From NCBI GenBank assembly GCA_021234155.1, contig JAJEKV010000017.1, positions 5,995,901 to 6,059,900 of the forward strand: 64,000 nt of DNA. Direction: 5' to 3'. Source of the stretch: Isoetes taiwanensis (taxonomy: Eukaryota > Streptophyta > Lycopodiopsida > Isoetales > Isoetaceae). The position numbers and the translations under genes are program-made. This document shows, piece by piece, positions 1-64,000 of this stretch; positions within the stretch are counted from its first letter, which is position 1; every line of letters starts with the position of its first letter. The notes below the pieces were generated by a model. It did not search any database, was not told where the DNA came from, and was given only the letters and a program-made list of their open reading frames with translations.

Positions 1-1060
1 GGCCCATTGGTCCTTAAACGGGTCATAGGGCCACCGGTTTCACTCCAATCTCCCTCGGGCAAGTGGAAGGTGCTTCTTCTTTGCTGGACACAGTCTCCCA
101 ATTTTTGTAGCATCACTGCAAATGAGGACCTCGTCTGGTCTATCTCAGCACGCCCAAACCATTTCGAAGTATCCACAACCTGCAATCAGAAAAATTAGCA
201 CGAAGTTCGAATAGATAAGATAAAATTGGACACACAAAATACCCACAGACTGCTCTTTGGTGTTGCACATTTCCTGCAAGAACCACTTGACGAAACAAAT
301 CGTAAATTCGCAATCTCGGTGTTTTCCCGGGCCGAGGGACCTTCAAAGAGACGCAGGGGGCATTGTGCAATCTGGACGACTCAAAACTCCACCTCTTCAT
401 AATGTCGGTCACAAATCTGTGGCCAAAGGAATCAGAGGAACCCAAAAATTGACCTGGAAGGGGCAGAATTTAACTTACAAAGTGGCGAAAGCAAGAAGGT
501 CGAAAGTGCATGCCCGACATTGAATCCAAATGGAGCAAAGATGGACAAGGAGTCCAAGCCTGCGTGGCATGCATCGGCGTCTGAAACCAATATGAAGGCT
601 CAATTGATTTGCCGGAAAGAATTGCAAAACCGGATTTTAGGTTCAATTGCCCATAAATGGATTTAAAATGGATTCTTTACCTGCTCATGACTGGGAAGTA
701 ATAGAACCCGACATTCTGCATCCGCCAATTCTGCCTGATGAAGGGTTTCGGTGGGATTAATTTAGCAAACAGATCATATGAACCCGATTGACCTTCCAAA
801 CCGTTTCGCAAAAAAGGCCAAAGGCCGCAGGATGCACGAAAACATGCTAGGATCTTCTATTTTGGGGAATGGAATGTATCAAGGCCCTGCAGAGACCAAC
901 ACAGTCACCGAATCAAAGCATTGCAATGCTTGGGTGGTGCTTATAAACGTGACTTACAGTAGATAGGCACCAACACATTCTTCATTGATTCTGCAATCCA
1001 CATCGTCTCCAGGCCCGGGAACTGTCATGAAATCTTGGGCGAAGTTGCCATACACCAAAA
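1..1060 (-). pseudogene. Degenerate coding-like region, product unknown
   Basis: Both strands hold only short ORFs. Minus-strand translations read like broken protein, for example an open stretch at 140-445 and a piece at the left edge that contains KWFGRAEIDQTRSS. Frames change several times and no intact start-to-stop gene is visible. No domain is recognised. Its position just downstream of the minus-strand ORFs at 1.3-2.6 kb suggests it is the decayed 3' continuation of the same unit, perhaps a retroelement. That assignment is inference only. Confidence 0.25.
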
Positions 1061-1326
1061 TTAGCTGGCTGATGATTTCTTGCCCACTCGAATGGTCAGG
1101 CCGCTTAGTGTCGGTGGGTATTTAAATGTGAAGTTACAGGTCCACCTGCCGGAAAGAAGACCTGATTGATAAGAAAACACAGAATTAAAAAAACTGGCTT
1201 CCAGCCTATGCATCATGGGAATCTCAATTAAAGTGCCCTCCTCATCCGATGAAGCTCTGGGATCGGGGAGTCCTGCTGATTGAATTGCCTCACGCAAACC
1301 CTGAATGTAGCTGGAGGTTTCAAACA

Positions 1327-1761
1327 CTATATGGTTAGGGGGCAAGGTAGTCCCTCTGTTTTTTGGCCCCCCTCTTCTTCCTTGGGTTCTCGGGAGCTCC
1401 TAAGTGGGAGCTTCCTCACTTTCTGGGAGGGGGATGCAAGATCTCCTTGGGCTGTCACGAATTCCTTGCTGAAATCATCATTCTCTACCTGAGCTTGCTC
1501 TCTGGAATATGAAATCTCGGCCCTCATCTCTTCAACTGTCAGTCCAAATCTGCTGGCGATTTTTTTTCTAATTGCTTCCCTCTTACGCTCCTCGAGTTTT
1601 CTCTCTGTCGCCTTATCTCCACACATTGATTGACCCAAGCGGACCTCATAGCAGGATTGAGAAGTCAGGTGCTCAATCTGCTCCTCCACGCCATAGCCCT
1701 CGCCCCTTAGCACAGCCCTCACCAAAATCCGCCTAAGATTATGCCCACGGATAATCTTCAT
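1327..1761 (-). CDS. Hypothetical charged protein, possibly transposon-derived
   Basis: An open frame of 144 codons starting MKIIRGHNLRRI. The middle (about residues 50-95) is rich in Glu, Lys and Arg and could be helical or coiled-coil. The tail is basic and Pro/Ser-rich. The frame ending at 1327 overlaps another minus-strand frame (1061-1345, starting MPPNHIVFE) that carries on in the same style, so a frameshift near 1330-1345 probably splits one longer product. No family is recognised. It lies downstream of the 1990-2577 ORF on the same strand, and the two may be parts of one degenerate element. Confidence 0.3.
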   Translation of the reverse strand: MKIIRGHNLRRILVRAVLRGEGYGVEEQIEHLTSQSCYEVRLGQSMCGDKATERKLEERKREAIRKKIASRFGLTVEEMRAEISYSREQAQVENDDFSKEFVTAQGDLASPSQKVRKLPLRSSREPKEEEGGQKTEGLPCPLTI

Positions 1762-1989
1762 CCGCTCCGCTCCGGCTTCACCAATTCAAAGTTCCTCTTC
1801 CTCCTGCTCATTTAAGAGCAATTGGTTTCGACCCTCTTGCCAATGGTGGCGACTTGTAATCATTCGTCATGGAATGCTTTTATGAAGTCTGTGAATCTCG
1901 TGATCCCATTTTTTTGGAGTAAGCGCTACTACACCCACCAAATAAACAATACCAACGCCCATCGCCCGATCAAACCTCCGGTTTGCATT

Positions 1990-2577
1990 TCATCGTCCAT
2001 GTATCGGCGTAATCACGAGGAGGGTTCTCCACGGCATCCTCTCCAAATCTTCGGCCTCCTTGCAATCAACTTTTTCCTTTGGATCCTTTTCGGCCTTTTC
2101 TTTAGGCTTTTCTTTACTTTGTCGTCGGGCGAGCTCGGGGATACCGAGGACTCCCTCCAAAGACACAGGAATAAGTCTGGGCGAGCTAACAAAGGCTGTC
2201 TTTTGCCGCGCATGCAAGATCCACCATCGACCGGTACCGAACGGCTCAAAACCTGGAGGAAACTTAGGAGGGGAGTCCACCTCCGAATCTACCAGTTCTT
2301 CCGGCAAAGCATTGTTGGCAGGAAAATTGAAAGCCGAGTTAGCGGAAGATTCTGCCTGGAAGTTCTCATTAACTGAGGTTCCAGGGCTTTGATCCATATG
2401 AACAGCGATAAGAAAGGGACAAGAATTCGAGCGGGAAGGAGGAACGGAGGCGCCGGAACGAAGCTGCGAGAAAGGGCTTTTTGGCGCTAACGGTGGTGAT
2501 TCCTTCGGCGGGATCACTATCCGAATTCGCGGGTTCACGTGGCATACACGGTGATAGGGCAATGACCATGCAATCAT
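1990..2577 (-). CDS. Hypothetical protein with Pro-rich start and Lys-rich tail
   Basis: An open minus-strand frame of 195 codons. A more natural start is the internal Met at 2397 (MDQSPGTSVNENF), giving 135 residues. The segment KFPPGFEPFG is followed by a Lys/Glu-rich repeat-like run (KEKPKEKAEKDPKEK). Similar PPGFxP segments occur in plant retroelement ORF1 or gag-like proteins, but that is weak evidence. A TATA-like sequence lies about 80 bp upstream of the first Met. No catalytic domain is visible. Overlapping plus-strand frames here look like shadows. Confidence 0.35.
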   Translation of the reverse strand: MIAWSLPYHRVCHVNPRIRIVIPPKESPPLAPKSPFSQLRSGASVPPSRSNSCPFLIAVHMDQSPGTSVNENFQAESSANSAFNFPANNALPEELVDSEVDSPPKFPPGFEPFGTGRWWILHARQKTAFVSSPRLIPVSLEGVLGIPELARRQSKEKPKEKAEKDPKEKVDCKEAEDLERMPWRTLLVITPIHGR

Positions 2578-2660
2578 TTTGTCGATGGCAAGTAGCGGCT
2601 AATAATGCCCGGCGTCCGGCATTCAATTCAAAAGCTGGGCCCTGAATTTAAATAGGCTTT

Positions 2661-2670
2661 TTATATAAAA
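2661..2670 (-). promoter_or_regulatory. Possible TATA box for the 2.6 kb minus-strand ORF
   Basis: Read on the minus strand this is TTTTATATAA. It lies 35-45 bp upstream of a Met at 2626 and about 85 bp upstream of the Met at 2577, a usual TATA-to-start distance for a plant gene. The hairpin-unit tandem array begins about 80 bp further upstream. Position and motif only; no transcript evidence. Confidence 0.35.
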
Positions 2671-2741
2671 TAGCGACGGATATCCTATGCCGACGTGGCA
2701 TCAACGGCCTGGATGCGTCCTTCACTCGCGGTGATTCCATC

Positions 2742-3215
2742 CGGTTGATTCACGGTGATGTGATTCTGCCGGACGGAATCAGATTTTGGTGATTCCGCCC
2801 GGAGGAATGGTCAGGATTACGTGATTCCGTCGGCTGGAATCAGATCGTAGTGATTCCGCCGGACGGAATCTAATATAGGTGATTCCGTCGGACGGAATCA
2901 GAATATGGTGATTCCGTCAGACGAAATAACAAGTTAGTGATTCCGTCCGGCGGGATTGCAACTTGGTGATTCCGTGCCGTGGGATCAGTGACGGGTGATT
3001 CCATCCGGCGGTATTCCGTCGTCGTGATTCCATCGCGTGGAATACTTACTTGGTGATTCCGTCAGGCGGGATTGCACCTTGGTGATTCCATCCCGCGTAT
3101 TCCGCCGCTTAGGATTCCATCGCGCGGAATACTTACTTGGTGATTCCGCCCAGCCAGTAGTCTACCGATGTGATTCCACCGACAAGATTGAAATTATTGC
3201 CGCACCGGGCCGCAC
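2742..3215. repeat. Tandem array of ~30-bp units, each a small dyad
   Basis: About 14-15 degenerate units carry the core GGTGATTCCGtcNGgcGGAATC, so most units contain a GATTCC...GGAATC inverted repeat able to fold into a short hairpin. The spacing is about 29-32 bp, with variable filler such as AGATTTT, AATAT or TACTTACTT. Near the right end some units become longer and lose the right arm. The array is GC-rich against AT-rich DNA to its right. It is a minisatellite with internal dyads, and the variable filler is too short and too similar to be CRISPR spacers. Confidence 0.85.
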
Positions 3216-3219
3216 GGGC

Positions 3220-6200
3220 TAACGGGTCTCCTGAACGGATCCCGTTCGGGAGGGTTCAGGATTCCGCGAAAGTATTCACCGCGATGGAATCACCAGAACC
3301 AGGGTAAAGATATTTTCACCCCTTTTTACATTGGAGCTTGCACATTTTTTCTTTCCCATTCAAAATCCTTCGATGTGTAATTATTGAGTCATCATGCTGC
3401 TGTGTTTTCTAATGGTTTTCTTTTATTCATAAGTAAGGTACAATCTACTTTAGATTGCCCATGGGATTGAATAGTTATAACATATGAAAGTCTTTATATT
3501 TCAGTTCATGTTCTGTTAGTAATCACAAGTGTTGCCTGAACTTACTATCGTGTCGTACAAAAGATAGATTATGACGTGTTCTAGTGTGCCATCATTTTGT
3601 TGCATTAACATGCATCGGAGTGGATTTCCACATTGGCAAGTAGTCTAAGTTTTTTTTTTCTTTTTTTCTAATTCTTTTATGACCATAAGACCTAAGGTTG
3701 CCTCTATGTAGCGAATGCCTAACATATCGAAGAAGGAAAATATGAAACATACATTGACTTGCAATATACCAAGAAGGGGCTTCATAAAATCATAGCGCAA
3801 GCAACATCTAGCTTCTCTTAAGTATTTAAGGTGAGTCTTATATCAAGGACATTGTTGGTTGAGTTCGGGGTTTTGACTCCTAGAGGTATATGGGTTTTTG
3901 AATGACAATTGACAAAGACCGTGTTAGAGTATGACATGCTACAAATCTACTTGCTTCCACTCCTCTTCTAATTTCTTTGCGAATAGGAGAGGCGAATTAT
4001 GGTGGAGGTAAGGTCTTGGTCTTGAAAACCAAATGTGCACTACAAAGCCTATATTGTTTTCCCAGTTAACCTAGAGACACGTTACATCCCCTCACGAGGT
4101 CCCATCCCAACTAGAAGATTTCTTAGAGAAAAGACAGAAATATCATACCCTGCTCTTATCAACGATCTATCAAGGTACCAATTTTTCTAGCTTAAGTTCA
4201 GCATATTGACTGGGTCATGGGCTTTCCCCCATATGATCACGGGTCATGGTTTCTTCTAGCCCCGCAATTGATTGTAACATGCGCCATATGATCATTCTCC
4301 TTTTATAGCTACAATGCCAAGCTCCAGATCCTGGAAAGGTTTATATGAATGTTTTAGGTAAAAATGATCTAGACTCTTAGAGCATACAAAATCTATTGTT
4401 ACTATTTTCATGGCCGAGTCCTAGGGTCTTTTAAAAGATGTCTACCATTTCTTTAACCATAGAAGACAAACATCTCAGAAGGACGTATTACAGTTATGCC
4501 CTGCAAAGGCTACTTGGCCACGAACATAAGTTGACAGAGCCCACCAGATTATGCGCCATGGCAGGCAATTGCGTCAAATGTGCAACATCTTTGACTTGGT
4601 CATCTGCAATCGGCTATCACAATGGCCACTATCTGTCAGTTACACCTGTAGGTATAAAAACCAAGGAGGCGGTCCAACGTCGTGGATTACGTGTTGGTAG
4701 CCGAGCGAGATCTACACCTCATCACTCATCTTTGGGTTTGCATAGGCAGCAGAGATGAAGAGGCAGACTCAGATCATCAATCACTTTTCTTGCAGATGAA
4801 TTTGCACTGTCCGGACTCCATGTGCTCCAATCATGAGAGCTTTCGATAGACGCTTTGATAGGAGTTGCCCACAGAGGTCCTCATGGGCTACAACCTTCCC
4901 GCATAACCAATAGTTTAAGATTAGACATGTCCCTGGGACCATTCCTGATCCATGGACCAGAACTGACCCATATGACCCTATGTAACTCACGAAAGAAATT
5001 TCAGTTTTATAATATACCACCATCATTTGAGTCTTCACTTGTTTCTTAATAACCTCTAAGAATTGTAAGACCAATCGGGTCACCTATACCTTGTGGTAAT
5101 TGCTCAAACATTGGAGAATTTGGCAGTTTTTGCATCGGTCCAAAACTGCCTTCTTCGATATTTCTAGCATAAAGTGACCTAACCCTTGTTAAAGTTGGAG
5201 GTATTTGCCTGTTTATCATAGAACACATTGAGTTTTATGTTCCATGTTTTTTTGCTATCATCTGACATCGGTGGAAGCCGCCAAACCCTATTTTGATAAA
5301 AAAAGATGCTTGAGGTTGAAGAATTGTTTCTCTCTCAGTATAACAAGTTTTGATTTAATTCTTGTGGCCATGAGTTGCTAACTGTACTAGCTATAGTTTC
5401 ATGATTTTTTAGAGTGTTCATAAGTCATGTTAACCTCAATATTTACTAAAAGAATCTACTATACAGAATTCTGGACAAAAGTATATGTTAAAATGTTCCA
5501 ATAACAACCATCCATAATGCCATGTGGGTAATAAATGATGTATTCTATTTATATCTACATAGAACATAACTCTTATCAACTTACATATAGTGTAACTAGG
5601 GTGTAACCATGCAATTTTTTGAATTTAAACATGATGTAAAACATCTAGATTAACATATTAGAGCATAAAACGTTGGGTCAACTCCATAATTATAGGTCCA
5701 AAACTCCACAATGATTAAGTTAGTGATGTTTATTGTTGAATTGAAGTGGATGTTATGAAGTTTAGCCATGACAATATATAAATAGACCACATAACATTTC
5801 ATATATGCTTCTTTGGTTCATAGAAAGAGACACTACTTTTCCCCAAATATGCCTTTAAAATAGTTCAAAACGTGAGAAATGACATATATAGAGATCTCTT
5901 ATATAGGTTGTATGGTCTTATTGAAAAAAACACCATGAAATCTGCTTATTTCTTACTAGCATAAACTTTAGATCCGTGTTACTGCTATAAAGCATTGTCA
6001 TCCAAGTAGAATAATATTACATGTAAGTTATCTTTCATGTATATTATATTTTTTATGGATGCAAACCTTTCTTGGCAATAGAAATCTCTAGTTGCATGTT
6101 ACAGTAATATGTTATTTCTAAGGTTTTAATTTAGATAAGCAAGCATCACTATTTATGGTCCATGAGACCAGTTCACTAGCCTTATCCATTTTTCCCCATA

Positions 6201-7370
6201 GAATGATACTATGGCTTTTTAGCTTTGATCACATGATTTTTGAAAGTCCATGTAGGTTCAATTGGTCATAAATACCCTATAAATTCTCAATTTTTTGTGC
6301 TTCAACCTTACCCTTAAATTATGCAAGCTAACCTAATCAATTAATTTTGTCCTATAGAGAATCATACAAGTAAACTATATGTGAAAGTTGAGATCTAAGT
6401 TGATTAAGGTGGCACCATTAATGATTTTTAAACTTTCAGTCATTTGGACCAATGATGCTCTGCAACTGGACTATAGATAGCGATCTATCTTGATTTTTTT
6501 TAGTAAAAGTTTTTCATATTTTTCCTTAGTTCTTTTTGCATTGGTTTCTTGACATGAGATATTTTGAGGATATGATTTTGTAAAGTCACACCTTAGGGCA
6601 TAAATTTAGAATAAACATGGAAGATATAATATAATTGATGTTATCTATTCTAGTACAATCCTAAAGATAATGAACAACAAATAATTTTTGTGAACAAAGT
6701 GGTCCAAGAGCTACTCGTGTCCCAAAAATCAACTTGAAATGGACTAATATAAGGATATTATCAATTTTTGAATGAACTATAGACCAGTAATGGGCAGGTG
6801 TAAATATAGTTTTTGATTTTTTTTTACTATGTCTTTTGCCCTTTCCACGAGCTTGTTTTTGCATTGGTTTCATATCCTTATAAACTTTTATAACGAGTTT
6901 TTTTGGAGGATAATCTAGAGTCATATGTAGCAATGCTATCCATTTATATAAATTCCCTAAAATTGAAAATAGAAGTAAAGGTCAAAGCATCAAATTCAAA
7001 CTCAACAAATATTTTTATAGGATGGAGGACCTCGTGAACTACTTATATGCCAAATTTGAACTAAAAATCGATTTCCTTCTGAAAGTTGTCATTTTTATAT
7101 CACGACTGTGTTCTGGGAACCAGTACTGGTTCTCAGAAGGCAAAGGACACTTTTGACCCTGTCATGTTTGAATTGCTCTATCTTCCTTCACAGACTTCAA
7201 ATTGAGATGTGATTTTTTGTGCCTTGCTCTATATCTCGTGTAGAAAAATAACATTATAAAAAAAAAAAAAAAAAACTAGCAAAAAGGCACGCCAGATGCC
7301 ATAGAAAATAAAGGCGAATGAAAATTAGGGCAAGGTAATTGGATAGGAAAAAATAATTGAATTATCTTTG
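3220..7370. other. AT-rich non-coding stretch
   Basis: No convincing gene was found. The longest frames (4438-4758 plus, 4781-5083 minus, 6661-6933 minus) have no recognisable domain and no supporting splice pattern. The region holds homopolymer T and A runs and a poly(A) run of about 18 at 7258-7275. It may hold very old transposon remains. Confidence 0.5.
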
Positions 7371-7372
7371 TA

Positions 7373-7762
7373 TTAGGGCAAAATTGTATTGAAATTTATT
7401 GTCCGTGGTTGAAATAGCATATGTTGTTTGGATAGTTTAGATAATGCCCCTCCGTTTAAGGTACCAGTATTTCTTAGTTTGGAAGAGCAGGATATGAGGT
7501 TGTTGTAGCCATTTTTTGTTGTGTTGTAAAGGTTTATGTAATGTCTTTCGATTTCTTTTGCCTTTTTCTTGCTTTTGGTTTCTTCTAAGAGGTCAATGTG
7601 GAAGTTTTTTCCGTACGGTTTGTGCTTGTCGACGTCTGCTGCCATTTTGAGATTTGATTTTGATTTGTATTGTTTGTACCTAATTGATAAGTTTGTTGTT
7701 TATCCTACGTATTTGTTGTTGTTTTTATTTCACGTTAGGCAATATATCTTTGTTGGTGGCAT
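7373..7762 (-). pseudogene. GIY-YIG endonuclease relic with two in-frame stops
   Basis: One minus-strand frame from an ATG at 7762 to a stop at 7373 (about 130 codons) reads as a GIY-YIG nuclease. It has MPPTKIYCLT at the start (the GIY position is IYC), KYVG about 12 residues later (the YIG position), an Arg in the following helix (SIRYKQY), then FHIDLLEE and the family-typical ending HYINLYNTTKNGYNNL. A TGA after IYCLT and a TAA straight after KYVG interrupt an otherwise clean frame, so it is probably dead. Single-domain GIY-YIG enzymes of this kind occur in homing-type mobile genes, large DNA viruses and some retroelements. The source is not decided here. It is AT-rich like its surroundings. 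Confidence 0.7.
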
Positions 7763-7769
7763 TGTTAGT

Positions 7770-9660
7770 TGATGTAGATGTTTTTTTTTCTTCTTTTTTT
7801 CTTTAGTTTTAGTTTAGGTGTAAATAGCATTCGGAATTGGAATCAAAATTGTACTATGGAGAAACATGTGCAACAATAGTTTGATGGAGGCCTCACTGGT
7901 TCAATCAAACAAAATCAACACTAGAAGGCTTTTATTTGGCATGACACTATCAAATCTATTACTTTAGAGAATTTTTTCTTTCTGTTGAATATCTAGTATG
8001 ATCATTTTACCATTGACAAGTTATTTTAATTTGGTTGATTAATTGAACTTTGGTAGGCGTGCATTATCTTCTTTGGCTTTTGATGACCCCTTCGAAGAGC
8101 ATTGTCCTAGTTGTCGCCAACATTTTTTTTATATTAATTATTATACAAGATTCTATATATCGTGTCCCTTTGAGAGTGGTTTTAAAGAAATGTCTTCAAT
8201 TTATCACTTCTCTTATTAAATTAGATGGTTTTGACATGTGGCTACATCATTCTTCGCAAGAAAAGGTTATAGTAATAATAAACATGTCTCTATTATAACA
8301 ACGATGACAAATTTGATTTTAACAAGTACCTAGAAACATTGCATAAGAGGCATTGCAGACTAACAATTCTGAATACTGCACAAATCAAATCTGGCCCTTG
8401 AAATCCACCAAATATAATATAATAGCCTTGAACATTGACCATGTTTAACAATACAAGACATCATGTTTTATGGTACCAGACAATCATTTCAACATAGATA
8501 AGTAATGTTTCAGGAGAATACCATTATTGCTTCTGAACTCATTATTGCTTCTGAACTGTGAGAGCGTCAATAGGGGACTATTTGGCTAGCAGGTTGTATT
8601 AATATATTAAAGCAACACACGTTAACAATTGACACAAACATTAATCATTGGGAATTTATAAACTACATTTAGAATCTATATTATTCACATGTTCTATATA
8701 ATAATCATGACATTTGCAGTTTGTAACTTAGTTTTTATTTGCCGATATCTCTCTGCAGGGATGGGTCTTGCCAAGAATGGGCATGCTTGAATTGTCCGTA
8801 GAGCATGCTCTAAGATCTTCTGTTCATGAATGAGCCTACCCTATATCATTCCTTTTAAGTTCCATGCATGAAAGTGTGATCTTGTCAACTTCTGGACATT
8901 CATTCATGCTGCATATTGCCAAACAAAGAAAGGACGGGAAGTTCTTGTCCGTGATGTACATATAAGGATGTGGAAATGGCCCATATTATAGAAATGGCTA
9001 TATCTGAATAAGTTTTCTTTTTGGTTGGAACTGTTCAGATGTCTCACACATCACGTTAGACACAAAGTGCAGCAAAATAAAATCTTTTTCTGGGGAACTA
9101 GTTTCTTTACCACATTCGAATGGAGTCAATCTTGCTTGGAGAAACACAACTTTCCACATTCTATTAATGCAGACGAGGCTAACTACAATGAAAATGCTTA
9201 GAGATCTGACATCAGGTTTTGGGAGTTATATGAATGAGGCAAATTCTAATGAGGCGACCTGACAAGAATCCTTCTTTGGCAACCACTATAAGACCCTAAA
9301 ACATATCAAGGATATTGTGGATCCACATGGATTGTTTGTTTGCAGACATTGTGTAAGAAGTGAAGATTGGAGCAATGACCTCAATTGTTGATTGCAACCA
9401 TCAAGCTCTTCAGTAACTTAAAACACTTCTGGAGAGGGGGATAGACAACCAAACGAGAAGAGAAAAGGCAAGGCAAGGCAAATGTTATTAAAAAGGATGT
9501 AGGGAAATATCATACTGGTAAAAATAATCCATACAATCTCTAAATAATCTCAAATCAGACATATGTCAATGCATTCCACGATTCGAGTGCATCCTAAATA
9601 AAAAGAACTACTTATATTTAGGCCAGATCAAGTATGTGTGTTTATTGATCCTACATTATA
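7770..9660. other. Non-coding stretch
   Basis: No gene was recognised. A frame at 8050-8298 on the plus strand is hydrophobic and AT-rich but resembles nothing known. T-rich runs occur at 7780-7805. Confidence 0.45.
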
Positions 9661-9662
9661 TG

Positions 9663-9990
9663 CTGGAAAGAAATGCCTAAACCTGGAAAGAATACGTATA
9701 AGCTGCAGTCTCATTGTTCAGAATACCAGACAGTTGTCCTAAAGCCTCTGGAACCATGCCAGAAAACTAGTACATGGCATCTTCCTCATATTCCTTACAA
9801 CTATGAGCAAGGGATCTGGCTCATTGCAACGTGTGGCATGTTTGGCGGAGATGGAAAGAAATGCCTCAAGCTGGAAATAGATATAAGCTGCAGATTAGAG
9901 CAGACTTAAGCTAACACACCTTAAATCCCTGGAACCAAGCCAGAAAATGACATCTTTTTCTACTATTCATAAGCATATTCATGAACATGG
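9663..9990 (+). repeat. Imperfect tandem duplication, ~190-bp unit
   Basis: The segment beginning GGAAAGAAATGCCTAAACC near 9667 recurs near 9853 as GGAAAGAAATGCCTCAAGC. Both are followed by a copy of ATAAGCTGCAG, then a CCTGGAACCA-type segment, a CAGAAAA segment and later GGGATCTG...TGTGGCATGTT. Two copies are clear and a fragment of a third appears near 10200. The frame 9673-9909 runs through the repeat and is probably not a gene. Confidence 0.7.
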
Positions 9991-10499
9991 GATCTGCATC
10001 ACTGTAATGTGTGGCATGTTATGGATATTCTCTATAGGTTATATGTTTAAGGAATTGCAAGGAAATTCAGTGCATTACAAGAAATTGAAGATGTTGAGGA
10101 AAGAAACTAGTTGCAATGCAACCCTACTTACAAAGATGCCACAAGAAAACGATCGGCCCTCTAGCTCCCCAACTGCATCTGCTGTTTGTATTGAATGGAA
10201 GAGTAACACTTGTAGGTTGTATTAACAGTAGATTAGAGGAGACGGATAGGCAAGCTCAAATCTGGAAAAGCCATGTTAGACCCTTGCAAGAAAATCTCAC
10301 CTAATGGGGCACAGGACATAAATTTTGCTGATATATTCGCTGCAATTGTATTTCCCATTTTGCGCGGCTATTTGCATCCATTGCAAGTCTGTTAAAATCC
10401 TTTTCCTCCCATTTCCCTTTACTGCTTCAATTGAAAGAATGCAGTCCAATATCTGGATCCTCATTGTCAAAAAAAGATGTATATGTTTAGTTGATAGTT

Positions 10500-11642
10500 C
10501 CGGCATCAGATGGCAAAAAAAAACCAGCAAGCTTGAAGAAACTGGGCTTTCCACAGTAAGGCAATCCGTTGCTTTGATCACAGAAGTTTCTAGACTCTAA
10601 AACAAGATTATCCATAAACAATAGGTTCAAATCCAGGAATCGTTAAGCAAGAGATAGATATGGTGGCAGAGACTTACCGAAGTCTGTTCAGGGACGGTTT
10701 TGGAAGCATCAGAAGGGGCCCCGCAATAATCAGAAAACAGCATCCTTCTCCCTTTGTAAGAAAGATTATATTCTTCTATAGGTAAGTTAACTCCGAAGAG
10801 AAGTTACCTGAACTATCTGCAATGCAAAACCCACTTAAACTAACAATATAATGCAGATTCTTAAACCAAAGTCATGAGTACGCTTGTACCTTGGCTATCA
10901 AAAGACTATCAAAAGAATGCAAAGCCGGATCAGAATATGTGTTCTCTATCGCAGAAGTAGAGAGAAATATTGATTGAGATTCTGCATCTGACGATATGAA
11001 TTCATCCCACAAAGATCTTGATATACCTGCCAAGAATAGTATGAAAATGATCCAAGTTATATGTAAATTCGAAACAATGCTTCTGGCCAAGAATTAAAAT
11101 CTAATAAGCAGAGAACCAAAGCGTTTTGATAAAACCTTGCAAGCTTGAATTAACAGCAGTTTCTAAGTATTTCTTCAAGATAATCTTTTTGTGTTGTTTC
11201 TCAAGAAATCTTCGAGCTCCAGCAGCAGCAGATATGGCGCAGATCTGGACTAAAAGGATCCGGCGGTGCACCTCTCTTCTTCTTTTCTTCTTCTTTGCTA
11301 GAAAAGAATACGCTTGTTTGTCCCGAGAAAACAAAAAACGCCCGGGATGGGCCGCCATAGCCAAGGCAAGCTCGAGCGCCAAAGATAGGGGCTGAAATAA
11401 AAAAAAAAAAAAGGAATTGCTGCACACCTGACGCTGCTGCCGGATGAAGCCCTGCCGTTGCTTCCGCTTTTGGGATATGTGGAAGAATGATGGAATGCAG
11501 AGGCGGAGGTATTAACCTCTGTTTGCCTTGTTCGGGCTCCTGATGTGTGAGACGCAATAATAGCCCTGCTTATTGCTTGCATATATGCAAGACTACTGGA
11601 GCTCTGTCGGATTTGTTGCAGCAGTGCTACTTGGGACTGCAA
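10500..11642 (-). CDS. Putative multi-exon gene, product unknown
   Basis: Several minus-strand exon-like blocks have proper splice edges. Block 11136-11244 (ICAISAAAGARRFLEK...SSLQ) ends in phase 1 and joins in frame to block 10890-11026 (GISRSLWDEFISSD...SLLIAK). Further blocks are 10678-10751 (RRMLFSDYCGAPSDASK...) and about 10525-10596 (SLETSVIKATDCLTVESP), which join to each other in frame. An upstream block ends near 11431 and contains SLAYMQAISRAIIASH. The junction between 10890 and 10751 is out of phase, so an exon is missed or the gene is damaged. The protein is Ser-rich with a basic helical part; no family is recognised. Confidence 0.4.
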
Positions 11643-11659
11643 AGATGAAAGGGAAGGAT

Positions 11660-13100
11660 TGAATGCGTTAACAAGAAGGAAATCCGAAGGAAGCGAGAGA
11701 AAGGGTAAGGAAAATCAAAGAAGCAAACGGCAGAAACGGTAAGAGAAATGGAAGGAAACTATGAAAGCAAGGAAAAAACAGAAGGGGATGGGAAGATGGA
11801 GATGGAGATTCTATCCGCTTATCAAGTCCCTGGCCCTTGTAATATTTCCTTTTTTCTTTATTGGGAACATGAGTATGTTGGATTTTATTGTTTGTAGATG
11901 CTATATCATAGTTCATCTTGTTGACAAACCCAAGCACATGTAAGGAAGCTAATTAATTATTTTTCCTTTTTTTCCTTTTCAAGTTTCGGCTTCTGAGAAT
12001 CTGGATTTGGTGTTGGGTTCTATTAGATTTGCTGCAATGGTCATGGTTGACGATGGATCCAAAAGAGCGATGTTATAAAGGTATTTATGTTGAATATGAT
12101 TGTAATAACTTCATTCTGTACCCCATCGGTTCCTGGAGGGATTTAAGAGATTCAGATCTATGATTGTAATAACTTTATTCTGTACGCTGTCGGTTCCTAC
12201 AAGGATTTGAACTATTTCTTCATCCACCCATGTATCGAATGCAATCTGCTTAACTGTCTATAAATAGTTGTATCTAGAGGTTCAACGGCGATCTGAGATA
12301 GAATAAATGAGATTGATTTCTTAGTTAGAAAGGGTTATGTTTCTTTATGCTGTCCCATGATCCATTTACAGGTCAAAAATTAGGTGATCATTAACATGCA
12401 TCACTCAATAATAAAGCACCTGGTTTACATCCACCAAATTTTAAAAATAAAGGGCACTATGCTCCGAAAGAATTATCCGTCTTGTAAAATTTCTAAGATC
12501 ACGGCACCTAGCAATCCTAATTTATGCCATTACAGTGTTCTCAAAATTGGTGACTATATGCATACACATTATGTTTAGGTAAATCTAATATGTAAGCTCA
12601 ATCTACACAAAGAACTCAGTAGAGAGCACATTGTGAAACCCATAGAACTTGAAGTCTCTTCATAATTGGACGTGTAGCTAAGCAGGAGCACATTATAAAA
12701 TGCATAGAACATGTAAGTCCTTCTGTAATGGGATGTGTATATCGCACTCTGCACCATATTGCATCAATTGGACATGGTTTTGGACCACTACAAATGGAAT
12801 TCCGGGGTAACTATACAATATTGAGGCAATTCTAAGTAATTACTAGTAAAAACCTATGGCCTACTACTAGAAATCACACCCGCACCCATTGAAGCACCCA
12901 TTGAAGGGAGAGTGCATATTGTTCAAAACATGCAAATATCAATAAACAAATTTGTATACAAATAGAAGGAAACATGATTGATAAACTTGTTGTATATCAC
13001 ATAAACAGGGTTAAAGGCTCCGTGGGGCATTAAATTTCTTTGCAAGACAGGGATAAAGTGCTATAAGTCATTGTAAACTCAAAAAGTTTCTTACAATTGA
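11660..13100. other. Non-coding stretch
   Basis: No supported gene. A short near-duplicate (TGATTGTAATAACTT plus following sequence) occurs around 12099-12135 and 12160-12200. Frames here are short and low-complexity. Confidence 0.45.
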
Positions 13101-13110
13101 AGGTTGCACA

Positions 13111-13451
13111 TCAGGAATTACTTTGACCACCTCGTGTAACAGCATGAACTTCTGTCAGTTCCACAACCTGCCTTGCTTGTCTCGAAGGCAGCTGCAAAGG
13201 AACAATGGCTCCCTTTTGCGTTGTAGAAACATAGTAACTTGGTTGATAAGGTGGAAAGAAGTACGCATCTGCAAGGCATACCACCTCTTTGGAAAGTTCA
13301 TTCAGAGTAACCTCCAAAAATCTCATGGCATCTCGTATCTGATATTAGATATTTCAATTAAGAAGTGACAAGACATGCATATTTAAAACTGTAGCTAGTT
13401 TACCTCTGGAGTTGCTCCAGCTGCCCTGACCGTTGCAGTAGCTACTATAAC
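13111..13451 (-). CDS. Two in-phase 3' exons of an unidentified gene
   Basis: Exon 13404-13451 ([16 protein letters not shown]) ends at a GTAAAC donor in phase 0. It joins in frame to exon 13111-13338, preceded by a TATCAG acceptor, which encodes [18 protein letters not shown] followed by a Tyr/Pro-rich stretch and the end GGQSNS before a stop. The last exon codes for 75 residues. No upstream exons are identified because the preceding sequence is a PPR relic, so this may be a gene fragment. The product is unknown. Confidence 0.4.
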
Positions 13452-13505
13452 CTCTTAAGGACGAGGGGATCTAATGGATGACTAGTTTGTGTCTGGAACA
13501 AGAGA

Positions 13506-13850
13506 ACACCTGTTCCTGCATTTGGGGCAGGTTCGTTAACCTCAATCCAAGCCTTGGCAGGTTGTTTCCATCCGAAGTTCTTCTACTTCTGCAGCATTCC
13601 TTTCTATGCCAGCAACAGAATATATGCCTGACATAAGCACGTAGGCACCAGCATCGTGGGGATCCAACAGCATTATTTGATCAAAGTACCGCATCCCTAA
13701 TTCCACATTCCCATAAGTTCTGCATGATGCAAGTAAGCATGCGCATCCAATAATATCGAAATCTGAAGTAATTCCTCTACTTTGTCCAAATGCCCAGCGC
13801 GTCCAAGAAGATTAAGGTGGAGTCCCCGTCATTGGTGATAGTCAAAATTG
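13506..13850 (-). pseudogene. PPR protein E-domain relic
   Basis: Minus-strand translation gives LLGRAGHLDKVEELL, then in another frame ACLLASCRTYGNVELG, FDQIMLLDPHDAGAYVLMSG and IYSVAGIERNAAEVEEL. This is the standard layout of the last PPR motifs plus the E domain of plant PLS-class PPR proteins, which act in organelle RNA editing. Frame changes are needed between the first and second parts and again near the end, so it is broken. No DYW domain follows. Confidence 0.75.
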
Positions 13851-13869
13851 AGGCGATAGTTGACCCATT

Positions 13870-14280
13870 GTTTTCGTTAGGTGGCATCACCTGCTTGGTT
13901 CAGGATTCGTCCTAGATGGCGCATATGTGGACCAACGGTGGTGTTATCCTATTCCACAATGGCACCCCTGGTTCTGCGGCGGATAGCTTGCCCTATTCTC
14001 GGTTATGGCGGGAGGAGTTGCACCGATGGTTATGTCTGTTCTTTCTTTTGGCGCCTTCACGAACAATGGATGTTCCATGGTTTCCGAATCTCTTGGAGGA
14101 TTTAAGATAAGAAAAGCATGGTTCTGGAGGGTTTGGCGCCTCTTGGCATGATTCCCTCCAATTTTGAATGCTTTTTATGCATTCGGTGCCTATTTGGCGA
14201 GATCTGGGCTGCAAATCCTCAGGATCCTTGACATGGCCAGGTCTGGACCTTTGATCTTTGTTTCTTTGCTTGCAATGCAA
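13870..14280. other. Unassigned stretch before a TATA box
   Basis: Two overlapping plus-strand frames (13881-14105 and 13916-14110) and one minus frame (13993-14280) are open, but none resembles a known protein. The segment is GC-richer than its surroundings and could be the edge of a retroelement. Confidence 0.3.
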
Positions 14281-14281
14281 G

Positions 14282-14290
14282 TATAAATAG
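14282..14290 (+). promoter_or_regulatory. TATA-box candidate
   Basis: The sequence TATAAATAG is a near-ideal plant TATA box on the plus strand. It is followed about 30 bp on by a CT-rich segment (TTCCTCCTGTATC) that would suit a start site. No ORF follows for 1.5 kb, so the transcript would be non-coding or the promoter may belong to a decayed retroelement terminus. Confidence 0.4.
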
Positions 14291-14319
14291 AGTGCATGCC
14301 CCTTTCGAAGTCTGTGCTT

Positions 14320-17300
14320 CCTCCTGTATCTTTTTGTGGCGCCTTTTATGAGTCTCCAGTTTCTTTTTGCTACATCAGGTGAAGAGGTAAGGTCTCAAAC
14401 TTTTAGTCTAATTCATTTAATTCAGGCATGTTTTCTGATTCAGTCTCGATTGCATGCAGTGCAAGTTCATATTCATTCTCTTGTTTAAGGTTTAGCTTAA
14501 GATTCAGAGTTGTGTGAAGCTTTAAGTTGATGAATCAAAGCCCTCTGTTGCATTATTCCTGATGCTTTGCTTTCAAGCTGGCCCTAGACTAATTTGGACT
14601 ATCCTTTGCAGCGTAAATGCAATTACTATGGCCTGCATCAATGGAAAAATACGCGAGCTCATAATGCAAGCCATAGTCCCTAATGACGTGAGTCATTTTT
14701 AGTTTCATGCAGCTCACATTTTAATTCATTTCCATTATTTTGTTACTTATATGGTATCTATGTACTTGCAGGATGTAAAGCAGGATCTAAAAAGAGATCA
14801 TATCAGGGATTCCTGAGGTTCCATCCCAATTCCACCCTTGAAATGCACAATCCCCTCTGGTTTCACAAGGAATCCATGCTACATTTTGCCAAGCAACTCA
14901 CTAATATCAATGTCTTGGGCACTCTGTTAGCAGTAAGGGATCAGAGTTGTATCAGCTTAAGGTTGAATTTTCATTCAGCTTAATGTTTACTCGTGCACAC
15001 AGCCTCTGATTTCAGATGATTATACATCTTTTTGCAGACTCAAATCCAAAGTTGGAGAGGAATTTTGCCTTTCCTCCTGACTCCATGCAAAACTGGCATC
15101 TATATACATTATGTAAGCCCAGGTTGTTTTCTTCTTCTTAGTGAACATTGTGAATGCAATTAAACTTGGATTTTCTACTTGAAACAAAACTTTGTATTGC
15201 TTATATTTTTACATTAATGTTCTTATGTTCTGCAGAAACAAAATAATAAGTAAATGGGAGCGATCAGTTGTGCAATGAAATGCAGACTTTAGTATTTGCT
15301 CAAATACAAAGTTATGACAGAATTTCAGGTCTAATCAGTCTTCTTTAGGTTGTTCTATGCTTTGTGATGTACATCTGCATAATATTGTTTACAAGCATGC
15401 TTGGTTTTAAACCATGATGAAATATTTGTACATTTTATGGATTATCTGCCACTTTGTATGATGGAAATATTAAGATGTAACTGTATGAATCTATGACTTG
15501 GAGTACACAAATTTCCACTGACAATTGTGATTTTAATTGTCATATGTATCTGTACATCATTTTTTACTTTATATAAGGCTGTTCAAGGTTCTCTTCTTTA
15601 AATCTGACTTTGATGTTCTTTCTTAAGAATAGAGGTATTTAGGATTTCTGTTCATTGACATATTTGGGGATAATGATGAATGCAAAGAATCCTCAAACAG
15701 GTATGCTCAAGTTTTTGCATTATGATCCTTCTAAGTATTGAACATACTTACTTTGTTGTTGGTTTTTCTGACAAAGGTAATGGTAATTGGGTCAATTCTC
15801 TTGCAACTGCATCAATTTTTGTAGCTTCTAGGTTGCAGCACTCAAGTAATTACTCAAGTAATTACTGTAACCATTATGGTAATTGATGCATGCAGTTTGG
15901 GTCTAAGATATCGCTGTTTAGGTAAAATATCTTCACCAATAAGGTAGCATTGCATCACCATTGGGGTGGGCAATGCCTCACCATTACATGATTACAGCTT
16001 CACCATTATGGAGACCTGCAACACACAGTATGAATGCACCATTCAAGCTCTGGTATCACCATTAAGGGGTCAGCACCCCTTGACTTTGAAGGTAAATTGC
16101 GGACAGCAGATTAAGTTTTAGAAAGTAAGGAGAATGGAATTAGATTGAGTACATCTTGGGGAACACGTCAATATAGTGTTTTTAGAAAATGACCTTGTGT
16201 GGACATTTCTAGAGAAGTTTTTCTCTTAAGTTCACCATTGGTGGGGACGTATCCTTAACTGTTTTGGAGTCACCATGCACCATGAAAACTGAAAATCTGA
16301 TGGGAGCCTGTAAATGGGAAGCTTCAAGATATTGCAAACGTACAATATATTTTCTGATTGAAAACAGAAGAAATTTAGAGTCTGTGACTAGACTAGACTA
16401 TTGTGTTGTAGGGATGCATGCTTATTGGTTGCTTGGGCTGCTACAACTGCACTGCACAAAGTGATCCTCTGTAATGATGTACGTTCTACTCGCAACCACC
16501 ATGCCTTCATCTACTGCACTGGGCCGAAAACTGGCCAAACAGATTGTACAACTTTTATATTAGACTATAAACCCTAAAAATGTGAACTCTAAGCTACAAA
16601 GCAGGCTTGACAACATAGGTGGGAAGAACAGTGGAGCTGGAGGTGGTGCTAATGGAATAATCACAACCGTAGGGCAAATGAAGTAAGTTGAGTTCCGATG
16701 TTAATCAGGCTTCCATCACGAATCCCATTTGCCAGTGCAAATACTCACAACACTAAATTGCATGGCCACAGAAATTTCCTTGATGATAGAAAAATAGGAT
16801 ACAGAACAGGCAGCCGAGTATGGATTTGGGAAGCTAGGAATAATTACATTTTTAACTTCAATTTGTAATTACAGAGTGGATTTCTCCTATTTGCTTCTTA
16901 GGATATCCATTACTAGATTGCTTCATAGTGGCAATTATAGCTTCTTATAGGCTTACAAGATGATGGAAATAAAATAGGGCCATATTTTGGATTTTACTGT
17001 TTGTCTGAGTCTTAGCTTTAGCTTCTATTTAACATACGTCCTAAACTGCACTGCATACTTCAGATTATTGCATTTTTCTATGCTCAGAAGCTTTTTCATC
17101 TAACTAGGGTTATTAACAGCTAATGACTCGGTCTAATAAATTAATCTCGACTCCTATGCCTTATGAAATTGTTGGACTACTTGGGATGCAGGCTAATGAG
17201 CAGATCTAGGCCGAAAGATGGATTTAACAAAACTCTAGAATTATTTTGCCCTTGGTTGCTTTTGTATGTGATCAGTAATCTCTTTTTTCACCTGATATCA

Positions 17301-17860
17301 GAAGTTGCCAGATCTTACAACTGACTTTGTTGCTATGATTCTGTGGTCATATGCTTCATCCTCTAGCTCGTAGACAGTGAGATTCTGCTCGAAACCAATA
17401 CGTCGTTTCCATAAAATATCTAAAAAACTAGTATATATCTGGACATATACTAGGATTAGCTTGTAGCTATATGTTATACTTGCAATTTCTTCCATGACTA
17501 ACAATCTTACAGTTTATCCTTGATTACAACAGCAGCATATGCTGGTGAACAACAATATGTAAAATATGCTACAAACACAGAATTATAGGGCATGGGGCAT
17601 CTATAATTTGCTAACAGGTGGCACACATACTACTAATATGCCTCTTGCTACTTCATTATAAAAATCCTATACATGATCAAAATGCTACAGCATATTAAAC
17701 AGCTAGAACCTTAAGGAAAAATGGCATAACATAAAGCATCTCTAATAAAAGCTCAATAGCTTGTACTTAGACCTTGCAGGCATTATTGGGTGTTTTTTCT
17801 ACAAAGCAAAAAGATAATGCAAAATCAGATGCAAGTGGCTGCACAAACACAAAATCAGAA
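14320..17860. other. Non-coding stretch downstream of the TATA candidate
   Basis: No gene is supported. From 15915 to 16275 the string TCACCATT, or a close variant, recurs at irregular spacing about eight times. Short ORFs at 15680-15886, 16264-16464 and 17298-17504 resemble nothing known. Confidence 0.4.
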
Positions 17861-18159
17861 TAATGAACATCTGTAGAGTATTACAAAACCAGCAAGAGCA
17901 TAAGCTCTCCGAATTTGTTAGAGAATACCATACAATGCAAAATGAGATGGAAGTTAAACCTCACAAGGTTTCGTTGAGGCATAGAATCATAAAGGTATGC
18001 CCAAGCAGAAGAAAGGAAACAGTTGGAAATAAGACCCTAGATGGGATTGCCTCTCGCAAAAGCCCATACTTGATAAAAATATATCCATTACACTGTTCTA
18101 TACTATCCCGAATGCCATCTCTCAATGCAACTAAGATAAAAGAAGTTATCTGCATTGCT

Positions 18160-18800
18160 GCAAGGGAGTGTTCCCCGAATGTAGTTACCTATGATGCAGT
18201 AATTGAGGATTGTGCAAGGCTGGGAGGTTACCTGAGGCACATGAGCTACTGAAGGATATGCTAGATGCAGGTATTAAAATTGATGCTTTCACATACACAC
18301 CCTTGATCCATATTCCTTGTAAGACTGATAAAGCTGATGATGCTTACCAATATTTTTGGACAATAATCAAGAACAAGTGCATCCCTCATGTGATTACTTA
18401 CCTTGTCTTGCTAGATGGGCTTTGCCATCAGAAACGATTAAATGATGCTAAGGGCCTTCTACAAACAATGAACGCAACTAATTGCCCCCCAAGTGCAGGT
18501 GTGTATGCCATGCTCATCACTGCCTCCTACAAAGAGAACAGAGCAGATGAAGCTTGGTAATTATTTCAAGAAATGGTTACAAGGGGATTCACTCCTAGTG
18601 TGGCAGTATATAATGCCTGCAGGGCAGCACAAAAGAAGAACATGAAAGATATGCTGGGGTTTCTCGTACCTTGTCTTGTTATATGGGATTCGCCATCAGA
18701 AACGTTTAGATGATGCTAAGGGCCTTCTGCAAACAATGAACACAACTAATTGTCCCCCAAGTGCAAGTGTAAAGAACAGAGCAGATGAAGCTTCGCAATA
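18160..18800 (+). pseudogene. P-class PPR gene relic with internal duplication
   Basis: The translation shows consecutive 35-residue PPR motifs: SPNVVTYDAVIEDCARLG, then after a frame change CKAGRLPEAHELLKDMLDAG, DAFTYTPLIHIPCKTDKADDA, CIPHVITYLVLLDGLCHQKR and PPSAGVYAMLITASYKENRAD. A stop at about 18558 interrupts the next motif, which continues in frame as LFQEMVTRGFTPSVAVYNAC. From 18669 to 18797 a diverged second copy of 18398-18555 follows, with an internal deletion. P-class PPR proteins bind organelle RNA. The frameshift near 18215, the stop and the partial duplication mark this as a dead copy. Confidence 0.8.
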
Positions 18801-20930
18801 ACTTAACGGCAATGCAAGATTGATGCAACGGAAAAGAATAGGACGATTCAGCTTGGAGAAAAAAAAATTGATCCACGTACAGAGAAAATCGCCTTGTTAA
18901 AAAACGAGAATTGTCCTGGTGTAGACATTTGATTAGATACCTACAAGGAGGAGCGTAGATCAGGGTAGCCCTTAAGGACGAAAGTTCGCCAAAAGGCTAT
19001 TTTTTAAAGGTATCGAGAAATTTTGATGCTATGGTTTAGTAGGGCCCGTTATAGATGAAAAAAATAAAATTAGCCAACGTTTCTATAAACAAATCTCACT
19101 CCACTTGAAAATTCGCCACATCCACTAAGCATCATAACTATGGATTCGCCTTATCCTCTACCCTTCTTCTCGAAGATTTCTTAAGGAATCGCCTAATATT
19201 CTAGGCTTTCTTCATAACCTAATCTATTCTCCATATCCATCCAGGTACATATGATAATTTTAAGTACTTCTAAGGATGTACTAGAGAGCATATTTTTAAG
19301 ACCCTCCCTTTTAATAGATTTGTTTTACCTACAAGGATAAGCCACATTCTCATTTGCAAAGGTTAAGTTGTGGCATTGCATCATGCAACTATAGTTATAA
19401 TGTGTTTGTGTCCTTGATTAAATATGGATGTCGGTGAATAAAAATTCACCACAAAAATTGCACTTGAAAAATAAAGACACTTAAATCTTGGCAAAATATT
19501 GGCCATGATTTGCCTAGATTTCTAAAACATTCATGTCTAGAAAACATTCGCCCACATGCCTAATCTTGCAACTCTATTATTCGCCCGACCTTCTAAATTA
19601 TGCTTAGACAAATTTGACCTTAAGGGCAACCCTGGCGTAGATAAAGTTTCATGGAAGAAGCTTTGTATGACAATGGCACAAGTGCAACCATAGCACGCCG
19701 GAAGCAAGCAACCTCAGAAGTCAAATGCGAAAATACGAAAATGTGAAAACCTCACATAAAAGCAGGTATACCTTAGAAAGAAGCCACGCCGAATGAACCT
19801 CCTAGAAATGGAAACGAAGTGACGAAGAAATGGAAACGAAGCTATCCGAACTAGAAAAGGGCAAAGAAAAATACAATCAGTTATTCTTGACCTTAATTTT
19901 TTTTGGGATAATGGAGCCGGAGCAAAAGGCTGGCCTGGGCAGATGCAAAAGCTGCTGAGCGGAACTGCAACAAAACCGCACGATTTGAGAAATTCCTCCC
20001 CTTTTCTGAACCGCTGATGCCTATGAGCCCGACCCATTTGATCTGCAGAAATTATGTTGAGAATTTTCACACCCAGAAGCACCTGTTCAATGCAGCTCCA
20101 TTCAAACATGGCTTGCACTTGTTTCTTTCTTCCATTTGCTATATGCTATAGTACTGTCTTTCTGCAGAGCCAGGCATGGTATTTAGGAGATGGCTTGTGA
20201 GCAATGGAATTGGGCTCGCAAATTATGGATTTGTGAGTAATGGCAGACGGAAGAATCTAAATCCAAATTGATCCTTATCACACACAGAAATTAAATCAGC
20301 GGCCGAGAGTAGGAAACAGATGCACGTTCTGGCAAAAATCCGTGGGGTTATGGCTCTGTGGGTAATGGCAGACGGAAGACTCTAAGATAAATAAAAAAGG
20401 AAAATACGAAAATCAAAAGAGCTTGAAGAAGACGAAGGAGGAAACTGAAGAAGACTAAGAATGTAAGGTTTGCCATGCCGCCTCAATGCGTCGAATGCCA
20501 TCTCCGTGCCATTTTTTAAGGCTTATCTAATTTTCACAGCCCTAGATCTGGAAAAAAGAGGATCTAATGGTGGAAGTTAATGCCACATCAATTTTTTATG
20601 AGGTGGATGTGTTATGTGGATAGGCTAGAATTGCAAGGAGGGCTGCACGCTTGGTTAGGCTGGCGTGCTAAAAAAAAAAAACTTTTCATCAAGACTGTTT
20701 TAATTTGTGTGAACATGAAGCTTTTGGTATTTGACCCCCTTGGATTTGCTATAGCATAACTCACAAGAATGGGAGCCAATAAATTTTTGTGTATTTTTTC
20801 ATGTAAAGCGTGACTGCCATATATGAACTCTTAGAAAGGGCTTGGCTAGTTTTTGTGTTCTTGATTTTATATGATTTTTTTTTGTGAACCTTCAAAATGC
20901 CCTTTAATAGTCTATCATGGGACAGGTCTA
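18801..20930. other. Non-coding stretch
   Basis: Nothing recognisable. A minus-strand frame at 19714-20118 (starting MQAMFEWSCIEQVLLG) is open for 134 codons but ends in a low-complexity Phe/Arg-rich tail and matches no family known to me. A short A-run lies near 20670. Confidence 0.4.
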
Positions 20931-22900
20931 GTATTAATGTTGAATGTAGGGAGTTCAAACACTAAGCTTCGACAAGTCATTGAACCCAAATTGCATCCGC
21001 ATGGAATCAGACGGTATCGTCTTTTTGTAAAAGAAAAGAGAGTCAGCTACATGCGGAGCACCAAAAAGGAATGTTCTACCTCTTGGACCAACATTCGAGG
21101 ACATTCTGGAGAAGAATGTTATACAAACCTTTGCATCCCATAGGAAACATCAGCTCTGGCCAACGGGTACAATATTTGCAATAGCTCTATGATCCTCTTG
21201 GGTTCCAAGCAGAAGTACCCCCATAGATGGGCCAGGTGCTGGAAATAACATAGGCAAAGGTCTGGAGAGGTTGCAACATCTTGCCAATGGCACGGGGCAG
21301 ACTTGCAAGGTATGTAGGCAGAGTTGCTTAGTGCCCATCCTGATGGCATTATTCAATAGGGCATTCGACCATCAAGACAACCTTTCAACAATAGTATTAG
21401 GGTCCGCCGGGGATGCCCAATCTCTGACACTGTTTGGCCTCTATATTGATCAACTAAAAGTGTGGCTTATTGAACACGGGGGTAATGGAGCTCAGTTGGT
21501 GCACCAGATTATCAGGCAGCTCATATACATTGATGATGTGGACTTCTTAACCTACATCTCCTGAAACATGCAATGCCATTTACATGCCCTAAATACTTTC
21601 TGTCGAGCCACTGGGATGTGGGTCAACCTGACTAAAACTAAGTTCTGGCTCGTCTCTTCTTCATGCTAGCACGACTTCCATCATCAAGGAGGATTCACTT
21701 GTGTTATACGTATAAACCATATGAGCATACGCTAAGGGGTTTTTTATTGCCTATTTGATACTTATAATAAGGATTTACCATTTATTTCACTTGTCTAGTT
21801 GTATATATAAGGGCATATCAAGCCAGTTTTCTGCGTATGATAATGGGATTTTGCTTGACCCTAGGAACACAGGTGCCATATCCAAAATACATATAGGTGA
21901 ATCCCCTGGTCCATCATTCACTTATCAGGGGCAAAATGTGGAAGTAGCACCCACCTACAAGTACTTGGATATAGAGTTTGCTACTACCACATACTGAGAT
22001 ACTTCCATTCGGTTACGAGTGACAGCGAGCTAGAAGGCACTGTATGCGATGCAGAACAACAGTTACAAGTAGAGATAAATCAGCGAGCCCATCTGTCACA
22101 CTTGTTTCGGGTGGCGGTGGAACCCATTGTTTTATGAGGGGTTGATTTATATGTGTCATCCTTGCGCAGGGGCCATTCCAATCTTCTTTGTATCGTTCCA
22201 ATTTTATCGGATTCCTTGAAGGACATTTATATGGGGTTGAGGTCTAATGTCCAGTCATATCCTTGGCCAACTAGAAAGACCTAGAGTAGATGCAGAAAGC
22301 CTTTCTCGCTCGGGCACTTGGGGTGAAATCCACTTCCAGAAGGTAGTTAGTATGGGCAATGATCGCCTTCCCAACCTTGCTTATGTTGTGGCTATGGGTC
22401 TGCGGCGCCTCAAGGCCTGTTGCAAAGAGAGACGAGGTCAGTGGTTCTCCACATGGAATGTACAGCAGCACAGGTGCATACAGGTAGAAATTGCGGAGGA
22501 TCATTCACGTATGGCAGTACCGTGATACTTGCTTCCTCGGTCCACAACGCTACCTCCGTACACATTTGCTTATGAAGAAACGGAGATTCGTGGCATCAAT
22601 TTGCACAGGTGCATATCGCCTCTGAATTGAGATAGGCGGATGGGCCCAAAGGGGCCTGAGGATAGGATTTGTTGGTGTTGCGAACAAGGTGCCATTGAGG
22701 ATGATGTCACACTCTTCAGAACTATCTGACGTTCACCCACATCCAAGCCCATCATGATGAGTTGATCTCCTTAACCAGCCACTCCATGTGCTGCTCGGCA
22801 CAACTTCAGTGGGTTTGTTGGGGTCTTATTTCTAGGAGATCATGGATGAGCGCACTCGGCTATGTGTTAGACATTGTATTGCATTGCGTTGAAATTGAAA
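20931..22900 (+). mobile_element. Decayed LINE, reverse-transcriptase region
   Basis: Plus-strand frames show non-LTR retrotransposon reverse transcriptase. Around 21400-21440 a frame-split version of the RxGCP(L/I)S...LFGLYIDQL motif is visible. Then comes LIYIDDVDFL, the catalytic YxDD (21526-21537), followed by HLHALNTFCRATGMWVNLTKTKF. The typical downstream TYQGQNVEVAPTYKYLDIEF occurs at about 21920-21975. Several frameshifts and stops break it (for example after DFLTYIS at 21562). Trailing sequence to about 22.9 kb reads as decayed C-terminal part. No 5' end or target duplication was located. Confidence 0.8.
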
Positions 22901-23840
22901 TGTACCATTAAGTTTCATTGTACATTTTCTTAACATGCCTATTACTGCCAAAGTTTCCCTCCAAAAAATTTCTTCAGGGCGGGGGTTTCTAATCCTGACA
23001 GTAATCTGTTACTGTCCACTTTTTATTGAGTCCCATAGGCCAATATCAGTCATAGCGCAAGAAGAGGCCGTAAAGATCGCCACACCTACCAAGTGTTGCT
23101 CTGTGCGGTCCTGCTTGGTCGATGCAAGTCCGGCACGTGAAAGGGCATGTTGCCGGCACAGTAACCATCTCTCCATGTCGTACAAGACCTGTGCTAATGT
23201 GGCAGGTTGTCCATTATTACCCATGGTGCAAGAGGAGGCTGCTTGAGCAGCAATGGTGACTCTGGGCGGTCGTGCACTACAAACGCGGATCCAGTGCAAG
23301 CAAATGTGGGATTATGACATGGAAACCATATCGGAATATCCTCAGACTGTATCATAGAGCGCCAGAATTTTGCCAATCGCCAATCATAGGATTGTTTTCT
23401 GAGATTTGAAATATCAAATATCTCTATGAATCGTCAGAAATCGAAGAAAGGGCCAATTCTTGAGCTTTATAAAACACCGGGGCAATCGGCAAATGCAACC
23501 CCATGCTGCATGGCATAGATAGTTTGAGTGTGAAGATCTGTTGGCATGTGCAGCCGGAATGATTCAAACTTGAAACTTGAAACCCTACTTGCTTCTACAG
23601 ACAATGCCATAGCCATTTGCTTCTAGGCAACGCAGCCATGGCGACCTCCAAATAAGTTCATGGGGAGCTTTTTGAGATAGCTTTGTCGACAAGCTTGTTG
23701 AGATTGCTTTACCTGGCTATTGCTGGCGCTTTTGCTTTTTGTGTCGGCCAAAGCTGATTGATCTATTGATGAACTGCATAGGCAAAGCAGTAGCGTGATG
23801 CAATCATGGAGCATATCCAATTTCTTTGCGATCTAAAGTC
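22901..23840. other. Unassigned stretch after the LINE
   Basis: Overlapping frames at 22935-23246 (plus) and 23009-23299 (minus) are open but unrecognised. The sequence is GC-richer than average and could be the 3' tail of the LINE or another element. Confidence 0.35.
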
Positions 23841-23847
23841 GGTCTTG

Positions 23848-23887
23848 TGAGAGAGAGAGGGAGGGAGGGAGGGAGGGAGGGAGAGAA
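23848..23887. repeat. GA then GGGA microsatellite
   Basis: A run of GA repeats is followed by several GGGA (GGAG) units. Similar tracts occur at 44930-44966 and 58266-58310. Confidence 0.9.
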
Positions 23888-24119
23888 TCGCTAATTTGGA
23901 GCTGGACTTTATTACAAGCTTGTGGCTCGACTTGCGAAGGCCTATGGAGAGGCTTTGAAGCATGTGCAGCTGATTTGAAGGGAGAAGGGAGAAGAGTGAG
24001 ACATGGTATATTCTGGAATCAATTCTCGGGTTTACAATCTTTGTATCTAACAAAAAGTGGTGAAGTTTTATTTTAGTGCCCATTCTCGCCTCGCGAAGGA
24101 GGATTAAAAATCATTGTCT

Positions 24120-24240
24120 AATTATTTATATTTATTATATTATATAAAAGATTTTATTAATGCATATATATTAATAAAATATTACTTATTTATTAATAAT
24201 GTTATATTAATATAATTTGATGTTATTTCTCTTAAGTTAC
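24120..24240. other. Very AT-rich tract
   Basis: About 120 bp consist almost entirely of A and T (TTATTAATA-type runs). Confidence 0.8.
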
Positions 24241-24294
24241 TAATGGTTCTTTTGTGAAACGCCTTGTTTAGACATGGGGATGTATGGGAGGAAA

Positions 24295-24550
24295 TTTTGG
24301 GAATCCTCTACCACTTTTCCCCTTCCCCTCCACTTTTTAAGGTGCCCTTGCCGTCCCCGTCCACTTTTTCCCCTTTGAAGGTCCCCTTGCTCCTCCCTCT
24401 CCACTTTTGCCCCTTTTCCCTTTCGAAGGTCCATTTGCCCCCTTGACCCTTTTGCCTCTCCCCTTCTCCCCCCTTTGCCCCTACCCCTCCCCTCTTGCCC
24501 CTTTGAAGGTCCCCTTGCCCTTGCCCCTTTGCCCCTTTCCTTTTCCACCG
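24295..24550. repeat. Pyrimidine-rich degenerate tandem repeat
   Basis: Repeated CCCCTTTGAAGGTCCCCTTGCCC-like units and CCTTTTGCCCC variants form a C/T strand bias over 250 bp. The open frames through it on both strands (24240-24548 minus, 24407-24595 plus) are low-complexity artefacts. Confidence 0.8.
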
Positions 24551-25355
24551 TTTCTACTGTTGTTTGTAAAAATTGTGAAAAATATCATGAATTAGTTCTT
24601 GTTGTATGATGTGAAATTCTAATAGTGATTCAAAGCAAAACTTGGTAATTCTGCATGGGTCTCGCTTTACTGCATGCAACTATTAGAATATGTGTCCACT
24701 TTAATGTAATGCATTTTATGCATTTTTTGTTTTAAAAATTTTCAGGTTGCTATAACAACTGGCGGATATGTATATTTGCCTCATTAGTCTTGTCTTCATC
24801 TCACTGCTACTATTATAGAGAGCAAAAGAGATCAGAAAAATTCCTAGATGCATGAGTTCTTTAGCGGCGATGGTCTATGTGCATCTTTTATCTTTTGCTC
24901 TTTGGCAACCATTCATTTGAAGCTTTGTCTTTTTTATAATAGGCCATTGCAATCAAAGAAAGTTGTACGTACTTCTCACCTTGCTCGATGGGAGGGATGA
25001 AGATCCTTATCCCTCACCTGACTAAGCTGCCCTTTTGTCAACCGGTTAGTGGAAATTCCTATTTTCTTCATGCAATTCTTTGATTTCTTTTGTTGCCCTT
25101 CTATATCTATGTCTTTGTCCTGACTCTAGATGGTGGTCTTGTGTTCATGGATGAAAAGAACCGTTGATCAGGCAGCAAAATAGGAACACAATTCATGTCT
25201 TACAAAGGCTATTCACATCCAGAAGATTCACAAAGTTATATTTCTAAATTGTGAAGTGAATGGTGCTCTTCAGGCTGGTACCTTCGAAGTATTAGAAAAA
25301 AGGATGTTATGGCACCGATAAGTTTGTTCCAGCATTTTGGCAATGGCAAAAAAGC
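24551..25355. other. Non-coding stretch
   Basis: No gene or named element was seen between the pyrimidine-rich repeat and the HUH element. Confidence 0.4.
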
Positions 25356-25450
25356 GTGACCATTGTGCCACCTTTGAAATTGTAATATGGCACGACAGGA
25401 AAGCATAACCATTGTGCCACTTTTAAAATTATAATAGGAGAATGTCTTAC
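25356..25450. repeat. Two tandem ~60-bp copies
   Basis: The string ACCATTGTGCCACCTTTGAA near 25360 recurs near 25410 as ACCATTGTGCCACTTTTAAA, each followed by ATTRTAATA. A third partial copy (CACCTTTGCAATTGTAAT) lies near 25465. Confidence 0.7.
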
Positions 25451-25788
25451 CCATTCACAATTTCCACCTTTGCAATTGTAATCAGAGACCATTTTTTGAA
25501 TTTATGCCACTATGTTTGAGCTCATAATGTGGCCCCGATTAAAAATCGTAGTTTTAGAACTCTAGATTTCTGAAGGTTTGTCGGGGTATTCATATCTAAA
25601 TGCGTATGAAGCTGATGCTGGCATGTGGATTTTGAGAAGAAGTTGCATGTAGTGCTTGCGAAAACTCAGATAAGATCCCGCGTGCGCCCTAGGCATATAG
25701 CAAGCAGCCAAGGCCTTTCTAAATCCGTTCCCTGCAGGTGTCGGCATGGCCATGAAGCGGATGGACAGGCCCTTTTTACATATTTGTT

Positions 25789-26904
25789 GTGCTCGGTGGT
25801 TCTTCAAACAGGTGGGCGCCTCCCTCCTTGTGTCTTATTTTTGTACTTGCAAGAAAGGGGAGGGGTGCAAGAGCCCATGCCCCCATCCCGGCTGTTGGTG
25901 CGATGCCTGCCATATCTACTAGTGCACAGATGCATCCTATCCGACATGTTGCTGCCATGCCTGGCACATCTAGCTCTGGACAGACCCAAGAACCTCCTGC
26001 CATGCCCAATTCCTCCATGAGTTGGAGGGTAATTGACGTGTCTGTCACATTAGGTCTGTCAGGCCCGGACGTGCCCCTTAGTTTCTATGAAGCCTTATCA
26101 TCCTTTTATGATAGAAGATGCATAGCAGAGGCTGTTGCCTTGGAGAGGGACTCGTCTGCAGATCACTTACATGTCCAAAGTATTTTGAGAGCACGTTATA
26201 AAACTCCCAAGACAATCAATGAAGCTATCAAGAGACTTCAACTAGCTATGTAAGCCAGCTGGTGTTGTTTTGGTCTGTAAGATGCCTAAGAATACGAGGA
26301 TCCACTGCTTTGAAGGGATGGTGCGCTACTGTATGAAGGATATCAGAAAGGGGCATTATTCATGTCATCTGCATAATGTGACTGATTCCATGATAGAAAA
26401 GGATAAGGACCTCTACTTGTGGTGGTGTGCTGGAGATACCAAGGGCCTCTGTGTTCTTGACAATTGCAACCTCTTGAATAAGGCAGCGCATTTTGTTTGC
26501 TATCATGGGGGACTCCGCGTCACACCGAGTCTGAATTTCACTTTGGCTAGAATGGTTAGAAGTGGCAAGTATATCATGTCCAGCAGCTGGATAATCCCTT
26601 CTAACACAGCCCACGTCAGTGAACACAGGGTCCGTGCATTCTGGAGGGTTCTCCTCAATCCTGCTCGTTGCATGCCATCAGATATCCGAACAATCCTATA
26701 TGGCCTGCCAGCTGGCTATGTGCCAGTTCAGAGAATGGGTCTGGCAGATGGGGGTACTGGTATCACTCGGTCCCTGCTGATGAGTCTGATGAGAATTTCC
26801 ATGACCTGTGTGACCCTAGGTTCAGCCCTGAGCTTGTCATATCCGACCATGATGTTGATTACATTCCAGTCTACACAGGAGATCGCACCATGGTTGTTAG
26901 CTAG
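25789..26904 (+). pseudogene. HUH (Rep-like) endonuclease of a mobile element, frameshifted
   Basis: Three conserved HUH-nuclease motifs appear in order. Motif I is a hydrophobic strand with a Thr, VIDVSVTLGL (from a Met at 26017). Motif II is HLHVQ at 26164-26178, with the metal-binding His-hydrophobic-His. Motif III is RYCMKD with the nucleophilic Tyr at 26327 and Lys at 26336. The single Tyr and YxxKD spacing fit Rep-type or Replitron-type enzymes, not Helitrons, which use two Tyr and a longer protein. A large C-terminal domain follows (SYHLHN-like segment, LNKAAHF, LARMVRSGKY, SSWIIPS, RAFWRVLLNPARCMPSDI). The N-terminal part has an Ala/Pro/Ser-rich leader. A frameshift lies between 26243 and 26254 (the first frame stops at 26251) and another near 26720-26750, after which DLCDPRFSPELVISDHD continues to 26904. 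This copy is therefore inactive. The enzyme would nick and join single-stranded DNA to mobilise the element. Confidence 0.75.
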
Positions 26905-26969
26905 GTCGGTTAGATGTTTCGTGTTTGTACAGTTTCCTTTATATATTGCTTATCTCGTGCAGATTTGAA

Positions 26970-27380
26970 ATGGAAGTGGATGCGAATGCCGAAGATGGTG
27001 CAGGCCATCCTGTCCTCCTCATAGATTCTTCCATCATCAGTTCTAGCATTGATGCCTCCCATCCAGATGCGCAGGCCTACCCACCGGAGCTTGAGGAGAC
27101 GTTCTGTGCTGAGGAGTTTGTTAGGCAGCTGGTTCAGATTGGTGCAGAAATACATAGGATGGCAGCTTCAATGCGCATTCTCAGGTGCCAACTCCGCAGA
27201 TTCTACTTGGCAATTGACACTGCGATGAGCAGTGTTGCGTGGGAGCGTCTCTGAGTGGCCACATCTGAGCTTCATACTCTTAGGCCCCAAATGAGCCTTG
27301 CAAGAGCGCTTCTCTCACAAGAGATCTGGCAATTGGATATCGTCATAAGGCAGGCTCGCTCTGGAGAGCTACGCAACTAG
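26970..27380 (+). pseudogene. Second ORF of the HUH element, acidic and helical, unknown
   Basis: From a Met at 26970 the frame reads MEVDANAEDGAGHPVLL..., then a run of predicted helix (FVRQLVQIGAEIHRMAASM, RRFYLAIDTAMSSVAWERL). A TGA at 27252-27254 interrupts it, but the same frame stays open and protein-like to a TAG at 27378 (ATSELHTLRPQM, QEIWQLDIVIRQARSGEL). It directly follows the HUH gene on the same strand, so it is probably the element's second product or its C-terminal exon. It looks like a coiled-coil. Role unknown. Confidence 0.5.
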
Positions 27381-27544
27381 CTTCATATGTTCATGGTTAT
27401 GTCCTCTTGCTTTCGTGTGGTGTTCTTCCTTTGTGCTGTTATTGTGATGGCGAACAAGCCACCTCTATACTTGTCATTCCATCAATGTATATACGACGTG
27501 TTTGTGCTGTAAAAAAAAGAGCGGATGTGGTTAATTTGCTTCAT

Positions 27545-27622
27545 TTGTCGTGTTGTATTCATGTGATGTTGTGTTGTGTTCATGTGTTGTTGTATTGTAT
27601 TCATGTGTTGTTGTGTTGTGCA
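27545..27622. repeat. GT-rich short tandem repeat
   Basis: Units of the type TTGTGTTGTATTCATGTG repeat three times with small changes, just 3' of the HUH-element ORFs. Confidence 0.75.
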
Positions 27623-27678
27623 GGTTGGAGTGTGGCTGAATATTGCTCCAACCCATGGTGTTGGGGCGCCCCTATTAA

Positions 27679-27699
27679 ATGGGGTCAATTTGACCCCAT
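27679..27699. other. Perfect 10-bp-arm hairpin 3' of the HUH element
   Basis: The arms ATGGGGTCAA and TTGACCCCAT flank a single T. The left arm also overlaps a second small dyad (CCCCTATTAAATGGGG at 27670-27685). Hairpins near the 3' end are used as recognition structures by several HUH transposon groups, so this could mark the element terminus. No boundary was proven. Confidence 0.55.
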
Positions 27700-27759
27700 G
27701 CTGACTCGTCGCAGAAGGTTGGGATCTTCCGGGCCAGCATATTCCACACAAGATGCTGT

Positions 27760-28920
27760 CATCTAACGGCCACCAAGCTATAACACACACACTAAGCTAT
27801 AATACACACCAAGCTGTATGTTTGAGCTCATACATGAACACACTGAGAAATATGTGCATGATGAAGAAGACAAATTGTTCGTCAAGCACATTATCTAATA
27901 AAATAAATGACAATTCTAACAAAAATAAACAAAATAGAATGATAATATATGCAATTTATTGTGATAGGTGTCCTCGGCACCAATGCTATCTTAATATTGC
28001 CTTTGTTTCTTTACTTGTTACTTATGAAACTAAATACTAAATATTGTGTTTCGTTGAAGCACAAAACGTTTTATTATGCAATAGAAATGAGATGTTATGG
28101 TCTCCAAACATGTACATTGGTTGTGCTCAACGTGGATCATTACCTCAGATGTATTTTTATTCAATTAACCACTTGGTTTCTACAATGCATCTTATAAGAT
28201 GGCATATAGCATAACATAGTATATTGCTTGTATGCATCTTACGAGATCATTTAAAAATGTAGCTCATCTTGACAAACAACACACAGTAAAACATTCACAA
28301 TGTTCACAATGTGTTAAATAAATCTTCTGTGGAAATACCAAATGTTACAATGTTTCTTAAATAATCTTCTAACTAATATATGCAAAAAAGTAGGTACTTA
28401 CTCATAACCGGACACTGATTTTCCTAGATGTTAGATTGCACACCGATTGCTTAATCTTTCTTCCCAGGGATCAAAAATGAAATAAAATTTGGAGCAGTGA
28501 TTGACTTCACTGCATACGGGGTGGCAAAAAAAGAGAAATGTTTGCGGCTTCCGTGATAAATTTCTTATAACCCTAAACATAGACCTTGGGATAGTTCTTC
28601 CATACAGCTTTCCAACATTCCTACCACAAAACTAATGCAAAATTCCATTGGAACATGGACAGAGAGAGCATAAAAGAAAGTGCAGCCAGGTCAAAGATAA
28701 TCAGACCTAGCTCTGCTACAAAGTTGTTACAACCAATGCCTTTATTAAAAGTGTCAAATACACAACATATGCAAAGCTAGCATATGCAGAACATAGCAGC
28801 TTCAACCCATATTTTACATAACTATTGGAGATCAAATATTTATTACAACCGCCTGAACTGCCACGGTAGCCTCCCACATTGAAATTAAAGAATGGTGATC
28901 TACAATGTCCAAAATTGACG
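27760..28920. other. Non-coding stretch, includes likely SCD2 3' flank
   Basis: No gene was recognised. Short AC-rich repeats (ACACACACTAAGCTATAATACACACCAAGCT) occur at 27780-27815. The right-hand part lies downstream of the SCD2 stop codon and should hold its 3' UTR. Confidence 0.4.
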
Positions 28921-28923
28921 CTT

Positions 28924-31900
28924 TTACCCTTCAGCCTCCGTGGTGGGGGGGTTAGGCTTCTGGTTGCTTGCTTCTTGGGCAATCTCCCTCCTTGAGGACT
29001 CCCAAAGCTGATCTTCTATGCCCAACATCCGTATTTGCAGTAACCCTCTCTCAACTATTCAAGATTAAACCCGATAAGTATTAGAAACATATAAACCTCG
29101 GCCCTGTAAAATACTAGTTTATCCTAATGCTCTATTATCTACTTACAGAAAATGGACAACACGTAGATGGGTATGGCAATCCAATCATGTTTAGTGACAT
29201 CCACTCTTCTCACCAGCACAAATAACTTTATTTTCTCTGACTCTTTGACATTCATATCTATATGTTCATTATAAAGGAACAGATAAGTCATTCGTACCAT
29301 CAACAGCATCATGAGGAGTGGGCTCCTGAGTGCTTCTGCTGATCCAGTACTGCAGTCGTTCATCCGCAATATCATCTTCCACGCCATTGCTTTTGGCTCG
29401 GCGCCACAAGTAGATCAACCAGGCCTGTTTTATAAGATAATAACCGTTGCTGTGGATATACATATCTAACAAAGATGGTTCTAATAGTGAACCTGCTACA
29501 GGGAATTACCTGCTTGAACTGGACGTCCTCGATCTCTTCATTGCTCAGTTCTAACCTCCAAAAACACGAGTTAATGACAATATCTTACAGTTCAGAAAGT
29601 ACAAAAGACAATTCTTATACAGCATTACCTATCGACTCGACAAGCCTGGAGCCATCTGCTCCCCTTCCACTAGAAGTATCTGAAAGTACAAATCAGTTGT
29701 TTCAGGGGATGCGTCCAAATAAATGTCTTCAAATTTTTATGGTTATGCGTCCAACTTCACATTCCCACAAATATCACTTATTATAAGCTGTATAATTGGA
29801 ATTTCAGCCACCTCTGCTGTGTGCTACCATTCTTTATTTACATAGAAATCACTGTTCTCTGAAAATAATTTCCTGCCTGAGTTTCCTATGCTAACATAGA
29901 CGCTGCTGAACTGAAATTAGTGCATTCTTGTCGACCTGGCTAGATTATTCCTTTTTGCCTGCCATCACTGTGACAAGATACTCTCTGCAATCTTCACCCA
30001 TTTCCTTTGCAACGGCGAGATACCTGGTTATAAGGATGGAGGACCAGCCCATGGGTTTTACTCCATGATTTATGTTTCTGTGACTTTACTACAATTTAGA
30101 TTGTAATAATTGACTCCAACTTAAGATATGTTAGATGCATGACCATTCAAACTTCTTTGTTAGAAACACTGGACAAGTCCAGTTAATGCTGAAGATCTCC
30201 ACCTTGTCTACCAAGAAAGGGCAGGAGGTGATCAGGCTATGCTGGAGTGCCTTGAGGATAAAAGGCAGCTTGTTGGAAGAGCAACCCAGGAATTAACTTT
30301 CTTTTGATGATGATTGTGTCTGAAACATTGTTGATGAATAAGATTGAAAATTAAGTAGTGTTCATCTATTGGTCTAATATCTCAATGGATTCTGTCTATA
30401 GTATTATAGTCTTCCAAGGACATAAATGTCTCCAATATTTCGCTTGCTTAACTCATTCCCTAAATGGAAAATAAGTACTAAAAATGCAGTATACATGATA
30501 CCTTGTCCAACGCGAAGCAAACTTGGGCGACGATGCTCAGCCATTGCCAACAAGACTGCATCTTCAATCTTATGCAAATCCATCCATCAATGAACAAAAG
30601 CCACTATTTGAAAAAACCAAATATATGGAAATGAAGTACCTTCAGTGAAGCAAGCTCCCGTAGACCTTTCTCAACAGCAAGCATGCTTTCAATGTTTCCT
30701 TCACCTACGATATCATTGACATCCCGCGAAAACCTTGGATATCTTTTGGGTTCTCCATTGGCTACAGCACTCTCTCCTGCATTGTAGAAACATGGATGTT
30801 ATTTCATTATATTAGTCCTCATTCCTGTTAGTGCTTCATGACTTTGAAGGACTAGAGAAAGACGACCACCATGAAGCATAAGCTAATAGAGAAGAATTAA
30901 CATCTTGAGGTATGACTGGCACATATAGCCATGCCATGTCAGCAACAAGTGGATGAGTCTGCATCATAGTCATCAACATTCGTGTAGTATGATAATACTC
31001 AAACATCCCCGCTGATGACGTGATGACGTGCATGGCTGACAAACTAATAGAAATGAAACGCTAACTAGAACAAAATGCTAACATCAGCCCTGAAATCAAA
31101 TACTACTCATAAGGAAGTTCAAACTCAGCCACAACATAAGCCATGGCTGCCAAAGCATAGTCTTGAACCACATCTTTCTGCCTCTGTACCATTCTCTTTT
31201 CTTGTCAACATAAGAACCATTCATAATCAAACTCTGTCTGATATAGAAGAGCATGTAAAAGTCTTTGTTTGTAACCTTTAGCCTTAAATGATTTGTAAGA
31301 CTGCCACTCATCAAAAGAAAACTTGCAATGATTCTTTGTATCATGCGAACCACACTGAAATTCACAAAATTGTCCAGATAACACTTTTGACCATGTACCA
31401 GTCTTAGCATTTATATTATGATATTCAGCAACATCAATAATCAGTAAGACCTGATTTCTTAATGTAAACACTTGCAACTAACTATCAACAGCTGGATTAA
31501 TCCTTCATCATCAATGCAAGAAAGCATATCCCGGCATCCAAGCCCAGCATCATCCAAGCTCTGATCATGTGGACAAGTGAGTGGAATATCTAAATTCATG
31601 TAAGGTGGCAAATTTAATTCATGTTGACTCAAGTTTATATGAGTCTTTGATATGAATATCCAACCAAGGAACTCCTGGACTAACTCATTTTTCAAATCCG
31701 CAACATGTACTCGATACCCAAACATTTGATCGCAAAAAAATCACATGTGAGAAATGATCATACAATACTGCTGAGATATACTACCACAACCATCTTTAGC
31801 AAATTTACCTGAACATTCTAACTGCTGAAGCTGATGCTGTCTCTACTATATGATATGAATCTTAACTCCTTCATAAAACTGGCAGTCCTGTGACAATTGA

Positions 31901-34900
31901 AGATGAGAATATATACCAATTTCATTTTTAGCAGCCGGACCTTGTTCATCCTTGTCCTGTGAAATGGCCTGATTTGCATCTGCCTGTGCTACAATATCAT
32001 TCCAGATCTCCTCAACCAAGGAACCATATCTAGCATCCAGAAAAGGCGATTCTAATTGTAACTCCATTATTTCATAAGAACTCTCTGCAGATAGATTTTC
32101 TCCATGCATGGATAAATCAGAAGACTCGAGGAACTGATATACACTTTGATGAGCATTTAAACAAGGTTTAAAGTATCTGTTGCAAACCAAGATTGAGTGA
32201 CAAATAAGAAATACCTTCTTGTTGCCACAGATTTATATTGCCTTTGACATCATCTAATATGTCAGAATGCTCCATTACTTTTTCAGTTCCAATACTTGCC
32301 AACGTATCCCAAAAAACTCCATTGCAATCATAGATCAGCCTGAATATCAGGAATTGGTAAGGAAATATCAACTAGCACTGCTGACACTTCAGGAATTTGC
32401 ATCATACCAGGTTTCTGACGTTTCTTCTTTCTCTTTGTCTTTTGCTTCTCCATTTTAAATTCCCAGAGTTCCCTTAGAACTTGTAAACTGACGTGACACC
32501 CATGGATGGACGTGCAAATCTACTATTGCTTGAATCAAGTCCAATGCACGTGCATCTCTCAACTCATATCCTTGGTTATTTAGCTCTGCTTTATTAACCT
32601 GACCATTCACAATTTCCTAAATACCTTGTATGGAGAAGCTGTCTTATAGACCTTCAATTGGGAATATTTGCCATAAGCTAAAGACTTAAGATCCTTCAAA
32701 TGATACATCTCTAACACAGTACAATTCAATCTTCTCAAACCTTCTTAGACTCGCGCAAATCTAATAGAATAAAGATCTCAGGAAAGCACAGACCCAGATT
32801 CAACTCCCTTGCATGTGAAATAGCTGCTTTCCCAGTTTCACAATTCCGCTGCCTTTTATTTACACGTTTCTTTGACCCCAACTATATCGATCTCTGTGCT
32901 TTTGCCAAAAATAACCCACGAAACAATTCCTACTCAATTCCGGCAACAGTTCCAGTCAATACACCCTATCCGGTTCCAGAAATAGATCCTGCAAAAAAAT
33001 GATCTGACCAAATTGCTCATCCCTCTGGCCAGATTTGTTGCAACTCAAAAAGAGACGTCCAAATACTGCAGATCCAGATCCGACCACGGCAGATCCAATC
33101 CCACCAAAAACATCAGGATTCTTTCACAAACGGGAAAAAAAAATTAAAAAACTGTCCTTCAAAGAGGCTCTGAAACCATGTAAGTGCTCTATGATTTAGA
33201 AGGAATAGAGAAAGACGACCAGCATGAAGCATAAGCTACTAGAGAAGAACTAATCTAGGGTTGCATGACTATGGCATAAGGTTAAGTGTGTGACATTTCA
33301 TTTTCCTTTTCCTCTAAGCCAATAAAAGCATCATCTATAAAGAGAACTGTAGGTTCGGAGCTTTAATTTTTATGTCAGAGGTCCATATTTGGACACTCTC
33401 ACAAAAATTAACGAAGAAGTTCCTAACTTCCACCTGGAACTAGTGATTGGCCACTCGTACATAGGTTTAACTAGGAAAAATAGCATCAGTAGCTGTAGTT
33501 TAATTCAGATCCATTCCTATCTTTCGAGGCAAACCCATGCCCTTCCTGGAGTCTTGCCATCAAAAACTTCCAGATAAGGCAATTGGATTACAACAACTGG
33601 GCCAATTTCCAAACGTGAACTAAATGATTATGTGTCAGATTATCATATAAGGCATTTTCTCTCATCCTATGAAGGGATTCTTCAACCTGTTTCTCCACGG
33701 CTCCCTTCAGAAGAATCCTCTCTCGCCTTCTGACCAGCAGATAGCACCACTTCAAGTGGAAGTGGTGCAAATGAGGACCAATGTTCATGCTTCGAGCTTG
33801 CAATTTCAGGATGAACTCCTGCAATTGGCACCAAGCATTATTAGGACAATCGATTACATTCCTGTGGAAAAGGAGCACTGAAAGTTCTCACCATAACGCA
33901 CCGCTAATCCCCAATACCGTGCAAGCCAACAACGCTTTAAAACAACTTCTTCCTGGTGGGCATTCATGCAACAATTAATAGTGGAGATATGGTGCAGCAA
34001 AAACAAAGAATGACGAAATTAAGCTTCTTGAAATGCCCAGGTACCATTTCTTCTTGTGTGAGTATCATTCTGTGAGTCATAGTGCGCAGGGCCTTTGCTT
34101 CAGCTTCTGCCTCCCTTGCCTGTGCAGAAGCAGCAACTGCCTCGTCTCTTGCAGCCTGGATGAACAAACAGGTGTTCTTTCAAATTCTTAATAAGAAACA
34201 AACAAACTAAAGTTACTCCAGTCAATTACCTCTGCTTCTAGACGTAAAGCTGCAATTTCATCTTCCCGCACATCTTTAGATTGCTTTGCAGCTTTCAGGG
34301 CAGCCTGCAAGAAATACCAAAAATTTGGAAAAGAAGAGCCAGCTGTCTAAGAAACAAATATATGTGGCCATAACAGAATGATTGGTGCCTAGAACCCATT
34401 ATATAAATTGATAGCCAGGGATTTCAATATTGCTATGTGCCTAACCTACCTTCTCGTAACAGTGTGGCCCCTTTAGAGACTGGGATATTCTATTCTCCTC
34501 TTCTGACCTGGCTTTTTCTAGGGCAGTCCCACTGGTGAAGCCAACTGGAGAAAAGCTTTTCCCCAGGCAAAGCTAATGTTGATTTTAAAATATATAATGT
34601 GTTGCATAGATGCTGTTAGGACTCCATAAGGGACGTATGGCATGCAAGCAGGAGAGGCACCTTGAACAACTTTCCACTGTTAAATACACACTCAAGCATG
34701 TAAGTCATTGCTAATCCTAGCTACAAGGCTCCTGGTCTAGTTGGTGTCCATAACCTAAAAGCCACAGTGACGATCACTCAAATGAAACCTCATTCTGCAA
34801 AGGTTGCAGAGCAGGCTGAGGCCAATCCTCTGTTCTACATGGGCATTGTATTCTTTTGGTTTCCAGCAGTTCCTCCGCTTCAATAAATAGTCTTTGGAAC

Positions 34901-37720
34901 AAGATGTAAACCACAACCCTTATTCCCCAGAGGTCCTCCCATGGTAAAAAAATTGTTAGAGAAATGTCCACCTTCCATATTTTACCTCACGCTGTTTCAG
35001 TGCTGCTTCTTTCCTGCACAATATTAGAAAGCAAATGTATCAATCAAACAGCACAATACCATCTGCATAGGACTATAATATGAGCATTACCTACTCAACA
35101 GCCTGGCTTCCAAAGAGATACCTTCGCCAAGACTTGCAACCTAAACCAAACATCAGACCCAGAGATCCTTAAATTCATTCTACCATTCAAAATAGTCATA
35201 GAAAATAGAATTTGACATCAGTATTCTCTGAGTACCTGTTTCTCAAGCTCCCTAGCCCTTGCCTCTGATGCTTGCAATCTGTCCTCTGTAAGGCGAAGCT
35301 AAAAGAACACAAAGATGGAGTCAGATAATGAAAAGAGGGGAATTGCAATGGCTTGGTTGAGTTATGGCTTACCTTGTCTATTATGATCTCATTCTCCTCC
35401 TGAATTAAATCTATCTGAAATTGATCAGGCATGAAAACATTGATTAGTTTTGCAATTATGCATCTTCGCTATACTGTTTCGGCCACCTCTAAAAAGCCAA
35501 ACAAATCATTTGACAGGGTCTGTAAGACAATGCCATGCACAGAAATACAAAAAGCTTAGCACCGAAAAATTTGTTCTTAAACGTAGTTGATGAAAAAGGC
35601 AAAACATTCTTAGGATTCTTAATTTCTGATCCTTTATCATTGCTTTATGCATTTTTCTAGGTGGCTACGTTACGCTGCGAGATGTATGCTCTGATGTCAT
35701 AATTTGTCTCATAGACCCAAGTGGTTATCTGCAGACGATAATATAATCCTTCTATCTTTCTGGTGGGATCAGTAAATCCCAAAAGGACTCAAATATTTAA
35801 AGGCTCTTAAAGACACATTCAAGGCATTTGGGATATGGTATGGCTACTTCATCTAATCAGAATCAGCTTTGAGACAAAACTCTCCTTAAATTCGTGCAAA
35901 CAACACCAACACAGGAGGGAAATGCGGCTGCTAGCACATATTTTCAGCAATTGAAGACTGAAGCCACATATGTTGAAGGAACTGTAACAATCATTTGCAA
36001 CCATTGATGAAAAGTAGGTGGCTAAGATAACAATCAAATGGATCAAGGAATCATGAAAATCAACTCATAACAAACCAGATGGCGTGTAATGAATACATTT
36101 CAGTGCACAAAAAGCAAATCACTGTTCCATTACAAACCTCATCGCGTAAAGCAGCAGCTTCACGACGGTCCCCAGAGTCCTGCCGTAAACCAGAAGTTGG
36201 CAAGTATTCACTTCCCCTGGAATGTCGTGATGAATGTTAAGCTTCAAGCACCCAACTTAAAAAGGAACGCCATAGATCTTTCAGGTGACAGGCTACTATA
36301 TGGCCATTCCACAAAAAAGGAATATTACAAGCATAAGAACATGTGCCTTCAACACAACATGTTCTATTGCCTAGTAATTTCCACTGGACTAACTTGCAAG
36401 GACGGCAAATGATAAAAAAGTAGAATAGTTCAGCAACTGATCTTTTTCAATAACCTGATACGACTTTCATGGAATGGCTCTCTAATAGGAAGTCATCAAT
36501 GTAAAACAGGCATTATATGGACTACCTAGTAGCTGCTAACAGAAATTTATCCTCTTGACAAACGTTTCTATTATAAAGCTGGCACCATCCATTTTCGAGG
36601 ACAATTAGCAATAACAAGCTCAACCCATATGAAGTGGAAAAGAATTTTTTATTAAGGTCTGTGGTACTGCTTTGTTCATGAAACCAAAATGTTGTACTTA
36701 TGACAACTACTGGACAAAAGGAAAGCACTGTTTAAATAATATAGTGATTAATACACTGATTAAATAATCTTTTACCAATGAATAGCATAATACCAAAAGA
36801 ACAGACATAAGGAGAAATTCAAATGTGACAAATAAGAAAAACCTTTTTTCACGGCGAATTTCAGGTTCCACCAGCATTCGCATAGGCTGGCTTGGAAGTG
36901 ATGGTCTAGGCCGTGTACTTGCTGGCGGCACTGACGTTGTGGAAGGCACTAAAGGTGAGGGTCTTGATGGCACAGATGTCCGTCCTATTGATGCAGAGCG
37001 TTGAGATATGGTATTTTCATCAAATGTACGTGTCACCTAACTCAGAAGCAAAAAATCCTGTCAACTCTCAACATCGAGTGTCCAACTAAACCACTATCTA
37101 TATTACTAACATTTAACAATACTACAAGTACATTAAACGCGAAAATATAAACTGAGATTCGAAATATGTAAGGTATGCCCAAATATATAAGGACATGGTT
37201 CATTGCTGTCTTAACTTCTGTAGATGATAAGCAAGTCTTGAATTTAATTGATGAAAATGATCAAAGACAGCAACAAACCATGTATTTGCAACCAACCACT
37301 ACACCCTCAACAAGGATATAGCCTAATTAAACAGTAGGCTATCATATGACTGAAATAATGGAAATGCATGTGTCTTCATCTGTGCTGAGATTTTACACAA
37401 ATGGAAAACATGTTCCTGCATACCTTAGGGGATTTAGCCCTCGATAATTTAGAAAGTGTTGAGTTAGAGCTTTTGTGGAAGGGCAAGTCATCGTCCTCGT
37501 CCTCATCATCATCGTCGTCCTCGGGTGATCTCGAAGCCATAAGATGTGCCAGGCGTGCAGCTGCAGCTTTAGCAGCATTGCTCTGCCCTTTTCTTGCACC
37601 ACCCAAAGAACCTGATCTCACATGATGCGGAGACATTGGGGATAGATCACCACCATTGTTGCTAGTGTTGCTCCTGGCCCGTCCATATAGGGGACTACCA
37701 TTTCTTTCTCTGTAAGCCAT
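28924..37720 (-). CDS. SCD2: SCD2-like coiled-coil protein, intact, 17 exons
   Basis: I reconstruct a full coding sequence of 1686 nt (561 residues), close to the size I recall for Arabidopsis SCD2. Exons in coding order: 37424-37720, 36843-37036, 36138-36216, 35373-35414, 35236-35298, 35091-35140, 34986-35013, 34230-34304, 34045-34155, 33892-33952, 33687-33818, 30640-30776, 30502-30568, 29629-29679, 29510-29550, 29298-29424, 28924-29054. All introns are GT-AG and all phases agree. The start is [16 protein letters not shown]. Landmarks: [14 protein letters not shown] and an acidic Asp/Glu run (residues 50-80), a Pro/Ser-rich linker, a coiled coil ([14 protein letters not shown] to [16 protein letters not shown]), [77 protein letters not shown] and [15 protein letters not shown]. 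In Arabidopsis SCD2 works with the DENN protein SCD1 in clathrin-mediated traffic, exocytosis and cytokinesis at the plasma membrane and cell plate. The intron 33686-30777 carries an LTR-type insertion. Confidence 0.92.
30826..33255 (-). mobile_element. LTR-type retroelement insertion in an SCD2 intron
   Basis: Two direct copies of about 75 bp lie at 30826-30900 (TGTTAGTGCTTCATGACTTT...) and 33179-33255 (TGTAAGTGCTCTATGATTTA...), about 80-85% alike. On the minus strand the right-hand copy ends in CA and is followed at once (33166-33178) by TGGTTTCAGAGCC, one mismatch from the classic initiator-tRNA-Met primer-binding site of plant LTR elements. This sets the orientation as minus, the same as SCD2. 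Similarity between the repeats fades after 75 bp, so LTR outer limits and target duplication are not settled. No gag, protease, integrase or RT was recognised, so it would be non-autonomous. Confidence 0.6.
31090..32453 (-). CDS. Coding-like interior of the LTR element, possible captured gene
   Basis: On the minus strand a Met at 32453 starts [16 protein letters not shown], directly followed by a GTATGA donor-like site. Further coding-like blocks are 32230-32320 ([20 protein letters not shown]), 31925-32150 ([13 protein letters not shown] ... [19 protein letters not shown], ending at a donor-like site), 31490-31720 ([20 protein letters not shown] ... [19 protein letters not shown]) and 31200-31470 ([15 protein letters not shown] ... 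[13 protein letters not shown] ... [17 protein letters not shown]). The blocks read like exons of one ordinary cellular protein rather than a polyprotein. I do not recognise the family. Alternatively it could be a separate gene lying inside the SCD2 intron. Confidence 0.4.
34445..34560 (-). other. Possible unused or alternative exon within an SCD2 intron
   Basis: Between SCD2 exons 34986-35013 and 34230-34304 the minus strand has an open stretch reading [20 protein letters not shown] and ending KGPHCYEK at a GTAGGT donor-like site. The flanking exons join perfectly without it and resemble SCD2 across the junction, so it is not needed. It could be a cryptic or regulatory cassette exon, or chance. 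Confidence 0.25.
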
Positions 37721-38250
37721 ATTATGCAACTAGTTCCTAGTTACAGGTGACGTGATTAGCTCCACACCAAATAAATCTCCATCCTGTACCTCTCGAATAA
37801 ATACCTAAAATCCGCCCATTCTACAGGATTGAATTCCAAAAAAGCAAGGCAGATGTAACAGATCTTGGTCCCAATCTGGATCCATACCTTTATTCCTTCA
37901 ATGTTCCCGTTATCCTAGTAGCCTGAAAGAAAACGGTGGGATAGACTAGATCAAAGTAAGAGAGCTGGGATCTTTACCACCGCAAAATGGACGGAACTCC
38001 ATGTTCAGAAGCCTTCCAGCAATAAATTCCGAAGCAGGCGTCTGGATCTAGAACCTGAAACCATGCATTGGGTCTATTTACCAAGTCGCATTGACGCACA
38101 CGACAGCAACCAGATTTGATGATGGAAGCCTAATCAAGATGGCAACAGAGGCATCGCAGCCGTTCTTCTATTGTAATTTTATTTGAAAGAAAATAGAGCC
38201 TCCCAAATATTTAGAATGAAATGAAGTGAACTAGATTTTAACCTATGGGA
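37721..38250 (-). promoter_or_regulatory. SCD2 upstream region
   Basis: This stretch should contain the SCD2 promoter and 5' UTR, possibly with a 5' UTR intron. No clear TATA box was seen on the minus strand. It ends at the first of two MITEs. Confidence 0.35.
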
Positions 38251-38254
38251 CTCA

Positions 38255-38639
38255 GGGTGAGATTCGACTAGGACTTTAAAATGTTTAATTTTAATTAATT
38301 GCCCAATATAATTTTGCCATGTCAAAAAGTCGTTGTTGTGATTTATTCCACTTGAGTGGAAGTTAATTAAAAATACTTACGTGGCGTTGCCATGAGTTTT
38401 TTTAAAAGGACAGCCAATATTGGCTGGCCCTAAAAATAATATATGTGTCCCTTGCTCAAATATTGCCACGTGGATCTCTATTTTGTTTTTTTTTCTATTT
38501 TTCTTTCTTGATCCTTTAATGTGTCCTACGTGGATTTTTTATGTTTCATATGTGGAATCACCCCGTAGAAATTGCTACTTAAATTAAGGAACTTTAATGC
38601 CACGTCATTAAAGAATGTTCACGTAATGGAATCTCACCC
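38255..38639. mobile_element. MITE with 11-bp terminal inverted repeats
   Basis: The left end GGGTGAGATTC (38255-38265) is matched by GAATCTCACCC at the right end (38629-38639). Both ends are flanked by TCA (38252-38254 and 38640-38642), a 3-bp target duplication. The interior is AT-rich with no ORF. The 3-bp duplication and GGG start point to a PIF/Harbinger-like or related origin, though TCA is not the usual TWA target. Confidence 0.65.
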
Positions 38640-38652
38640 TCAATAAAATAAA

Positions 38653-39099
38653 GGGCAAATTATAAAAATACCCCTATATTTATGCAAAATTATGAAAATG
38701 ACCCTATTTTTAGGATAGTTTTGATGGAAATGACCATAACTCTTTTGTGATGATTCGAAGAGAAGAGAACGTATCCTTTAGATATTTGTAGATGACAATG
38801 AGATCTTCCTAACAAAGCTAGAATCACTTGAATCGGAGTTCGAAATCACAAGTTATGTTACTTTTAATACACAAAATGATGTAAGGATTTAAGAGACCAT
38901 AACTTAAGATTTCAAACTCCGATTCAAGTGTTTCTAGCATTGATAGAAAGATATCGTTATCATCTATAATGGATATGGAGGACACGTTCTTATTCGGATC
39001 ATTATAAAAATGTTACGGTCATTTCCATCAAAACCATCCCAAAAACAGGGGCATTTTCACAATTTTGTATAAATATAGGGGTATTTTTATAATTTTCCC
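38653..39099. mobile_element. Foldback MITE with perfect 9-bp target duplication, Mutator-like
   Basis: The 447-bp element is almost one long inverted repeat. The left end begins GGGCAAATTATAAAAATACC and the right end is its near-reverse complement, and pairing continues inward for about 200 bp per arm (for example TTTTGATGGAAATGACC against GGTCATTTCCATCAAAA). TAAAATAAA flanks it on both sides (38644-38652 and 39100-39108). A 9-bp duplication with long inverted repeats is the signature of Mutator-superfamily (MULE) MITEs. It sits 13 bp from the neighbouring MITE. Confidence 0.85.
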
Positions 39100-39109
39100 T
39101 AAAATAAAA

Positions 39110-41520
39110 CATTACACTGATAAGCTTCTAATTATTTCGTTTCCTTTGGTATTTGTGGATTGTATCTCACCCATAGTATGGCCTAGATTTCGCCTAGGTA
39201 TTGTATGGAAAATCGTATGCAAAGCATATTTTTTAGCTAATTGGAGCTGCTTGTTGGCCGAGATGAAAGTAGCATTCCAAAAATCGGCTAAGGCATGTGT
39301 TTGTCTTGTTGTTTGTATGCATGGTTTAAGAATAGAAAGATAAGAAAGCATGTTGGTTTCTTTTTTGAGCAGGCGCGGCCGTGGATGGCAGGCTTGGAGG
39401 CCAAATCATCGCGGCCAAATCATAGCCTGCTTCCTTGTGTAGTTAGGGGCATCAGAATGCTGGAGTAGGCTCACGCACAGTGCAGGTAGAGCATGGTTTG
39501 CATGCAGGTAGAGCATGGTTTGCATGCAGGTAGAGCAGGGGATTGATTCCGGCAGGGTATGAGCATTGCCATCTGTGCTGGCTCATTGTTTGGATGCCGG
39601 CAGAAGGCGGGCTTGGAAGCACACCGGCAGTCTGGTTGGGCACAGGCTGCCTGGGCCTTTTTTTTTCTTTTTTTTCTTTTGCTTTTAACCATGTGTTTCG
39701 TTTGGACCATTGGAAGTGGCAGGCAAATTGCTGATGAAAAATTTAGTGGCCTTTGATTTGGCATAGAACAAAAAATATTCCAGAGATCAATGGTCAGAAA
39801 TCAAAGATGCAAAAAAAAACCCATAAGGAATGAATAAAAACCCATAACTAATTCCAAAAACCGAATACTATCAGGATTTAAAATCCCTCCAATTGCATAT
39901 ACAGCGCTATTGGTTGGAAAAAGACAGTCTATTGGTTTAGAGTCTGGATTTTTACTTATGTGGTGAGCAATATTGATTTTGTGTCTGTACACCCTTTGGA
40001 GTTGAGTTTTAACTTATGTAAATCCATGGTTGTGTGCAGACTGAATCTCGTACAGTTTGGAGTCTGAGGTTTTTCTTATGTAGGACTAGGTGAGCAATAT
40101 TGGTTCTGTGTATGAACACTAAGTACTATGTGGTTGAATGTATGCTGAACTAGGTGAGCAATGTTGGTTGAATGTGTGCAGACCAAGTCCATGTGGTTTG
40201 TAGTCTGAGTTTTAACTTACATAGAACGAAGTTGGTCTTTGCATTAAATGGGTTGATATGAATTCCTCTTGCAAAGTTGTTGCTTTGCATAATGAGAGCC
40301 TATAGTGCCTTGCTTGTTGGCTTTGGAGGTTAGCTTAGTCTTTGAGTGACTCAAGCCCCCATTTTCGACCCATCGTAACATTTTTTTCCAATGAGTTACT
40401 TAGAGTGCGATGGTGATTGATCTCTACCTAAATGTATTTCTATCTATTATTGTTTGCTTTTGTGTCTTTTCTATCTAGTAAACTTGGCAAGAAGCCAAAT
40501 CAAAATCATAGAATCATAATAGGAATCAGTCATGATCATGCATGTATTTCTTATTTTGATTCTTTGTTGGATCTCGAGGTTGTCTCCTTTCGTTGATCGA
40601 CTTGCTATTGTATTTTCCAGTTGCTTAAGCTAGGCACGTCTATCTTTTTGCACACAGCTTTATTTACTCGTGAACCTTTAACTTAATCTAGTCAACAAAA
40701 CCTACAAAGCTTCATTGTAGTTGTTTATGGGAGACCTATGTTTTTTAGTGTTTTGGCCAAAATCTGAAAAGCTAATAATCTGTGGTTGTTGGCTAATAAC
40801 ATATGATTAGGGTTTTCGTCGAAATTCGAAAAGCCAATAATCTGTGGTCTTCAACAGATAGATATAAAATTGGCTAATGACATATGATTAGGGTTTTGGC
40901 CGCAATTCAGAAAGCCAATCATCTAGAGAGATAGAAAGTTGGCTAATGATATATGACTAGGGTTTTGGCTAAAATCCAAAAAACCAATAATCTATAGTCA
41001 TTAACTAATGACATATGATTAGGTTTTGGCCGAAATCCAAAAAAGCATTAATCTGTGGCTAATGACATATAGATCATATTTCAATAGATAAATAGACATA
41101 GATGCATTGGAATGGAACTACACATAATGCGACTCTGGATGGTCTCAAAACTCGAGATATAACTGTCCTAGAACTAGTGTGTTACCACCAGACCAAAGTC
41201 CCGAGTGTGATGGAAATCCAATATGTTTTTCCAAGATGTCTGGTTGTTGGTGCCAAAAAGCATGTCACATACTCATGCGACAAGCACATGTAAAAATGCA
41301 TGCCGCATGCGCATGCCAAAAATGGACCTTGGAAATCAAGATCCACATGAAAAAGAAAACAATTCTTTTTTGTGTTTTTACAGCTGTTTTGGCCACAAAA
41401 ATAGAAAAGTTCATTCCTGAAACTTGTCACATGCTAGCCTAATGTGATCCAACATTATGATAGAAATGCAACTGTGCTTGGGTATCGAACATTGAAATAC
41501 AAGGCCTTGGCCTTGCATCG
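39110..41520. repeat. Non-coding stretch with three tandem-repeat clusters
   Basis: At 39481-39540 a 22-bp unit (TGCAGGTAGAGCATGGTTTGC) occurs three times. At about 39940-40215 a looser unit with TGAGCAATATTGRTT and CTTATGT recurs three to four times. At about 40745-41080 a unit with GGCTAATRACATATGATTAG, GGTTTTGGC and CCAATAATCTGTGG recurs about five times with uneven spacing. No gene is supported. ORFs at 39452-39764 run through the 22-bp repeats and at 41102-41442 match nothing known. Confidence 0.7.
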
Positions 41521-41863
41521 AAAGTACCTTTTAATAATGTCAACTCCAATATGTTCTGCCATTTTGTCAACCATTATATTTTCAAATGCCATTCCTTCGG
41601 CTGAAGAACACCTTCTTTAATTATATAAATGCTACTTTACACGTGATAAACAACGATAAACTTTGAAATCTATTGTTCATGTTACAAGTCTATAGCTTCT
41701 AATGTTTTTGAAGGATTACACTTCCCTATTTGTAACTCTTAATCTCTATAAATGTAAAATGCCTTTGACCCAGAAAATGGCAAGTGCATACTGCCAATTA
41801 TGCCTATGGATACCACAAAGAGAACAAAGAAAAGAAAGAAAACAAAAAATAAAAAAAACATAC

Positions 41864-44800
41864 CTTGACCTCAAATCCTTTTTCGTTAAGTGATCCTTCC
41901 TTAGGACTTTGGAAATTGGAATTCACGACTAAATCATTGTCAACTTTGTCGCCTAAATCTGTTTTTTCCTACAATAATAAGGAAAATTAAGTTTCATGCC
42001 ACTAGGATAGAATAGAAGATATCAAATTTTATCAAATGAATAAATGCGATACCTTAACTTCAATTTCACTTGCACCATCTGAATTTTCAACGTGCTACAA
42101 AAAATATTTAGAAGGTATGAACTTTCATATCAAATTATTTATTTGAATAAGGAAAAAAGAAAAGAGAAAAAGACAAAAGTAAACAAACCAAAGGAGTTTT
42201 TTACATCAATACCATAGCCTCTTTTCTCCCAATAATGATACGAAATAATAGCAGTACGTTTGGTTGTTCTTCTATACTCTTGTTTAATTCCTAGAACAAC
42301 TTGATATTTTGTATATTTGTGTGTTGGTGTTTTTTCATTTTATTTTTTTTTCTCCCTTAAAAAAAAAAAAAAAAAAAAAAAAAAGTATGAGGGGCAAACA
42401 AAGATGAATTTCCATGCATATAGAAGAGGGGAGAATATTTCGAGGCCCATAGCAGTAGAGAACATTCTACAGTCCATAAGGCAAACAGAAAGTATTTTTT
42501 ATGTCCTACCACTTGGCAGCATCCCATAGAACATATGATGGTCCCCTAATTGTCCAAGGAGAATCTCGAACACAAGACCTTCTAACCGCTATCCCATAGG
42601 GGGGGATTCGATGGAAAGCTCGAATTTCGGGCCCAAACGGGACTGTTAGGCATCGAGAGAAGCTCATCGCTCATCTTCTCTCGAGTTATACTGTATAATT
42701 TTTGTCTCTCGCCATATAGCGCGAGAGACAAAAATTTAAGAGACAAAAATTTAAGTTGCATGTGGTAACCTTAGAGAAAGACGCCTTGCCACATGCATGA
42801 GGAGAGGCAAGATGAGAGATAAAAACTGCGAGAGGTGATGAGAGAAGGTCGAGAGCCGGATGAAACCCACTCTCAACTTTGAGAGGAAACGCAGCGAACA
42901 GGTTGTTAGGCCCGTTCCCATTAAGCCTAGGGTTGTTAAGAAAGAGCGCACTCAAAATTACCCCCAAAAAAAAAAAAAAAAAAAAAATTGGCTCCAATTC
43001 CTTTGAGCGAGCCACAAGAATGGAAACTCTTGCCTATTTATGAAACGATCTTGGGCGGGAATCATCACCGATCTCAATCTCTCGATTAAATTTGAAGGTG
43101 AGTGCATGAATTTGTTGTTTTTCATAATTCCCCTATTCCTGAAATTAGTGTTGGAGCTCAATTCTCCTGTTACTTCATCGAGTAGGCCACCAAATGACCA
43201 AAGCAAGTCCGAGTAGGCCACCAAATGACCAAAGCAAGCCATTCTACTCTTCTGCCTACTTCTAAACTATGTGTCCATACTAGACCCCTAATTTAGCTTG
43301 AAAAGAGCACAAAGAATGACCGATCGGTGTCAAAAAATTTTGCATCACTCGAGGCTAAGACAGAGGGAAGCAACAATCCAAAAAAAAAAAAGGTGGTGCC
43401 AATTGAAAAATAAGATTCAATTGCATTGGCCTCACAGAACTCGGTTGCATTGGACTTGCTTCCTAGCTAGCAAACTGCAATTCTGAAACCGAAGAGGAAA
43501 AAACCAGTGGATTGGTCAGACATCACGATTAGAACAATGCTTGCTCTTATGAAGGAATGCAAGGTTCCCAACAGTGGGAACATTAACCCTCCAACAACCA
43601 ATGGAGAGAAATTATGTTGAAACAGCAACCGAGTGTTGATGACTTGGAAGAATTGAGGCAATTGAGAAACAAATGGGAGTTGAGGTACAATGATCAAAAG
43701 GAGGCTGAGAATAGGACAGGGGTTTCTCCAAGTGATTGGCTATGGTTTGAGATAATTGATTATCTCAAACATGGCCAAACCAATAACAAGGACATTCCTG
43801 GAGCAGTGGATGATGGAGATTTTGGAATAGATGCTTTTGAAGAAGCAGATACGTTTACAAATACTTACATATTTGTTACATTTATGACACAATTGGGATT
43901 GATGCATCATTTCAAGAAGAAAAGTTCTTTGATGTTGACAATTATGTTCCACCATCATGCCCTCTTCCTACTGAGAGACGTAGCAGGGAGGACAACTCTA
44001 GTGGCCATGACAAGAATTCAAGTAAGAAAATACCTACTGCATGTTCAAATTCTGATATTAGTCCAAGGTCAGTAGTTTGCAACCAACCAGGAGTATCATG
44101 GAAACAAAACTAAATCCATTTGGTAGCAAAGTGGAGTTGATCTGGAACTCAAAATAGAGCAATTTCTATGTGAACTCTTTTGATTCATCTAAGGCATGAT
44201 TTAGATCATTTTTGGTCCATAATTGGGTTACTGAATCATTATTTTGGTCTGTAATGATTGGACAACCTAGAGTTTGAGGACTAGGGCTAAAAATGGCTTC
44301 TTTTGTATCAAAATCATTAAAGGGACATAGCCACAGAATAAAGAGAGTGCTAGGAACAAGAATCCGGACGTTTTACCCCAATTATCTACCTCTTTTTCTG
44401 ATCTACAGGCTTCCACAGGCACCACAACTGCACAAACTTAAAAATCCGACCAATTTGAAGTTGCGAAGAAATTAATCTTAAGAATCTGACCAACCCTCAG
44501 CCTCTAATTAGGACTCGCATTCCAGAGATATTAGTCCTCCTTCTCAGACAGATTGGGGGTGGGAATTAAAAATATGACTGCTCTACTTTTTGAAGAAAAT
44601 CCATGAATATCAGATGAATTAGCAATGCCATATCAGGCTTCGTTTCATCCAAATCCGACAGTTATCTGACCTCATTGCAACCAATGCTTTCTGGAGAAAC
44701 AGTAGCCATAGCCGCCTTAGCTACGCTTATGAAGAAACAGGGGAGGGGGAGAACCTAAAAAAATTTCAAGATGCCCAAAAAAAAATCCGGCAGGGGGCTT

Positions 44801-46548
44801 TATTTTTGTCCCTAATTGGCTTGTTAAATGACGAGAGATTATTACCTTTCGTTGTCTCTCGTGCTATACGGTATAAAAATTATCTCTCACCATATAGCAC
44901 AAGAGATAAAAAAAATTCATGTGGCCAAAGAGAGAGGGAGGGAGGGAGGGAGGGAGAGAGAGAGAGACCTGTAATAAATGCCCCCTTTCACTAGGTATAT
45001 CTTCAATTCCCTGCATATGGACTTATGTATTCATTACACAATGCTCCTGAACATAAGATAACACTATTATACATTGAGGATAACCCATATTTATTTTTTC
45101 CATCCATCTATCTATTAATTATTTCTAGTTGTTCTTATATTAAATGCAATATAATCCTTATCACCTTCATCATTAATTCTAATTCCATTGTTAGAATAGC
45201 AACACCTTCCCCTCCCTCCCCCCCTTCTCTCTCTCTATGGAGCGCATGCACACACACACATACACAATATTAATGAACTCAGTAATATTGAATATTTGCA
45301 GGATGCATGTTAGTGCTTCACTTTGGAAATTTAGAAGAAGAGTTAAGTAAATTTGCCAATCGAAAAGCGGCTGATGCGATAGGGTTGATGGCAGGAATGT
45401 TTAAATAGCCAGCCACAGTAGACAGCTTGGTTTCCTTGCGTGCTATGGGCGATTCAGTTAAAGAAAAAAAAACCACTCTATGTCTTTTTTTGTTGACTAC
45501 GCCAAGGCACTTTGACACAATATCTCACAATAATCTATAGGAAAGAATGGAAATTTACTAATTGAGCTTAGACAGGCAGTGAAAATACTTTATGAGGAAG
45601 TTTTGGTGCAATTATCATTCCCTTACATTGAGCAGTGCACAAAGGTAGTGGAAAGCAGTATTGGAGTGAAGCAAGGAGGTGCTCCATCTTGTTACTCCTA
45701 TTATGCACTTACAATTCATATTTATACATGGGTGATGTTAGAGGCTAATTTGGGTAAATTATTGATAAAAGACACTTAAATGAAAATGTTTATAACATTG
45801 ACGACCAGAGTGTTGATAGCAACAATGTACATTGAAAATGACACATAGCAAGTAAGAGAGCTACCTTTGGCAAGGCAGCATAGTTTTCTTTCTCTTTGAC
45901 CTCAGTAGGAAATGCAACTTTAAGAGGTACTCCAAAGCTAGTGCTACGCTTTCTTGTGACCTTGTAAAACAAATTAAATAAGCTTTTAATCAATGATGAC
46001 AATAACAAACTTGTTGCACAGAGACAAATATCACGCAGATAATGCTCTAAATAACAAATTGAGAAGCTACTCGCCATTGAGTCCTAGCAACCAAGATGTA
46101 AAAATTAATGCCTCTCGGTACTTTTAATAAGATATCACATAAAGAACCAAACGAAGTCAAATCACGAGGTGATAAATAATCTAGGACTTAATCTTGGTAC
46201 CATCAAGAAAAAAAGGCATGGATTCACAATGCTGTTTTCATATTCACATTCAATTCTACATGTATAAGTAACAACGAGAACTCCATTTTCTCACTACAAA
46301 CTTTTGCATGGAATTTGGATGAGTATGGTGCTCAAACTATGAACTACTCAGGTTGTGCAAAACATGAAACTAAAAACAGAATACGATGCGATTTGGACGA
46401 TTACCTGTGGGCGAAAAATGGGCAGATCCTCATCATCGTCGTTTTCGGTTTCAGGATCCGAGTGGTCGGACATAAGGCGGGCCAAACGGGCAGCTGTTTG
46501 TCTTGCTTTGGAATCGGCAGCTGCCCGAGCCCTTCTGGCGCCCTCCAT
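41864..46548 (-). CDS. SCD2-related gene (paralogue or fragment), at least four exons
   Basis: Exons in coding order: 46405-46548 (MEGARRARAAADSK...), 45865-45960, 42053-42094, 41864-41968. All four are whole codons (phase 0) with proper GT and AG sites, 129 residues so far. Exon 1 has RQTAARLARLMSDHSD followed by NDDDEDLPIF, which matches the SCD2 exon-1 block ([12 protein letters not shown], acidic run, DDDLPF). Exon 1 ends in phase 0 and exon 2 begins VTRKRSTSFG, just as SCD2 exon 2 begins VTRTFDENT. Exons 3-4 (HVENSDGASEIEVK, EKTDLGDKVDNDL...) are acidic and unlike SCD2. A further coding-like block at 41528-41620 (AEGMAFENIMVDKMAEHIGV) may belong but its phase does not fit directly, so the 3' end is unresolved. 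The intron 42095-45864 holds a Myb/SANT-like relic and a LINE fragment. Confidence 0.6.
42677..42728. repeat. Palindrome copy A (TCTCTCG...GCGAGAGA)
   Basis: TCTCTCGAGTTATACTGT is partly complementary to CCATATAGCGCGAGAGA. Inside it, TTTTTGTCTCTCGC and GCGAGAGACAAAAA (42699-42734) form a perfect 14-bp stem. The sequence recurs as copy B at 44855-44906 in the same orientation, on either side of the Myb/SANT-like relic. Confidence 0.75.
42950..42990. repeat. Poly(A) run
   Basis: A run of about 23 A follows CCCCC near 42961, giving a poly-Phe artefact in minus-strand frames. A similar run lies at 42358-42384. Confidence 0.85.
43290..44040 (+). pseudogene. Myb/SANT-like DNA-binding protein relic, transposon type
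   Basis: Plus-strand translation gives a basic leader KPKRKKPVDWSDITIRTML with MKECKVPNSGNI, a stop, then after a frame change LEELRQLRNKWELRYNDQKEAENRTGVSPSDWLWFEIIDYL. This pattern (W...L near the start, LRNKW...LK-like helix, TGxxxxDWLWFEI) resembles the Myb/SANT-like module of plant PIF/Harbinger second proteins or Myb_DNA-bind_3 proteins. An acidic tail (GAVDDGDFGIDAFEEADTF) follows. It is frameshifted and lies in the large intron of the SCD2-related gene, antisense to it. The partner transposase was not seen. Confidence 0.55.
44855..44906. repeat. Palindrome copy B (TCTCTCGTGCTATACGGT)
   Basis: The left arm 44855-44872 pairs with ACCATATAGCACAAGAGA at 44889-44906 over 18 bp with two mismatches or wobbles. 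It is a diverged direct copy of 42677-42728, including the following AAAAA...TTCATGTGG. Confidence 0.75.
44930..44968. repeat. GGGA and GA microsatellite
   Basis: Consecutive GGGA then GA units. A CA/TC-rich counterpart lies at 45215-45265. Confidence 0.9.
45318..45777 (+). mobile_element. LINE reverse-transcriptase fragment
   Basis: Plus-strand frames give LEEELSKFANRKAADAIGLM, then a frame-split FVDYAKA...H.ISHN.L segment near 45490-45540, then LRQAVKILYEEVLVQL, SFPYIEQCTKVVESSIGVKQGG. These match the RT fingers region of non-LTR elements (the FVDYxKAFD block and the GVxQGCPLSP block). The Cys of GCPLS is replaced by Gly-Gly-Ala-Pro and the sequence ends soon after. It differs clearly from the LINE at 21 kb, so it is another lineage. 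It lies in an intron of the SCD2-related gene. Confidence 0.7.
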
Positions 46549-47940
46549 TTCTGCGCCTTTCCTTTCTCAAAAATCTCCCTTGCCCAAAACCACTTCGGCC
46601 CATCCCATCATTCAGCACGTTGCCATCCTTGCCAGTGAACTTCTGCTGCGTAAGCTTTGACTTTCCTTGGAATATTCCCCTATCAGAAATTTAAGGCAAA
46701 TCCAATGTCCCACTGTGAAGTATTTTTTTGCACACACCATCAGTCTGTAGTTGCAAACTCAGAATGAAAATTGGAGCCACTATTTCGCCCTGCTTCATCA
46801 TGTACTATGGCAGGATTGAAATGTCGAAGGTGTCAGTGTATTCATGGGCGGGACTGAAATAAGGTGCCAATCTATTCAGTTTGTGCTTGCAAATGTATTC
46901 AGTCTCTAGTTCCCATGTATTCATTCATCTCTTCAGATATTGGAGGAGAAGGAGGAGCCTCTATCCTGCAGATGTATCTTAGCAATCCAGTAGGAACTTC
47001 AAAAATGCGAGTAGATTTGAAATGTGGAGGAAATTTGGAATGTATGATAGAGGGATTTTGAACGTTACAATATGTCGACACAAAAATGGATATGACGAAG
47101 ACGTGTCTTTTACCATAAAATGAAAGGGGGAAGAAGAGTGATGAGGAGATGAAGAAGTCGGAGAAAACAAGATATCGCGGATAATCTAGCAAGTAAGAAA
47201 TACAAAAGCATGTTATGTAGTCCATGTCATCTTTGTTGTACCATGCTCTTTCTATATCTAGTATGACTTTCATATCAGATCAGATCTATATTATGTACTC
47301 ATGTTTCCCAGTAGTTTCGAGCTAAAACTATACACAAATTACCTATCAATTGTACTTCTGAATATCTACATGTTTCTACATTCTTCAAACGTTTAGATGA
47401 CAGTGCTTGCCTTTCTAACTATAATTCGCACTGCAAGTGTCTATAAATCCTCAGGGCATCAGTTTAGTCTAAGATTGTTTATTCTGCCCCTTCATGTTTC
47501 ACCTGCCTGCGTCTTTAAATTTGGGGTTGACAACGCAAACTTCCAATTTATGGACAGGTGAGTATTTCGATATTCATGCTGATTTCCGGAGCTCGAAGTA
47601 AGATATGGCATTACGAACGTTTGGCTGATAACAGTTGCAAATTGAGAAAAACAATGCTGTTTACCATTTGGAGCAGCGACAAAATAAATTACAGCAGAAA
47701 TAATGCTTGATGGCTAAAAGACAATAGAAGACCAATGAGAAACCTGATATGGAAAAATTAAAAACTTACATGGGATTTCTGAGTCTTTTGAAGATGCTTG
47801 TCTCCAATTCTCTGCATTTATGCAAATTAATAGACACAAAGGAAACTTGTCTATATGACGGTCCTCTGCTTCGAGCCATCCTCTTACAGCACTATAAGAC
47901 AATTTGATTAGAAAGCGCATCGTATTTTGTAAAGTTATGA
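46549..47940. other. Non-coding stretch
   Basis: It should include the promoter of the SCD2-related gene just right of 46548. No TATA box is obvious. The minus frame 46899-47273 is open but unrecognised. Confidence 0.4.
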
Positions 47941-47948
47941 TGAGAGGG

Positions 47949-48044
47949 ATAACACCCTGGAAAGAGGGTGTTATGCCCTATTATAACAAACTTGAGCCCT
48001 GGTTTGCTATAATAGGGCATAACACCCTCGTTCCAGGGTATTGT
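47949..48044. repeat. Long hairpin, ~40-bp arms
   Basis: The left arm (ATAACACCCTGGAAAGAGGG then TGTTATGCCCTATTATAAC) and the right arm (GTTTGCTATAATAGGGCATA then ACACCCTCGTTCCAGGGTAT) pair over about 40 bp with only two or three mismatches and a 10-base loop (TTGAGCCCTG). Downstream the phrase CATAACAARCTAGGTGTTTATG occurs twice (48088 and 48117). It could be a small palindromic MITE or a hairpin RNA source. Confidence 0.8.
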
Positions 48045-48289
48045 CCGCCTTAACAACCTAGGCCCGAGAGTTTTGTGGTGGTTTTCATAACAAGCTAGGT
48101 GTTTATGGCCATTTGGCATAACAAACTAGGTGTTTATGCACTTTTAATGTGTTACTGGTGGGTAACACCATTGCAACCAACAGCTGAAATCTGATCTCAG
48201 CATTAAAACTTGCGCGCCATGTCACAAATGCTCCCAGCCATAGGATTTGCAAGAACAAAACCAATATACAAAATTCATCCGTCATACAG

Positions 48290-49130
48290 ACAGATGAATC
48301 ACAGCATCTATAAAACCCTCCTATGCAAGGCCTTTGAGTTCCATTTTTTCAAAAGCTTCAAAGGCCTCATTGCCCAATCCATACTGAACAAAGGTACCAA
48401 GCAGAGCAGTCCACAAGCATAAATCCTGTTCGCCAATGCTAAAAGCTGAGCTTGCATCTTCCAAGCTCCCACATTTGGATGTTTACCAATAGAACCTGGG
48501 TAGAAACATCCAAACCAGCATCTATTATTGCTTTGTGTATCTTCTTACCAAAATGAGTTCTGCGCCTTGCACATGCACCAAGAAGGCTAATAAAACTGGC
48601 TTCATCGGGCTTCATACCATCTTGTTGCATTTGATAAAACAGTTAAAGAGCATCCATGAATTTCCTTCCCATGCTTCCCATGTCCTGCTATTATGGTACC
48701 CATGATATTATATTCCCTTCATTCATTTGCCCAAAAACTGCAGTTGCCTTTTTGATAGCCCCATTCTGAGTATGTGCAAAGATCATGGCATTCCACGAGG
48801 TTTACATTCTTGTTGGGCACTTGAAAAAGTTTCCTGCATAGCCAGAGAGTAGTGCATTTCAGGAGGAAACATTGCGAACAGGCATTTTCTAAACAAGTTG
48901 ATAAGCATCCTTTCTGGCAATACGCTGCAAAAATTGTAGTCCACGAGATTACATCTGGTTGGGGGATCTGTAAGATAAGTTGAACAGACTGGTTAAGCTT
49001 ACCAGATTGACGCATAAGCTGCAATTTTAGTGTTCCATAACACTGCATTTCGGTAAGGCATTCGTTGAAAGAGACGAAAGGCAACTTCAATTTTCCTAGG
49101 GGAATATCATGCTTGCCCAAATTTGTTTAC
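48290..49130 (-). pseudogene. PLS-class PPR gene relic
   Basis: Minus-strand pieces match plant PLS-type PPR proteins: PDVISWTTIFAAYCQKG at about 48940, VPNKNVNLVE and a frame-split AYAQNGA segment at 48780-48820, LFYQMQQDGMKPDEASFISLL with GACARRRTHFGKKIHKAIID at 48500-48640, and LWTALLGTFVQYGLGNEAFEAFEKM at 48340-48420. Several frame changes and stops break it. The motif order is kept, so it is a decayed copy in place rather than shuffled. There is no C-terminal E or DYW part. Confidence 0.8.
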
Positions 49131-49192
49131 CTGGAATATCATGCTTAAAAGCATGTTAGAAGCATGACATTCTAGGATACCAAATTTCGCCT

Positions 49193-49555
49193 GTCCATCC
49201 TATCAAACAAAGATCTCGCTTTTTACAAATCTCCACATGTTCCATACATCTGAATCAGGAGATTACATAGAAATAAGTTCCGGCCCAATCCACTACACTA
49301 TTTTTATTATTACCTTCCATGCATTTGCAACATTTTTTGTCTGTGCTAACGCCCGAAGTGAAAAGGATAACCTGCATCTAGAAGCAAGCTTGAAGGTAAT
49401 ATGGTCGAGAGACATGGAGAAACACATTAATCTAAAAGGCTTTTGCCTTATCCATCTACATCCTGCAATCGTTTCAATCTTCAATCTGTGCTTGTTTTGT
49501 TCCGTGACAGTTTTAGAATTTGTATATAAGTAATAAAAATAAGTGGATTTGAACA
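49193..49555. repeat. Segmental repeat copy 1 beside tRNA-Ala
   Basis: The block starting at about CCATCCTATCAAACAAAGATC recurs at 50106-50446 with about 85-90% identity (CCATCCTATCAAATAAAGATC). Both carry GTTCCATACATCTGAAT, AGGAGATTACATAGAAATAAG, CTGCATCTAGAAGCAAGC and AATCTAAAAGGCTTT. Both run into a tRNA-Ala-like sequence on the right. Confidence 0.85.
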
Positions 49556-49557
49556 TT

Positions 49558-49630
49558 GGGGATGTAGCTCAGATGGTAGAGCGCTCGCTTAGCATGCGAG
49601 AGGTACGGGGATCGATACCCCGCATCTCCA
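49558..49630 (+). tRNA. tRNA-Ala (anticodon AGC)
   Basis: A 73-base cloverleaf folds fully. The acceptor stem GGGGATG/CATCTCC includes the G3-U70 wobble that alanyl-tRNA synthetase requires. The D stem is GCTC/GAGC, the anticodon stem CTCGC/GCGAG with anticodon AGC at 49591-49593, and the T stem CGGGG/CCCCG with loop ATCGATA. No CCA is encoded and there is no intron. A box (TAGCTCAGATGG) and B box (GGATCGATACC) are present. The 3' flank lacks an immediate T-run; the last 14 bases plus flank are repeated in tandem. It is the only copy of five here that keeps all stems. Confidence 0.95.
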
Positions 49631-49735
49631 AGTTTTCTATTCATTTTTGTAAATACCCCGCATCTCCAAGTTTTCTATTCATTTTTGTAAATACCCCGCA
49701 TCTCCAAGTTTTCTATTCATTTTTGTAAATATCCT
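49617..49735 (+). repeat. Three tandem 38-bp copies of the tRNA-Ala 3' end plus flank
   Basis: The unit TACCCCGCATCTCCAAGTTT plus TCTATTCATTTTTGTAAA is present three times in a row. Its first copy is the 3' end of the functional tRNA-Ala gene. The copies are essentially identical, so the expansion is recent. Confidence 0.9.
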
Positions 49736-49813
49736 AGGTCTTGCTGGTTTCTTCTATCTTTTGTTGTTTCCGATGATTTCCAGCTTGTTTGATATTAGGC
49801 CATTTCTATGTTT

Positions 49814-49886
49814 GGGGATGTAGGTTAAATGGTGGAGCGCTCGCTTAGCATATGAGAGGTACAAGGATCGATACCTTGCATCTCTA
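49814..49886 (+). pseudogene. tRNA-Ala pseudogene
   Basis: 73 bases aligned end to end with the tRNA-Ala at 49558 but with changes that break the D stem (GGTTAAATGGTGGAGC), one anticodon-stem pair (GCATATGAG) and T-stem positions (CAAGG...CCTTG, compensated). The AGC anticodon is kept. It is preceded by GGCATTTCTATGTTTG, which is also found before the other copies. Confidence 0.85.
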
Positions 49887-50077
49887 AGTTTTCTATTCAC
49901 TTTGTAAATATCCTAGGTCTTGCTGGTTTCTTCTTGTCTTGTGTATGCCTTGCTGGTTTCTTCTTGTCTTGTGTATGCCTTGCTGGTCCCTTGTATTTGT
50001 GTATGCTATCTTTTGGTGTTTCCCATGATTACCTGTTGAGCAATTATATTGGAAACAATTAGGGCATTTCTTTGTTT

Positions 50078-50105
50078 GGGAATGTAGCTCGGATGGTAGA
50101 GCACC
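50078..50105 (+). pseudogene. tRNA-Ala 5' half, truncated
   Basis: GGGAATGTAGCTCGGATGGTAGAGCACC matches the first 28 bases of tRNA-Ala, then switches abruptly to the segmental repeat at about 50106. Confidence 0.8.
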
Positions 50106-50446
50106 TATCCATCCTATCAAATAAAGATCTTGCTTTTTACAAATCTCCACGTGTTCCATACATCTGAATTAGGAGATTACATAGAAATAAGCGTCGACGC
50201 AATCCATTACACTAATATTATTACCTTCCATGCATTTGCAACATTGTTTGTCTGTTCTAACGCCGAAATGAAAAAGGATAAACTGCATCTAGAAGCAAGC
50301 TCAAAGGTACTATGGTTGAGAGGCACGAAGAAACAAATTATGCACATTAATCTAAAAGGCTTTCGCCTTATCCATCTACATCCTGCAATCATAGAGAATA
50401 CGATTTCATATCATCTAATAAGCTTCAATCTATGCATTTCAACATT
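50106..50446. repeat. Segmental repeat copy 2
   Basis: The partner of 49193-49555, about 85-90% identical, ending next to a tRNA-Ala-like sequence as copy 1 does. It starts within a truncated tRNA-Ala, which suggests the repeat and tRNA moved together. Confidence 0.85.
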
Positions 50447-50520
50447 GGGGATGTACCTTAGATGGTAGAACGCTTGCTTAACATGCGATAGCTATGGGGA
50501 CCAATACCTTGCACTCTCCA
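50447..50520 (+). pseudogene. tRNA-Ala-derived pseudogene
   Basis: Begins GGGGATGTACCTTAGATGG and ends ACCTTGCACTCTCCA. The anticodon position reads AAC, one base is inserted in the 3' half and the D and T stems are damaged. The following AGTTTTCTATTCATTTTGTAAA flank is the same as after the intact tRNA. Confidence 0.8.
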
Positions 50521-50680
50521 AGTTTTCTATTCATTTTGTAAATATCTTAGGTCTTGCTAGTTTCTTCTTGTCTTATGTATGGTTCCTTCTTGTGTTTGTG
50601 TATGTTATCTTTTCTTGTTTTCCATGTTTTCCAGCCTGTTGGGCAATTATATGGAAAACAATTAGGGCATTTCTATGTTT

Positions 50681-50728
50681 GGGAATGTAGCTCAGATGGT
50701 AGAGCGTGCTCAATTCACGCCCGCTTCC
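50681..50728 (+). pseudogene. tRNA-Ala-derived fragment
   Basis: GGGAATGTAGCTCAGATGGT then AGAGCG matches the 5' half; the remainder diverges (CTCAATTCACGCCCGCTTCC), loosely like the 5' half of another tRNA arm. The upstream flank (CAATTAGGGCATTTCTATGT) is shared with other copies. Confidence 0.75.
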
Positions 50729-51191
50729 CATTGTTTTCTTCTTATTTTGTAAATATGCCATTATTATTATTTTTTGGGGTTTCCCTAGGTCTTGCCGGTT
50801 TTGACTTTTGTGAATAAGCAACTACCAGAAAAAGTGCCCAGCATCGTTGGACTATTATCTTGAAAACAATTAGGGCAAGGTCGAGATTTCTAAGTTTTGA
50901 AGGGGTATTTTTATGAAGCTTTCCTTTTCTGGATTCTTTCACCCTCGCTCTTGTGGTTAGATGGGAATATACCCAGTATATGCTGGGATATGTCCAGATA
51001 TTATAGGACTGGCCTAAACTGGTTGTTCATGATAATTCTCCCTGTTGCCCATTCTTCTCGCTATAGTAGGGCCTATATCAGATACTTTGTTTCGCGGAGC
51101 TTAAGGGTGCATTTCTATGAGACTATTCTGGACCCGACCTAGCCTGATCACATCCCTGCAGTTCTAATCTTATGTTTCACATCTCTCTCTC

Positions 51192-51285
51192 TTTTTGGGT
51201 TGCCCCTAGGGGGGCAAACCCTCGGTTATGTGGGTTTATGGCATATCCTAGGTATATGCTAGTATATACCTAGGATATGCTGGTG
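51192..51285. repeat. Dispersed repeat family, copy 1, with 16-bp palindrome
   Basis: TTTTTGGGTTGCCCCTAGGG then GGGCAAACCCTCGG, followed by a perfect inverted repeat GCATATCCTAGGTATA (51241-51256) and TATACCTAGGATATGC (51265-51280). Related copies lie near 52288, 58018 and 58477. Confidence 0.75.
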
Positions 51286-52287
51286 ACTGCTCCAAACATA
51301 CTATTCCATGTAAACTGTTGGTCACCCGCGTTCTGGATCCGGGATGTTCCAACCGAGTAACTGGCAGGGCAGACCGAAGATTTTCCTTTCTAACAATACG
51401 CCTCAATACGCCTGAAGCTATGGATTCATGATGCCGGCTAGGTGGTGCTGCATTTTCTTGAAGCAAATCTGATTCATAGTTTTTGGCCAGTTTATAAAGG
51501 TCGGATCCATATCTACAGGGGAAATATGGGCTCTAAACGAGGAACCCTTGAGAGTCTGAGAAGAGCGGGAAGGACCATATTTTTCATGGTGATTCGGCTA
51601 GGCTCGTTAATCATCTCATCGGCTCCAATGCTAGTTGCAGTTGCAGATGTTGGTCTTTCATGTAAGCTACTCTCTACATTTACTTGCGGTACCTCTTGCT
51701 TCTCTTTAGTCAGATCATTCATTATAATCTGTAAGTTCTACTCCACATCCTCTTTTCTTTCTGATAAAAAGGATGAGAATTAATCACATACCTTACCACT
51801 TTTGCAAGTGCATATGCTGCCTGTGGAATTCTTAGATTCTGATATGGTGCGTATTTGGCAACTACTGTAGTCAGTGGACCTGCATGCTAAATTGGTACAA
51901 ATATTTTTGACCCGTTGGGGATCCATGTTTACTTATTTTGTGTGGTGCATAGAGTAAGGAGGCTCACAAGCAGGACTAATACTGGTCGATTGTAGCAGTT
52001 GGATTTAGCAGGATCTTCAGAGTTACTTATTCAGGGATACATATGCAATCTAGGATCCTCTGCTACCAACAAAAAATTCCAGATTTTTCTCTAGAATCTT
52101 TTCCTTCATCGTACTTTTCTAGTACGGTTGAATCCCGACCTTGAATATGTAGCATAATAACAGGGGGTTTTCTTTGTGTTTTTGTACGCTTTTCACTAAG
52201 GTTTTCCTATGATTTCGCGGATGTATTCAAATGGATGTACTCACGTACATCTAGAGTGCACCATTTCGAGCCACCGATTTTAGCCTT

Positions 52288-52385
52288 TTTGGGTTGCCCC
52301 TAGGGGGCAAACCCTCGCTTTATGAGGGTATGTGGGCATATTCGGGTATATGCTTAAGATATACCTAGCATAGGCCGATGATCGC
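52288..52385. repeat. Dispersed repeat family, copy 2
   Basis: CTTTTTGGGTTGCCCCTAGG then GGGCAAACCCTCGC, then TATGTGGGCATATTCGGGTA and a decayed form of the CCTAG palindrome. Confidence 0.7.
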
Positions 52386-53231
52386 TAAAAACCGGGCCGC
52401 CGTAGAATGGTTGGTCATCCAGCCCCACAGCGTGGCTATGTCGGCAAATCAAGCTCCAATCTCGATGGAAATGCAAATAAATAATGTAGGATTCGCTTCC
52501 ATAGCAAAGATAGGGTCGGACCCTCGGGATCGGCCATGAAAGAATAGCTTTGCAAACATTTGGGATTTGGCTCTTGGTCCATTTGTAGATGAATTAGTTA
52601 TACCGGATGCATGGCATAGTTTTGCTTGTTGAGGTGATTGGATTATTGCAGCTACCCTCAAATGCGCCTTCTTTCTTGCATTATCCGTTGGATGCATCAT
52701 CTTATATACTCTTAGTATCAATGAGGCAATCCCCCCTTGGCTATGGAGGTTGTCAAGAAATTCAGCCGCCACACAATTCCTTTAAGAACCTTATTTGAAG
52801 ATGTCATGTTCTTCGTGATTGCAATCAAGGTCACCCTATGTCTAAACTATGGCCCGGGTTCCTCATTAGCTGACCTCGGTTCTTGATTAGACTTTCTTGT
52901 GTAGGTTTGTGATGTGTGCTCACGGTTGGAGGATTTGTCACAGAAATGCACAGGGGCTCTGCCAATCAATGCTGAATTATCTGCAACTTTTAAAGTTTCA
53001 TGCCACAAGTTGTCAGATGCAGGTCTACGTGTAGCAGCAACATCATATCCTCTGTGCCTTGCTTGGAGTCGCCTTCCCACCATTTGGGCCATCGGATTCT
53101 GATGATTGCAAGTAGGTTCATGTCTATGTTGCATTCTTTCTCAGATTTGATTTCTTCTTTGAGCCTGTGGGATTGAATCATTTTTGGTATGCAGATGCAA
53201 TTTGTTATCTCATGTTCTTACCTTTTTTCAG

Positions 53232-54117
53232 CTCTATAATGACATTCTGAAGATGGCACCATTGAGCTCCATAAGGTATTGATTTATTTGAGGATTCTTT
53301 GTTTCAGATGTCTTCATAGGCTTGCTTGAATCTTTCCTACTATTGCCACGGTTTTGTATTTGAGCTACTGATTTCTGAGGCTTCTATCATAATGGCATTT
53401 GACATGATAGTGTTTTTTATTTCCCTTGCCAATTCAGGCCAGGATAAATTCTAGCTCTGTAGCTCTATGGCGAAACAACGAATGGTTCTTGCACTTCTTG
53501 ACAGGGTACATGGCTTTTTCCGAGCTCAAGTGTGAGCTTCTTTTTTCATTATTTGCACTTGGTTGTGCCCTAACTAAGAATGTAAAATAAATGATTTCTT
53601 CTTTGTGCTTGAAGCTTTGGTGTGTTTTACAGAGGTCATTTTTCAACGGGGGGCATTTTACAAATTAAGAGGTGGTTGCATAACATAGAAGGTGTTAAGT
53701 ATTGTGACTCTTTGCGTATCAATTTATATGGTAGGCATTTTATTTTCCTGTTTACAAATTGGTTCTTTAAAATCTTAAGTAATGTAGGGTTGTTACAGGC
53801 GGAGGTTGAAGACTCTTCAATGGAGGTCTGCATCTTAAGTTTATATGGTATCTACAGGTACGTTGTCATGATAGTATTATGATGTGGAGCAATTTGCTGG
53901 TCATGTACATGCAGTCTACTTTGTAGGTTGTGTACATGTGGCATGCAATTACAAGATACTAAGTTGATGTCAAGCATGCAGGTTGTAACCCTCTGAATTT
54001 TCAGTTATGCCGGGATCTGTCTATGTTCTCATGTTGAATGAATGTTGAGTCATTTGTGTTCACTCTTTTCACATCAGTCAAGTGGGAATTTACATCGCAG
54101 CTATCCAGCTTGTATAA
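53232..54117 (+). CDS. Multi-exon gene of unknown product, five in-phase exons
   Basis: Exons 53232-53275, 53443-53505, 53633-53730, 53788-53857 and 54078-54117 have GT-AG introns and phases that agree at every junction. The joined reading is LYNDILKMAPLSSI, RINSSSVALWRNNEWFLHFL, GGHFSTGGILQIKRWLHNI, EGVKYCDSLRINLY, LLQAEVEDSSMEVCILSLYG, SQVGIYIAAIQLV then a stop (or a GTATAA donor at 54112). No stops interrupt it, which argues for a real or recently lost gene. An upstream open block at 52905-53101 after a TGTGTAG acceptor (VCDVCSRLEDLSQKC...) may be another exon, but its frame is not settled. Later blocks at about 54255-54304 and 54417-54480 may be 3' exons. No family is recognised. Confidence 0.5.
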
Positions 54118-54480
54118 ACCAGGGGCTATTGGATATTCACGTCATTTTGGACTTTTTTGCAACATCACATATCTCAACTGCAATGGTAGGATCAACCTTT
54201 AAATTTTTACAACTTCCTCTGTGAATTTTGCACTAATTACGCCAGAAATCATAGGATTGAGGGCTCTTGATTGTTGCACAGAAGTTGTTCAAGAAAACTT
54301 TCAGGTAAAACCATCAATGCTTAAATTTTGAAGGCCTTATTATGGGAGTCAGTTCTATAGCAATAGATAACTATAGTTTCTATTTCGTATTTATCTGCTT
54401 TTTGATTGTGTTGCAGCGTTCATCAGGGCCCCATCGCTGCTAGAATGACTCGAAGCTTGGCGAATCGCTCTACATTCTGA

Positions 54481-56380
54481 GTCCTAACAATAGGCAAAAA
54501 AATCAAGGCGTCTGCCCAGTCTACTTATAGGTGAGCATTCCACATACATGCATTTGAACATTTGAGCAGTTATTTTTCCACTCTGCCCATAGTTTTGATG
54601 AATTGTTATTAGCTGAAGATGGGCAGCTAAAGCAAACGACTTTCACAAATGGGTCACGCTCATGACAGTCACGCCATAGGTAATGATGCTGAAGGCATGC
54701 CATGCATCACTTTGATCACTCTCGATCTGTGGATTCTCCAGTTTCTTAGTAGCTCGCAAATACCATAGGTATTTTTTACTTTGTCTTTTGCGTTTCTGTG
54801 TCATGAATCATCTTTGAATATCTCAGTTAATTAATTGTAGGCTCCATTTTTTGAAGATTTATTTCTATGTCAAAATATTTTCACCAGAGTTCCAAATAGA
54901 TATTACCTGTTATATAGCAGATGAGAAGAATCCAATTCCAAGCATTTTGATATTATATGTTATGCATGAGAAGATTGCAGATGCTAGAGGGAAGCTGTAG
55001 AGGCATAAATAATGGATAAAGGTGATGGAGTATGATTGTGAATGCATTACACATGCATTAAATGGGGTGGTAGAATCAATCAAATCGCAGTAACGTATGG
55101 GTTGCATTATTGTGGAAGATATCTTCACTTAATATGCTTTGCACTGAACAACTTGGCAGAGAGTCCTGAGATAGATGCTTTTTGTTTTGGGGTCAAGCTT
55201 GGAATATACGGTCTATATTTCCTTGTGGATTTTGTCTCTATATTTAGAGGAGCAAGTGGCCCTTGACATATACAGGAGCTCTTTGCTTTGTTCCTTTGTC
55301 TTCCCTAAGGCATTGCCTTCGTATTGCCACTGCTGCAGATAGAATCAGAGTCATTGCTCTCCAAAGTGGAGAGATTTCAGAGAGAGTTGCAATCTGAAAC
55401 CTTTTTTTATGACCGGGCTTATATATTTGATCATTGATTTGTCAAGACAATTCAAATCGCTATAGAAAATGTTATGTGCAACTGTTGTAAAGCAAATCTT
55501 ATGACGTGTATATAAGCATTCCCTTTAGTGCATGCATTCCTAACAACAATTTTTATAATATTCTGCAGTGTTAGTGTTAGCATTCAACTGAGTTCTCACA
55601 TCATAAACTTTTAATGCTTGTCAAAGGTAATAATCGTGGGAATCTGAAAAGTACCTTTACGGTAGCAATGTTGTGCCTTTTATGGCATGACATTCCTTTC
55701 AGCATAACATGCAATGTAAAGTCCTTTTACCCACGAAAGTGGTTTAGCCATACCCCTAGAACCACATTATAGTTCTTATTGAAGATCGAGAAGAAGCTGT
55801 CCACCTCCCATGTCGTTTGGTGGCTGGCTGGCTGGCAACCATGAGAGCTTGTGTTCTCAAGTCTCCATATGTTGCCATAGTAGTGCAACGTACTGTAAAC
55901 CATATGATCAGGTACTAAAAGAGGAAAATTAGGTTATAACATATTTTCATAACGATGGAGACTAGTCCAAGTGGCTGGTAATGGGTTTTCTTTGCTGACA
56001 AGTCTGTAATGGGCTGGAAGAAAATTTATTTTGAACAAAACCTTGTCATCAAGCATAAGTAGCCAACACTCGGCATAAAAAAGATATGGTTATCTAAATG
56101 AAACGCACAATTTTATTATTTCTCTTCAATAATTTCCATTTTCCAACCTTAAGCATGCTATTGCTTGATAATTTTGTATGCAGGGCTCAAATGTGAGTCA
56201 CATACTATACGACTCTATGCAACCCAATAGTTGGGGGTTTTTAAACCAATCACGATGTGCTTCAATTGAAGTTGCTTCTTGTGGTATCAAGAACATGAAC
56301 AAAGGTGGGATGAGCGTGCACAAAGCTTGAATAATTATTCCAAGATAGAGGTTTTCAAAATTGTGGGAACTTATACCAAA
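54481..56380. other. Non-coding stretch
   Basis: No gene was recognised. Short frames such as 55042-55266 resemble nothing known. Confidence 0.4.
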
Positions 56381-56399
56381 AGCTCATGCCAATGTTGCA

Positions 56400-57014
56400 C
56401 CACTAAATGAACTCATAGTTGCTCCAAAGTTGTTTATAGACATGAGGAGGGCAAATAAAGTACCCTCAATTGTTGGTGGGCAAGCTGCCCAGATAGTACC
56501 AAAAATGGCATGAACTTGCACAATATGTATCAGAAATATTAGTAGCCAAAATCTTGCATAGGCACGGGCTAGCCGCTGTAAAAATACATAACACATACTT
56601 GAACTGATGGATAGCATCGCCGAGAGCTGAAGTTCCCAATATAAATGCTTTATCAGAGATGCCGAGTCCAAGATTCCATCTTAAGACAAGGATAAGGTTT
56701 ATGAGGGTCAATATAGCAAGAGAAATATGGACCCACCTGCAAAAATGTAAAACTTTGTTGGAAAGAGGGTAATAATATAGTAGATTTTATAGCACATACT
56801 CAAATCATGTACATACCTAAATACTTTTCTCAAAGATGCCTGCTTTAGATGTCGATTATATAGAGAAGTTCCAATCATCAGCCCCAACCACCCAGTTACA
56901 CGTGGTGTCCCCAAGAACGAAGCATCTAATTGCAGGTGATTTGTTTCATAGTAGAACATAATTGTTGAAAGATTTGGAATCGATATCTGTGATAATAAAA
57001 ACCATAGCATTGGC
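56400..57014 (-). pseudogene. Folate-biopterin transporter (FBT/BT1) relic
   Basis: Three consecutive C-terminal exons of a major-facilitator-like folate-biopterin transporter can be read. 56817-57014: LWFLLSQISIPNLSTIMFYY, FLGTPRVTGWLGLMIGTSLY, NRHLKQASLRKVF. 56599-56736: WVHISLAILTLINLILVLRW, DKAFILGTSALGDAIHQFK. About 56400-56530: MPFLVLSGQ then CPPTIEGTLFALLMSINNFG. The first two join in phase. In the third, one base is missing between SGQL and CPP (near 56485), and a stop follows ATLA. The upstream half of the gene is absent, so this is a truncated, frameshifted copy. Plant FBTs sit in plastid or tonoplast membranes. Confidence 0.8.
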
Positions 57015-57019
57015 CTGCC

Positions 57020-57520
57020 AATGGGTTCCATTATAATTTGTCAGTACAGTATAAGCCCACCATAATCTAATCTTCGCAGGGTTATGTAGGCGCTTAGGAC
57101 GATGTTGAGCATCGCTAATTCAAGCTCATAAGGGCTCGCTACTTTCAAACATTTCGGCAGAGATAGCACCCCATTTCTTTTCATATAATTTAGCACTCTC
57201 TTTGTCTCCCCACGGTTATTGAATGAGAAATACTTCATGACTTGATATTTTTCAACCTCTTTTTTGCTGGCATGAACATTGTGTCATTTAGAATTTGTAA
57301 ACATGAGTTAGCCATATTGCATTTTTTATTTCCAGTGAAGCTTGCTTACTACCACATGTAGGTAATAACCTATGATATATTGATGCCATATCCAATATGG
57401 CAGGTTTGATGCGCATAAGCCCCGGTGGCTTTGATGACGTGGGCTTTATATGTTATAGATCCCAAGAGGTAACAACTTGGTTGTAGTGCATTCGTGTATA
57501 TAAACAGAGAAGATAGAATG
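57020..57520. other. Non-coding stretch
   Basis: Upstream of the transporter relic; the minus frame 57041-57238 (MKYFSFNNRGETKRV...) does not resemble the missing N-terminal half of the transporter. Confidence 0.4.
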
Positions 57521-57732
57521 CTATCTGAGCCTGAACATGATAACTTTATCAATTTATCTAGTGCATTTGTGTGAATGTAGAATTTTCTTTTGGTTGAATT
57601 TATGAAGTATTTCTAGTACGTTAATGCTATCTGAGCTTGAACATGATAACTTTATCAATTTATCTAGTGCATTTGTATGAATGCAGAATTTTCTTTTGGT
57701 TGAATTTATGAAGTATTTCTAGTACGTTAATG
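57521..57732 (+). repeat. Tandem duplication, ~106-bp unit
   Basis: Two neighbouring copies starting GCTATCTGAGCYTGAACATG and ending TTTCTAGTACGTTAAT, differing at about four positions. Very recent. Confidence 0.9.
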
Positions 57733-58017
57733 AGCATTTTACCTCTTCTATTTATCATCTAGCATGTGTTTCATAACAATCATCTCCTATTCAGAAGTAG
57801 TTGTTGAAATATTATATAGGAAAAGTTGGGTGACTGGTTTTTGCATTGATTGAGTGTTATATAATTATATAAACCGGCATAAATGTACTGACCAGCATAC
57901 ATGGAGGCAAAGAAACCTTTACATCATGTTTGGCGACTCATATGAATCATATGAATCGATTTTTAAAAAGTTGACTCATTATACTATCAAGGCTGAAAGC
58001 CGTTTTGGAGGTAAGCA

Positions 58018-58080
58018 TTTTTTGGGTTGACCCTAGGGTGGCAAAGCCTCGCTTATGTGGGTTTGTGGCAATTCAAATCA
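58018..58080. repeat. Dispersed repeat family, copy 3
   Basis: TTTTTTGGGTTGACCCTAGG then GTGGCAAAGCCTCGC, then TTATGTGGGTTTGTGGCA. The palindrome part is absent. Confidence 0.65.
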
Positions 58081-58265
58081 AGCATTAACTACCTGAAATA
58101 AAACCATTAAAACAAAGCAAGCATAAACAAAACATCCATAATCATCACCTACGTAACAACCTCATCAAGGCTACACAACGCAACGTACATTCACTGGTCC
58201 AAAGTTAAAACATAGAAATTCCACCGGACCCCCTGCATCAATACTCATATATGGTTATCTTTCCC

Positions 58266-58310
58266 TTGGGGGGGGGGGAGGGGGGGAGGGAGAGAGGGAG
58301 GGAGTGATCT
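58266..58310. repeat. G-rich tract
   Basis: A run of ten or so G followed by GGGGGGAGGGAGAGAGGGAGG. Potential G-quadruplex. Confidence 0.85.
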
Positions 58311-58476
58311 TCATTTAGCTATGGAGACAGGGATTCTTGGTATGTGCATTGCATAGATCTTGCATTTCGAGTCTGGAATCATTGGGTTTTACTTTTTCTT
58401 GCGAGGTTTGTAGTCAGGCTATGAATTATGAATTGGGCATGGAAATAGCATTCCACTGACATGTTTGAGTCCAGTT

Positions 58477-58560
58477 TTTTGGGTTGCCCCTAAGGAGAAA
58501 AACCTCATCCATGTGGGTTTGTGGCAGATTCCAAGTATATGTCAGTATATGCTCGAAAAC
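58477..58560. repeat. Dispersed repeat family, copy 4
   Basis: TTTTTTGGGTTGCCCCTAAG then GAGAAAAACCTCATCC, then ATGTGGGTTTGTGGCAGATT and AGTATATGTCAGTATATGCT, a decayed palindrome. Confidence 0.65.
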
Positions 58561-58633
58561 ATGACTTTGAAGTGTGATTTAAGCCATTTCACTCTCGGGT
58601 CACGGAGGGCAACCCTCCGTGCGCAACACCTTG

Positions 58634-58840
58634 TTTTTTCAATGGTCAACAACCAATGGCTCACAACAAAAGCCCTTTTTTGTGCGTGTGGTGCATAATA
58701 GGCACATAAAGGGCCATTGATTTTAGCCTTTTTTTTCCAATGGTCAACAACCAATGGCTCACAACAAAAGCCCCTTTTTTTGTGTGTGTGGTGCATAATG
58801 GGCACATGAAGGGCTTGAAGGGCGCATGTAGTGCAGTTTC
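58634..58840 (+). repeat. Tandem duplication, ~103-bp unit
   Basis: Two copies of CAATGGTCAACAACCAATGG then CTCACAACAAAAGCCC, a T-run, GTGTGGTGCATAATRGGCAC and AAGGGC. Differences are mainly T-run and GT-run length. Confidence 0.9.
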
Positions 58841-58849
58841 CCCGCTGGC

Positions 58850-60880
58850 AACACATTTCTTATCATAACTTTTGATCCAGAGCTCTGTTTGAGATGATTT
58901 TTATTGCGTTGGAAAGCTCTCTCCGAGACCTTTTTGATAGTGTATGATATGGATATGTTTCGTTAAGTTATCTATGCTAAAACAGCAATTTTTCGGCGGG
59001 TTTGGTAAGCTTTCACATCCTACCAGCTGATTAATACAGGATTGCGCTATTGGATATTGTTTTATGGCTCATTCCGAATGAAGCTTGCAAAAAATTACTA
59101 TGCATTTTTAGATTTTGAGGCAGTTATTAAGCAAATTCCAAGGCTTCTAGATCCTTGTGCTAACAAGCAGGAAAGTTTCCCACTTTGGTTTCTCACTACA
59201 AGAATCCATGGAGGCCAAAGGCTGCTGTTAAATTCCAGTTGAAAAATGTTTGTGTATGTGTGTTGCAAACTTTATGACTTTCAGAATAATGGGATCAATC
59301 TGCTCTATCTTTATGGTAACTTTTACTTATGTTCTATTTGTTTTATTGTGATCAAAGCTACAGGTGATGAAAGCCTCAAATAAATTCTAGTTTTTTTTCT
59401 GGTTTGAATTCTAAAATTTTTGTCACACCCGGGGGGGGAGGGTGACGTCCCTAAGGCCCCGAAGGGGCCAAAAAATTTTTTTTGCAACACAAACCATTAA
59501 CATCCAACATATAAAAATTAAATCCCCCAACACATAACAACTAACACATAACAACCATTGACATTAACAACCAACATATAACTACCATTGACATTAACTA
59601 ACACAACCATTGGGTCCTGCACATTTAAATTAAAATCCCTCTTAAACCCCCTCTGGTTTGGGTGCATATTCACACGGGAGGTGACTCCGGGCAACGAGGG
59701 TTGTTGGATAGGCATATTCACCCCTTATTCCTTAATCTACACCGTACGTAAAGTTCCTCATTTGTGGGGCTGGCATCGATTGTTCTTGATACAAAGCAGA
59801 GAGGATGCAGACCATGAGTAGTTGGATATGGGTTTTAAGGGTAATAGATTTGGTCGAGAGGTCGGGCGTGACATCCAATGTATGTTTTGAAGTTCTAGGT
59901 CTATAGTCTCTGTTATATCAGCTGGTGTCTTTCCACGAGTCGACGTTTTATGTGACTAGCATTTTTTTTTTTGGAGGGATGCCTCAATGCTGTGGTGTTC
60001 AGTTTTATGTTCTTTTAAAGCCAATGTGATACCAAACAAAGATACAGAATGCTAGAAAGGATCGCTATTTCTGAAACACTTGGGTCTATCTTTAAATACA
60101 CAAATGGTCGTAAAAAAGGTCGGCCTTGTAATCTGCTTCTGGATAAGACATCATGGTATTTCTATAAAAGTTAGAATGATTTGAAGTGCACTCTTCATGG
60201 AATGAATGCAATGCTTTGCACAAGGCCCTTGCAACTGTGCAAGTTTATCGTTCTGGTTTTCAACTGTAAATTCTTGTATGCTGGGTATGTTGAGCGCTGA
60301 TTTATCTTTCATTGAATAAAAAGGAATTCAATGCTTTGACTATGATTTTTTCAGACTAGAACAGTTGGTGATAACAATTTAGGTGGCGTTGAACTGAGCC
60401 ATTTGTGATTTGCTTGCGAAGATTTCTATTTGGTCCAACTTCTTAACAGGTTTGTTCATGGCTCTACAACAATGTTGGTTGCATTGCATCTTTGCTTCAG
60501 AAGTTTCGGCCTTTTAGATATAATGCACTTTCCTTCAGTCAAGCGTATAGTGAGTTGTGCTAAGCCTAAATTTGGGAATGAAATGTAGGCCTAGAAGAAG
60601 GTGAATAGCCTAAGAGGGCCAACAAATTTGCAGATCAGTTACAGTGTATTTGGGGTGCGAAAACAGGTAAATTTTCTTCACAACTGAACATGAAAAGTGT
60701 GTACCTTTTGCTAGGGACTTGGCATGTGTTTGTAGTTCAACCAAAGAGCTTCTGCATCATTTTCAGATCTTAGAAATGTCTGATGTAGAAAAGCTTCAAA
60801 CAAGAGTATATTCATGGGAGCACACTTTGGTGATTCTGATTGCCTCCAGTTGATGATGCAGATCGATCCGACGGATCGCG
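58850..60880. other. Non-coding stretch
   Basis: No gene. A CAAC/AACCAYTGACATTAAC short tandem repeat lies at 59525-59610, and a G-run (GGGGGGGGAGGG) near 59430. Confidence 0.4.
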
Positions 60881-60889
60881 ATTCTCGAG

Positions 60890-61290
60890 CCAGACGAGCA
60901 TGCAAGAGTTGCATGCGTTGCCTGCATGCATTGCATGCATTTCGGGCCTCTCATCCGGTTAGGGGATCGCTATTTCTTCACGCATTATTCCGGCTTCTCA
61001 TGGCGCTTTCTCAGCCCCCGGTGTTGTTTCGGTTATGTTCTATGCTCTCATGCAGGAGGGGCTTCCTCTTGCATGGGTTGACCTTTCGTGGCATTTCCTA
61101 TCATTCTTGTTTCTCTTCGACCTGACCTTTCCTGGCGTATCCCTTCCTGGCGTTTCTTATCGTTCTCGGTTCTCTTCTACCTTGGCCTGCGTTGACCTTT
61201 CCTGGCGCATCCCTTCCTGGCGTTTCCTATCTTTCTCGTATCTCTTCCTATCCTTCTCGTCTCGCTTCTACCTCGGCATTCCTCCACTAT
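60890..61290 (+). repeat. GC-rich island with degenerate tandem repeats
   Basis: At 60897-60945 TGCATGC/GCATGC strings cluster. At about 61077-61270 a unit with TTGACCTTTCSTGGCRTWTC, CCTTCCTGGCGTTTC and CTATCNTTCTCG repeats four to five times. Plus frames through it (60814-61125, 61035-61304, 61192-61494) are open because of the repeat and probably are not genes. Confidence 0.7.
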
Positions 61291-61299
61291 GGGGCAATT

Positions 61300-63580
61300 C
61301 TTGAGCCTTCATCTCGGATCGACGGGAAGTTCTCTTCTTTCGGGCGTTGTTGTGTCATGCGAGTCGCAGCTCGAGAATTAGTAAACTCTGAAGCGACAAA
61401 AATTATACAATGTTTTGGTACGAATGTCCTAGATATTATGAAGGAGTTGGGGCGTGTCTTTTGGGGTTTCTATATTTCATGCATAGCTTCCTAACTGCCC
61501 TGCAGATTGTAGTTTTGCATTGTAATTTCACGATTGCCTTTTGCCACAGAGGATATAGGATGGTTTTTGGGGAGCTCCAGTTTCTGTTATATGCACAAAG
61601 CAAATCAATTGGTTTATGCTTTGTCTCAAAGCTTAGCTTCTGTGCTTATTTCTAAACGTTTTTTTTTTTTTCTGGGGCTACTTTGTAAGCATAAAGTTTC
61701 TTTATGTCCATGTTTTCAATACCTTTCTGGCTCTTTTTGAAGCTTATTCTAGAACTCTTAGTTTGTCCTTTCCTTACACATTTTGGCACTTGATGTTTGT
61801 AGGAGCAGTTATTTGCAGAAGCCCCATCCATAGCTTTACATAACCAAGAGGTAAGTATTCCAACTTTTTTCTTACATGTCTTTCACTAAATGCAATGCAC
61901 GTGCACGTAGCAATTCTGCAAGACCACCTCCAAAAACCTGAACCAAATAAAAAATAACAAATCCAGTCAGACCTCTACCTAAATACCAATTAATTACAAA
62001 ATGAGAAACACCTTAGAAATAAAAATTTAATTTGCAGTTAAACTCTACTCACCTATTGCTCAGTGTAAGGTTGAGGCAGTCTGCAGACATTGAACTTTCT
62101 TCGGAATTGCAAAAAATGACCTGCAAAAAGTACAAAAATGATACTCAGATTTAGAATTCGGAAGCAAAGACAACAACTTTTATTGTTCCCTTCTAAAGCT
62201 AAAGAAAAATAGGTTGTGCATGTTTAATAATAGCAAAATATATTTAACTTTATAAAAATATCATTGAAGAGATAAAGGGAATCAAGCCAGATAAAAGTAG
62301 AGATCACCAACAAACAATTGATTTGTACAAACAATTTTTCCATGCATTAATTAATAGAAGCATAGAGGACATATCTACAACGAAGGCACTCGACAAAGAT
62401 GGAAATAGCAACTTGTTTCGCTTCACATTGGCAGCCATGCTCAATCTAACAGGTTTGGTTCTTATTCTGTATATTGAATAAATTGAATGACCATTCAGAT
62501 TATGTCAAACTGAGCAATACACATGCAATAGCACACATGACAACCTTACTCTCAACCTAGCTTTACCTTATATCTACTCGAGTAAAATGCAAAAGCTTGG
62601 AAGGCAGTGTAAGTACATTCACCTTCTCTGACAAATGCTTTTTTGTTTTCCTAACCACCAATCCATATCAATATGGGATCATTCAATATCTGAGAAAGCC
62701 ATCTCATGCGGAACCATCTACACAAATATTGAGCTCCACAAATTTGTGCAAAACACAAGATGAAGCATAAGATGGAACAAAAATTGAAGTGAAATACAAT
62801 TATGATGTGCAGACTATGTCTCAAGCTTTGAAAGCAGCAAAGAAAGAAATAGCAATGTCATTGCTTAAATATTCGCCCAGGTCCTCCTATTTGCAAGCAC
62901 GACAGAAGGTCTTCAACCATATGAACCTTCCCAAGAAGGTCTTCTTCCATACATGATTACCGGCATTTCACAATTGCAGACCTGAGACTACTTGAGACTA
63001 CCTCATTCTAAAATAATCCCATTGGAAAAGCTACAAGGAGAATCTTGACATTAAGACACCAATGATGAAGCTATTTTTTAACAACAAAAGTAGGATTTGC
63101 AACTAAAACTCTTCATAGATGTGAACTTGGACTTCAAATGGTTTTCTGCACTATGTTAGCAATGTTGTTACTCGGTGCTTTAAAACATTTATGCATTACA
63201 TAGTGGCATGCTCCAGCCAGTTAACTTCATCAGAAGTCTGCAACTATGCCCTCAAACCAGCAGGATTATACTATGATGCAATGGAGCTTGCAAAATATCC
63301 ATAATTGAATTAGCTAGTCTCTAGTACTACTGTAACACAATGGCAGAGGTAGCTGGCTTTCATCTCCATTCAATCTACCAATTCCATGATCAAATGTCTC
63401 TATTGCTCTCACAATGGGTAACTATCTGCCACTAAGACCATCTCTTGGTGACTGTCACCAGAGCTGGCACAACTCAAACAAAAACCATGGCCTATTTTTC
63501 AATATGGCTCTATGGGCATGCAAATCAGACAGTAATTAATATGTCTACAACTCGGGCATCGTGGAGAGATTAGACACATT
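61300..63580. other. Non-coding stretch
   Basis: No domain, RNA gene or element was recognised on either strand. Confidence 0.4.
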
Positions 63581-63581
63581 C

Positions 63582-63682
63582 AAAATGTAGGAGAATAAAC
63601 CCTCTCTTACATTCGCTTCAGCTCTTCTGTTTAAAAATGTAAGAGAATAAACCCTCCCTTACATTCGCTTCAGCTCTTCCTT
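63582..63682. repeat. Tandem duplication, ~50-bp unit with small hairpin
   Basis: Two copies of AAAATGTARGAGAATAAACC then CTCYCTTACATTCGCTTCAG and CTCTTC. Within each, AATGTAAGAG pairs loosely with CCCTTACATT. Confidence 0.85.
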
Positions 63683-64000
63683 TGCTCTGGCTCAAGTATC
63701 CAATGGAAGATGGCCATTCAAGAATTTAGAAGACGCCATTATCTTTGTACAGCAGCAGAGAGCAACATTTCCTCTGGGTTTTTTTCCTTCCTTGTAACTG
63801 TCTAACTATCATGCATCATAGGCATCGTAAAGATGACAATGTTGAGAAGCCTGAATGCATATTAAAAGATGTAGTTTCTTTAAATGTAGACCAAGTTTTT
63901 AAACATCATGTTTACCTTCTATTCTATTCTTTAAATAAACAAAAACATATTTTCTCTTTCCCTCTTATAGAACAAACTTACCTCTTTCCATGAATGTGAA

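Follow-up and report, generated by a model that had tools for sequence, protein, structure and literature searches.

A Decayed Member of a Multicopy Replitron Family With a Conserved Second Reading Frame

The locus considered here raises the question of what kind of element, if any, a damaged HUH endonuclease frame in a plant nuclear setting belongs to. It lies within a stretch of 64,000 nucleotides (the window), for which a sequence-only reading had proposed a dead, Rep-like single-tyrosine gene at 25789–26904 as a possible member of a new lineage. These coordinates are too short: the whole copy spans 25524 to ~27815 (~2.29 kb), as delimited by the limits of homology in 39 fetched copies and by terminal units. 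This segment is very probably a dead member of a Replitron family present in many copies, the genome probably being the nuclear genome of a lycophyte. Replitrons, eukaryotic HUH transposons described only recently, have received little study; Craig 2023 is reportedly the founding paper. The family offers copies by the dozen whose ends are defined, a single copy in which both reading frames are open, and a conserved second protein, by which the nuclease cut site, the role of the second open reading frame (ORF2), and a palindrome as the end of the copied strand become testable. All features of the element given below are on the plus strand, except for the palindromes, to which no strand is assigned.

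Endonuclease Domain

ORF1 (25903–26904), interrupted in the window by two frame changes, is assigned to a Replitron transposase (HUH endonuclease). Read through these changes, it matches the Pfam family Replitron_HUH (PF21859) at 48.1 bits (E 1.8e-12; curated cut-off 28.5 bits), which exceeds chance, whereas the two frames taken individually score 20.0 and 21.6 bits and fall under the cut-off. The name Replitron therefore rests on a curated model and not on the motif alone. The frames of two relatives score higher against the same model (65.5 bits for L038 and 57.2 bits for L020). For Replitron_C (PF21860; cut-off 27 bits), the order is correct, and the scores are 18.9 bits in the window frames and 17.9 bits in the window read-through, with a range of 16.9–18.9 bits once the copies are counted, all under the cut-off.

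The HUH endonuclease domain covers 26044–26398, with HLH at ~26164–26172 and the catalytic Tyr at ~26327–26329. The three HUH motifs previously noted do occur in the order proposed, with a single Tyr, but are split over two frames: VIDVSVTLGL and HLHVQ in the frame 25756–26250, and YCMKD in the frame 26246–26968. There is one YCMKD motif, and the Tyr, Lys, and Asp of its region are invariant in all 10 aligned protein rows. The family encodes a protein with a one-tyrosine Replitron HUH endonuclease domain, and the earlier proposal of a nuclease of this kind in a plant nuclear context is upheld. A zinc-binding domain was considered for a Cys-rich stretch in another frame within 25701–25919 and was ruled out, there being no Pfam match.

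Protein relatives were retrieved by a profile built from the copies (the best 7,997 candidates by shared words were scored). Protein searches using the window sequences alone gave no relatives, nor did scans of viral contigs and genome contigs with single proteins; sequence searches of the PDB gave nothing useful. With nine outside relatives in the alignment, the HUH domain is predicted to fold with a pLDDT of 78.4 (a single-sequence fold was poor, with a pLDDT of 34.9, and was left unused). When this predicted domain was compared to solved structures, the seven best rows were Rep nucleases of circoviruses and nanoviruses.

These structural matches bear on the possibility that the locus is the remnant of an endogenous CRESS-DNA virus or a plasmid, with a geminivirus-like or circovirus-like Rep. 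Full-length viral CRESS Rep includes a helicase part (SF3), and CRESS viruses carry a capsid gene. That CRESS Rep nuclease domains head the structural matches indicates a common fold, but these viral proteins (circovirus 7kij and 6wdz; nanovirus 6h8o) are only 11–14% identical to the domain, Pfam scans of ORF1 and ORF2 found neither a helicase nor a capsid family, and the sequence family is that of Replitrons. The recurrence of one pair of ends across many copies, together with two ORFs under selection, also points to a transposon, and a viral or plasmid origin is highly improbable.

Genomic Copies and Element Ends

A search of the genome (1,658,258,908 bases in 1,110 contigs) with window positions 25600–27700 gave at least 66 match rows, the best 40 of 676 first-look candidates having been scored; 39 copies were fetched with their flanks. 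Homology begins at 25506–25532 in those copies that reach the 5' end (coverage is zero at 25500 and 20 copies at 25550) and is over by 27809 among the 39 fetched copies, the element end being set at 27815 from the terminal units. The sizes of nine copies, end to end, are 2,167–2,806 bp.

At the 5' terminus (25524–25532), the copies have ATAATGTGG or a near variant, and 18 of 20 copies, counted by eye, carry ATAAT or TAAT at this position. Toward the 3' end, a short palindrome, GGGGCGCCCC (27663–27672), precedes a main 21-nt palindrome capable of forming a hairpin, ATGGGGTCAATTTGACCCCAT (27679–27699), ~115 nt upstream of the 3' end of the element. The 17-nt core of the latter, GGGGTCAATTTGACCCC, is kept in relatives: among 40 sequences it is exact in 17, has one to three changes in nine, and is not found in 12, the remaining two being without the 3' region. 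The hairpin appears in the predicted fold of the 3' region of the window copy (156 nt), the whole of which barely folds better than shuffled sequence (z -1.65; nine of 200 shuffles fold equally well or better). Beyond the palindrome come repeated units of the form AAAAACGATAAT; in the window copy (27773–27815), two of these end in ATAAC and ATAAT, and a third is partial. In 25 of the 40 sequences, ATAAT is present in the 3' end as printed, a count made by eye in which the terminal ATAAT is not separated from target sequence. As judged by alignment, the copies have common ends: ATAATGTGG at the 5' end, and at the 3' end the palindrome and repeated units ending in ATAAT. The existence of other genomic copies with shared ends, on which the sequence-only reading had made its own proposal depend, is thus established.

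These ends also weigh on a Helitron, or a Helitron-derived fragment, as the source of the locus, Helitrons being rolling-circle transposons whose two-tyrosine Rep is joined to a helicase. Helitrons operate by HUH-type rolling-circle chemistry and have two tyrosines, a fused helicase (RepHel), and ends with 5' TC and 3' CTRR. HUH chemistry is common to both, and a palindrome is present near the 3' end, but the family has a single tyrosine motif, its ends are ATAAT...ATAAT, its best-matching family is Replitron_HUH, and the Pfam scan of the open ORF1 frame of L038 (363 codons) and of the L020 frame revealed no helicase family. The two tyrosines, the fused helicase, and the end motifs of Helitrons were not seen. 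This origin is extremely improbable, and both the Helitron and the CRESS-virus readings were dropped because a helicase family and a second tyrosine motif are lacking and the end sequences are wrong.

For a Replitron, a mode of movement can be proposed by analogy to the HUH family. The tyrosine would nick one strand at an ATAAT end and would remain covalently attached to the 5' side after the nick, and the element would move by copy-and-paste via an intermediate that is single-stranded or of the rolling-circle type. The copied strand may be marked or ended by the 3' palindrome, and rejoining at ATAAT would leave ATAAT at both ends. The ORF2 protein would most likely belong to the same machine, either as a partner or as a C-terminal part that is produced separately. 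The left flank of one copy (L036) consists of the 3' end of a second, diverged Replitron, and the junction passes through a single ATAAT, which fits insertion at, or joining through, ATAAT. This diverged 3' end is joined head-to-tail to the 5' end at ~900–1040 of L036.

The window copy is evidently dead, as the sequence-only reading had held: ORF1 has two frame changes and is without its likely start region, and ORF2 contains one internal stop. In a tree of 33 sequences in which a suitable stretch was present, the window among them, terminal branches have a median length of 0.05, and the nearest relatives of the window copy are 91% identical to it; thus, most of these copies are old. The expectation that active relatives exist elsewhere in the genome finds partial support. 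Both ORF1 (363 codons) and ORF2 are open in L038, but its 5' terminus is unrecognised, so it is not called a complete element, and most of the copies retrieved are old and disrupted.

Two copies, L020 and L024, share a contig, their starts separated by ~8 kb, and are 95% identical, with differing flanks; short-range movement is possible for this pair. A repeat upstream of the element in the window (22230–23042) is also found upstream of two other Replitron copies (L009 and L017) in a like orientation, and beside a rearranged copy in L041.

Flanking Repeats

The window copy is flanked by a direct repeat of 13–16 bp, of which the left copy (25511–25526), TATGTTTGAGCTC plus an ATA shared with the element end, matches the right copy (27817–27832). 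Such long matches are found in three of the 21 sequences with a recognised 5' end (window, 16 bp; L011, 32 bp; L012, 20 bp), and because L011 and L012 have common flanks and count as one event, they represent two independent insertions. In the other 18 sequences the longest flank match is 5–8 bp, which resembles mismatched flank pairs; very short target duplications are invisible to this comparison. Mismatched control pairs reached 13 bp or more in two of 1,560 cases (20 and 32 bp, presumably L011–L012 cross pairs), and in a wider flank comparison seven of 462 mismatched pairs reached 13 bp. The 15-bp flank match of L036 is due to the Replitron end that forms its left flank.

Both long-repeat events end off the ATAAT unit, the window copy in the partial third unit and L011/L012 near 27665. 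From these two cases, we read the long flanking repeats as a side route of repair.

A Second Reading Frame Under Selection

ORF2 (26970–27380) comprises 136 codons and a stop in its own frame; no Pfam domain was found in it, and the protein looks mostly helical, judging from its residues. Relative to L038, and omitting copies with 150 or fewer comparable sites, divergence at codon positions 1, 2, and 3 is 0.116, 0.118, and 0.295 for ORF1 (37 copies) and 0.128, 0.130, and 0.314 for ORF2 (36 copies). With the window copy as the reference, the values for ORF2 are 0.137, 0.091, and 0.290 (36 copies). Codons with a single change relative to L038 include 2,256 synonymous and 1,424 nonsynonymous changes in ORF1, and 990 and 587, respectively, in ORF2 (36 copies), compared with a neutral expectation of ~2.6 nonsynonymous changes per synonymous change; the counts are non-independent because the copies share ancestry.

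The third-position excess is absent from noncoding controls referenced to the window copy, both 5' (0.161, 0.217, and 0.201; 13 copies) and 3' (0.192, 0.219, and 0.197; 18 copies). Values for the 65-nt spacer between the ORFs (0.096, 0.213, and 0.168; 25 copies) and for a variable 3' stretch (0.112, 0.081, and 0.148; nine copies) are uneven, which shows that such imbalance can arise where a stretch is short or covered by few copies. In the closest copies (L039, L036, and L043, respectively), synonymous-to-nonsynonymous counts are 5:16, 15:14, and 14:15 for ORF2, and 42:44, 45:49, and 42:46 for ORF1. This weaker signal indicates that selection operated over the longer history common to the copies and that recent copies decay, as transposons should.

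On these substitution patterns, two reading frames have been kept by selection in the family, and purifying selection across 36 copies marks ORF2 as a real second gene or exon. Both ORF2 and the 3' palindrome, which the sequence-only reading had singled out, are supported by related copies.

Relation Between the Two Reading Frames

A likely N-terminal part of ORF1 lies upstream and is damaged in the window copy. A candidate short first coding exon (MAMKRM...FFKQ; 25746–25811) shows divergence of 0.099, 0.188, and 0.259 at the three codon positions (17 copies), weak evidence given that an equally short noncoding spacer is also uneven. It is followed by a donor-like GT at 25812, kept in 11 of 13 aligned sequences.

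The spacer (26905–26969) contains a pyrimidine-rich stretch and, directly before ORF2, an acceptor-like AG. ORF2 could therefore be a second exon of the transposase, spliced at this AG, an arrangement that is compatible with a Replitron and to which we give somewhat less than even weight. The pyrimidine-rich stretch and AG are kept in 34 of 38 sequences, but many neighbouring columns are kept equally well, so that conservation by itself does not set the AG apart. By eye, no donor at the end of ORF1 fitting the phase of ORF2 and no combination of splice-like sites giving an in-frame ORF1–ORF2 fusion were found, and in 31 of the 38 sequences aligned, ORF2 carries an ATG of its own.

A fern protein offers some support for the exon. 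GOP47_0007014 of Adiantum capillus-veneris (a hypothetical protein) carries both PF21859 and PF21860 and matches the copy profile at 33% identity over 52% of the query. It is without the N-terminal HUH part bearing the HLH motif, and is a single annotated protein with a C-terminal extension, in contrast to the two ORFs of the present family. The order is the same, and the extension is weakly similar to ORF2 (hhalign E 0.23, suggestive but not significant). For five copies of ORF2, the alignment score to the Adiantum protein is reached by 13, 3, 356, 5, and 225 per 1000 shuffles in end-free global mode, and by 65, 21, 239, 48, and 19 per 1000 in local mode; BLASTP of ORF2 against the fern protein is not significant.

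A bolder joint proposal, which we hold to be rather unlikely as a whole, is a two-gene Replitron lineage in which ORF1 encodes the nuclease and a selected ORF2 is separately translated through alternative splicing at the acceptor-like site, and in which an error-prone route completes some insertions, leaving target repeats of 13–32 bp where the 3' end is off the ATAAT unit.

Comparison With Known Replitrons

Like Replitrons, the family has a one-tyrosine HUH domain with no helicase found, short direct terminal repeats, a size of 2–3 kb, a nonseed plant host, and multiple copies. It differs from them in a C-terminal domain that is below the cut-off of PF21860 and in long flanking repeats at two insertions, as well as in its second conserved ORF, as far as review passages and Pfam models represent Replitrons. 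The passages of the review give terminal direct repeats of 5–11 bp, target duplications of 2–8 bp, and a size of 0.9–4 kb as the criteria for Replitrons, and report Replitrons from lycophytes (PMC10741241). Thus, the family is new and the kind is known: of the proposed new lineage, the second ORF, the palindrome, and the family stand, but a plant copy is not in itself new according to these passages (PMC10741241). Neither a second ORF nor the present family was found in the Replitron literature searched, most subscription literature lying outside the search. The less usual features are ORF2, the splice-like sites, and the flanking repeats of 13–32 bp at two independent insertions; ORF2 is the part most worth following.

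Other Features of the Window

Pieces of PPR genes in the window, a strong match at 18207–18557 and an E motif at 13545–13811, fit a land plant; weak PPR matches under the cut-off occur at 48442–49126. On the minus strand, a 108-codon ORF (7376–7699) matches a GIY-YIG endonuclease at 24.7 bits (cut-off 22.6), an ORF at 19717–20145 has a GRAS domain at 26.9 bits, marginally under the cut-off of 27, and positions 22125–22223 match U6 snRNA (66.1 bits). Local duplications at 49190–50705 contain a tRNA-Ala gene and decayed tRNA copies, and an array of ~29-bp repeats rich in GTGATTCC is present at 2731–3155.
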